In this document: in pieces, positions 1 through 37,418 of the stretch
Numbering within the stretch: position 1 is the first letter of the stretch
Layout: every line of letters starts with the position of its first letter
DNA from: a virus
Virus record (IMG/VR): IMGVR_UViG_3300020437_000020
Coordinates: 1-37,418 of that record
Direction: 5' to 3' (one strand)
Length of the DNA stretch: 37,418 nt
The notes under the pieces: model-generated
The model's database searches: none
What the model was told of the DNA's origin: nothing
Seen by the model: the letters and a program-made list of their open reading frames with translations, nothing else
Translations under genes and position numbers: made by a program

Positions 1-142
1 GGTTAAGGTGATGAGACACAGGTGGTGCTGCTCCGAAAGGAGAACCGATCAACCAATCGGGTCTCAGGCAATAACGTATTTTACTTCTGTAGTAATGCCC
101 GTTATTTGTTGGTACACAGGAATCCAACCTCCCTCTTTTTTT
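1..142 (+). ncRNA. Candidate structured non-coding RNA (5' end outside window)
   Basis: This stretch can fold into a chain of stems. A closing stem pairs 12-17 with 61-66 and encloses two hairpins: 31-34/39-42 with a GAAA tetraloop, and 45-49/56-60. A second domain pairs 70-76 with 100-106 (7 bp) around an inner hairpin 81-85/91-95. A last stem, 108-112/124-128, is followed by a run of seven T at 136-142, as in an intrinsic terminator. GGTT at 1-4 could also pair with AACC at 126-129 as an outer stem continuing left of the window. I do not recognise an RNA family. Strand is inferred from the T-run and from all genes being on the plus strand. A 53-codon frame runs through it but looks spurious. 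Confidence 0.45.
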
Positions 143-160
143 ATTATGGTTTGTTTTCGT

Positions 161-184
161 AGGGTGGTATGACCACCCTTTTTT
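161..184 (+). terminator. Rho-independent terminator
   Basis: A perfect 8-bp stem pairs AGGGTGGT (161-168) with ACCACCCT (172-179) across a 3-base loop, followed by six T (179-184 region). It ends upstream transcription, including any RNA from 1-142. The next gene starts only seven bases later and has no visible Shine-Dalgarno sequence, so read-through or leaderless translation is likely for it. Confidence 0.85.
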
Positions 185-190
185 AATGCT

Positions 191-925
191 ATGAAGAAAT
201 TTATTTTTGATGTAGACGGAACTTTAACAGAAAGTCGTAAACAAATAGATGAGGAATTCTCTACAGAGTTTCTTAAATTTTGTTGTACTTATGATACTTA
301 CTTGGTTACAGGAAGTGATCGTAAAAAAACTATTGATCAGGTAGGATTGGATATTTACAATAGATGTAGGAGAGTTTTTCAATGTTCTGGAGCAGACATA
401 TACGTTAGAAATAAGAATGTTTACAGATCATCATGGCAACCACCAAGAGATTTAGTTAATTTTCTTAGTGATGAATTAGATTACAGTACGTTTCCATATA
501 AAACAGGTAATCATATCGAACATAGACCTGGTGGAATAAACTTTAGTATTATTGGAAGGGGTGAGAATAGTATGGAACATAGAAAGGATTATGTAAAATG
601 GGATAAAGAACGTGATGAAAGAGTTTTAATTGCAGATAGAATTATAAATCAGTTCCCTCATTTAAATATTCAGATAGGTGGACAAACAGGATTAGATATA
701 TCAGATAATGATAAGAGCCAGATATTAAAATTTTTTAGTCCTTTTGATGAAATACATTTCTTTGGTGATATGATGAAGCAAGGACAGAATGATTATCCTT
801 TAGCAGAAGCATTAAGGGAATGGGGCGGTTATCCGCACTGTGTTAAAAACTGGGAGGATACCCGAACCGAACTTAGAAAATATGTGGAACTTGACACAAT
901 CCCAAAGAAAGTGTATACTAAATAA
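191..925 (+). CDS. Phosphomannomutase-like HAD-superfamily enzyme
   Basis: The 244-residue protein matches eukaryotic-type phosphomannomutase (HAD subclass IIB), which interconverts mannose-6-phosphate and mannose-1-phosphate. HAD motif I is DVDGT with nucleophile D7 and acid D9. The cap domain carries the PMM-like IGRGENS stretch near 121-127 and IGGQ at 162-165. Motif IV is FGD at 191-193 followed by ND at 200-201, placed as in human PMM2. Family length is about 245-250, so the gene looks complete. It stands alone behind a terminator. With the epimerase and cytidylyltransferase at 2439-3792 it suggests sugar-nucleotide chemistry, for example host or virion glycan modification (inference). 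Sugar specificity is not proven, and another HAD sugar phosphatase is the alternative. Confidence 0.72.
   Translation: MKKFIFDVDGTLTESRKQIDEEFSTEFLKFCCTYDTYLVTGSDRKKTIDQVGLDIYNRCRRVFQCSGADIYVRNKNVYRSSWQPPRDLVNFLSDELDYSTFPYKTGNHIEHRPGGINFSIIGRGENSMEHRKDYVKWDKERDERVLIADRIINQFPHLNIQIGGQTGLDISDNDKSQILKFFSPFDEIHFFGDMMKQGQNDYPLAEALREWGGYPHCVKNWEDTRTELRKYVELDTIPKKVYTK
891..919 (+). promoter_or_regulatory. Sigma-70-type promoter, with overlapping late-type element
   Basis: TTGACA at 891-896, a 17-nt spacer and TATACT at 914-919 form a near-consensus promoter inside the 3' end of the phosphomannomutase gene. Initiation would fall at about 926, immediately after that gene's stop. A CTAAATA late-type motif overlaps at 918-924, so both early (host sigma) and late (gp55) initiation are possible here. 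It would drive the folded leader and the small exported protein at 1034. Confidence 0.7.
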
Positions 926-1033
926 CATTACAACGGGATCGAAAGATCGTGCCCCTGCGTATAAAAGACACCCATGTCGGGGTAGTCTAACATCCGCAGG
1001 TTTTTTAGTATCTGCGAGACAATAAAAAAACAA
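926..1033 (+). promoter_or_regulatory. Folded 5' leader, possible attenuator/riboswitch-like element
   Basis: This 108-nt leader lies between a near-consensus promoter and the gene at 1034. A GATC-GAAA-GATC hairpin (937-948) is followed by stem CCTGCG 954-959 / CGCAGG 995-1000. That stem encloses an imperfect hairpin (966-973 with 980-988, one bulged A) and is followed by six T at 1001-1006, terminator style. CGCAG (995-999) can alternatively pair with a second CTGCG at 1012-1016. The two pairings exclude each other, which is typical of attenuators and riboswitches. No known ligand class is recognised. The regulatory role is inferred; the alternative pairing is directly visible. Confidence 0.45.
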
Positions 1034-1390
1034 ATGATCAAATCAACAATCGCTGCAGTAGCAGCATCTCCATTCCTATTCGCTGGTGCAGCTTTTGCTG
1101 GTCCATATGTGAATTTAGAAGCAACAGGTTCTTATCCTGATGGTGCATATACATCTGGCGGACTAGAAGCAGTAGTTGGATATGAAGGAGAAACAGCAAA
1201 CGGAATCGGTTGGTATGTATCTGGTGGTCCTACAGTGACTCATACAGAAGCAACTGATGAGTTCGGAGACGTTGAACTAATAGGATACCTTGGTGGTTCT
1301 TATGATAAGTTCTACGGTGAAATCTCTGGAGTAACTGCAGAAGACGATATTGACTGGTCTGCGAAAGCAGGTGTGAAGTTCACATTCTAA
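1034..1390 (+). CDS. Small exported beta-barrel-like protein, unknown function
   Basis: The 118-residue product starts with a clear signal peptide: K3, a hydrophobic run, and an AFA cleavage site after A22. The mature part of about 96 residues alternates polar and hydrophobic residues, is rich in Gly, Tyr and Thr, and ends KFTF. A C-terminal Phe is typical of outer-membrane beta-strands. This suggests a small outer-membrane or periplasmic protein delivered to the host envelope. A virion role is less likely because of the signal peptide. The gene has its own promoter, a structured leader and a downstream terminator, so it is a monocistronic unit. Function is not recognised. Confidence 0.7.
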   Translation: MIKSTIAAVAASPFLFAGAAFAGPYVNLEATGSYPDGAYTSGGLEAVVGYEGETANGIGWYVSGGPTVTHTEATDEFGDVELIGYLGGSYDKFYGEISGVTAEDDIDWSAKAGVKFTF

Positions 1391-1425
1391 GTCAGTAGAC
1401 AATAATTCATCTAGATGTTATAATT

Positions 1426-1450
1426 GGGGTGCGACGGCACCCCTTTTTTT
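1426..1450 (+). terminator. Rho-independent terminator
   Basis: The 7-bp stem GGGGTGC (1426-1432) / GCACCCC (1437-1443), with loop GACG, is followed by seven T (1444-1450). It closes the single-gene unit at 1034-1390 and insulates it from the late promoter that follows. Confidence 0.9.
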
Positions 1451-1452
1451 AT

Positions 1453-1459
1453 CTAAATA
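1453..1459 (+). promoter_or_regulatory. Late promoter (CTAAATA)
   Basis: CTAAATA lies 15 bases ahead of the tail-tube-family gene and just after a terminator. It matches the variant of the T4 late -10 element (TATAAATA) reported for marine cyanophages. Late genes are read by host RNA polymerase carrying gp55, which is encoded at 5799-6275. Confidence 0.6.
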
Positions 1460-1474
1460 CAAATAAAAGGCAAA

Positions 1475-2014
1475 ATGTCTACGAATCGTTTTTACGCGAA
1501 AGAAATACAGAATAGGAATTATTTGTCCCCAGTAGGGTTTAAGTTTGCACTGACAAAATACCCTAAAGTTTCTTTCCTAGCAAATAGAGCACAAATTCCA
1601 AGTATCACTGCGGGTACTGCTATCCAACCATCCTACCTCAAGGATGTTAATGTACCTGGTGATAAACTAGTATACGATGATTTCCAATTAACATTCATTG
1701 TAGATGAGAATATGGAAAATTATATGAGTATTCATAATTGGTTAGTTGGATTAACATATCCAGAATCAGTACAACAATTTACTGATCAGATTGCTGGTGA
1801 TATGAAAAATCAATTTAGTGAAGGAACTTTACTTATCCTTAACAGTAGTTTCCAAACTCAGACACAGGTTAAGTTTAGAGAGTTATTCCCAATATCATTA
1901 ACTCCTCTTGAGTTCTTAGCTGATGAAACCGAAACAAACTACTTTACAGCAACAGCATCTTTCAAGTATACTATTTACAATATATTCGCAGCAGACGGTA
2001 GAACTCCTTTATGA
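1475..2014 (+). CDS. Tail tube family protein (T4 gp19/gp54-like)
   Basis: The 179-residue protein has the style of the T4 gp19 tail-tube family: an N-terminal region with ALTKYPKV, a central VYDDFQLTFIVDEN strand pair (about 66-79), the helix NYMSIHNWLVGL (82-93), and a C-terminal FKYTIYNI strand. gp19-type proteins polymerise as hexameric rings inside the contractile sheath; gp54 and gp48 are longer paralogues that start and cap the tube. At this length it fits the tube or a tube-initiator variant. It sits directly behind a late promoter, as a structural gene should, and overlaps uvsY by four bases. The family call is reasonably safe. Which tube component it is remains open. Confidence 0.65.
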   Translation: MSTNRFYAKEIQNRNYLSPVGFKFALTKYPKVSFLANRAQIPSITAGTAIQPSYLKDVNVPGDKLVYDDFQLTFIVDENMENYMSIHNWLVGLTYPESVQQFTDQIAGDMKNQFSEGTLLILNSSFQTQTQVKFRELFPISLTPLEFLADETETNYFTATASFKYTIYNIFAADGRTPL

Positions 2015-2439
2015 ATCTAAGTGACATTGAAAAGATGTGGGAAAAAGACTCCCGTATCGATCCAGATAATTTACATACAGAATCTCAAAATATTCCTTCT
2101 CTACATGCGAAGTATCATCAACTTCACAATCAATTTGTGCAACTAAAAATTCAGGCAAAGACTAGTTATGATAATATCTACTTAGAACGTAACCTTTATT
2201 ATTCAGGAAAGGCAGAACCAGAAGTCTATGAGAAAGAACCTTTCCCATATAAAGTTAGAGATAAAGAAGCAATGGACAGATATATGAGAGCAGATGATAA
2301 AGTTGCTCTTGCACAACAGAAACTATCTCTCTACGAAATGATCATTAAATACCTTGAGGATATTATTAAATGTATTCACAATAGAAGTTTTCATATTAAC
2401 AATGCTATTGAGTGGCACAAATTCCAAGGAGGATTTTGA
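2011..2439 (+). CDS. uvsY: UvsY recombination mediator
   Basis: UvsY loads the UvsX recombinase onto single-stranded DNA coated with gp32. The 142-residue length agrees with T4 UvsY (137). The start MNLSDIEKMW and end NAIEWHKF are the characteristic family termini, and the middle (about 71-90) has the conserved EPFPYKVRDKEA type segment. The protein is mostly helical, with high Lys and Glu. It overlaps the tail-tube gene by four bases (ATGA) and the epimerase by one, so it sits in a tightly coupled operon. In T4, uvsY and uvsW are adjacent; here two sugar-type enzyme genes have been inserted between them. Confidence 0.92.
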   Translation: MNLSDIEKMWEKDSRIDPDNLHTESQNIPSLHAKYHQLHNQFVQLKIQAKTSYDNIYLERNLYYSGKAEPEVYEKEPFPYKVRDKEAMDRYMRADDKVALAQQKLSLYEMIIKYLEDIIKCIHNRSFHINNAIEWHKFQGGF

Positions 2440-3344
2440 TGACAACTAGTTTAGTTACTGGCGGTGCAGGATTTATAGGATCTAATTTAGTAGATAAACT
2501 AATAGAACTTGGACATAAAGTTATCGTTATCGATAATGAATATTCTGATGCCCATGATCATTTTTACTATAATGACAAAGCACATTATGTAAAACAAGAT
2601 ATTTGTAGTTATCAACGTACTAGAATTTTTTATCATGATGTAGATTATGTGTTTCACATTGCAGCAGAAGCACGTATACAACCCGCTGTTGAAAATCCCC
2701 TTAATGCAGTTAGAATCAATGCTCTAGGTACAGCAACTGTTCTTCAGTGTGCTCGTGAAGCAGGTGTCAAAAAAGTAATGTATTCTTCTACGTCTTCTGC
2801 ATATGGTCTTGCCAATGAATCACCTAATGTAGAAACACAACCTAATGACTGTTTGAATCCATACTCAGTCTCTAAAGTTGCAGGAGAAAATCTATGTAAG
2901 ATGTATACTGAACTCTTTGATCTTCCTACTGTCATCTTCAGATACTTTAATGTATATGGTGAGAGACAACCATTAAGAGGACAATATGTACCAGTGGTTG
3001 GTATATTTTTAAGACAACTTGCAGCAGGTGAACCACTTACTATTTGTGGTGATGGAGAACAACGTAGGGACTTTGTACATGTCAGTGATGTTTGTAATGC
3101 AAATATAATGGCAGCAATATCAAATCCTGATGAGGATGCTTATGGTCAGATATATAATATTGGTTGTGGTGTAAACTATTCAATCAATCAGATTGCTAAT
3201 ATGATTTCTGATAATCAGGTTACTCTTCCAGGTCGACCTGGTGAGTGTAGAGTTACCCAAGCAAATACTGATAAGGTAAGAAAAACCTTTGGTTGGAAAC
3301 CACAAGTAGATCTTGAAGAATGGATTTTATCTAATGTTTTTTGA
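2439..3344 (+). CDS. NAD-dependent sugar-nucleotide epimerase/dehydratase
   Basis: The 301-residue extended-SDR enzyme acts on a nucleotide sugar, in the style of UDP-glucose 4-epimerase. The NAD-binding glycine motif GGAGFIG is at 8-14. The catalytic Ser/Thr cluster STSSAYG (117-123) is followed by Y142xxxK146, and RYFNVYG (168-174) is the usual substrate-side motif. The ATG at 2439 overlaps the uvsY stop (TGATGA) and has a full AAGGAGG at 2426-2432. A frame upstream is open but would have no such signal. It overlaps the following cytidylyltransferase. Substrate is not determinable; glycan or LPS modification is the likely field (inference). Confidence 0.88.
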   Translation: MTTSLVTGGAGFIGSNLVDKLIELGHKVIVIDNEYSDAHDHFYYNDKAHYVKQDICSYQRTRIFYHDVDYVFHIAAEARIQPAVENPLNAVRINALGTATVLQCAREAGVKKVMYSSTSSAYGLANESPNVETQPNDCLNPYSVSKVAGENLCKMYTELFDLPTVIFRYFNVYGERQPLRGQYVPVVGIFLRQLAAGEPLTICGDGEQRRDFVHVSDVCNANIMAAISNPDEDAYGQIYNIGCGVNYSINQIANMISDNQVTLPGRPGECRVTQANTDKVRKTFGWKPQVDLEEWILSNVF

Positions 3345-3792
3345 AAAATTGAGTTTGGTTACGGGTGGGTTTGATCCTATCCACAGTGGACATATAAGAT
3401 ATTTTGAGAGAGCAAAGGATCTTTCAAACTATCTAGTGGTTGGTTTGAATGGAGATCCTTGGTTAAAAAGAAAGAAAGGTCAATACTTTCAATGTTGGAC
3501 TGAGAGAGCAGAGATTGTCAGGAATTTAAGTATGGTTGATGCTGTTGTATCTTGGGATGATGAAGATGATAGTGCCTGTGGTGCAATTGAAAAATGTTTA
3601 GATATTGCTGATACCGTTATCTTTTGTAATGGTGGTGATAGAGGTAAATTTAATACACCAGAAACTGATAAGTATGGTGGAAATCCACGAGTACAATTTG
3701 AATTTGGTATTGGTGGAGAAGAAAAAATGAATAGTAGTTCATGGATTCTTCATGATTATTTTGAGAGACAACGTAAGATACTAGGCATATAA
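3334..3792 (+). CDS. Cytidylyltransferase-like nucleotidyltransferase
   Basis: The 152-residue protein is of the HIGH-motif nucleotidyltransferase superfamily (TagD/RfaE-C type). These enzymes transfer a nucleotide from CTP or ATP to a phosphorylated sugar or polyol. GGFDPIHSGH at 11-20 holds the catalytic HxGH; a TERAEIV segment near 60 is the family's conserved helix. The frame opens upstream at a TTG, but ATG 3334 gives a normal N-terminus and an 11-base overlap with the epimerase. Together the two look like one small sugar-activation module. No partner kinase is visible, so the true substrate is unknown. Confidence 0.75.
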   Translation: MFFEKLSLVTGGFDPIHSGHIRYFERAKDLSNYLVVGLNGDPWLKRKKGQYFQCWTERAEIVRNLSMVDAVVSWDDEDDSACGAIEKCLDIADTVIFCNGGDRGKFNTPETDKYGGNPRVQFEFGIGGEEKMNSSSWILHDYFERQRKILGI

Positions 3793-3799
3793 GACCCCT

Positions 3800-3806
3800 C
3801 TAAATA
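3800..3806 (+). promoter_or_regulatory. Late-type promoter upstream of uvsW
   Basis: CTAAATA lies 22 bases before the chosen uvsW start, in the short gap after the cytidylyltransferase stop. It matches the late-promoter core seen at 1453 and 12892. T4 uvsW is itself a late gene, which supports this reading. Confidence 0.5.
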
Positions 3807-3827
3807 ACCATAGGTGACATGTGGATT

Positions 3828-5288
3828 ATGTCAAACTTGGTTATTAAAAAGAAGAACGAAGTATTTTTAGAGATACTTGCCGAACCACACGTCTGTCATG
3901 AACTGTCAGATCATTTTACTTTTGAGGTTCCTGGTGCAAAGTTCATGCCTCAGTATAGAAGTAAGTACTGGGACGGAAAGATTAGACTGTTTGATTCTAG
4001 AAAAAATCAAATTTACGTTGGGTTGCTTGATAAACTGGTAAGTTTCTGTAAGAATTATGAATACGAATATGAATTTTTAAATAACAAATACTATGGTACT
4101 CCCTTTGAAGTCAATGAGAATATCTCATATGAGGGTGTCAAGGATTACGTAACATCAATATCAAAGTATAAACCTAGAGACTATCAGATTGATGGCATAT
4201 ATGATGCCTTAAAACATAATCGTAAACTATTGATAGCTCCAACTGCTTCAGGAAAGTCGCTGATGATATACGGGATTGTGCGATATTACGTTGAAAAAAA
4301 GCAAAATACTCTGATTGTTGTTCCAACGACTTCCCTTGTAGAACAAATGTATAAAGACTTTGCGGACTATGGATGGGATGTTGGTTCATATTGTCACAAA
4401 ATATATGCAGGAAAAGAAAGAGAAACAGAGTCTCAGGTTATTATAACCACTTGGCAATCAATTTACAAGTTACCTCGTAAATATTTTGAAAGGTTTTCTG
4501 TAGTGATAGGTGATGAAGCACACCAATTTAAAAGTAAATCACTGATATCTATAATGACAAAACTTGGAAATGCCAAGTATCGTTATGGTTTTACAGGAAC
4601 TCTTGATGGTACACAGACTCATAAGTGGGTGTTAGAAGGTCTTTTCGGACCTTCTTATAAAATTATTCGTACTGACGAATTGATGGAGAAAGGATATCTT
4701 GCCAACTTAGATATTAAAATTGTTCTACTCAAACATCCCCCTAGAAGATTTGAGAACTTTGAAGAAGAAACCCAGTATATTATAAAGCATCAACAAAGAA
4801 ACAACTTTATTAAAAACCTGACATTAGACCTAAAAGGTAATACTTTAGTTCTTTTCAATAGAGTGGAGGATCATGGCATGCCACTTTACGAACTAATAAA
4901 TACTAGTGCACGTAATAAAAAAGTCTTCTTCATCTACGGCGGTGTAAATGTAGAAGATCGTGAGGAAGTAAGAGCAATTGCAGAGAAAGAAAACAATGCT
5001 ATAATAGTTGCTTCTTATGGTACATTTTCAACTGGTATCAATATAAAAAACCTACACAATATAGTGTTTGCTTCTCCTAGCAAGTCTAGAATCAGAAACC
5101 TTCAATCGATCGGAAGGGTGCTAAGGAAAGGAGATAACAAAACCAAGGCAACACTTTATGATCTGGCAGACGACATCAGTTACAAATCAAGAAAAAATTA
5201 TACACTCAATCATATGATTGAAAGAGTTAAGATCTACTCAGAAGAGAATTTTAACTATGATATAGTAAACGTTACTTTAAAAAATTAA
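3828..5288 (+). CDS. uvsW: UvsW recombination DNA/RNA helicase
   Basis: UvsW is an SF2 helicase that unwinds branched DNA and R-loops, and drives the switch from origin-dependent to recombination-dependent replication. The product is 486 residues, close to T4 UvsW (about 500). The N-terminal double-stranded-DNA-binding region carries the family's PGAKFMPQYRSKYWDGKIRL block. Helicase motifs follow: Walker A APTASGKS (137-144), a DEAH box after VVIG, the TGT motif, and QSIGRVLRKG (motif VI). An ATG at 3819 is in frame. I prefer 3828 because MSNL is a typical start and AGGTGA at 3812-3817 is better spaced for it. Confidence 0.93.
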   Translation: MSNLVIKKKNEVFLEILAEPHVCHELSDHFTFEVPGAKFMPQYRSKYWDGKIRLFDSRKNQIYVGLLDKLVSFCKNYEYEYEFLNNKYYGTPFEVNENISYEGVKDYVTSISKYKPRDYQIDGIYDALKHNRKLLIAPTASGKSLMIYGIVRYYVEKKQNTLIVVPTTSLVEQMYKDFADYGWDVGSYCHKIYAGKERETESQVIITTWQSIYKLPRKYFERFSVVIGDEAHQFKSKSLISIMTKLGNAKYRYGFTGTLDGTQTHKWVLEGLFGPSYKIIRTDELMEKGYLANLDIKIVLLKHPPRRFENFEEETQYIIKHQQRNNFIKNLTLDLKGNTLVLFNRVEDHGMPLYELINTSARNKKVFFIYGGVNVEDREEVRAIAEKENNAIIVASYGTFSTGINIKNLHNIVFASPSKSRIRNLQSIGRVLRKGDNKTKATLYDLADDISYKSRKNYTLNHMIERVKIYSEENFNYDIVNVTLKN

Positions 5289-5698
5289 TGGATGACACTT
5301 ATTACGCACTTATAAAATTGACGACTGGCGAGGAAATTATCTCTGAGATCTTCACGGATGATAATGAAGAAGACCCGATTATTGCACTAGGGTCTCCTGT
5401 AACAGTTGAAATTACACCAAGATCAAATCATAATGTTTTGAAATTTGAACCTTGGGTAAAGGTTTCATTTGAAGAAACACTGTTTATAAGACTAAGTAAT
5501 GTCATCACTATGACTGAATTACCTGAAACTAATTATTATGTACAGTGCTACAAAGAATATGTCAAGGCAGGTTTCCAAGATATTACACAGCAGAGCGGAC
5601 GTGGTGTAAAACTCAATAGGACAATGGGTTCTCTCGGCACAGTAGATGATGCTAGAAAGATCCTAGAGAAATGTTTAAAACTTAAATTAGATACTTAA
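5288..5698 (+). CDS. Sm-like small protein, cyanophage conserved hypothetical
   Basis: The 136-residue protein of unknown function has an N-terminal strand pattern typical of Sm/LSm-like folds: YALIKLTTGEEIISEI (6-21), a return strand IALGSPVTVEI (about 32-42), then PWVKVSFEETLFIRLSNVITM. Two other products here (20517 and 21056) share the pattern of a short hydrophobic strand, a Gly-Glu turn and a PW or LKKW-type core strand. Sm and Hfq proteins bind RNA, so a role in RNA metabolism is possible but unproven. The gene overlaps the uvsW stop by one base and is the last gene before the gp55 promoter. Confidence 0.5.
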   Translation: MDDTYYALIKLTTGEEIISEIFTDDNEEDPIIALGSPVTVEITPRSNHNVLKFEPWVKVSFEETLFIRLSNVITMTELPETNYYVQCYKEYVKAGFQDITQQSGRGVKLNRTMGSLGTVDDARKILEKCLKLKLDT

Positions 5699-5747
5699 TA
5701 TATCCCTTTGAACCTCCACAAGGTTATTGTACATACATTAAGCACAC

Positions 5748-5776
5748 TTGTCAAGCTTTGATTAAAGTGTTATAAT
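5748..5776 (+). promoter_or_regulatory. Sigma-70-type promoter for the gp55 operon
   Basis: TTGTCA (5748-5753), a 17-nt spacer and a perfect TATAAT (5771-5776) lie in the only sizeable gap of this region. The start would be near 5783, giving a 16-nt leader for the gene at 5799. The host form of RNA polymerase could therefore make the late sigma factor and the genes after it early in infection. Confidence 0.75.
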
Positions 5777-5798
5777 AAATTCATGATAAAAGCAAATA

Positions 5799-6275
5799 AT
5801 GCCCAAAGCTAGATCTGAACATTATGTAAACAATAAAGAACTTTTACATGCTCTAATTGTTTATAAAAACAAAGTAAAAGAAGCACAAGAGAACGAGCAA
5901 CCGAAACCTCGTATCACTAACTATCTTGGTGAGTGCTTCTTGAAGATAGCAACACACTTGTCATATAAACCAAACTTCGTTAACTATATGTTCCGTGAAG
6001 ATATGATATCTGATGGAATTGAAAACTGTGTTCAGTATATTAATAACTTTGATCCAAATAAATCAACAAACCCATTTGCTTATTTTACTCAGATCATTCA
6101 TTACGCTTTCCTAAGACGGATTCAAAAAGAGAAAAAGCAGATGGATATTAAGAATAAGATTCTAGAGAAGACTGGTTACGACGAAGTTTTCAATGTTGAT
6201 GATAATGTTTTGAGCAACAGTAAAAGTGATTATAATTCAATTAAAGATAATGTACAGTATAGATTGAAAAAATGA
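5799..6275 (+). CDS. 55: gp55 sigma factor for late transcription
   Basis: gp55 is the small phage sigma subunit that directs host RNA polymerase to late promoters. Length (158) is near T4 gp55 (185), allowing for the shorter cyanophage forms. A sigma-region-2-like core is visible: NYLGECFLKIATHLSYKP, then GIENCVQYINNFDPNKSTNP and FAYFTQIIHYAFLRRIQKEKK. The aromatic-rich helix is the -10-recognition type. The late promoters CTAAATA/TATAAATA in this window are the expected targets. It is translationally coupled (ATGA) to the halogenase and sits in front of gp47/gp46, as in other cyanophages. Confidence 0.9.
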   Translation: MPKARSEHYVNNKELLHALIVYKNKVKEAQENEQPKPRITNYLGECFLKIATHLSYKPNFVNYMFREDMISDGIENCVQYINNFDPNKSTNPFAYFTQIIHYAFLRRIQKEKKQMDIKNKILEKTGYDEVFNVDDNVLSNSKSDYNSIKDNVQYRLKK

Positions 6276-7555
6276 ACACCGAATTTCAAAAAATTAAAAT
6301 TGCTGTAATTGGAACAGGAACAGGTGGTTCTCTTCAGATTCTTCAATTTTCTCATCAATTAAATTTTGACTATTTTGAGGTTGATTGGATCTATGATCCA
6401 GATACTCCCATCTTTGGAATTGGAGAAGCAACTACACCTCATATTCCTCACATATTTGCAAAGGCAAAATTTACTACTGATATGATTAGTACTGATTTAA
6501 AGGGTACTATTAAATATGGAGTCAAGTTTTTTAATTGGGGAAAGAAAAATTATAAATTTGTACATGATTTTGGGTGTGGTCAATATGGTGTTCATATGGA
6601 TACAAGTGCTCTAAGTCAGTTTACATTAAAACATGTAGAAAAACTTAAAGGAACTAACATTAAAGTTATTCCTGAAAAGGTAGACACCATCAAATCTTTT
6701 CCTAGTGGATGTGTTGTCAATGGACGTAATTATAATTTTGTTGTTGATTGTAGTGGTTATGAACCTTTATTATATAAAGATGAGTACATAGATTCTGAGA
6801 TCCCTACTGTTGATTCAGCAGTTATTTACAGGAGAATGAAACCTGGTAAATGGAATCATACTGTTCACTTTGCTCATGAGAATGGTTGGATGTTTGGTAT
6901 TCCTTTGAGAGATCGTCAAACTTGGGGATATACTTTTAGTAGTAAATTTACCACAGAAGAAGAAGCAAGAGAAGGACTACAAAAACTGATGCCAGATGAA
7001 GATGTTTCTACAGCAAGATACGTTACTTGGAAACCTAGGTTTGCATCTTTTTTAATTGATGATAATGGTGTTTATGCTAGAAATGGAAATGCTGCAGGAT
7101 TTATGGAACCTCTACAAAGTCTTTCTGGTCTTCATACAGAACAAATTACTTCAATCATATGTGACTATGTAAATGATGATTGTTCTAAACAATTAGCAAA
7201 TGAAGCTGTTATCTCTTCTGAAAAGGAATGGTTAGAAGGTTTAGCATATCATTATCAAATGGGATCTGCTTTTGATACTCCATTCTGGAATGATGTTTCA
7301 GAAAGAGCAAGAGAGTTCTTAAAAGCAAAACAGTGTTCTGAAGATGATATTGAAGATATCGAAAAAGAAAATCCTAAAGACATTGAAAGACTTTCACTAG
7401 GTTGCTTTGCAACTCATGATTTGCTACAATTGTCTTATGGTTTAGATACCAAAACTAAAGATATTCTTTCTTCTTGGAAATTTGCTGACTGGGATTCTTA
7501 TGGTACAGAGTCATTCTGGGGTTCTCAAAATAGTATTGAGGATTATTTAAAATGA
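6272..7555 (+). CDS. Flavin-dependent halogenase (tryptophan-halogenase family)
   Basis: The 427-residue protein belongs to the flavin-dependent halogenase family, which uses FADH2, oxygen and a halide to halogenate aromatic substrates. The dinucleotide motif GTGTGG is at 14-19 and the conserved GEATTPH at 51-57. K81 in TIKYGVKF fits the active-site lysine that forms the haloamine or guides hypohalous acid. The WxWxIP signature appears as W206-M-F-G-I-P211 with Phe for the second Trp. GNAAGFMEPLQS near 270 is the flavin/chloride-loop motif with the conserved Glu. A marine cyanophage homologue, VirX1 of phage Syn10, has been characterised as an iodinating halogenase; I infer relatedness without an alignment. 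Four-base overlaps join it to gp55 and gp47. Substrate is unknown. Confidence 0.88.
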   Translation: MNTEFQKIKIAVIGTGTGGSLQILQFSHQLNFDYFEVDWIYDPDTPIFGIGEATTPHIPHIFAKAKFTTDMISTDLKGTIKYGVKFFNWGKKNYKFVHDFGCGQYGVHMDTSALSQFTLKHVEKLKGTNIKVIPEKVDTIKSFPSGCVVNGRNYNFVVDCSGYEPLLYKDEYIDSEIPTVDSAVIYRRMKPGKWNHTVHFAHENGWMFGIPLRDRQTWGYTFSSKFTTEEEAREGLQKLMPDEDVSTARYVTWKPRFASFLIDDNGVYARNGNAAGFMEPLQSLSGLHTEQITSIICDYVNDDCSKQLANEAVISSEKEWLEGLAYHYQMGSAFDTPFWNDVSERAREFLKAKQCSEDDIEDIEKENPKDIERLSLGCFATHDLLQLSYGLDTKTKDILSSWKFADWDSYGTESFWGSQNSIEDYLK

Positions 7556-8595
7556 AAGTAGCAGTAATTACTGATCAACACTTTGGTGCTCGTAAGAATT
7601 CTCAAACTTTTCATAATTATTTTTTAGATTTTTATAATGAGGTTTTCTTTCCAGAACTAGAGAAACGTAAGATTACAACAATCATTGACATGGGTGATAC
7701 ATTTGACAATCGCCGTGGCATTGATTTCTGGGCACTTGATTGGGCAAAGAAAAACTATTATGATCGTCTTGCTAAGATGGGAATTGAAGTACATACGATC
7801 GTTGGTAACCATACCGCTTATTACAAAAATACAAATGATTTAACAAGTGTTGGATTATTTTTAAGAGAGTATGACAATGTAAAAATTTATCCAGATCCTC
7901 AAGAAGTAAGTATTGGTGGTCGTGATATTTTATTTTTACCTTGGGTTAATAAAGAAAACGAAAAAGAAAGTTTTGAATGTATTAAGAATACATCATCTAA
8001 ACTTGCAATGGGACACCTTGAACTCAAAGGATTTAAAGTTAATCATCATGTTGTTATGGAGCATGGTAGTATTGACGTTGACATTCTTAACAAGTTTGAT
8101 AAGGTATTCTCTGGACATTTTCATACAAGATCAAATAATGGAACTGTCTACTACCTAGGTAACCCTTATGAGATTTATTGGAATGATGTAAATGATAATC
8201 GTGGTTTTCATATCCTTGATCTGGATACCCTAGAAACCACTGCTATCAATAATCCCTTTTCGATGTATAAGCACATCTATTATGAGGATACCCCTAGACA
8301 AACTTTTAACTTTAGTAACTATAAAAATAAAATTGTTAAAGTTATTGTTAGAAAGAAGAGTAGTGAAAAGGATTTTGAAAAGTTCATTGACAAACTGCTC
8401 TCAGTAAATGTTTATGATCTTAAGGTTGTTGAAAACTTTGAGATGATAGATGCTGAAAACATCCAGATTGAAGAATCTGAAAATACTATTTCCATTCTTA
8501 GTAAGTATATCGAAGAGTCTGAAGGTGATTTTGATAAGTCTAACCTGAAGAAACTTATTAATGAGATATATAATGAAGCATGCGAAATAGCCTAA
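7552..8595 (+). CDS. 47: gp47 recombination endonuclease subunit (Mre11/SbcD-like)
   Basis: gp47 is the nuclease half of the T4 gp46/gp47 complex that resects DNA ends for recombination-dependent replication. Metallophosphoesterase motifs appear in order: DQHFG (8-12), GDTFDNR (about 45-51), GNHTAYY (about 85-91), GHLELKG and SGHFH (near 180-190). These supply the Asp and His ligands for two Mn ions. Length of 347 residues matches T4 gp47 (339). The partner gp46 follows after one small gene. The start overlaps the halogenase stop as ATGA. Confidence 0.95.
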   Translation: MKVAVITDQHFGARKNSQTFHNYFLDFYNEVFFPELEKRKITTIIDMGDTFDNRRGIDFWALDWAKKNYYDRLAKMGIEVHTIVGNHTAYYKNTNDLTSVGLFLREYDNVKIYPDPQEVSIGGRDILFLPWVNKENEKESFECIKNTSSKLAMGHLELKGFKVNHHVVMEHGSIDVDILNKFDKVFSGHFHTRSNNGTVYYLGNPYEIYWNDVNDNRGFHILDLDTLETTAINNPFSMYKHIYYEDTPRQTFNFSNYKNKIVKVIVRKKSSEKDFEKFIDKLLSVNVYDLKVVENFEMIDAENIQIEESENTISILSKYIEESEGDFDKSNLKKLINEIYNEACEIA

Positions 8596-8880
8596 ATGTT
8601 CCTTTTGGTCAACCAAGAAGAAACCGCCGTCGATAACGGGGCTTATTGTGTCTTCGACAAACAAGGGAAAAAAATACTATTTCTTTTTGAAGAGGTTGAC
8701 GACGCACAAAGATATGCTATAATGTTAAATGACTTTGCAGATACCGAAGTAGAACCAATTGAAATAGACGAAGAACCCGCTATAAAAGCTTGTGAGCATC
8801 ATGGTTACAAGTACACTATTATATCTCCCAATGACATTGTGATCCTTCCTTCTCATTATGATATCGTTTCAGACAATTAA
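8596..8880 (+). CDS. DUF3110-like small protein
   Basis: This 94-residue protein lies between gp47 and gp46. It resembles the cyanobacterial and plastid DUF3110 family: an N-terminal FLLVNQEE strand in place of the VLLFNAxTE type, then ILFLFEEVDDAQRYAIML (the FExEDDAxRFAxxL signature, about 28-45), then acidic VEPIEIDEE and a Cys plus GY close to the end. The function of the family is unknown. Its presence points to a cyanobacterial host and possible gene capture. The ATG directly follows the gp47 stop, and the 3' end overlaps gp46 by 23 bases. A promoter candidate lies inside it (8696-8723). Confidence 0.6.
   Translation: MFLLVNQEETAVDNGAYCVFDKQGKKILFLFEEVDDAQRYAIMLNDFADTEVEPIEIDEEPAIKACEHHGYKYTIISPNDIVILPSHYDIVSDN
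8696..8723 (+). promoter_or_regulatory. Possible internal promoter upstream of gp46
   Basis: TTGACG (8696-8701), a 16-nt spacer and TATAAT (8718-8723) preceded by TG (extended -10) lie inside the DUF3110-like coding sequence, about 135 bases before gp46. The match is good, but the codons also encode conserved residues of that protein, so chance is possible. Confidence 0.35.
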
Positions 8881-10567
8881 ATGGAAAAACTTTCTCTCTA
8901 CTGGAAATCAATTTACTGAAATAAATTTTCAAAAAAGTGATACTACCTTAATTATTGGCACAAATGGTGCAGGTAAATCCACTGTTTTGGATGCACTTTG
9001 TTACGGTCTTTTTAATAAACCATTCAGAAAGATCTACAAATCTCAATTAGTTAATACAATTAATGAAAAAGATTGTATGGTTGAGGTTGAGTTTTCTATT
9101 GGAAGTAGACAGTATCTTGTCAGAAGGGGAATGAAACCTTCTGTCTTTGAGATACACCAGAACGGTAAATGTTTAGATCAACTTGCAAACGCAGTAGATC
9201 AACAAAAGTATCTGGAACAAAATATTTTAAAACTTAACTTTAAGTCTTTTACTCAGATAGTCATTCTAGGTAGTAGTTCTTTCGTTCCTTTTATGCAATT
9301 GAATGCACCAGGACGTAGGGAAGTCATTGAAGATATCCTTGACATTAAAATCTTTTCTTCAATGAATGAAGTGGTTAAAACTAAACTTAGAGGTATTAGA
9401 GAAAATGTTAAAGTCCTTGATCTTAAGAAAGAGAATCTTACTGATAAAATCTCTATGCAGAAAAACTTTATCAAGGAACTTGAGGAACAGGGACAAGAAA
9501 GAATTAAGAAAAAGAAGAATACTCTTAAGGAATTGGTCGTTGAGAATGAGGAGTTGTTAGAAAGCAATGAGGTTAAAAATAAAGAATTGTTAACAATTTC
9601 TAACAAAATGACCGATGTATCAAATGCAACAACGAACCTCAAGAAGCTAGGTACTTTGAAAGGTCGGGTATCTAATAAAGTATCAACCGCAACCACTGAC
9701 CTCAAGTTCTTTAAAGAAAATACGGTTTGCCCAACCTGTACTCAGGACATAGAAGAAGAGTTTAGATTAAATAGAATTGTTGATGCTCAAACTAAACTAG
9801 ATGAGTTATCCAATGGTCTTGATGATCTACTGGAAACCATAAAAACGGAAGAGAACAGAGAGCGTCAGTTTAATGAACTATCAAAGGAGGTAACTAGACT
9901 CACACATGAAATTTCTAACAATAATATTAGAATATCTGGGATTCATAAACAATCCAAGAATCTGGGAAACGAAATTCAAACTATTACCAGTAACTTACAG
10001 AACAAAAATTCTGAACATGAGAAATTAGAAACTTTTAAGCAAGATCTAGAGTCTTCTTACAATAAAATAACAGAACAAAAAACTAAAGAACGTGATTATG
10101 ACTTCGTGTATTCCCTTCTTAAGGATGGTGGTGTAAAAACAAAGATCATCAAAAAGTATCTGCCACTTATTAATCAGCAGATCAATAGGTATCTACAGAT
10201 GATGGACTTTTACATCAATTTCACCCTTGACGAGGAATTTAACGAGAGCGTAAAGTCTCCTATCCATGAGGACTTTTCATACGCTTCATTTTCTGAAGGT
10301 GAGAAAATGCGGATCGACTTAGCACTACTTTTTACATGGAGGGAGGTAGCACGATTTAAAAACTCAACTAACACAAATCTACTAATCATGGACGAGGTGT
10401 TTGACAGTTCACTGGATACTTTCGGTACAGATGAGTTTATGAAAATTATTAGATACGTTCTTAAAGGAGCAAACATTTTCATCATCTCACACAAAACTGA
10501 ACTACTTGACAAATTTTCAGCAACAATTAAATTTGAAAAGATCAAGGGATTCAGTCACCTACTATAA
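8858..10567 (+). CDS. 46: gp46 recombination endonuclease subunit (Rad50/SbcC-like)
   Basis: gp46 is the ATPase partner of gp47 in end resection. The 569-residue SMC-type layout is complete. An N-terminal Walker A GTNGAGKST sits near 34-42. Two long coiled-coil arms flank the zinc hook C291-P-T-C294, which dimerises complexes through a shared Zn ion. A signature motif SFSEGEKMRIDLAL, a Walker B LLIMDEVFDSSLD and a switch His in ISHK come near the C-terminus. T4 gp46 is 560 residues. The start overlaps the DUF3110-like gene by 23 bases, and the stop overlaps the next small ORF as TAATG. Confidence 0.95.
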   Translation: MISFQTIKWKNFLSTGNQFTEINFQKSDTTLIIGTNGAGKSTVLDALCYGLFNKPFRKIYKSQLVNTINEKDCMVEVEFSIGSRQYLVRRGMKPSVFEIHQNGKCLDQLANAVDQQKYLEQNILKLNFKSFTQIVILGSSSFVPFMQLNAPGRREVIEDILDIKIFSSMNEVVKTKLRGIRENVKVLDLKKENLTDKISMQKNFIKELEEQGQERIKKKKNTLKELVVENEELLESNEVKNKELLTISNKMTDVSNATTNLKKLGTLKGRVSNKVSTATTDLKFFKENTVCPTCTQDIEEEFRLNRIVDAQTKLDELSNGLDDLLETIKTEENRERQFNELSKEVTRLTHEISNNNIRISGIHKQSKNLGNEIQTITSNLQNKNSEHEKLETFKQDLESSYNKITEQKTKERDYDFVYSLLKDGGVKTKIIKKYLPLINQQINRYLQMMDFYINFTLDEEFNESVKSPIHEDFSYASFSEGEKMRIDLALLFTWREVARFKNSTNTNLLIMDEVFDSSLDTFGTDEFMKIIRYVLKGANIFIISHKTELLDKFSATIKFEKIKGFSHLL

Positions 10568-10749
10568 TGAAACTTCCAAACTGGCAACACCACTCCAAAA
10601 AAGAAAAGAAACGACACCTAAAACCACAGGCATTGCGTCAAGCAAGAAAGCGACGTGGACAGTTAATAAAGTGTCTACTCAACCGTCCCAAGGGGCGGTT
10701 TTCTCGTTATTATAGGTATATACGAAACGAACACTATGTACGCATTTAA
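10567..10749 (+). CDS. Small basic protein, hypothetical
   Basis: This is a 60-residue, strongly basic ORF (Lys, Arg and His rich, with KKEKKRH and RQARKRRG), whose ATG overlaps the gp46 stop. Such composition would suit a nucleic-acid-binding peptide. Its second half also contains a conserved promoter box, a hairpin and a -10 element for the next gene. The reading frame could therefore partly be a by-product of regulatory DNA. No family is recognised. Confidence 0.4.
   Translation: MKLPNWQHHSKKEKKRHLKPQALRQARKRRGQLIKCLLNRPKGRFSRYYRYIRNEHYVRI
10666..10713 (+). promoter_or_regulatory. Promoter with conserved upstream box
   Basis: The box ATAAAGTGTCTACT (10666-10679) is one of three near-identical copies in the window. 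Twenty-eight bases after it comes TATTAT (10708-10713), a 5/6 match to a -10 element. The expected -35 position (10685-10690, GTCCCA) is poor, which would fit activator dependence. The start would be near 10720, just ahead of the gene at 10736. Confidence 0.5.
10681..10702 (+). terminator. Hairpin inside the promoter region, weak terminator
   Basis: AACCGTCC (10681-10688) pairs with GGGCGGTT (10693-10700) over a 4-base loop, with one T-G pair. Only four T follow (10699-10702) before a C, so termination would be weak. It lies within the 60-residue ORF and between the conserved box and the -10 element, so it may also act as an operator. Confidence 0.4.
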
Positions 10750-12895
10750 TGAAGTTAAGGGACATCTTGCAAGACTCCTAGCAACAGAAAACCTTATTGT
10801 AGAAAACCGTGCAGTAGATACTGCATCATTCAACGTTGAAACTCGTACCCTTGTTTTACCACTCTGGGAAAAGGCAGAAGACATTGTATATGATCTACTA
10901 GTATCCCATGAGGTTGGACATGCTCTATACACTCCACAAGAAGAGTGGAAGATAACCTATCCACATCTTCCACAGTCTTATGTAAACATTACTGAAGATG
11001 CCCGTGTTGAGAAGTTGATGAAGCGTCGTTATGGTGGTCTTACTAAAACATTCTTCAATGGTTACAAATCACTTCATAAGCAAGACTTCTTTGAACTTGG
11101 TGAAGATAACTTAAAAAATTACAGTTTTATTGATCGTATCAATCTACATTTCAAGGTTGGTAACTTTGTTACTCTTCCTTTCAATGAAGAAGAAAAACCA
11201 TTCATTAAGAAAGTAAGTGACACAGAAACTTTTGCTGAAGCACTTAAAGTTGCTGATGAAATCTTCCAGTTTGTAAAAGAAGAGAATGAAAAAAAGGAAC
11301 AGTTATTAAAAGATTTACCTACTCCTGATAGATCTGAAGAGTCTTTTGAAGGAGGATCTACTCCTACAGAATCATCTGATGAGGAACCTACAGAAGAACA
11401 ACCTAACTCAAACGTAGAAGTTGAAGCAAAGAAAGAAGATCATAATGATGAAAAGACAGAATCTAATGTACCTAAAAGTGAGAAGACTGGTGGTTTCCAT
11501 GGAGAGCAAGAAGTAAGAACTGATGACATCTTTAATAAGAATATCTCAGAACTTAACAACAAACAGGACACCAGATCTCCTGTCTATATGGAGTTACCTA
11601 AAGTCAATATTGATAATGTTGTAATTTCTAACGAAGAGATTTACAAGACAGTAACTGACTACTGGGAAGAAGAGCAGAGACGTAATCCTGACCGCGACCT
11701 TTTTGGAATTGTAGATCAGGACTTTGCAAAATTTAAAAAATCAGCACAAAAGGAGGTAAGTTATCTTGTCAAAGAATTCGAGTGTAAAAAATCTGCTGAC
11801 GCATATGCCCGTGCTACTACTAGTCGGACTGGTATTCTCGATACAGCTTTATTACACACTTACAAATTTAATGAAGACGTGTTCAAAAAAGTCACAGTAG
11901 TTCCAGATGGTAAGAATCATGGATTGATATTTGTACTTGATTGGTCTGGTTCTATGGCATCTCAATTATTAGAAACTTTGAAGCAGATGTACAATCTCCT
12001 TTGGTTCTGTAAGAAATGTCAAATTCCTTTTGATGTTTATGCATTTACTAATGAGTACAAACTCAGGACTCGTACTATGGAGGAAATCAAGAATAAGACA
12101 AATGTTCATGAGGTAAAAACAAATGAATTCAATATTCCTGAAGAGTTCAGTATGCTCAACCTATTTACTAGTAAGGTAAGAACTGCTGAACTTAATGAAC
12201 AGATGAAATTAATTTATCGTATTGCTTCTGGATTCTCTCACAATTTCTATTCTGCAGAATACAGTTACCCTTATGCCCTTGGACTATCAGGAACTCCTTT
12301 GAATGAAGCACTAGTATGTCTTGATGGAATTATTCCTCAGTTCAAACAGCAGAACAAACTTCAGAAAGTTCACTGTATTGTTCTTACTGATGGAGAAGCA
12401 CAATGCAGTAAAATGAATTCTCTTGTTAAGAGACCTTGGGATGATGAATCACATATGGGTACTCGTGGTCTTGGTGAAAGAGTGATTCTTCGTAATCGTA
12501 AGAATGGACATTCCTATGCCTTTCCAAATTGGTGGGGAAGTCATACAAAGTGTTTCAACCGCTATATCAACGATCAATTCCCAGAAGTAAACTTGATTGG
12601 TATTCGTGTTTGTCCTACTCGTGACTTTGCCTCTTTCCTTCGTGATGGACTTGATGACTCTAACAAATATGAGGACATCTTAAATGATTGGAGAAAGAGT
12701 CGTGCTGTTTCTTTCGATGCATATGGTTACAACAGACAGTTTGCTATCGCATCAAGTGCTTTGAATAATGATACAGAGTTTGAAGTTAAAGAAGATGCAA
12801 CCAAGGCACAGATCAAGAGAGCATTTGGTAAGTCACTTAAAACTAAGAAGATGAACAAAAAGATTCTCTCAGAATTCATCTCAATGGTTGCCTAA
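10736..12895 (+). CDS. HExxH metallopeptidase-like protein with C-terminal VWA domain
   Basis: The 719-residue protein has two visible parts. The N-terminal region has H58EVGH62 and, about 25 residues on, NITEDARVE (84-92). Together these look like a zinc-peptidase core with a downstream Glu ligand. A long acidic, low-complexity linker (about 190-265) follows. The C-terminal VWA domain has the metal-site motif D402WS404GS406 and a TDGEA segment around D552. This resembles CobT, the VWA partner of the CobS AAA+ ATPase in aerobic cobaltochelatase, and MoxR-VWA pairs in general. The matching ATPase lies at 13761. A chelatase, a chaperone or a protease role are all possible; intact HEVGH favours proteolysis (inference). 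Confidence 0.75.
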   Translation: MYAFNEVKGHLARLLATENLIVENRAVDTASFNVETRTLVLPLWEKAEDIVYDLLVSHEVGHALYTPQEEWKITYPHLPQSYVNITEDARVEKLMKRRYGGLTKTFFNGYKSLHKQDFFELGEDNLKNYSFIDRINLHFKVGNFVTLPFNEEEKPFIKKVSDTETFAEALKVADEIFQFVKEENEKKEQLLKDLPTPDRSEESFEGGSTPTESSDEEPTEEQPNSNVEVEAKKEDHNDEKTESNVPKSEKTGGFHGEQEVRTDDIFNKNISELNNKQDTRSPVYMELPKVNIDNVVISNEEIYKTVTDYWEEEQRRNPDRDLFGIVDQDFAKFKKSAQKEVSYLVKEFECKKSADAYARATTSRTGILDTALLHTYKFNEDVFKKVTVVPDGKNHGLIFVLDWSGSMASQLLETLKQMYNLLWFCKKCQIPFDVYAFTNEYKLRTRTMEEIKNKTNVHEVKTNEFNIPEEFSMLNLFTSKVRTAELNEQMKLIYRIASGFSHNFYSAEYSYPYALGLSGTPLNEALVCLDGIIPQFKQQNKLQKVHCIVLTDGEAQCSKMNSLVKRPWDDESHMGTRGLGERVILRNRKNGHSYAFPNWWGSHTKCFNRYINDQFPEVNLIGIRVCPTRDFASFLRDGLDDSNKYEDILNDWRKSRAVSFDAYGYNRQFAIASSALNNDTEFEVKEDATKAQIKRAFGKSLKTKKMNKKILSEFISMVA

Positions 12896-12898
12896 ATA
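12892..12898 (+). promoter_or_regulatory. Late-type promoter element
   Basis: CTAAATA overlaps the stop of the VWA protein and lies 20 bases ahead of the next start. A TATAAT at 12905-12910 also occurs but has no -35 element. Either could start transcription of the gene at 12919. Confidence 0.4.
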
Positions 12899-12918
12899 AA
12901 ACGATATAATATAACATT

Positions 12919-13680
12919 ATGGCAACCATCTGGAGTGTGGATGAACTAGTAGAAGCATCTGCTGTCAATCCTATAGAAGAAATTGATAAAAAATATTATG
13001 AATACGGACCAGGATTTGGATACTATATCCTTAGCAATGTTTACAAAAACTTTGATAAGTTTAGAGAAGTAGTCCGATCCTGTCCAGTATATCCAAATAT
13101 TATGAGTAAACTTAATCCTTTTTATACTGGTACAGTTCCTGATCCACTAGTTGCAAAGGTAAGAGATACATTATCTACGGAGAAGTGGCACACCCCAGTT
13201 TCTTCATATATTAATTACTATCATCATTCAATCATTAATGCAACCAAAGCACAAGCATGGCCACACAGTGATAGTTTTGAAGGTAGTGGTAGAGTTTTAG
13301 TTTGTAATGGTTGGTTATCTGAACATAACCCTAAGAATAAAACTTGTTTCTATTACAATAAGAAAACTGGAAAATATACTTGGACAGAAAGGGAGTATGC
13401 AAGTGCTGTTCCTAATTGGAGAAGAAGAGCAGATAATAAATTTAGAAACTTTGTTGAGGATGATACACTGGTAAAAGTTGCGGAAGCACCAACTGAACCA
13501 GGAACATTCAGTATATATTTTAGTGATCAGATCCATGCTCCACACGTTGATTATGATGCAAAGGATGAAAGACATTCTTATGTTTTGATGTTTGGAGATA
13601 ATGCATATATGCAAGACACTGGTGGACCTGATGAGAATGCGTTGAAACCACCTAATTCAATGTCAGGTATGCTATTGTAA
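12919..13680 (+). CDS. Candidate 2OG-Fe(II) oxygenase, possibly DUF6445-like
   Basis: This 253-residue protein has no certain annotation. H116-S-D118 in WPHSDSF, followed by a strand with GRVLVCNGWL and CFYYNKKTG, then a late H206/H209 (QIHAPHVD) and R218, reproduces the HxD...H...R pattern of 2-oxoglutarate/Fe(II) dioxygenases. The order resembles the DUF6445 group, which in bacteria often occurs near flavin halogenases; this phage has one at 6272. The gene lies between the VWA protein and its AAA+ partner. Substrate is unknown. The alternative is a structural or unknown phage protein with a chance motif. Confidence 0.5.
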   Translation: MATIWSVDELVEASAVNPIEEIDKKYYEYGPGFGYYILSNVYKNFDKFREVVRSCPVYPNIMSKLNPFYTGTVPDPLVAKVRDTLSTEKWHTPVSSYINYYHHSIINATKAQAWPHSDSFEGSGRVLVCNGWLSEHNPKNKTCFYYNKKTGKYTWTEREYASAVPNWRRRADNKFRNFVEDDTLVKVAEAPTEPGTFSIYFSDQIHAPHVDYDAKDERHSYVLMFGDNAYMQDTGGPDENALKPPNSMSGMLL

Positions 13681-13687
13681 CCAGTTG

Positions 13688-13734
13688 ATAAAGTGTCCAC
13701 TGTACATTGCACTGGTGGTATCATGTATTATAAT
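13688..13734 (+). promoter_or_regulatory. Promoter with conserved upstream box
   Basis: The box ATAAAGTGTCCACT (13688-13701) is followed after 5 nt by TTGCAC (13707-13712), a 16-nt spacer and TATAAT (13729-13734). The start would be near 13741, giving a 20-nt leader for the AAA+ ATPase gene. The box sits at the same place relative to the -35 element as in the copy at 28420, which suggests a shared activator site. Confidence 0.7.
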
Positions 13735-13760
13735 ATTAATATAAATCAAATTACTTTATC

Positions 13761-15859
<2,099 letters not shown>

Positions 15860-15889
15860 CTGATCATGAAATTGAGAAAAAATTTTACT

Positions 15890-16558
15890 ATGAAACTATC
15901 CGAAAAAACAACTTCCTTGCTCAAGAACTTTTCTTCTATCAATGGTTCTATCCTAGTCAAAGAGGGGACTTCAATTAAAACTATGTCTCCCATGAAAAAT
16001 ATTCTTGCGGAAGCAGTTATTGATGAAGATATGCCAAGGGACTTTGCAATTTATGATTTGCCACAGTTCCTGAATACCATTGATTTGATGGACGGTCCTA
16101 TGCTTGATTTCACTAATGAAAATTATGTAGTTATCAAACGTGAACGCAGTAAGTTCAAGTATTGGTTCTGTGATCATACCTTAGTTCCTTCACTTCCAGA
16201 GAAACAAATTGAGTTACCTAGTAGAGATGTTTGTTTTCAACTAGAACAAGAACAACTACGTCAATTGACTCGTGCTGCTGATGTTCTTGGTCTTCCAGAT
16301 ATGTCTGCTATTGGTGATGGTAATACTATTCGACTTGTTGCTCGTGATAAGAATAATCAAACTTCTAATGATTATTCAATTGAAGTAGGAAGAACAGATA
16401 AAGAATTTGTATTTAATTTTAAAAGAGAGAATATCAAGATCATTCCAGAATCTTATGATGTTGTTATCTCTAAGAAACAACTTGCTAGTTTTAGTAACAC
16501 AAAACTAAACCTTAACTATTTTATTGCACTTGAACCAGATTCAGTCTACAACGACTAA
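15890..16558 (+). CDS. 45: gp45 DNA polymerase sliding clamp
   Basis: gp45 forms a trimeric ring that tethers gp43 to DNA. In T4 it also activates late transcription through gp55. The start MKLSEKTTSLLKNFSSIN is close to T4 gp45, which supports ATG 15890; a second ATG at 15866 would add eight residues with no family support. The length of 222 agrees with T4 (228). The conserved DFAIYDLPQFL segment near 52-62 follows a processivity-fold strand pattern. The clamp-loader gene gp44 follows after 15 bases. Confidence 0.93.
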   Translation: MKLSEKTTSLLKNFSSINGSILVKEGTSIKTMSPMKNILAEAVIDEDMPRDFAIYDLPQFLNTIDLMDGPMLDFTNENYVVIKRERSKFKYWFCDHTLVPSLPEKQIELPSRDVCFQLEQEQLRQLTRAADVLGLPDMSAIGDGNTIRLVARDKNNQTSNDYSIEVGRTDKEFVFNFKRENIKIIPESYDVVISKKQLASFSNTKLNLNYFIALEPDSVYND

Positions 16559-16573
16559 ATCTATTATTTTGTT

Positions 16574-17515
16574 ATGTCTGATTTTCTTTGGGTCGAAAAA
16601 TACCGACCTAAAACTATTGACGATTGTATTTTACCCACTTCTATTAAGACAACCTTTAAAGAATTTCTTGAGAAAGGTGAGGTTCCTAACCTCTTACTAT
16701 CAGGTCCTCCTGGTGTAGGTAAAACTACAGTTGCTAAAGCACTATGTGAAGAACTTGGAGCAGATTACTATGTTATCAATGGATCTGACGAGGGAAGATT
16801 TTTAGATACGGTACGGAACCAAGCAAAGAACTTTGCAGCAACCGTATCACTTTCTTCGTCTGCAAAACATAAAGTCATCATTATTGATGAAGCAGATAAC
16901 ACAGGGAATGATGTACAACTTCTCCTACGTGCTAACATAGAAGCATTTTATAATAACTGCCGATTCATTTTTACCTGTAACTATAGAAATAAAATTATTG
17001 AACCTTTACACTCCCGATGTGCAGTTGTAGAGTTCAACATCAAAGGTAAGATGAAGAGTCAACTTGCTGCAAATTTCTATGGACGTCTTAGAACTATCCT
17101 ACAGAAAGAACAAGTTGAAGCAGATGATAAAGTCTTAATTGAAATTATCCAGAAACACTTTCCTGATTGGAGACGTATTTTAAATGAGTGTCAGCGATAC
17201 TCTGCTAGTGGAAAGATTGACTCTGGCATTCTTGTTGATATGTCAGATGCCAATACCTCTGATCTTATGGGTTTCCTCAAAGATAAAAATTTTCAGGAGG
17301 TTCGTAAGTGGGTAGTTGCTAATCTGGACAATGATATGGCATCTCTTCTTAGAGGTGTCTATGATGCCCTTTCAGATTATATGGAAGGTCCTGCAATGGC
17401 AGCAGCAATTTTAATTATTGCAAAGTACCAATATCAGGCAGCATTTGTTGCCGACCAAGAGATTAACCTTCTCGCTTGTTTAACTGAAATTATGGTGGAG
17501 TGTGAATTCAAATGA
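16574..17515 (+). CDS. 44: gp44 clamp loader large subunit
   Basis: gp44 is the AAA+ ATPase that, with gp62, opens and loads the gp45 clamp. The N-terminal FLWVEKYRPKTIDD is the typical start of clamp loaders. Walker A is GPPGVGKT (44-51), Walker B is IIIDEAD (102-107), and the arginine finger is in SRC (147-149). Length 313 compares with 319 in T4. The stop overlaps the next small membrane gene as ATGA. In T4 gp62 follows immediately, but here three genes (17512-19090) are inserted between them. Confidence 0.95.
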   Translation: MSDFLWVEKYRPKTIDDCILPTSIKTTFKEFLEKGEVPNLLLSGPPGVGKTTVAKALCEELGADYYVINGSDEGRFLDTVRNQAKNFAATVSLSSSAKHKVIIIDEADNTGNDVQLLLRANIEAFYNNCRFIFTCNYRNKIIEPLHSRCAVVEFNIKGKMKSQLAANFYGRLRTILQKEQVEADDKVLIEIIQKHFPDWRRILNECQRYSASGKIDSGILVDMSDANTSDLMGFLKDKNFQEVRKWVVANLDNDMASLLRGVYDALSDYMEGPAMAAAILIIAKYQYQAAFVADQEINLLACLTEIMVECEFK

Positions 17516-17751
17516 CTAAAAGTCCAAACAAATTTATAAGAAAACGTGAAAAGATCAGGGCACAAATGAAGTCCAGATTCTATTACTTGTTCTGGGGTGC
17601 AGCAACTGTATCTGTATTTGCAGGTCAGATGTATGTTGGATCTGGATATCGCAAAATGTCTAACTCTCTTGATATCCTTGTTAAAACTTATATCAATAGA
17701 CCAAAGACTGCGCCAGCAGAAAGACAATATGAAATGCCCATTATAAGATGA
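17512..17751 (+). CDS. Small single-pass membrane protein
   Basis: The 79-residue hypothetical protein has a basic N-terminus (KFIRKREKIRAQMKSR, 7-22), then one hydrophobic stretch FYYLFWGAATVSVFAGQMYVG (positions 23-43 region) likely to span the membrane, and a polar C-terminal tail. By the positive-inside rule the N-terminus would be cytoplasmic. It is coupled by ATGA junctions on both sides in the gp44-dam operon. No family is recognised. Confidence 0.6.
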   Translation: MTKSPNKFIRKREKIRAQMKSRFYYLFWGAATVSVFAGQMYVGSGYRKMSNSLDILVKTYINRPKTAPAERQYEMPIIR

Positions 17752-18266
17752 TTGATTCAGAACTATTTGATTTTCCTTCTATCTTTGGTGTAGTTAAATC
17801 TACTGATGGTCTAAAGAGAAATCAAACTAGACCTCTAAGGGCAGAAGTTCAGGAGATTGCTATTGCCAAGTATAGTGGTGATCAACTTAAATATGTTGGC
17901 GATACTGAAAATGGTAGAGACTTCTATGGTTTAGAAGATCAACTATATTATGAATCAAAAGGTATGGATGGTCTTTTTTGTAAGACTATTCCATGGACTA
18001 AAGAAATTACCCTAAAGAATTTTCAAGGTAAAAATTTAGGTCTACCTGAAAAAACTTTTGATTACATGTTATTATGGGATACTAAAACCTATACAGTTGG
18101 TATTTGTAGTTGGGATGCTTGCATGAAGAAAACAAATATCAAAGATGCTACGGTTGCCTTTAGAGTTCATTTTGATGATATTACATTTCTTGCCAAGAAT
18201 GTAACTCCAGTAGAAAAGGAAGACTTTGCTACTAAACTTTATAATTTGATTGAACAAACAGTATGA
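17748..18266 (+). CDS. Possible PD-(D/E)XK nuclease paired with Dam methyltransferase
   Basis: This 172-residue protein has no recognised annotation. D58 in GRDFYG followed by E69-S-K71 in LYYESKG reproduces the D...ExK core of PD-(D/E)XK nucleases. The later strand FDYMLLWDTKTY and CSWDAC are in the place of the strands that follow the core in type II restriction enzymes. The 3' end overlaps a Dam-type methyltransferase gene by four bases, a layout like a restriction-modification pair. The protein is small for a restriction enzyme. It may instead be an inactive or specificity-related protein. The nuclease call is inference. Confidence 0.4.
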   Translation: MIDSELFDFPSIFGVVKSTDGLKRNQTRPLRAEVQEIAIAKYSGDQLKYVGDTENGRDFYGLEDQLYYESKGMDGLFCKTIPWTKEITLKNFQGKNLGLPEKTFDYMLLWDTKTYTVGICSWDACMKKTNIKDATVAFRVHFDDITFLAKNVTPVEKEDFATKLYNLIEQTV

Positions 18267-19090
18267 AATATTTAAAGACTCCTCTTCGATATCCTGGTGG
18301 TAAGTCAAGAGCAGTTCCTAAACTCTTTAAGTATTTCCCAGACATGAGTAATGTTAAAGAGTATAGAGAACCTTTCCTTGGCGGAGGTTCTGTTGCTATT
18401 GCCATCACTAAACAATATCCTGACATTAATATTTGGGTCAATGATTTATATGAACCCTTGTATAATTTCTGGGTTGAGTTGAGAGACAATGGTGAATACT
18501 TGCACAACCAATTAGCACAATTAAAAACTAGATATCCTGATCGGGGTTCTGCCAAGGGATTATTTCTAGATGCAAAAGAAGCAGTTACAGATGAAAACCA
18601 AAAAGATAAGGACAGAGCAGTTGCTTTTTATATTGTTAATAAGTGTAGTTTCTCTGGTCTCACTGAGAGTTCGTCCTTCTCTCCACAAGCAAGTGATTCC
18701 AACTTCTCAATGCGAGGAATCAACTTCTTGCCAGAATATTCAAGATTAATCACCAATTGGAAAATTACAAACCTTAGTTATGAACAACTCCTCTGTGACG
18801 ACAAACAAACCTTTATCTATCTCGATCCGCCCTACGACATTAGATCCAACCTATATGGTAAACGTGGAAACATGCACAAAGGATTTGATCACGATGTCTT
18901 TGCTAGTGATTGTGACCGCTTTATCAGTCCTCAACTCGTATCTTATAATTCGTCTCAACTGGTCTGTGAAAGATTCAAAGGGTGGGAAGCAGGACAGTTC
19001 GACCACACCTACACCATGAGATCTGTAGGAACATATATGAATGATCAACAGGAAAGAAAGGAACTGGTGCTTTTAAATTATGGAACTTAA
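18263..19090 (+). CDS. dam: Dam-type DNA adenine methyltransferase
   Basis: The 275-residue N6-adenine methyltransferase belongs to the D12/Dam class. The order of motifs is the alpha class: N-terminal LRYPGGKSRA (8-17), the AdoMet motif EPFLGGGSVA (36-45), then the catalytic D188-P-P-Y191-D. T4 Dam is 259 residues and targets GATC; the target here is not known. It could protect phage DNA from host nucleases or pair with the upstream nuclease-like protein. The 3' end overlaps gp62 by 11 bases. Confidence 0.9.
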   Translation: MKYLKTPLRYPGGKSRAVPKLFKYFPDMSNVKEYREPFLGGGSVAIAITKQYPDINIWVNDLYEPLYNFWVELRDNGEYLHNQLAQLKTRYPDRGSAKGLFLDAKEAVTDENQKDKDRAVAFYIVNKCSFSGLTESSSFSPQASDSNFSMRGINFLPEYSRLITNWKITNLSYEQLLCDDKQTFIYLDPPYDIRSNLYGKRGNMHKGFDHDVFASDCDRFISPQLVSYNSSQLVCERFKGWEAGQFDHTYTMRSVGTYMNDQQERKELVLLNYGT

Positions 19091-19448
19091 AGATTGGTTA
19101 AACTCGATCAACTATAACAAAGATGATCTTTCTGAAGACATCAAATCATATCCTCCTTACATTATTAACCGTTGTTTGTCAGGACATATGGACTGTGTAA
19201 TGTTCGCTAATGAGATGAATATGTATTCACATCTTGACAAAGATATGCAATATTCTTTTTATCTAAATAGTCTCAGGAAACGGAAAAGATTTTCTCCTTG
19301 GATCAAAAAAGAAAAGATCGAAGACATTGATTCCGTCAAACAATATTATGGATATAGTAATGAAAAGGCTAAACAAGCATTGCGTTTATTATCAGAAAGT
19401 GAACTCAACTACATTAAGTCAAAGCTTGACATTGGAGGAACTAAATGA
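19080..19448 (+). CDS. 62: gp62 clamp loader small subunit
   Basis: This 122-residue protein corresponds to gp62, which joins gp44 in the clamp loader complex. It is shorter than T4 gp62 (187), as is usual in cyanophages. The helical stretch YPPYIINRCLSGHMDCVMFANEMN (positions about 26-49) and RKRKRFSPWIKK (65-76) are typical. Placement just before regA is conserved. The start overlaps dam and the stop overlaps regA as ATGA, behind a good GGAGG for the latter. Confidence 0.85.
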   Translation: MELKDWLNSINYNKDDLSEDIKSYPPYIINRCLSGHMDCVMFANEMNMYSHLDKDMQYSFYLNSLRKRKRFSPWIKKEKIEDIDSVKQYYGYSNEKAKQALRLLSESELNYIKSKLDIGGTK

Positions 19449-19879
19449 CGGTATCTGAACCCCAAGTATCTTGGTCGCAAAATAATATGGTTGAGGTTTC
19501 CCTCAACGAACCAGATGATTTCCTAAAAGTCAGAGAAACTCTTACTCGTATCGGTGTTGCATCTCGTAAAGAAAAGAAATTATATCAATCCTGTCACATT
19601 CTACACAAACAGGGTCGGTACTATATTGTCCATTTTAAAGAGCTTTTTGCCCTTGATGGGAAGCATGCAAATCTTACTATTAATGACGTTCAACGACGTA
19701 ATCGTATAGCACAACTGCTATCTGACTGGGGATTAATTACAATTGTATCAGATTCTGAAGTTGCAGATATTGCACCACTAAATCAAATTAAAGTACTAGC
19801 ATTTAAAGAAAAGGGAGAGTGGACACTGGAGTCCAAATATAATATTGGTCGTAAGAAAGCATCTGTCGAAAGCGAATAA
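19445..19879 (+). CDS. regA: RegA translational repressor
   Basis: RegA is an RNA-binding repressor that blocks translation initiation of early phage mRNAs, including its own and those for replication proteins. Length 144 is near the T4 form (122). The segments MVEVSLNEPDDFLKVRETLTRIG (about 16-38), KLYQSCHILHKQGRYYIVHFKELFALDG and the INDVQRRNRIAQLLSDWGLI helix are the family's core. The gene has a strong GGAGGA Shine-Dalgarno before its ATG and is followed by a strong terminator, so it ends the clamp-loader operon. Confidence 0.95.
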   Translation: MTVSEPQVSWSQNNMVEVSLNEPDDFLKVRETLTRIGVASRKEKKLYQSCHILHKQGRYYIVHFKELFALDGKHANLTINDVQRRNRIAQLLSDWGLITIVSDSEVADIAPLNQIKVLAFKEKGEWTLESKYNIGRKKASVESE

Positions 19880-19890
19880 CCGTAATGAAA

Positions 19891-19917
19891 GGGGAGGTTT
19901 TTACACCTCCCTTTTTT
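19891..19917 (+). terminator. Rho-independent terminator after regA
   Basis: GGGAGGT (19892-19898) pairs with ACCTCCC (19905-19911) and is followed by TTTTTT (19912-19917). It closes the long clamp/Dam/RegA transcription unit and separates it from the Hsp20 unit. Confidence 0.9.
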
Positions 19918-19931
19918 AGTGTCTTTACCTA

Positions 19932-19989
19932 TATAATAATTGAGGATGCCTAATGGGTCCTTATTAAAAACACAGACGCTTAAGGAGGT
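19932..19989 (+). promoter_or_regulatory. Hsp20 promoter and possible RNA-thermometer leader
   Basis: A TATAAT at 19932-19937, with no good -35 element, would start a leader of about 50 nt near 19944. In it, TCCTTA (19958-19963) is a perfect match to TAAGGA (19981-19986), which covers the first half of the very strong AAGGAGGT Shine-Dalgarno (19982-19989). The 6-bp, A/U-rich hairpin with a 17-nt loop would hide the ribosome site and melt with heat. Small heat-shock mRNAs, including cyanobacterial hsp17, use this type of anti-Shine-Dalgarno thermometer. The pairing is visible; thermosensing is inferred. Confidence 0.5.
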
Positions 19990-19994
19990 CAATT

Positions 19995-20441
19995 ATGTGG
20001 ACGACTAGCATGAGAAAGTATGGTGTAAATGACATTGTACAATTTCTAAACGATGTAGAAAAAACTACCATTGGTATGGATGAGTGGGTGCAAAGACTCG
20101 CTGCACAACATACAAGTGAGAGGACATCGTATCCCCCATACAATCTAGTTAAAGAATCAAATACAGATTTCAAACTTGAAATCGCACTAGCAGGATATCA
20201 TAGAAAAGATATTGATGTTTACTCTGAATTAAATAAATTAGTTGTTGAAGCTAAAAAAGGTGACGATGATGATTCTGAGTATGTACATCGTGGATTAGCA
20301 AGACGAGCATTTACTCGCACATGGACATTATCTGATGATGTCAAAATTGATAAAGTAGATTTTGTAGATGGTTTATTGACGATTGATTTAAAGAGGATTA
20401 TTCCTGAACATCATAAGAAAAAGGTTTATTCTATAAACTAA
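19995..20441 (+). CDS. hsp20: Small heat-shock protein (Hsp20/alpha-crystallin)
   Basis: The 148-residue chaperone belongs to the Hsp20 family and holds unfolding proteins. The alpha-crystallin domain runs from about YPPYNLVKES (46-55) to the end. It includes FKLEIALAGYHRKDIDV (61-77), a RGLARRAFTRTWTL block, and GLLTIDLKRIIPE (125-137), the signature GxLxIxLPR variant. The start at 19995 is decided by an ideal AAGGAGGT five bases away. It is the only gene between two terminators. T4-like cyanophages commonly carry such a gene. Confidence 0.92.
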   Translation: MWTTSMRKYGVNDIVQFLNDVEKTTIGMDEWVQRLAAQHTSERTSYPPYNLVKESNTDFKLEIALAGYHRKDIDVYSELNKLVVEAKKGDDDDSEYVHRGLARRAFTRTWTLSDDVKIDKVDFVDGLLTIDLKRIIPEHHKKKVYSIN

Positions 20442-20456
20442 TAAATAATAAAACTC

Positions 20457-20494
20457 AAAGGACTCTTGACAAAAACCAAGAGTCCTTTTATAAT
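20457..20494 (+). promoter_or_regulatory. Consensus promoter embedded in a 12-bp hairpin
   Basis: TTGACA (20466-20471), a 17-nt spacer and TATAAT (20489-20494) are a perfect sigma-70 promoter, with a start near 20501 for the DNA polymerase operon. The spacer and -35 lie within a perfect 12-bp inverted repeat (20457-20468 with 20477-20488, 8-base loop). The hairpin is followed by only a short T stretch. It could both end hsp20 transcription and act as an operator over the promoter. Confidence 0.75.
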
Positions 20495-20516
20495 GCTAAC
20501 ATAACCTTATACAAAT

Positions 20517-21059
20517 ATGACAGTATCGATCGTTTATCTAATATCTGGTGAAACTCTTATTTCTGGTGTGGAAGAAGTTTTGGTAGGTGAAAGACTTATT
20601 GGATACAGACTTCACAACCCACATAGACCAGACATCATGATGGATGGAATGCAAGAACCTGGTATGGCACCTGGTCCTGGTCTTGGTAGTGCAGATGGTG
20701 CAGAAGATTCTGATAACTTAAGAGACTTGTATGGTGGTCATGGTAAGAACCCTATGGCAGGTGATCCTTCCAGATTTCTAACAGACAAGCAACCTTTACT
20801 TAAGGATAAAAAACTAAAAGATAATGAACAGGAAATTGATATCAACCTGATTCCATGGCAACCTCTTGCTAAAGAAGCAGTGTTTACTATTCCTGCAGAT
20901 AAAATTATTTGTGTTTATGAACCAGTTAGAGACTTGGAAGCATCATACCTTCAGAAACTGAATGAAGAAGCAGGTGATGATCCATCTAATAAGAAAAAGA
21001 AGAAGTCTAAATCAGTCAAACAAATTTTAAATGAATTGGAGGATAAAACAGCAGAATGA
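20517..21059 (+). CDS. Sm-like protein upstream of DNA polymerase
   Basis: This is a 180-residue cyanophage-type hypothetical. Two Sm-like strand blocks, VSIVYLISGETLISGVEEVLVGERLIGYRLHNP (residues 3-36; key GE and GY turns) and PWQPLAKEAVFTIPADKIICVYEP (about 110-133), are split by a flexible, Gly/Pro/Asp-rich insert (about 40-105). A Lys-rich helical tail ends the protein. The pattern resembles the gene at 5288. RNA binding is plausible but unproven. It is the first gene behind the perfect promoter at 20466 and overlaps the next gene by four bases. Confidence 0.5.
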   Translation: MTVSIVYLISGETLISGVEEVLVGERLIGYRLHNPHRPDIMMDGMQEPGMAPGPGLGSADGAEDSDNLRDLYGGHGKNPMAGDPSRFLTDKQPLLKDKKLKDNEQEIDINLIPWQPLAKEAVFTIPADKIICVYEPVRDLEASYLQKLNEEAGDDPSNKKKKKSKSVKQILNELEDKTAE

Positions 21060-21313
21060 TCAAAGTTCTCCTTTTAAAAAATGGAACAGTTTTAATTACT
21101 GAAATTGAAGAAGTAACAGCAGAATTAGGAGAACCTGATTGTAAGTTACTCAATCCAGTAGAAATCCTAGACACAGAACCTCTCCAGTTGAAGAAGTGGT
21201 TACATGCATATACCACTCAGACATCAAATATGCTATCATCAGATAGTATCCTAACAATAGTTGATCCTCACAAAACTATCTTGGATGATTACAAAAAGTT
21301 CTTGACTAAATGA
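21056..21313 (+). CDS. Small Sm-like protein upstream of DNA polymerase
   Basis: The 85-residue hypothetical starts with the Sm-like strand-turn-strand IKVLLLKNGTVLITEIEEVT, then CKLLNPVEI, and a core LKKWLHAYTTQTSNMLSSDSILTIVDP in which the last strand matches DKIICVYEP of its neighbour. It looks like a short paralogue of the gene before it. ATGA junctions couple it to that gene and to gp43. A role linked to replication or to polymerase mRNA control is suggested only by position. Confidence 0.5.
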   Translation: MIKVLLLKNGTVLITEIEEVTAELGEPDCKLLNPVEILDTEPLQLKKWLHAYTTQTSNMLSSDSILTIVDPHKTILDDYKKFLTK

Positions 21314-23805
21314 AGTTCTATACAAATGTCCAACTAGTCGGAGATGATTTCCTTGTCCGTGGTTATGATAATGGTAACTACTTTCAGACAAGAGAAAAGT
21401 TTTCTCCGACTCTTTTTATGAAATCTCCTAAGAAGTCTAAGTACAAGACTCTATCAGGAGAAACAGTTTCACCTATCAAACCTGGTAGTGTGATGGAGTG
21501 TAGAAGTTTTATTGAAAAATATAGTGCTGTAGAGAACGTATCAATCTACGGAAACGATAAGTATATCTATCAATATATTTCTGATACTTACCCACAAGAA
21601 GAAATTAAATTTGATGTATCTAAGGTAAGAATATTTACAATTGATATTGAGGTAGCATCTGAAAATGGTTTCCCTACTACAGATGCAGTTGCTGAAGAGA
21701 TCCTTGCAATTACTATTCAAAACTATGCAACAAAACAAATTGTTTCATGGGGTCAAGGTGCATTTGTAAACAAGAAAGATAACGTTAGTTATATCAACTG
21801 CAACAGTGAAGTACACCTTCTACGTTCCTTCCTTGCCTTCTGGACAAAGAACTATCCAGATGTGATTACTGGTTGGAACTGTAACTTATATGATATTCCT
21901 TATATCTGTGGTCGTATAGATCGTGTCCTAGGTCAAAAAGAGATGAGGACATTTTCTCCTTGGAATATGGTAAGAAAAGGTGAGGTAAAGATTATGGGAA
22001 GAGAACATGTTTCTTATAATGTGTCTGGAATAGCATGTCTTGATTATCTTGATCTCTATAAGAAGTTTACTTATAAGGCACAAGAGTCTTATAGACTAGA
22101 TTATATTGCTGAAGTAGAACTTGGTAAGAAGAAACTTGATCACTCTGAGTATGATACATTCAAAGACTTCTATACAAAAGGTTGGCAAAAGTTTATTGAA
22201 TACAACATCATTGACGTAGAACTAGTTGATGAGTTGGAAGATAAGATGAAGTTGATTGAACTTGCCTTGACTATGGCATATGATGCCAAGGTAAATTATA
22301 TTGATGTTTTCTATCAGGTAAGGATGTGGGATACTATCATTTACAATTATCTGAAACGAAAGAATATTGTTATTCCTCCAAAAGAAGAATCTAGTAAGAA
22401 TGAAAGATATGCAGGTGCATATGTAAAAGAACCAGTACCAGGTGTTTATGATTGGGTGGTATCATTTGACTTGAACAGTCTGTACCCACATTTAATCATG
22501 CAATATAATATTTCCCCAGAAACTTTACTTGAAGAAAAGCACCCTTCAATTACAGTTAACAAGTTACTCAAGGAGGATCTAACTTTTGAAATGTATAAGG
22601 ACAATGCAATCTGTGCTAATGGTGCAATGTTCCGTAAAGATAAACGTGGATTCTTACCAGAACTAATGGAGAAGATGTATGGTGACCGTGTTATATTCAA
22701 GAAAAGAATGCTCAAAGCGAAACAGGAGTATGAGAAGAAACCTACTAAAACTCTTGAAAAGGAGATCTCTAGATGCAACAACATTCAAATGGCAAAGAAG
22801 ATTTCTCTTAACTCTGCTTATGGTGCTATTGGTAATCAATACTTCAGGTATTACAAACTAGCAAATGCTGAAGCAATTACATTGTCTGGTCAGGTTTCTA
22901 TTCGTTGGATTGAACAACGTATGAATCGATACCTAAATAAACTTTTGCAAACGGAGGAAGTAGATTATGTTATCGCATCTGACACCGACTCAATCTATCT
23001 TAATCTTGGACCTCTTGTTGATAAACTTTTTGGTGATAAGTCTGGGGACAAAACAGCAGTTGTGGGGATACTTGACAAGATCTGTAAAGAAACGTTGGAA
23101 CCGTTCATTGAGAAATCCTATCAGGAACTTGCTGATTACGTTTCTGCGTATGATCAGAAAATGAGTATGAAGCGAGAGAACATCGCTGAACGTGGTATCT
23201 GGACAGCAAAGAAAAGATACATTCTAAACGTATGGGATAGTGAAGGAGTTAGATATGAAGAACCTAAACTGAAGATGATGGGTATTGAGGCAGTCAAGTC
23301 ATCAACACCTGCTGCATGTAGGAAGTTGATTAAAGATGCCTTAAAGATGGTTATGCAAGGAACTGAAGATGAAGTGATTGATTTTATTGCAGACTCTAGA
23401 AAGAACTTCCGTTCAATGACTCCAGAGGAAGTTGCATTCCCAAGATCTTGTAGTAATCCTAATAAGTTCAAAGGGGATGCTGACATCTATATCAAAGGTA
23501 CTCCTATTCATGTAAGAGGATCACTGCTCTTTAATCACTATATAAAAAAGAATAATTTGGATACAAAGTATTCACTAATTAATAATGGTGAAAAAATTAA
23601 ATTCTGTTACCTGAAGAAACCAAACCCAATTCATGAAAACGTCATTTCGTTTATTCAAGATTTTCCAAAAGAACTGGGTTTACAAAAATACATCGATTAT
23701 GACACTCAGTTTGACAAGTCATTTTTAGAACCCTTGAAAATTATTCTGGATGCTATACAATGGAAAGTTGAAAGAAGAAACACATTGGAGCAATTTTTCG
23801 TATGA
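21310..23805 (+). CDS. 43: gp43 DNA polymerase (family B)
   Basis: This is the replicative family B polymerase with 3'-5' exonuclease. At 831 residues it is a little shorter than T4 gp43 (898), as in other cyanophages, and is unsplit. Exonuclease motifs are FTIDIEVAS (Exo I, D and E), GWNCNLYDIPY (Exo II) and YNIIDVELV (Exo III). Polymerase motifs are FDLNSLYPHLI (A), KKISLNSAYGAIGN (B) and SDTDSIY (C) with the catalytic Asp pair. It is coupled by ATGA to genes on both sides and would be transcribed from the 20466 promoter. RegA is a likely translational regulator, as in T4. Confidence 0.97.
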   Translation: MKFYTNVQLVGDDFLVRGYDNGNYFQTREKFSPTLFMKSPKKSKYKTLSGETVSPIKPGSVMECRSFIEKYSAVENVSIYGNDKYIYQYISDTYPQEEIKFDVSKVRIFTIDIEVASENGFPTTDAVAEEILAITIQNYATKQIVSWGQGAFVNKKDNVSYINCNSEVHLLRSFLAFWTKNYPDVITGWNCNLYDIPYICGRIDRVLGQKEMRTFSPWNMVRKGEVKIMGREHVSYNVSGIACLDYLDLYKKFTYKAQESYRLDYIAEVELGKKKLDHSEYDTFKDFYTKGWQKFIEYNIIDVELVDELEDKMKLIELALTMAYDAKVNYIDVFYQVRMWDTIIYNYLKRKNIVIPPKEESSKNERYAGAYVKEPVPGVYDWVVSFDLNSLYPHLIMQYNISPETLLEEKHPSITVNKLLKEDLTFEMYKDNAICANGAMFRKDKRGFLPELMEKMYGDRVIFKKRMLKAKQEYEKKPTKTLEKEISRCNNIQMAKKISLNSAYGAIGNQYFRYYKLANAEAITLSGQVSIRWIEQRMNRYLNKLLQTEEVDYVIASDTDSIYLNLGPLVDKLFGDKSGDKTAVVGILDKICKETLEPFIEKSYQELADYVSAYDQKMSMKRENIAERGIWTAKKRYILNVWDSEGVRYEEPKLKMMGIEAVKSSTPAACRKLIKDALKMVMQGTEDEVIDFIADSRKNFRSMTPEEVAFPRSCSNPNKFKGDADIYIKGTPIHVRGSLLFNHYIKKNNLDTKYSLINNGEKIKFCYLKKPNPIHENVISFIQDFPKELGLQKYIDYDTQFDKSFLEPLKIILDAIQWKVERRNTLEQFFV

Positions 23806-24077
23806 AGGATCAAGCATCTGTAGGTAATGAATCACCTACTGTAAAATATCAAAGAGCATTAGATCTCTTTACAGAATCAGTTATGAAACCTGACCACGAG
23901 TTGCGTGGTTGTGCTCACAATCAAGGTTGTTACGATGACTTGATGGAGATAAGACAACACGTCTTAGATTATCTTTCTACATTGAAATCAACACAAAACT
24001 TTGAAAATCCTGATGAGTCCGATATAATTGAGAGTGAGAAGTTGGAACAAACAGCACCCTTATCAAAATGGCGATAG
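23802..24077 (+). CDS. Small hypothetical protein between gp43 and uvsX
   Basis: The 91-residue protein is of unknown function and overlaps the gp43 stop by four bases. It is mostly helical and carries a Cys pair in RGCAHNQGCYDDLMEIR (about 35-51), which may bind metal or be structural. The acidic C-terminal tail ends LSKWR. Its 3' end lies over the -35 element of the uvsX promoter. No family is recognised. Confidence 0.6.
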   Translation: MKDQASVGNESPTVKYQRALDLFTESVMKPDHELRGCAHNQGCYDDLMEIRQHVLDYLSTLKSTQNFENPDESDIIESEKLEQTAPLSKWR

Positions 24078-24088
24078 TGTGCTATAAT
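24060..24088 (+). promoter_or_regulatory. Sigma-70-type promoter for uvsX
   Basis: TTATCA (24060-24065), a 17-nt spacer and TATAAT (24083-24088) preceded by TG at 24080-24081 (extended -10) are in place, with a start near 24095. The uvsX ATG follows at 24108. The -35 overlaps the end of the preceding small gene. Confidence 0.65.
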
Positions 24089-24107
24089 ATTTGAAGATAC
24101 TTTGATT

Positions 24108-25115
24108 ATGGATTTTTTAAAAGAAATTGTAAAAGAAATTGGTGATGAGTACACCCAACTTGCATCGGAGGTAGAATCAACTGAAGAATTTATTGACACA
24201 GGTTCGTACATTTTTAACAGCCTTGTATCAGGCTCTGTATTTGGCGGTGTATCTAGGAACAAGATTACCGCTATTGCTGGTGAAAGCTCTACTGGAAAGA
24301 CTTTCTTTTCGTTGGCTGTTGTCAAAAACTTTCTGGATAATAACCCTGATGGTTACTGCCTTTATTTTGACACCGAGGCTGCTGTCAACAGGGGACTCCT
24401 TGAGTCTAGAGGAATTGATCTCGAAAGGTTCGTTGTTGTCAACGTGGTAACAATCGAAGAGTTTAGATCAAAAGCGTTAAAGTCTGTTGACATATACCTC
24501 AAAACAGATAAAGAAAAACGCAAACCTTGTATGTTTGTGCTAGACTCATTAGGTATGCTTTCTACAGAGAAAGAGATTACCGATGCACTCAACGACAAAC
24601 AAGTCCGAGACATGACCAAATCTCAATTGGTCAAAGGTGCATTCAGAATGCTTACCCTTAAATTAGGTCAGGCAAAAATTCCCCTTATAGTTACAAATCA
24701 CACATACGATGTCATTGGTTCTTACGTCCCTACAAAAGAAATGGGTGGAGGCAGCGGTCTCAAGTACGCAGCAAGTACAATCATCCATCTCAGCAAAAAG
24801 AAAGAGAAGGATGGAACGGAAGTCGTTGGAAACCTTATCAAGGCAAAGACTGCTAAGTCTCGTTTGAGTAAGGAGAATCAAGAAGTCACAGTACGTCTTT
24901 ATTATGATCAACGTGGTCTTGATCGCTATTATGGTCTTCTAGAGTTAGGAGAACTAGGTGGTCTTTGGAAGAATGTTGCAGGTAGATATGAGATTGATGG
25001 TAAGAAAGTATATGCCAAAGCAATATACAAAGATCCAGAATCTTATTTCACTACTGAGGTAATGGAGAAGTTAGACGCTATTGCACAACAACATTTTGCT
25101 TATGGAGAAAATTGA
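24108..25115 (+). CDS. uvsX: UvsX recombinase (RecA-like)
   Basis: UvsX forms filaments on single-stranded DNA and carries out strand exchange, loaded by UvsY (2011-2439). The 335-residue length is near T4 UvsX (391). Walker A GESSTGKT (58-65), a Walker B strand FVLDSLGML (about 144-152) and an LVTNHTY-type loop are visible; KEMGGGSGLKYAAS (about 211-224) is the loop L2-type DNA-binding segment. The frame opens six bases upstream at a TTG, but ATG 24108 is the normal start. It overlaps gp41 by 14 bases. Confidence 0.95.
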   Translation: MDFLKEIVKEIGDEYTQLASEVESTEEFIDTGSYIFNSLVSGSVFGGVSRNKITAIAGESSTGKTFFSLAVVKNFLDNNPDGYCLYFDTEAAVNRGLLESRGIDLERFVVVNVVTIEEFRSKALKSVDIYLKTDKEKRKPCMFVLDSLGMLSTEKEITDALNDKQVRDMTKSQLVKGAFRMLTLKLGQAKIPLIVTNHTYDVIGSYVPTKEMGGGSGLKYAASTIIHLSKKKEKDGTEVVGNLIKAKTAKSRLSKENQEVTVRLYYDQRGLDRYYGLLELGELGGLWKNVAGRYEIDGKKVYAKAIYKDPESYFTTEVMEKLDAIAQQHFAYGEN

Positions 25116-26472
25116 ACTTACTGTTCTTAGAAACTTCTTAATCAATGAGCAGTATTCTAGAAAGGTTCTTCCTTTTATTAAGGATGAATATTTTGAACTA
25201 AGATCAGAAAAAATTATCTTTCAGGAGATTCATAAGTTCATTAGTGAATACAATAAGATGCCAACGAAGGAGATTCTTGGTATTGAAGTTGATAACAGAG
25301 ATGATCTTAGTGGAGATGAATTCAGTGAAGTTAAAACAATTATTAATGACTTTACTGATGAACCTGTCAATAATGAATGGTTAGAAAAAACTACTGAGAA
25401 GTGGTGTAGGGATCGTGCTATCTATATCGCACTCATGGAATCAGTCATGATTGCTGATAATAAAGATAAAAACAAAAACCGTGATGCAATCCCATCAATT
25501 CTTTCCGATGCTCTTGCAGTAAGTTTTGATAATCATGTTGGTCATGATTACATTGAAGACTATGAAGAACGTTTTATCTCTTATCATGAAAAGAAAACTA
25601 AAATCCCCTTTGATCTTGAATACTTTAACAAGATTACGAAAGGTGGTCTTCCTAACAAGACTCTTAACATCGCTCTTGCTGGGACAGGTGTTGGTAAGTC
25701 TCTTTTCATGTGTCACATGGCTAGCGCCAATCTGCTTGACGGATACAACGTACTTTACGTTACAATGGAGATGGCAGAGGAGAAAATTGCTGAACGTATT
25801 GATGCAAACCTTCTGAACACAAACATCAAAGAGATTGTTGAACTTCCAAAACAAATCTTTGATACTAAGGTAAATAACCTTACAAAGAAAACTCAAGGTA
25901 AGTTAATTATTAAAGAGTATCCTACTGCAGGTGCACACAGTGGTCACTTTAAATCATTACTTAATGAACTTGCATTGAAAAAATCTTTCAAACCTGATAT
26001 AATATTCATAGATTATCTAAACATATGTGCATCTTCACGTTACAGAGCAAATAGTAATGTCAACTCGTATTCCTATATTAAGGCGATTGCTGAAGAACTC
26101 CGTGGTCTTGCAGTTGAGGCTAATGTACCTATCGTCTCCGCCACTCAGACGACTCGTTCTGGTTTTGGTAGTAGTGACATTGACCTTACTGATACGTCAG
26201 AATCCTTTGGTCTCCCTGCCACTGCTGATCTTATGTTCGCTCTTATTAGTACGGAGGAACTTGAGGCGCTAAATCAAATTATGGTTAAACAACTCAAGAA
26301 TAGATATAATGATCCTACTGTCAACAAACGTTTTATCGTGGGTATTGACAGAGGAAAGATGAGGATGTATGATTGTGAACAGTCTGCTCAATCAGATATT
26401 ATTGATACTGGAGAAGAAGAGCAGGTAGATGAATCTAAATATTCTAAGAAATTTCAATCTCTTAAATTTTAA
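25102..26472 (+). CDS. 41: gp41 replicative DNA helicase (DnaB-like)
   Basis: gp41 unwinds the fork as a hexamer and pairs with the gp61 primase (35505-36482). The product is 456 residues (T4: 475). An N-terminal helical domain leads to the RecA-type core: Walker A GTGVGKS (194-200), the YVTMEMAEEKIAERID helix, Walker B IIFIDYLNI, and the SATQTTRSGF motif. The chosen ATG overlaps the uvsX end; a farther upstream in-frame start would overlap more. MazG follows directly. Confidence 0.95.
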   Translation: MEKIELTVLRNFLINEQYSRKVLPFIKDEYFELRSEKIIFQEIHKFISEYNKMPTKEILGIEVDNRDDLSGDEFSEVKTIINDFTDEPVNNEWLEKTTEKWCRDRAIYIALMESVMIADNKDKNKNRDAIPSILSDALAVSFDNHVGHDYIEDYEERFISYHEKKTKIPFDLEYFNKITKGGLPNKTLNIALAGTGVGKSLFMCHMASANLLDGYNVLYVTMEMAEEKIAERIDANLLNTNIKEIVELPKQIFDTKVNNLTKKTQGKLIIKEYPTAGAHSGHFKSLLNELALKKSFKPDIIFIDYLNICASSRYRANSNVNSYSYIKAIAEELRGLAVEANVPIVSATQTTRSGFGSSDIDLTDTSESFGLPATADLMFALISTEELEALNQIMVKQLKNRYNDPTVNKRFIVGIDRGKMRMYDCEQSAQSDIIDTGEEEQVDESKYSKKFQSLKF

Positions 26473-26474
26473 TT

Positions 26475-26999
26475 ATGCCTAGTTACACAAATAGAGTTCT
26501 TGGAAATGATCCCTTGAACATTGGGATTCCTGAACCAACACCACCCAAACGTCCAGAGAAACCACCTGAAGTAAAAATATTTGATCAACAGAAAGGGGGT
26601 GTTAGTACTGAGAAATACTTGAAGTTTGTTAATGCTGTCACTTCTGACGAGAGTAAACATGATGGTCATTTTCAAGATCGTCTAAAAAATCTAAAGTCAA
26701 AAGGTTTTGATACTAATAGATTTATCACTGCTGCTGTAGGATTATCTGCAGAGTCAGGTGAGTTTACTGAAATTATAAAGAAGATTGTTTTTCAGGGCAA
26801 AGAACCAACTGAAGAAAACTTGTTTCATCTGAAACGTGAACTAGGTGACATCATGTGGTATGTTGCTCAGGCATGTATGGCACTTGATGTTTCTATTGAT
26901 GAAATCATAGAGATGAACGTAGAAAAACTCAAAGCACGTTATCCTGGTGGAGAGTTTGATGTCCACTATTCCGAAAATCGTAAACAAGGAGATTTGTAA
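26475..26999 (+). CDS. mazG: MazG-like nucleotide pyrophosphohydrolase
   Basis: The 174-residue product belongs to the all-alpha NTP pyrophosphatase group. The metal-binding pattern E93xxE96 (AESGEFTE) and E122xxD125 (RELGDIMWY) is intact. The first 45 residues are a Pro-rich extension not in bacterial MazG. Cyanophage MazG proteins hydrolyse nucleoside triphosphates and have been linked to host nucleotide or ppGpp control; later work favours dGTP and dCTP recycling. The gene follows gp41 after two bases and precedes a small gene with a good AAGGAG signal. Confidence 0.88.
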   Translation: MPSYTNRVLGNDPLNIGIPEPTPPKRPEKPPEVKIFDQQKGGVSTEKYLKFVNAVTSDESKHDGHFQDRLKNLKSKGFDTNRFITAAVGLSAESGEFTEIIKKIVFQGKEPTEENLFHLKRELGDIMWYVAQACMALDVSIDEIIEMNVEKLKARYPGGEFDVHYSENRKQGDL

Positions 27000-27000
27000 A

Positions 27001-27207
27001 ATGTTAACTAGACAAGTAGAAGATTCATTAAGAGCAGCACAAGAACACTTAAGAGATGCTCTTGCATTTGCAGCAAGAGGTGAGAAACCTTACGTAGCAA
27101 AACACATAGGTTCATTCCTAGCAGACATTGAAAACTTAATAGAGGCACAAGATCTCATAGAACAGATGAGAGATAAGTTAGATGCACTACCTGATGATGC
27201 TAAATAG
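27001..27207 (+). CDS. Small helical hypothetical protein
   Basis: This 68-residue, probably all-helical protein starts at ATG 27001, behind AAGGAG at 26985-26990. Its charged heptad-like pattern (for example DSLRAAQEHLRDALAFAARGE) suggests a helical bundle or coiled coil. No family is recognised. Codons near its end form a late-promoter motif (CTAAATA, 27200-27206) for the following gene. Confidence 0.6.
   Translation: MLTRQVEDSLRAAQEHLRDALAFAARGEKPYVAKHIGSFLADIENLIEAQDLIEQMRDKLDALPDDAK
27200..27206 (+). promoter_or_regulatory. Late-type promoter element
   Basis: CTAAATA overlaps the stop codon of the 68-residue gene, 25 bases ahead of the next start. It matches the other late-type elements in the window. 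Because it is inside coding sequence, chance is possible. Confidence 0.35.
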
Positions 27208-27230
27208 TTGATGTAGAATACTAAAAGATC

Positions 27231-27464
27231 ATGAGTAGATTTTCAGATTTAGTTGGTGGTAAAAAAACTACACCTGCTCCTGTGGTAGAGGAAGCACCTA
27301 GACCAGAAGAAGAAATTGCAGATGCAGTAGCAGAGACTGTAGATTTCCGCTCTATGTCAAAAAATGAACTTGAGGACTATGGACGCACCGTAGGTATTGA
27401 GTTAGATAGAAGACATAGCAAAAGAAAATTGATTAAAGAATTAGAAGAACACTTATCAACATAG
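27231..27464 (+). CDS. Small protein with SAP/HeH-like C-terminus
   Basis: The 77-residue protein has two parts. Residues 1-35 are disordered and Pro/Glu-rich after a short SRFSDLVGGKK head. Residues 40-76 (MSKNELEDYGRTVGIELDRRHSK, then RKLIKELEEHL) look like a helix-extension-helix SAP/LEM-type motif, often used for DNA binding. In T4-like phages such small proteins can be virion- or DNA-associated. Function is not established. Confidence 0.5.
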   Translation: MSRFSDLVGGKKTTPAPVVEEAPRPEEEIADAVAETVDFRSMSKNELEDYGRTVGIELDRRHSKRKLIKELEEHLST

Positions 27465-27471
27465 TCATATC

Positions 27472-28413
27472 ATGGCTAGTCTAAGCACAGCAGAACTTGC
27501 TAAAAGAAGTAATCTTGATATTTTCTTAAAAAGAATTAAAGGTGGTAAACCATTTACTACAGCGAACAATGGTGGAAAAACTGTAAAGATTCATAAGGAA
27601 TATGCTAACTTGATCAAGCAGGTTGGTCTTGAAGCTTTTAAAGATAAAAAAGGAACTATTTTATTTGAAACAGTAAACAAGTCATTCTCACTTCCTAACA
27701 CACCCAAGGGTCATGTTAGACTTAACCAACTGTATAAAGATTCTGAGTTTGCTGGAAGAACTCAAAAAACTACAAAAGCAGAGGATAAAGAAGTTGCTAG
27801 TTTAAATGAACAACTAGTAAAAATAATGGATTCAACTGGATATGATTATGTTAAAGTAAAGGTTGGAAAGAATACTTATACAGTTACATCTGTTACTAAA
27901 ACTAAAGGAATGCCAAAAGCTGACTTTAATTTTGTTGATACTAAAGGGAAAGCAGTAGGTTTTATATCTCATAAAGATGGTTCAAGTCCAAAAGGATTTC
28001 AACAATGGTCAGGTACATCACAACAAAACGCAAAAGAAATTTATAAACATAAAGAAACACAGGACTTTATTAATACCTTAAAAGGTATGTTTCCTACAGG
28101 AATGCCAAATGCAACAACTGTAGGTAGAAAAATAAGTAGTTCAAAACTTAAAAAAATGGCAGTCTATGGACAAGATGTAGGAAATGGGAGTACTGGAATT
28201 AATAATGTAGATCTTGTATTACAAGGACCAGTAAAATTAAAAAAAGTTGGATCTTACTATGAAGTAACTTCATCATTTAAACCAAGTGTAAGAGGTCAAT
28301 ATGAACCAATACTTTTAGCAGTATATAAAGGAGATAGAAGTGACCATGGAATTAAGGGTGCTAGAATAACTATAAATCCACTTGGCGGAAGAACAGTAAA
28401 GGAATATGTGTAA
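27472..28413 (+). CDS. Hypothetical protein with nuclease-like motif
   Basis: This is a 313-residue protein with no recognised family. In its middle, MPKAD151FNFVDTKG followed by GFISHK168DG resembles the strand-turn-strand of PD-(D/E)XK nucleases, with Ser at the usual Glu position (S166-H-K168). The rest is Lys-rich with Gly-bounded strands. It is followed by a ligase-like and a nucleotidyltransferase-like gene, which would suit a nucleic-acid end-processing role. The nuclease idea is tentative; the Ser substitution may mean an unusual or inactive site. Confidence 0.4.
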   Translation: MASLSTAELAKRSNLDIFLKRIKGGKPFTTANNGGKTVKIHKEYANLIKQVGLEAFKDKKGTILFETVNKSFSLPNTPKGHVRLNQLYKDSEFAGRTQKTTKAEDKEVASLNEQLVKIMDSTGYDYVKVKVGKNTYTVTSVTKTKGMPKADFNFVDTKGKAVGFISHKDGSSPKGFQQWSGTSQQNAKEIYKHKETQDFINTLKGMFPTGMPNATTVGRKISSSKLKKMAVYGQDVGNGSTGINNVDLVLQGPVKLKKVGSYYEVTSSFKPSVRGQYEPILLAVYKGDRSDHGIKGARITINPLGGRTVKEYV

Positions 28414-28419
28414 CACTAT

Positions 28420-28467
28420 ATAAAGTGTCCACTATCCCTGTACAAAGGTAATAGATGCTGCTATAAT
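28420..28467 (+). promoter_or_regulatory. Promoter with conserved upstream box
   Basis: The box ATAAAGTGTCCACT (28420-28433) is identical to that at 13688. After 5 nt comes TGTACA (28439-28444, 4/6 to -35), then a 17-nt spacer and TATAAT (28462-28467) preceded by TG (extended -10). The start near 28474 coincides with the ATG of the ligase-like gene, so the transcript may be leaderless or nearly so. Confidence 0.65.
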
Positions 28468-28473
28468 AAGGAT

Positions 28474-29652
28474 ATGAAAAATACCCACTTAGAGCATATA
28501 GAAGATGAGATCCTCAACAGAGGGTCTAAAGGTGGTAAAGATGTTATTGATTTTCTAGAGGATATCGGTAAGTTTCTTCATCAACGACCAAACGAAGTCA
28601 ACATCACTACCAAGTGGGATGGTGCACCTGCGATTATTTGTGGAACAGATCCTGAGACACAGAAGTTTTTTGTAGGCACCAAGTCAGTATTCAATAAAAC
28701 TAATGCTAAAGTATGCTATTCAGACGGTGACATTGACAACTATTATACTGGGCAACTTGCTTCTAAACTTAAAGCATGTCTTAGGCACCTTCCTAAACTG
28801 GATATTAAAGGGGTTGTCCAAGGTGATCTCCTTTTTACAAACGACAAAAAAATATTATCTATCGGCGGAGACAGAGTTATTAGTTTCACTCCTAATACTA
28901 TCACTTATACCATTCCTGTTGGTAGTTCTCTTTCTAAAAAGGTATCCAAGGCGGTATTGGGGATCGTATTTCATACGGAATATAGTGGTGACTCCCTATC
29001 TTCGATGGATGCAAAGTTTGGATTCAGACAGAATATTAAAGATCATAAAGATATTTTTGTACCCTCTGCGAATTTTACTGATTCTGTTGGTACTTCAAGG
29101 TTTAGCGCTATTGATCGGACTAAGTTTGCTTCGCTAGTTTCACGTTCTCGCGGATCTCTCAAGCAAGCATCAATCTTTTTAGATGCGATACAAAAGTCAG
29201 ACTATGCAATGCCAACAATATTCAAAAGGTTTTTCAACTCTTATGTTAGAGAAGGTAAGAAACTAAACAGTGCGACTGCTGTTGTTAATGACTTCTCTAG
29301 GTATTATGCTGCTGTTCTAGACAAAGAAGTTTCTTCTAAGAAGAGTAAATTAGGTAAGGATAAATATATACGTATCAAAACACTTGGTCTCAGGTTTATT
29401 GAGAAAAACCAAAGAAGCATTTATATGACAATTGCTTCTCACATGAACATTACTCAAGCAAAAAACTTTATTATTCGTAGACTTGAACGTGCAAAATCCA
29501 TTGGGACATTTGTTCGTATCAATAATGGATATAAAGTAACTACTCCTGAGGGGTTTGTTGCTATCAAGAATGGTCATGCCATCAAACTTGTAGATCGTTT
29601 TGAGTTCAGTAGAAACAATTTTACAGTAGCAAAAAACTGGGATAAGAAATGA
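28474..29652 (+). CDS. Nucleic-acid ligase-like covalent nucleotidyltransferase
   Basis: The 392-residue protein has the motifs of ATP-dependent ligases and capping enzymes. Motif I is K47-W-D-G-A-P, where Lys takes up AMP. Around 114-121 VVQGDLLF is in the place of the motif III/IIIa strand. IVFHTEY (164-170) fits motif IV, and EGFVAIKNG...IKLV (359-373) fits motif V with K371. The spacing between motifs is larger than in T4 RNA ligases because of a Lys-rich helical insert (about 210-345). The substrate, DNA or RNA, is unknown. It is the first gene behind a box-type promoter and overlaps the next gene by four bases. Confidence 0.65.
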   Translation: MKNTHLEHIEDEILNRGSKGGKDVIDFLEDIGKFLHQRPNEVNITTKWDGAPAIICGTDPETQKFFVGTKSVFNKTNAKVCYSDGDIDNYYTGQLASKLKACLRHLPKLDIKGVVQGDLLFTNDKKILSIGGDRVISFTPNTITYTIPVGSSLSKKVSKAVLGIVFHTEYSGDSLSSMDAKFGFRQNIKDHKDIFVPSANFTDSVGTSRFSAIDRTKFASLVSRSRGSLKQASIFLDAIQKSDYAMPTIFKRFFNSYVREGKKLNSATAVVNDFSRYYAAVLDKEVSSKKSKLGKDKYIRIKTLGLRFIEKNQRSIYMTIASHMNITQAKNFIIRRLERAKSIGTFVRINNGYKVTTPEGFVAIKNGHAIKLVDRFEFSRNNFTVAKNWDKK

Positions 29653-30785
29653 ATTTTGTTGATTTCATTAAAGAAGCAACAAGCACTGCATCTCAACAGG
29701 CAGCACGTCTGGGGTTGCAAGGGAATGGTCATGGCGATTGGTATGATAATAATGGAAAACTTGTAGCAAAAACTGTAAAAGGATCTCTGAAATTTTTTGG
29801 TAAGAAAAAGGGTGCTGGTGAAGATGAACCATCTGTTCCAAATAAAGATTCTGTTGTAGGACAAAAGATTCCTCATGATCAACAAGCACCTGAAGAACCT
29901 GCAGAAGATCAACCAACAAAAGGTCCTCTAACTATTGGATTTGGAAGATTCAATCCACCCACTGTTGGACATGAAGCACTATTAAAGACAATAAAGACAA
30001 CAGCAGCAGATGGTGAATATAAAGTATACCCATCTCATTCACAAGATTCTAAGAAAAATCCTTTAGATTCTGAAACTAAAGTTAGTTTCATGAAGGCAAT
30101 GTTCCCTGATCATGCAAACAATATTATTCATGATACAAAGATGCGTACAATCTTTGACGTTCTCAAGTCTGCATACGCTGATGGTCATAGTGAAGTAAAC
30201 ATTGTTGTAGGTGCTGATCGTAGATCAGAGTTTGAAAGTTTAGCAAACAAGTACAACGGACAACTTTACAATTTTGAAAATATTAATATTATTTCTGCAG
30301 GTAAAAGAGATCCTGATGCAGAAGGTGTTGAGGGTATGTCTGCATCTAAACTTCGTAAGGCAGCGATCGATGGTGACTTTGATACCTTTGTAAGTGGTAT
30401 ACCAAAACCATTAGATAAAAAGATGACTAAAGAATTGTATAATACAGTTCGTAGAAACATGGGTATTGAAGAAAGTTCACTTTGGCAGATTGCACCTAAG
30501 TTAGACTTCCTTAATTTAAGAGAAAACTTTGTTTCTGGAAACGTCTTTGGTGTTGGTGATTTGATTGAAAATTTAAATCATGGTTTGATGGGAAGGATCA
30601 TTCGTCAAGGTACAAATTATGTTATTGCTCTTACTAAAGAAGGCATGATGTTCAAGTCTTGGATCAAGGATATCAACGAAGTTCATGAGGTTGGCACCGA
30701 CTCCTATAGGGAATATGTACAGAGAATGACGCCTTATGAAAAAGTAAAGTCTTTTACAAGGATAAATAAAAATAAGAAGAAATAA
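29649..30785 (+). CDS. HIGH-type nucleotidyltransferase with N-terminal extension
   Basis: The 378-residue protein belongs to the NMNAT/cytidylyltransferase superfamily. GRFNPPTVGH (99-108) is the HxGH-type motif, VVGADRRSEF (187-196) a conserved core strand, and GMSASKLRKAA (229-239) the SxTxxR-type motif. Residues 1-50 form a separate small domain with GNGHGDWYD (25-33) and KTVKGSLKFFGKK, followed by a Pro/Glu linker. The C-terminal 110 residues are unassigned. Overlap with the ligase-like gene suggests that the two work together, for example in NAD or RNA-end chemistry (inference). Confidence 0.65.
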   Translation: MNFVDFIKEATSTASQQAARLGLQGNGHGDWYDNNGKLVAKTVKGSLKFFGKKKGAGEDEPSVPNKDSVVGQKIPHDQQAPEEPAEDQPTKGPLTIGFGRFNPPTVGHEALLKTIKTTAADGEYKVYPSHSQDSKKNPLDSETKVSFMKAMFPDHANNIIHDTKMRTIFDVLKSAYADGHSEVNIVVGADRRSEFESLANKYNGQLYNFENINIISAGKRDPDAEGVEGMSASKLRKAAIDGDFDTFVSGIPKPLDKKMTKELYNTVRRNMGIEESSLWQIAPKLDFLNLRENFVSGNVFGVGDLIENLNHGLMGRIIRQGTNYVIALTKEGMMFKSWIKDINEVHEVGTDSYREYVQRMTPYEKVKSFTRINKNKKK

Positions 30786-30804
30786 AGTATTATTGAATTT
30801 AGCT

Positions 30805-33756
30805 ATGTCTAATCCATTTTCGGAAGCATTTGGGCAGTTAAGAAACCCCTATCTCCAAGAAGAACTACCCCCACGTAAGAATAAAGGTAAGGCACCTGCT
30901 GGATCATCTCCTGCTCCTGCTGCAGCATCTGCTGATCAGGGTGGTGGATCTGAGAAAAAAATTAAGCAAGCAGTCTATGATATTAGATATAGAGCAAGAA
31001 GAGAAGACGTTGAATTAGATAAGGCATTTTCCCAGTACATGTCAAACACTAATATGAGTGCCATGGAAAAGAAGGCAGTGAGAGGAAAACTCTTTGGTGA
31101 ATCAAAGATTTATAATTCTAACCCATTCCGTCAAGCGTTTGCTGAACTTAGAGCTCCTATTCTTGGTGAAGAAATTAAAGATGGTAAAGAGAAAGTAAGA
31201 GTTACAGATAGAAGTGGTAAGTCTTATGTTAGATATGCAGATCAAAGTAAGAAGTCTGAACTTCGCCAGAATCCAAATGTTCAGTCAGTAAACCCAACTG
31301 ATCATGGTGTACCATATGAAGGAGAGAAGAAGAAGGGAGAGTATACTGCAAAAGTAAAAGCAGGTAAAAAATTAGATCCAGTTGGTAAGGCAGATGCTGA
31401 TATTGACAATGATGGTGACGTAGATAAGTCAGACAAGTATTTACATAATCGTCGTAAGGCAATAGGTAAGGCGATTAAGGGTAAAATGAAGGAAGATCTT
31501 GATACTTCTAGTGAAGAGATTACCGAGATCATGGGTAATACTAGCAACAATCCAAAGATATCTCCTAAGAAAGGTATTAAAAATACTGTGAAGATTAATC
31601 CTGACTTAGGTGAAAGTGTCATTAAATTAGAAGATGTAGATGTTGTTGATCTTTCAGATTTCCAAGAGAAAATGACTGGTGCTGAGATTGATAAGAAAGA
31701 AGATATCGTCAAAGGGATGAAGAAGAACTTTGCTGATATGAAGTCTCGCTATGGTTCTCGTGCAAAAGAAGTTATGTATGCAACTGCTACTAAGATGGCA
31801 ATGAAGGATCACTGGGATCCTGAGCATGTAGAACCTCTTGTTGAAAAGAAAGAAGAAGAGAAGAAAGAAAAGTCTTGTGCTATGGATAAGGAAATAACAC
31901 CAGACATGTCATCAGGAGAAGTTGCAACTCGAATGAATCTCAAAAGAAATAAGTTGAGAGCAATGGGTCTTAAGATGGGATTTGATCCAAGTGAAGAAGT
32001 TGATGAAGCATTACACCCTAACGTAGCAAGAAATGATGCAATCAACAGAGAAAGGGCAATGAAGGCTGCAAAGGAGAGACAAGCAAAGAAACCTTCTCCT
32101 GATGTAATTGCTGCTAGAAAACGTCAGTACAGTGCAGGTAAACCAGGTGCTGCACCTTATACTACTGCTGACAAAAAGAAAGTTATTGGATCTTATAAGG
32201 AACATCATGAGAAAGATGCTGATGGTAAAGTTATTGAGCATCCAATAGAAGACGAAAAAAAAAATCCAGTTGACACCACACCATCTTCAGTAAATGAGGA
32301 AGGATATGATCATGCAAGAGATATGGGAAAGGTAAAACCATCTAAGGATAAGAAAGATGGAACCTCATATCCACCAAGTGAAGAAATGAAAAAGACACAG
32401 AAGGTAAACAAAGGACCTTCTGCATTTGAACGTGTGAAAAAGAAGTATGGCAAGTCTGTTATGAAGATGAAAGAAGAGGTACAATTAGATGAAAAGGTTG
32501 GTGGTAAAGGCACTCTAGTCAGACAAGGTGTTAAGATTGGTGGAAAAAAAGGTGGTCAAATGGTTCAGAAAGGAACTACTGCTGCCACTGCTAAAGGTAA
32601 AGATGTAGTAAAAACTGCATCAAAGGGTAAAGCAGGTGCAGGTAAATGGGAAAGGAGAGGTGCTGGTGCTGGTGCTGCTCTTGGAGGTGCTGCTGGAATT
32701 GCAATTCCTGATGGTCCTTTAATGGTTGCTGGTGAACTTGCTGGTGGTTATGCAGGTTCTAAAGTTGGTGGTAAGATTGGTAGACAGTTTGATAAGATGG
32801 GTGCAAAGAAAAAAATAAAAGAAGAGATGCAATTACTTGATGAAGGTATAAGATTAAAAAGTAAAGAGGAATTCATCAAAGGGTGGAAAAATGTTGGAAA
32901 AAAAATAATGGGTACAAAAGATAAGATAGTAAAACAAGCAAAGGAAAACACACCTGGTTCAGGAAAGGATTATAGTTGGAAAAACAGTAAGGGAGAAAAA
33001 CCAGGAGTTAACTTAGGACTTAGTAAAAATGTTGACATTACAAAAGACGGACCAACTAAAGTAGTAAAACAAATTGCTAAAGACAAAGTAGTTACTCCAG
33101 CAAAAGATGCTATAGTAGATGCTGTTAAAAAACATGGTGTGAAAGCAGGTGTTGCTGGTGCAGCTGCATTGGGCGGTGTTGCATTAGCAAAAAGACTAGC
33201 GAAAAAGAGTGATGATAAAAAGGATAAAAAGGAAAGTTTCTCAAACTGGAGAGATGAACTATCAAGAGAACATGAAGATCTTAATGAGGTACTTGGAGCA
33301 GCCACAGGTGCTGGAATAGGTATTGCTGCTGCAGGTAGTAAAAAAGGAATAGAATTACTAACAAAAGCAGGTCTTAAAAACCCAATAGCACAAAAAGCAG
33401 CTGCAGGTGCAGTTGGTGGAGCAGCAGGTGAAGTTCTAGATCCTACTAAAAAGGGAAAGGATAAGAAACCATTAACAGCAGCAGCACTAGGTGGACTTGG
33501 TGGTGCAGTAGCAGGTGGTGGAATAGGTGCAGCATCAGAGAAGATAAACCAAGAACTTGCTAAGAAGGCAGCGAAGACTGTTAAGAAAGAAGAAGTTGAA
33601 CAAGTTGATGAAGGAATTGGAGAAACCATAGGAAACTTTATTAAACTTGCTAAAAACAAAGCTCATAAAGTATCAACCAAAACACCTATGGGTAAAGCAG
33701 TTACTGGAATACAAAAACGTACTCAAGCGAACAATGCAGCTGCTGCTGGTATGTAA
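30805..33756 (+). CDS. Large Lys/Gly-rich protein with EF-hand loop, probably virion-associated
   Basis: The 983-residue product is of unknown function. An N-terminal repeat unit SNPFxxAFxxLRxPxLxEE occurs at 2-19 and again at 105-122. A perfect EF-hand/dockerin-like calcium loop lies at 199-210 (D199, D201, D203, G204, V206, D207, D210). The rest is Lys/Glu-rich and low in hydrophobics. Three Gly/Ala-rich, glycine-zipper-like patches (about 609-665, 781-799, 828-919) could insert into membranes. Repeated KEEVxxxDE-type short segments appear before the patches. These traits fit an internal or ejected virion protein (inference). ATG 30805 is preferred over an upstream TTG. Confidence 0.55.
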   Translation: MSNPFSEAFGQLRNPYLQEELPPRKNKGKAPAGSSPAPAAASADQGGGSEKKIKQAVYDIRYRARREDVELDKAFSQYMSNTNMSAMEKKAVRGKLFGESKIYNSNPFRQAFAELRAPILGEEIKDGKEKVRVTDRSGKSYVRYADQSKKSELRQNPNVQSVNPTDHGVPYEGEKKKGEYTAKVKAGKKLDPVGKADADIDNDGDVDKSDKYLHNRRKAIGKAIKGKMKEDLDTSSEEITEIMGNTSNNPKISPKKGIKNTVKINPDLGESVIKLEDVDVVDLSDFQEKMTGAEIDKKEDIVKGMKKNFADMKSRYGSRAKEVMYATATKMAMKDHWDPEHVEPLVEKKEEEKKEKSCAMDKEITPDMSSGEVATRMNLKRNKLRAMGLKMGFDPSEEVDEALHPNVARNDAINRERAMKAAKERQAKKPSPDVIAARKRQYSAGKPGAAPYTTADKKKVIGSYKEHHEKDADGKVIEHPIEDEKKNPVDTTPSSVNEEGYDHARDMGKVKPSKDKKDGTSYPPSEEMKKTQKVNKGPSAFERVKKKYGKSVMKMKEEVQLDEKVGGKGTLVRQGVKIGGKKGGQMVQKGTTAATAKGKDVVKTASKGKAGAGKWERRGAGAGAALGGAAGIAIPDGPLMVAGELAGGYAGSKVGGKIGRQFDKMGAKKKIKEEMQLLDEGIRLKSKEEFIKGWKNVGKKIMGTKDKIVKQAKENTPGSGKDYSWKNSKGEKPGVNLGLSKNVDITKDGPTKVVKQIAKDKVVTPAKDAIVDAVKKHGVKAGVAGAAALGGVALAKRLAKKSDDKKDKKESFSNWRDELSREHEDLNEVLGAATGAGIGIAAAGSKKGIELLTKAGLKNPIAQKAAAGAVGGAAGEVLDPTKKGKDKKPLTAAALGGLGGAVAGGGIGAASEKINQELAKKAAKTVKKEEVEQVDEGIGETIGNFIKLAKNKAHKVSTKTPMGKAVTGIQKRTQANNAAAAGM

Positions 33757-33779
33757 AGTAAAAAAAACTGGCTATATAT

Positions 33780-33795
33780 TACAGTAATTACTGTA
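33780..33795. promoter_or_regulatory. Perfect 16-bp palindrome
   Basis: TACAGTAATTACTGTA is its own reverse complement and lies five bases before the ATG at 33801, in a 44-bp gap. It could be an operator for a dimeric repressor, or form a hairpin over the translation start, since no Shine-Dalgarno is visible there. Confidence 0.45.
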
Positions 33796-33800
33796 TTATT

Positions 33801-33989
33801 ATGACTAAATTTTTACTACCTATTGCTATTAATGTAATAAACAAGGCAGTAGACAAGATCCCTGAGGATCTAGAAGATAAACTAAAGGAGTTTGTCATTG
33901 CACTTCTTAAGAAGGCAGCTGCCAAATCAGGTAACAAAGTAGATGATCAACTAGTAGAAGCACTAGAGAAAGCACTACTTAATAAGTAA
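33801..33989 (+). CDS. Small amphipathic helical protein
   Basis: The 62-residue protein has an N-terminal hydrophobic stretch (FLLPIAINVINKAVDKI) and two further amphipathic helices with alternating Lys/Glu. It could associate with a membrane. It is alone between a palindrome and a terminator. No family is recognised. Confidence 0.6.
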   Translation: MTKFLLPIAINVINKAVDKIPEDLEDKLKEFVIALLKKAAAKSGNKVDDQLVEALEKALLNK

Positions 33990-33995
33990 AAGATT

Positions 33996-34023
33996 GAGAC
34001 TTCCTATCTGGAGGTCTCTTTTT
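33996..34023 (+). terminator. Rho-independent terminator
   Basis: A 9-bp stem with one T-G pair (33996-34004 with 34010-34018, loop TATCT) is followed by five T (34019-34023). It separates the preceding genes from the late gene at 34069. Confidence 0.88.
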
Positions 34024-34029
34024 GGTTTT

Positions 34030-34037
34030 TATAAATA
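34030..34037 (+). promoter_or_regulatory. Late promoter, exact T4 consensus
   Basis: TATAAATA at 34030-34037 is the exact T4 late -10 element, seven bases after a terminator. The start would be near 34044, with a 25-nt leader for the virion-type gene at 34069. Confidence 0.8.
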
Positions 34038-34068
34038 ATCTTAGAACAATTTTTTATCGGGTAAATCA

Positions 34069-34587
34069 ATGGCACTATGGGGCAAATCAGATGATATTTT
34101 CTCTCCTGGTACTGTAAGCGTTAACTATGCAACCAAGGTTGTCACTGGTTCTGGCACTTCTTTTAGCGCTGCTTCTGTAGGAGATGTAATATCTATCGGT
34201 GTAGGAAACACTTTTGGTGAAGCAGTTATTTCTGCTATTACTAATCAAACAACGTGTTCAATCGCTAGTACTCAACATTTAAGTGGTGTTGCAATAGCAT
34301 CTACAAACTACACTATTTCACAAAAACCTAAGTCAACTCTTCATGACACTCATTGGGGTGCTGCTAACATCTATGGTGTAGATGAAGGTGAGGTTGGAGT
34401 TGCTAGAACTACTGCATACTCTGTTGCACACGGTGGTTGGGTTGGTATTACAACTTACAACGATTGTGATGGTAACTTAAGAGTTAAGAGTGAAGTTTTA
34501 GTTGCAATGTCTGGTATTAGTACTGGATCTGCTGCATATGGTGCTGCTGGTGACGCTGATGACGACACATTCTTTGGCGATGCATAA
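34069..34587 (+). CDS. Conserved cyanophage virion protein
   Basis: This 172-residue, Gly/Ser/Thr-rich, mostly beta protein is of the type found in T4-like cyanophage virions. It opens ALWGKSDDI, and VTGSGTSF, GWVGITTYNDCDGNLRVKSEVLVA (138-161 region) and a C-terminal acidic run are typical of the family as I recall it. Exact virion position is unknown to me; decoration or neck roles are candidates. A late promoter 32 bases upstream supports structural expression. Confidence 0.65.
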   Translation: MALWGKSDDIFSPGTVSVNYATKVVTGSGTSFSAASVGDVISIGVGNTFGEAVISAITNQTTCSIASTQHLSGVAIASTNYTISQKPKSTLHDTHWGAANIYGVDEGEVGVARTTAYSVAHGGWVGITTYNDCDGNLRVKSEVLVAMSGISTGSAAYGAAGDADDDTFFGDA

Positions 34588-34597
34588 TAGATGATTT

Positions 34598-34969
34598 ATG
34601 AAATTTCATGAATTGAACGAGGATAACTACCTTTTATTTGCCATTAAATATTACGACAATCCCGCTGCTGTTACAAAGGAAGATTTTGACGAAGACTTAA
34701 AAAAATTTAAGTATGTTAAAAGACTCCTTAAACGGTACATGAATACGGGAGTGTTGAAGACACATCTAATCATAAACCATTTAATTGTCTTGTTTAATGT
34801 ATTTGATGAGGCAACTATTCCACTGTTGTTTTATAAACTGGAACCAGAACTGTGGCCAAGTGTTACAAGTTTCTTGATGTTTTTGAAGAGGGTGCCTGAG
34901 TATCCACATTCTATACTTCATGATATTGTGCCAGATGAGTATTGTTTAAACGAGTTACAATTAATCTGA
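34598..34969 (+). CDS. Conserved phage hypothetical (DUF7207-like)
   Basis: The 123-residue helical protein has the block YYDNPAAVTKEDFDEDLKKFKYVKRLLKRY (positions about 18-47; key NP, FDEDL and RLLKRY) and LLFYKLEPELWPSVTSFLMFL (about 76-96). This type is widespread in marine phages but uncharacterised as far as I know. The stop overlaps the next small gene by one base. It may be a structural chaperone or a regulator; no evidence separates these. Confidence 0.5.
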   Translation: MKFHELNEDNYLLFAIKYYDNPAAVTKEDFDEDLKKFKYVKRLLKRYMNTGVLKTHLIINHLIVLFNVFDEATIPLLFYKLEPELWPSVTSFLMFLKRVPEYPHSILHDIVPDEYCLNELQLI

Positions 34970-35118
34970 TGGACAGACGATTAGAAAAAATCATAAAATA
35001 TTTTAGAGAGAATGCAATAGCAACAAGTGTTGCTACTGGTGCTGTCGCAGGTCTACCCCCAGATTCCCCACCCGTTCATAAAAAGAAAAAGAAGAAAGTA
35101 ATGAAGAGATATGGCTGA
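34969..35118 (+). CDS. 49-residue small protein
   Basis: The short ORF starts at the ATG overlapping the previous stop (TGATG) and ends eight bases into the next gene. The sequence has a charged N-terminal helix (RRLEKIIKYFREN), an Ala/Gly/Val-rich middle, a Pro-rich turn and a tail of seven Lys. Tight junctions on both sides argue that it is real. Function is unknown. Confidence 0.55.
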   Translation: MDRRLEKIIKYFRENAIATSVATGAVAGLPPDSPPVHKKKKKKVMKRYG

Positions 35119-35494
35119 AGGTAATGTCAATGCTGCTATAATAGAAAGACTCGAAAAAGTTGTTGAATCCTTACAGGACAACTCCGTTAAGATGGGTCAA
35201 CTTCTTGCTGTGCATAATGAGAAGTTAGATAAGCAAGACCGTATCGATGCAGTATTGTTTGAGAAGGTAGATAATTTATCTATTGACCTTAAGAGAGAAA
35301 CAGAATCAATAAAGAAAGGATGTGAGAGAGATATAAGAAAGGTAGATGAGAGACTCCGTAACATAGAGAAGAAGATGTGGACAATTGCAGGTTCACTTAC
35401 TATAATTATTTTTATGGTTTCTCCAATCATACAAAGGACTTTAAGAGGTGCGTTGACACCACAGACAACTTCGAGTATAATAAAGAATCAGTAA
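35111..35494 (+). CDS. Holin-like protein of XhlA architecture
   Basis: The 127-residue protein has a long heptad-rich helix (about 8-90, IIERLEKVVESLQDN through VDERLRNIEKK) that should form a coiled coil. It is followed by one strongly hydrophobic segment WTIAGSLTIIIFMVSPII (about 90-108) and a short polar tail. This coiled coil plus C-terminal membrane span is the layout of XhlA-type hemolysin/holin proteins. A lysis role is a reasonable guess. Other small membrane proteins have the same shape. Its 3' end contains the gp61 promoter. Confidence 0.5.
   Translation: MAEGNVNAAIIERLEKVVESLQDNSVKMGQLLAVHNEKLDKQDRIDAVLFEKVDNLSIDLKRETESIKKGCERDIRKVDERLRNIEKKMWTIAGSLTIIIFMVSPIIQRTLRGALTPQTTSSIIKNQ
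35453..35481 (+). promoter_or_regulatory. Perfect consensus promoter for gp61
   Basis: TTGACA (35453-35458), a 17-nt spacer and TATAAT (35476-35481) lie inside the 3' end of the holin-like gene. The start near 35488 is 17 bases ahead of the primase ATG. This would make gp61 and nrdA early genes even though genes upstream are late. Confidence 0.82.
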
Positions 35495-35504
35495 TATCTT
35501 TGTA

Positions 35505-36482
35505 ATGGATCTAGTTGACCGTAAGTATGTCAATTTGATATCTTCTAGACTTCAAAAATTCAAACAAAAGAATCCTAACCTATACAACTTCCGTTGTCCC
35601 ATATGTGGAGACTCACAGAAGAGGAAGAATGTTGCGAGAGGATATCTTTATTCAATAAAGACTAATGCCAATTACAAGTGCCATAACTGTGGTGCTAGTA
35701 TGTCGTTTTCTAATTTCTTGAAAACGATTGACGTAGGATTGCATAAGCAATTTGTCATGGAAAAATTTAAAGAAGGTCATACTGGTAAGGGAAGACATAC
35801 TCCAAATCCAAAGTTTGAATTTGAGACACCAATTTTTAAAACAGTTGCTAAAGTTAATTTACCTCTATGTTCAGAGGTTGATTCTGCAAAGGAATATCTT
35901 GAAAAAAGAAAATTAGATCCGTCAAAATTTTACTTTGCATATAAGTTTAAAGAGTTCTGTAATTCATATAAAAAGACCTATGACACTATCGGTAGGGATG
36001 AACCTAGAATCGTAATACCATTGTATCAAGATGGTAATTTGATAGGGTTTCAGGGTAGAGCAATTGAAAAAAAATCTGTGCCTAAATATCTTACCGTGAT
36101 GATTAATGATAAAGCACCAAAGATTTATGGACTTGACGAAATTGACAAGAAACTCTCTGTTTACGTCACTGAAGGACCGTTTGATTCAACGTTCGTATCC
36201 AATTCAATTGCTATGTGTGGTGCAGACGCTGATGTTCGTAAGTGGGGTGTTGATGATCCTGTATGGATCTATGATAACGAGCCGCGCAACAATGAAATTG
36301 TTAAAAGAATTTCAACCACTATCGACAGAGGTGAAAGAGTTGTAATATGGCCAAACAATATTGTTGAAAAGGACATCAACGACATGGTCTTAGGTGGACA
36401 GAATATTATGAGTGTGTTAGAATCAAACACATATTCAGGATTACAAGCAAAAATTAAATTTAACAACTGGAAAAAAGTATGA
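35505..36482 (+). CDS. 61: gp61 DNA primase
   Basis: The 325-residue primase makes RNA primers at the fork with gp41. An N-terminal zinc-binding site CPICGD (about 31-36) and CHNCG (about 59-63) recognises the priming site. A TOPRIM-type core follows with VTEGPFDS (Glu in the first motif) and the acidic IYDNEPRN (DxD-like). T4 gp61 is 342 residues. The stop overlaps the nrdA start as ATGA, so primase and nucleotide reductase are coupled. Confidence 0.93.
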   Translation: MDLVDRKYVNLISSRLQKFKQKNPNLYNFRCPICGDSQKRKNVARGYLYSIKTNANYKCHNCGASMSFSNFLKTIDVGLHKQFVMEKFKEGHTGKGRHTPNPKFEFETPIFKTVAKVNLPLCSEVDSAKEYLEKRKLDPSKFYFAYKFKEFCNSYKKTYDTIGRDEPRIVIPLYQDGNLIGFQGRAIEKKSVPKYLTVMINDKAPKIYGLDEIDKKLSVYVTEGPFDSTFVSNSIAMCGADADVRKWGVDDPVWIYDNEPRNNEIVKRISTTIDRGERVVIWPNNIVEKDINDMVLGGQNIMSVLESNTYSGLQAKIKFNNWKKV

Positions 36483-37418
36483 GCAACGGAACAAAGGTTA
36501 AAAAACGTGATGGACGCATTGAAAGCCTTAACCTAGAAAAAATGCATGTCATGGTTGAAGAGGCATGCGAAGGGATTGCAGGTGTATCTGCAAGTCAAGT
36601 AGAGATACAATCAGGTATACAGTTCTATGATGGTATTACTACAGCAGAAATACAAGAAATATTAATCCGTTCAGCAAGTGACTTAATTAGTTTAGATAAT
36701 CCAAACTACCAATATGTTGCAGCAAGACTTCTTCTCTTTTCTTTGAGGAAGAGTTTGTATGGAGGTCATAAAGAACTTCCTAATCTTCAGCAACACATTA
36801 CTACCTGTCAAGAGAAGGGAGTATATGATAGTGAAATCCTAATAAATTTTACTTTAGATGAAATTGACGAACTAGATAGTTACATTGATCATGACCGTGA
36901 TAACTTATTTACTTACGCTGGTTTGCGTCAGGTAGTTGATAAGTATTTGGTTCAGGATAGAAGCACTAATGCAGTATATGAAACTCCACAGTTCATGTAC
37001 ATGTTGATTGCTATTACTATTTTCCAAAACTACAAGGAAAATAAATTAGATTACATCAAAAAATACTACGATGCCATTTCCAAACATAAAATCAACATCC
37101 CCACGCCCGTCATGGCAGGTGTTAGAACTCCTCTTCGGCAATTTGCGAGTTGCGTTTTGGTTGATGTTGACGACACCTTGGATAGTATTTTTAGTTCTGA
37201 TATGGCCATCGGTCGCTATGTCGCTCAAAGGGCTGGTATTGGTATCAACGCAGGTAAGATCAGGGGTATCAACAGTAAAATCAGGGGCGGAGAAGTTCAA
37301 CACACAGGTGTTGTCCCGTTCCTCAAAAAGTTTGAAGCAACTGTCAGATGTTGCACTCAAAATGGCATCCGTGGTGGATCAGCAACTGTCCACTTCCCAA
37401 TCTGGCACCAAGAAATAA
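36479..37418 (+). CDS. nrdA: Ribonucleotide reductase class Ia alpha subunit, 5' part
   Basis: The first 313 residues are present; the gene runs off the right edge with no stop in frame. NrdA reduces ribonucleotides to deoxyribonucleotides with NrdB. The start VKKRDGRIESLNLEKMHVMVEEACEGIAG (positions 5-33; key KRDG) is an ATP-cone regulatory domain. TPVMAGVRTPLRQFASCVLV (about 208-227) holds the conserved active-site Cys. RAGIGINAGKIRG and ATVRCCTQNGIRGGSATVHFPIWH are class Ia core segments. It supplies dNTPs beside the primase; coupling by ATGA suggests matched expression. Confidence 0.95.
   Translation, partial: MSNGTKVKKRDGRIESLNLEKMHVMVEEACEGIAGVSASQVEIQSGIQFYDGITTAEIQEILIRSASDLISLDNPNYQYVAARLLLFSLRKSLYGGHKELPNLQQHITTCQEKGVYDSEILINFTLDEIDELDSYIDHDRDNLFTYAGLRQVVDKYLVQDRSTNAVYETPQFMYMLIAITIFQNYKENKLDYIKKYYDAISKHKINIPTPVMAGVRTPLRQFASCVLVDVDDTLDSIFSSDMAIGRYVAQRAGIGINAGKIRGINSKIRGGEVQHTGVVPFLKKFEATVRCCTQNGIRGGSATVHFPIWHQEI

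What the first reader, a model, noticed from the sequence alone, without database searches (positions are those of the whole stretch)
27472..30785. Nuclease-like, ligase-like and nucleotidyltransferase-like gene cassette
Three adjacent genes carry, in order, a D...SHK nuclease-like motif, a KWDG covalent ligase site with motifs III-V, and a HIGH-type nucleotidyltransferase with its own N-terminal domain. The last two overlap by four bases and share a box-type promoter. None is a known T4 replication gene. Together they could form an undescribed nucleic-acid end-processing or repair system, or one acting on NAD or RNA caps.
Basis: partly seen in the sequence, partly recalled or inferred. Interest (0 to 1): 0.62.

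Follow-up and report, generated by a model that had tools for sequence, protein, structure and literature searches.

The report
Capsid-targeted enzyme cluster of marine cyanophages
A marine T4-like phage carries a conserved gene cluster for a nuclease-like, a ligase-like and a nucleotide-transferring enzyme, and the last one bears the tag that loads proteins into the phage head, so it is probably injected into the host together with the DNA.

Summary
Three intact genes lie at 27472-30785 in a cyanophage (Kyanoviridae) contig, and the last two overlap by ATGA. Gene 1 is nuclease-like: restriction-endonuclease family match (PADLOC E 7e-12) and a HinP1I-like predicted fold with D151...S166-H-K168. 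Gene 2 is Pfam DUF6267. Its predicted fold matches ATP-dependent RNA/DNA ligases, and K47-x-DG, D118, E359G and K371 are invariant in 44 diverse relatives. Gene 3 is a HIGH-motif nucleotidyltransferase, the cyanophage-core 'cytidylyltransferase' T4-GC190. The claimed shared promoter is not supported.

The motif finds only ipII and ipIII in T4. It is on 195 of 200 cyanophage relatives of gene 3, and on 77 of 84 DUF6267 proteins in a distant phage group where the transferase mostly lacks it. Published virion proteomes of four cyanophages contain gene-3 homologues; in S-SCSM1 seven of nine clustered genes were detected.

Best reading: a capsid-cargo locus whose transferase is injected with the DNA, flanked by a ligase-fold adenylyltransferase and a variable nuclease. 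Packaging of the transferase is well supported. Substrates and joint end-repair are inferred. DUF6267 packaging here is unproven.

The parts
27472..28413 (+). Gene 1: 313-aa nuclease-like protein (phrog_13937). Residues 1-91 predicted as a small barrel, residues 95-306 as a PD-(D/E)XK-like domain
   Evidence: PADLOC REase_II E 7e-12; AF2 pLDDT 89.8, HinP1I Z 6.0 over 165 residues, then DpnI, Hjc, EcoRV
27922..27975 (+). Putative active site of gene 1: D151 ... S166-H167-K168
   Evidence: invariant in 29 relatives; positions
28474..29652 (+). Gene 2: 392-aa DUF6267 (PF19782), ligase-fold covalent nucleotidyltransferase-like
   Evidence: Pfam E 2e-127; AF2 pLDDT 90.6; best matches are RNA/DNA ligases, NgrRnl Z 8.4, TbREL1 7.6, T4 Rnl2 6.9
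28612..28623 (+). Motif I K47-W-D-G, candidate AMP-accepting lysine
   Evidence: K, D and G invariant in 44/44
29548..29586 (+). Motifs IV (E359-G-F-V) and V (K371-L-V-D) of gene 2
   Evidence: E359, G360, V362, K371 invariant in 44/44
29649..30785 (+). Gene 3: 378-aa HIGH-type nucleotidyltransferase, cyanophage 'cytidylyltransferase' (phrog_395, T4-GC190 family)
   Evidence: PF01467 E 6e-5; phrog_395 E 3e-103; P-SSM2_194 (T4-GC190) matches at E 5e-109
29649..29678 (+). Capsid-targeting-like sequence MNFVDFIKE|A with predicted prohead-protease cut after E9
   Evidence: only strict hit in the window; same motif in 122/127 and 73/73 cyanophage homologues
29940..29975 (+). HIGH-type motif FGRFNPPTVGHE (residues 98-109)
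   Evidence: F98, G99, R100, N102, P103, P104, T105, G107, H108 conserved in at least 90%
30333..30356 (+). GMSASKLR (residues 229-236), the ISxTxxR-like second motif
   Evidence: conserved in at least 90%
30793..33756 (+). 987-aa downstream protein of the same cluster; its counterpart in S-SCSM1 is a virion protein
   Evidence: phmmer matches in most loci; SSCSM1_92 match E 6e-14, annotated virion protein

Best explanation
This is a late capsid-cargo locus of T4-like aquatic phages. The HIGH-type nucleotidyltransferase is drawn into the prohead by its N-terminal capsid-targeting sequence, trimmed after E9 by the prohead protease, and injected with the DNA. In the host it would transfer a nucleotide (probably AMP) to a small or nucleic-acid substrate from the first moments of infection. 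Its partner DUF6267 is a ligase-fold enzyme that would form a Lys47-AMP intermediate and adenylylate or seal nucleic-acid ends. The gene before it encodes a restriction-endonuclease-fold nuclease. The set most likely acts on nucleic-acid ends or on restriction and tRNA-cleavage damage early in infection. Shown: gene order, motifs, predicted folds, targeting motif, published virion detection of homologues. Inferred: injection, substrates, joint action, and packaging of DUF6267 in this phage.
For: Strict targeting motif: exactly two hits in all of T4, ipII and ipIII. The published CTS has its targeting residues at positions 4 and 7 and processing residues at 8 and 10 (PMC9026906). 203 cyanophage homologues have F..F[LIV].E, with A next in 182. 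The carrier swaps: transferase 122/127 and 73/73 in cyanophage groups with DUF6267 0/83 and 0/78; DUF6267 77/84 in the DLP6-like group with transferase 3/50. Virion mass spectrometry of homologues: S-SM1 (PMC3037559), S-SCSM1 (PMC9602691), S-SZBM1 (PMC9146016), S-CREM2 (PMC10665884). The last three all begin with the motif. In S-SCSM1, 7 of 9 cluster genes are virion proteins, against 1 of 40 replication genes before it and 0 of 85 after it. Late promoter TATAAATA before the transferase in 37/50 DLP6-like loci, 0.014 expected per locus. Ligase fold, nuclease fold and family, invariant active sites.
Against: DUF6267 has no targeting sequence in this phage, and neither it nor the upstream protein is in the S-SZBM1 virion list. 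The authors of two proteomes say the transferase could be a co-purified contaminant. The fold matches are middling (Z 8.4 and 6.0) and Foldseek gave nothing at E below 0.001. Profile comparison of DUF6267 with narrow T4 Rnl2 and gp30 sets found no sequence relationship. The exact gene-1 family is in only 23 phage records. No late box lies before gene 2 or 3 in this window.
Confidence: 0.6

Rival explanations
1. The transferase is an NMN adenylyltransferase that raises host NAD, and its neighbours are functionally unrelated.
For: Weak matches to NMN/nicotinate adenylyltransferase models (TIGR00482 E 0.004; phrog_3462 E 2e-4 for HTVC008M); the authors of the proteomes favour this.
Against: All matches are far below the curated cut-offs. 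Tight linkage to DUF6267 in three phage groups and PHROG 455 spanning both proteins suggest a partner role. The transferase may itself be an NMNAT, so this overlaps the main reading.
Confidence: 0.3
2. The transferase is a late, abundant cytoplasmic enzyme that merely sticks to purified virions; the N-terminal motif is a chance resemblance.
For: Authors' caveat; few peptides in S-SZBM1 (2) and S-CREM2 (3).
Against: Four independent proteomes; only the cluster and the structural genes are detected in the S-SCSM1 stretches examined, besides RegA; the motif is specific in T4 and rare in other window-like + strand ORFs (1/824).
Confidence: 0.12
3. DUF6267 keeps the ligase fold but adenylylates a protein or small molecule, or is a helper of the transferase, and does not seal nucleic acid.
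For: Motif III has D in place of E; the first lysine of motif V is missing (A369); a helical insertion splits the core. An 82-aa piece of this helical part alone persists between gene 1 and gene 3 in about ten loci, which hints at a binding role.
Against: Catalytic lysine, motif IV glutamate and motif V lysine are invariant, also in the shortened 298-aa form; nearest folds are RNA ligases.
Confidence: 0.3
4. Gene 1 is a catalytically dead or purely DNA-binding restriction-fold protein.
For: S166 stands where PD-(D/E)XK nucleases usually have D or E.
Against: D151, S166, K168, E104 and Q178 are invariant; unlike proteins in the same slot keep D...SxK or D...ExK.
Confidence: 0.3

Closest known systems
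Phage T4 internal head proteins IPI, IPII, IPIII and Alt
   Same: N-terminal F..F[IL].E propeptide with L/I-x-E prohead-protease site; late expression; presence in purified virions of relatives
   Different: Cargo here is a HIGH-type nucleotidyltransferase and, in distant relatives, DUF6267 and nucleases, enzymes not reported as T4 internal proteins
Rnl2/Rnl5/REL-type ATP-dependent RNA ligases
   Same: Motifs I, IV, V in order; predicted fold (NgrRnl Z 8.4, TbREL1 7.6, T4 Rnl2 6.9)
   Different: No detectable sequence similarity; helical insertion between motifs III and IV; QGD motif III; a single lysine in motif V
Cyanophage cytidylyltransferase / NMNAT-like virion protein (T4-GC190)
   Same: Gene 3 is a member; core gene of T4-like cyanophages and known virion protein
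   Different: The targeting sequence and the DUF6267 link were not found described in the papers searched
HinP1I-type PD-(D/E)XK restriction endonucleases
   Same: Predicted fold of residues 95-306; REase_II family hit
   Different: SxK in place of (D/E)xK; extra N-terminal barrel; no methylase partner in this cluster

Membership tests
T4-type capsid-targeted internal head protein (gene 3) | N-terminal targeting sequence with aromatic residues at the two targeting positions and an (L/I)-x-E protease site | tested here: met
   MNFVDFIKE|A; T4 control ipII and ipIII only; 195/200 cyanophage homologues
T4-type capsid-targeted internal head protein (gene 3) | Present in purified virions | tested here: inconclusive
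   Published for homologues in four cyanophages; not for this phage
T4-type capsid-targeted internal head protein (gene 3) | Cleavage by the prohead protease and injection | not testable with these tools
   needs N-terminal mass spectrometry and infection assays
T4-type capsid-targeted internal head protein (gene 2, this phage) | N-terminal targeting sequence | tested here: not met
   starts MKNTHLEH; 0/83 in window-like loci
Covalent nucleotidyltransferase / polynucleotide ligase superfamily (gene 2) | KxDG with invariant lysine, motif IV EG, motif V lysine in order | tested here: met
   44/44
Covalent nucleotidyltransferase / polynucleotide ligase superfamily (gene 2) | Ligase adenylation fold | tested here: met
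   nearly all of the top 24 structural matches are RNA/DNA ligases, best Z 8.4, rmsd 3.8, 179 residues; middling Z
Covalent nucleotidyltransferase / polynucleotide ligase superfamily (gene 2) | Lysine adenylylation and end sealing | not testable with these tools
   biochemistry
T4 gp30 DNA ligase or T4 Rnl2 (gene 2) | Sequence-level homology | tested here: inconclusive
   no significant profile match, but the profiles were narrow
PD-(D/E)XK nuclease superfamily (gene 1) | Restriction-endonuclease fold | tested here: met
   HinP1I Z 6.0 over 165 residues plus other members; REase_II E 7e-12
PD-(D/E)XK nuclease superfamily (gene 1) | D ... (D/E)-x-K signature | tested here: inconclusive
   D151 ... 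S-x-K, serine in place of D/E
HIGH-superfamily nucleotidyltransferase (gene 3) | (H/G)xGH motif and ISxTxxR-like motif | tested here: met
NMN adenylyltransferase (gene 3) | Score above the curated family cut-off | tested here: not met
   TIGR00482 17 bits against a cut-off of 112

The most novel reading that the evidence does not exclude
The three proteins work as one complex, brought into the capsid by whichever member carries the targeting sequence, and delivered with the genome as a nucleic-acid end-processing kit (cut, adenylylate, seal) against host nucleases.
Probability: 0.2. Interest if true: 0.8.

Novelty: new variant of a known kind. Interest (0 to 1): 0.6.

Why it matters
T4-GC190 is a core gene of T4-like cyanophages, found in virions since 2010 without a role. 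A targeting sequence explains why it is in the head and predicts an exact cut site. It also gives DUF6267, a domain without a function that is present in nearly all T4-like cyanophages, a testable enzyme class. If the transferase is injected, it joins the few known phage enzymes that act before any phage gene is expressed, in one of the most abundant virus groups in the ocean.

Tried and rejected
Shared box promoter of genes 2 and 3: not supported. S-SCSM1_180 'DNA ligase' as a short DUF6267: no profile match. DUF6267 against T4 Rnl2 and gp30 by profile comparison: nothing significant. Common ancestry of the different upstream-slot proteins: only motif-length matches (slot0-slot1 E 4e-4), and a loose D...SxK regex hit 71/184 in the largest slot cluster against 28/184 after shuffling and 32/582 in background ORFs, so the motif is suggestive there, not proven. 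Excess of prohead-protease sites in the 987-aa protein: z 1.4, not significant. True gene fusions of DUF6267 and transferase: none in 381 loci; PHROG 455 spans both. DUF6267 in cells: 34 loci in GTDB genomes, nearly all in metagenome-assembled contigs. Foldseek for both models: no match at E below 0.001. No paper in the held library names DUF6267 or PF19782.
Full report
Observation. The window is itself a 37,418-base virus record from a T4-like cyanophage; the closest annotated relatives are Synechococcus phages. Genes 2 and 3 overlap by ATGA. The shared promoter is not supported: the only box, TATAATAA at 28462-28469, lies four bases before the ATG and recurs at four other places in the window.

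Gene 1. No Pfam match, but PADLOC's type II restriction enzyme model matches residues 136-268 at E 7e-12. The predicted structure (pLDDT 89.8) has no Foldseek match at E below 0.001. In the VIA-align second look, residues 95-306 align to HinP1I (Z 6.0, 165 residues, rmsd 4.1), followed by DpnI, Hjc, DrdV, EcoRV and BstEII, while residues 1-91 align to PAZ and tudor-like barrels. D151, S166, H167, K168, E104 and Q178 are invariant in 29 relatives. I read it as a PD-(D/E)XK-fold nuclease with a serine variant of the E-x-K motif. Activity is not shown.

Gene 2. It is a full-length DUF6267 (E 2e-127), found in 470 of 50,697 phage records, nearly all cyanophages, and in 34 loci of GTDB genomes, nearly all metagenome-assembled. 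The model (pLDDT 90.6) gave no Foldseek match at E below 0.001. In VIA-align, however, nearly all of the top 24 rows are ATP-dependent RNA or DNA ligases: Naegleria Rnl Z 8.4, T. brucei REL1 7.6, T4 Rnl2 6.9. A Z near 8 alone is middling. The agreement of the whole list, together with invariant K47, D49, G50, D118, E359, G360 and K371 in order, makes the ligase fold likely. A helical insertion (about residues 185-340) splits the core, and the 298-aa form in many cyanophages shortens it while keeping the catalytic residues.

Gene 3. It is a HIGH-type nucleotidyltransferase (PF01467 E 6e-5; phrog_395 E 3e-103). NMN adenylyltransferase models match only weakly. It belongs to the T4-GC190 family (P-SSM2_194), a core gene of T4-like cyanophages (PMC3037559).

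Capsid targeting. Gene 3 starts MNFVDFIKE|A. T4's capsid-targeting sequence is MKTYQEFIAE|A, with targeting at residues 4 and 7 and processing at 8 and 10, and the protease cuts after L/I-x-E (PMC9026906). A strict pattern run over all ORFs of at least 60 aa in T4 found only ipII and ipIII. In the Stenotrophomonas phage DLP6 it found DUF6267, a small ORF in the gp67 position, and two antisense ORFs. In the window it found only gene 3. Across the loci: transferase 122/127 (window-like) and 73/73 (short-form cyanophage); DUF6267 0/83 and 0/78 in those groups; in the DLP6-like group DUF6267 77/84 and transferase 3/50; other + strand ORFs in window-like loci 1/824. So the member of the pair that carries the signal differs between lineages. 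Counts of related sequences are not independent, and the HTVC-like group has only shortened forms (DUF6267 5/80, transferase 0/59).

Virion evidence. Homologues were detected by mass spectrometry in S-SM1, S-SCSM1, S-SZBM1 and S-CREM2. The three I could read start MKSFLQFLKE|A, MRFRQFIIE|A and MKNFSSFLTE|A. In S-SCSM1 seven of nine genes SSCSM1_89-97 are annotated as virion proteins, against one of 40 (RegA) in the replication region before and none of 85 after. That argues against random contamination, which the authors could not exclude. In S-SZBM1 neither DUF6267 (S-SZBM1_141, no targeting sequence) nor the upstream protein is in the virion list.

Late expression. TATAAATA, the T4 late promoter, lies within 120 nt upstream of the transferase in 37 of 50 DLP6-like loci (0.014 expected per locus). 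NATAAATA lies before 53 of 128 window-like transferases (0.037 expected). The window itself lacks it before genes 2 and 3.

Linkage. Transferase adjacent to DUF6267: 78/81 and 76/80 in the two cyanophage groups; within 2 kb in 58/80 HTVC-like loci; looser in the DLP6-like group, with 8 loci lacking it despite at least 3 kb of flank. The gene-1 family is adjacent in 32 loci, and other loci have different proteins in that slot, several with D...SxK or E-x-K motifs. That part is suggestive only: the loose motif occurs in 71/184 of the largest slot cluster against 28/184 after shuffling.

Mechanism. Most likely the transferase is loaded into the prohead, trimmed and injected, and acts before phage transcription. 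DUF6267, a ligase-fold enzyme, and the nuclease are expressed with it and probably act on nucleic-acid ends. Which substrates they use, whether they form a complex, and whether DUF6267 is packaged without its own signal are open.

Verdict. Virion presence of gene 3 was already known; the targeting sequence, its exchange between partners and the ligase fold of DUF6267 are additions I did not find in the papers searched.

Noticed in passing
L118, L120, L126-L132 (e.g. L127:3276-3524): An 82-aa ORF between gene 1 and the transferase matches only profile positions 247-320 of DUF6267, the helical part, without the ligase core.
   Followed up: partly
L141-L220, e.g. L150:4396-5001, L186:4447-5001, L210:3863-4708, L173:4204-5001: Near DUF6267 in DLP6-like phages, 64 of 541 other + strand ORFs also start with a capsid-targeting-like sequence; by eye they include HAD-like, HD/SpoT-like, AAA kinase-like and nuclease-like proteins. 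It looks like an island of capsid cargo.
   Followed up: partly
L381:12490-12747 (DLP6 AAY80_013): ORF annotated as holin lies in the gp67 position between portal and prohead protease and starts MSQKTYNDLINE|V; likely a head core protein.
   Followed up: no
L137:6718-7380 (HTVC008M): Zeta-toxin/AAA kinase-like gene (PF06414 E 3e-13) between DUF6267 and the transferase.
   Followed up: no
window:30793-33756: 987-aa low-complexity protein with repeated NPF..AF..LR.P and D.DNDGD..K stretches; its S-SCSM1 relative is a virion protein.
   Followed up: partly
window:6272-7555: Tryptophan-halogenase-like gene (phrog_2928, E 6e-70).
   Followed up: no
L389:8736-9362 (S-PRM1): Only strict capsid-targeting hit in S-PRM1, MKTYNQFVLE|A, a hypothetical protein; the S-PRM1 transferase itself is annotated from a GTG start as VSFFKKVRTILEG and does not match the strict pattern.
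   Followed up: no
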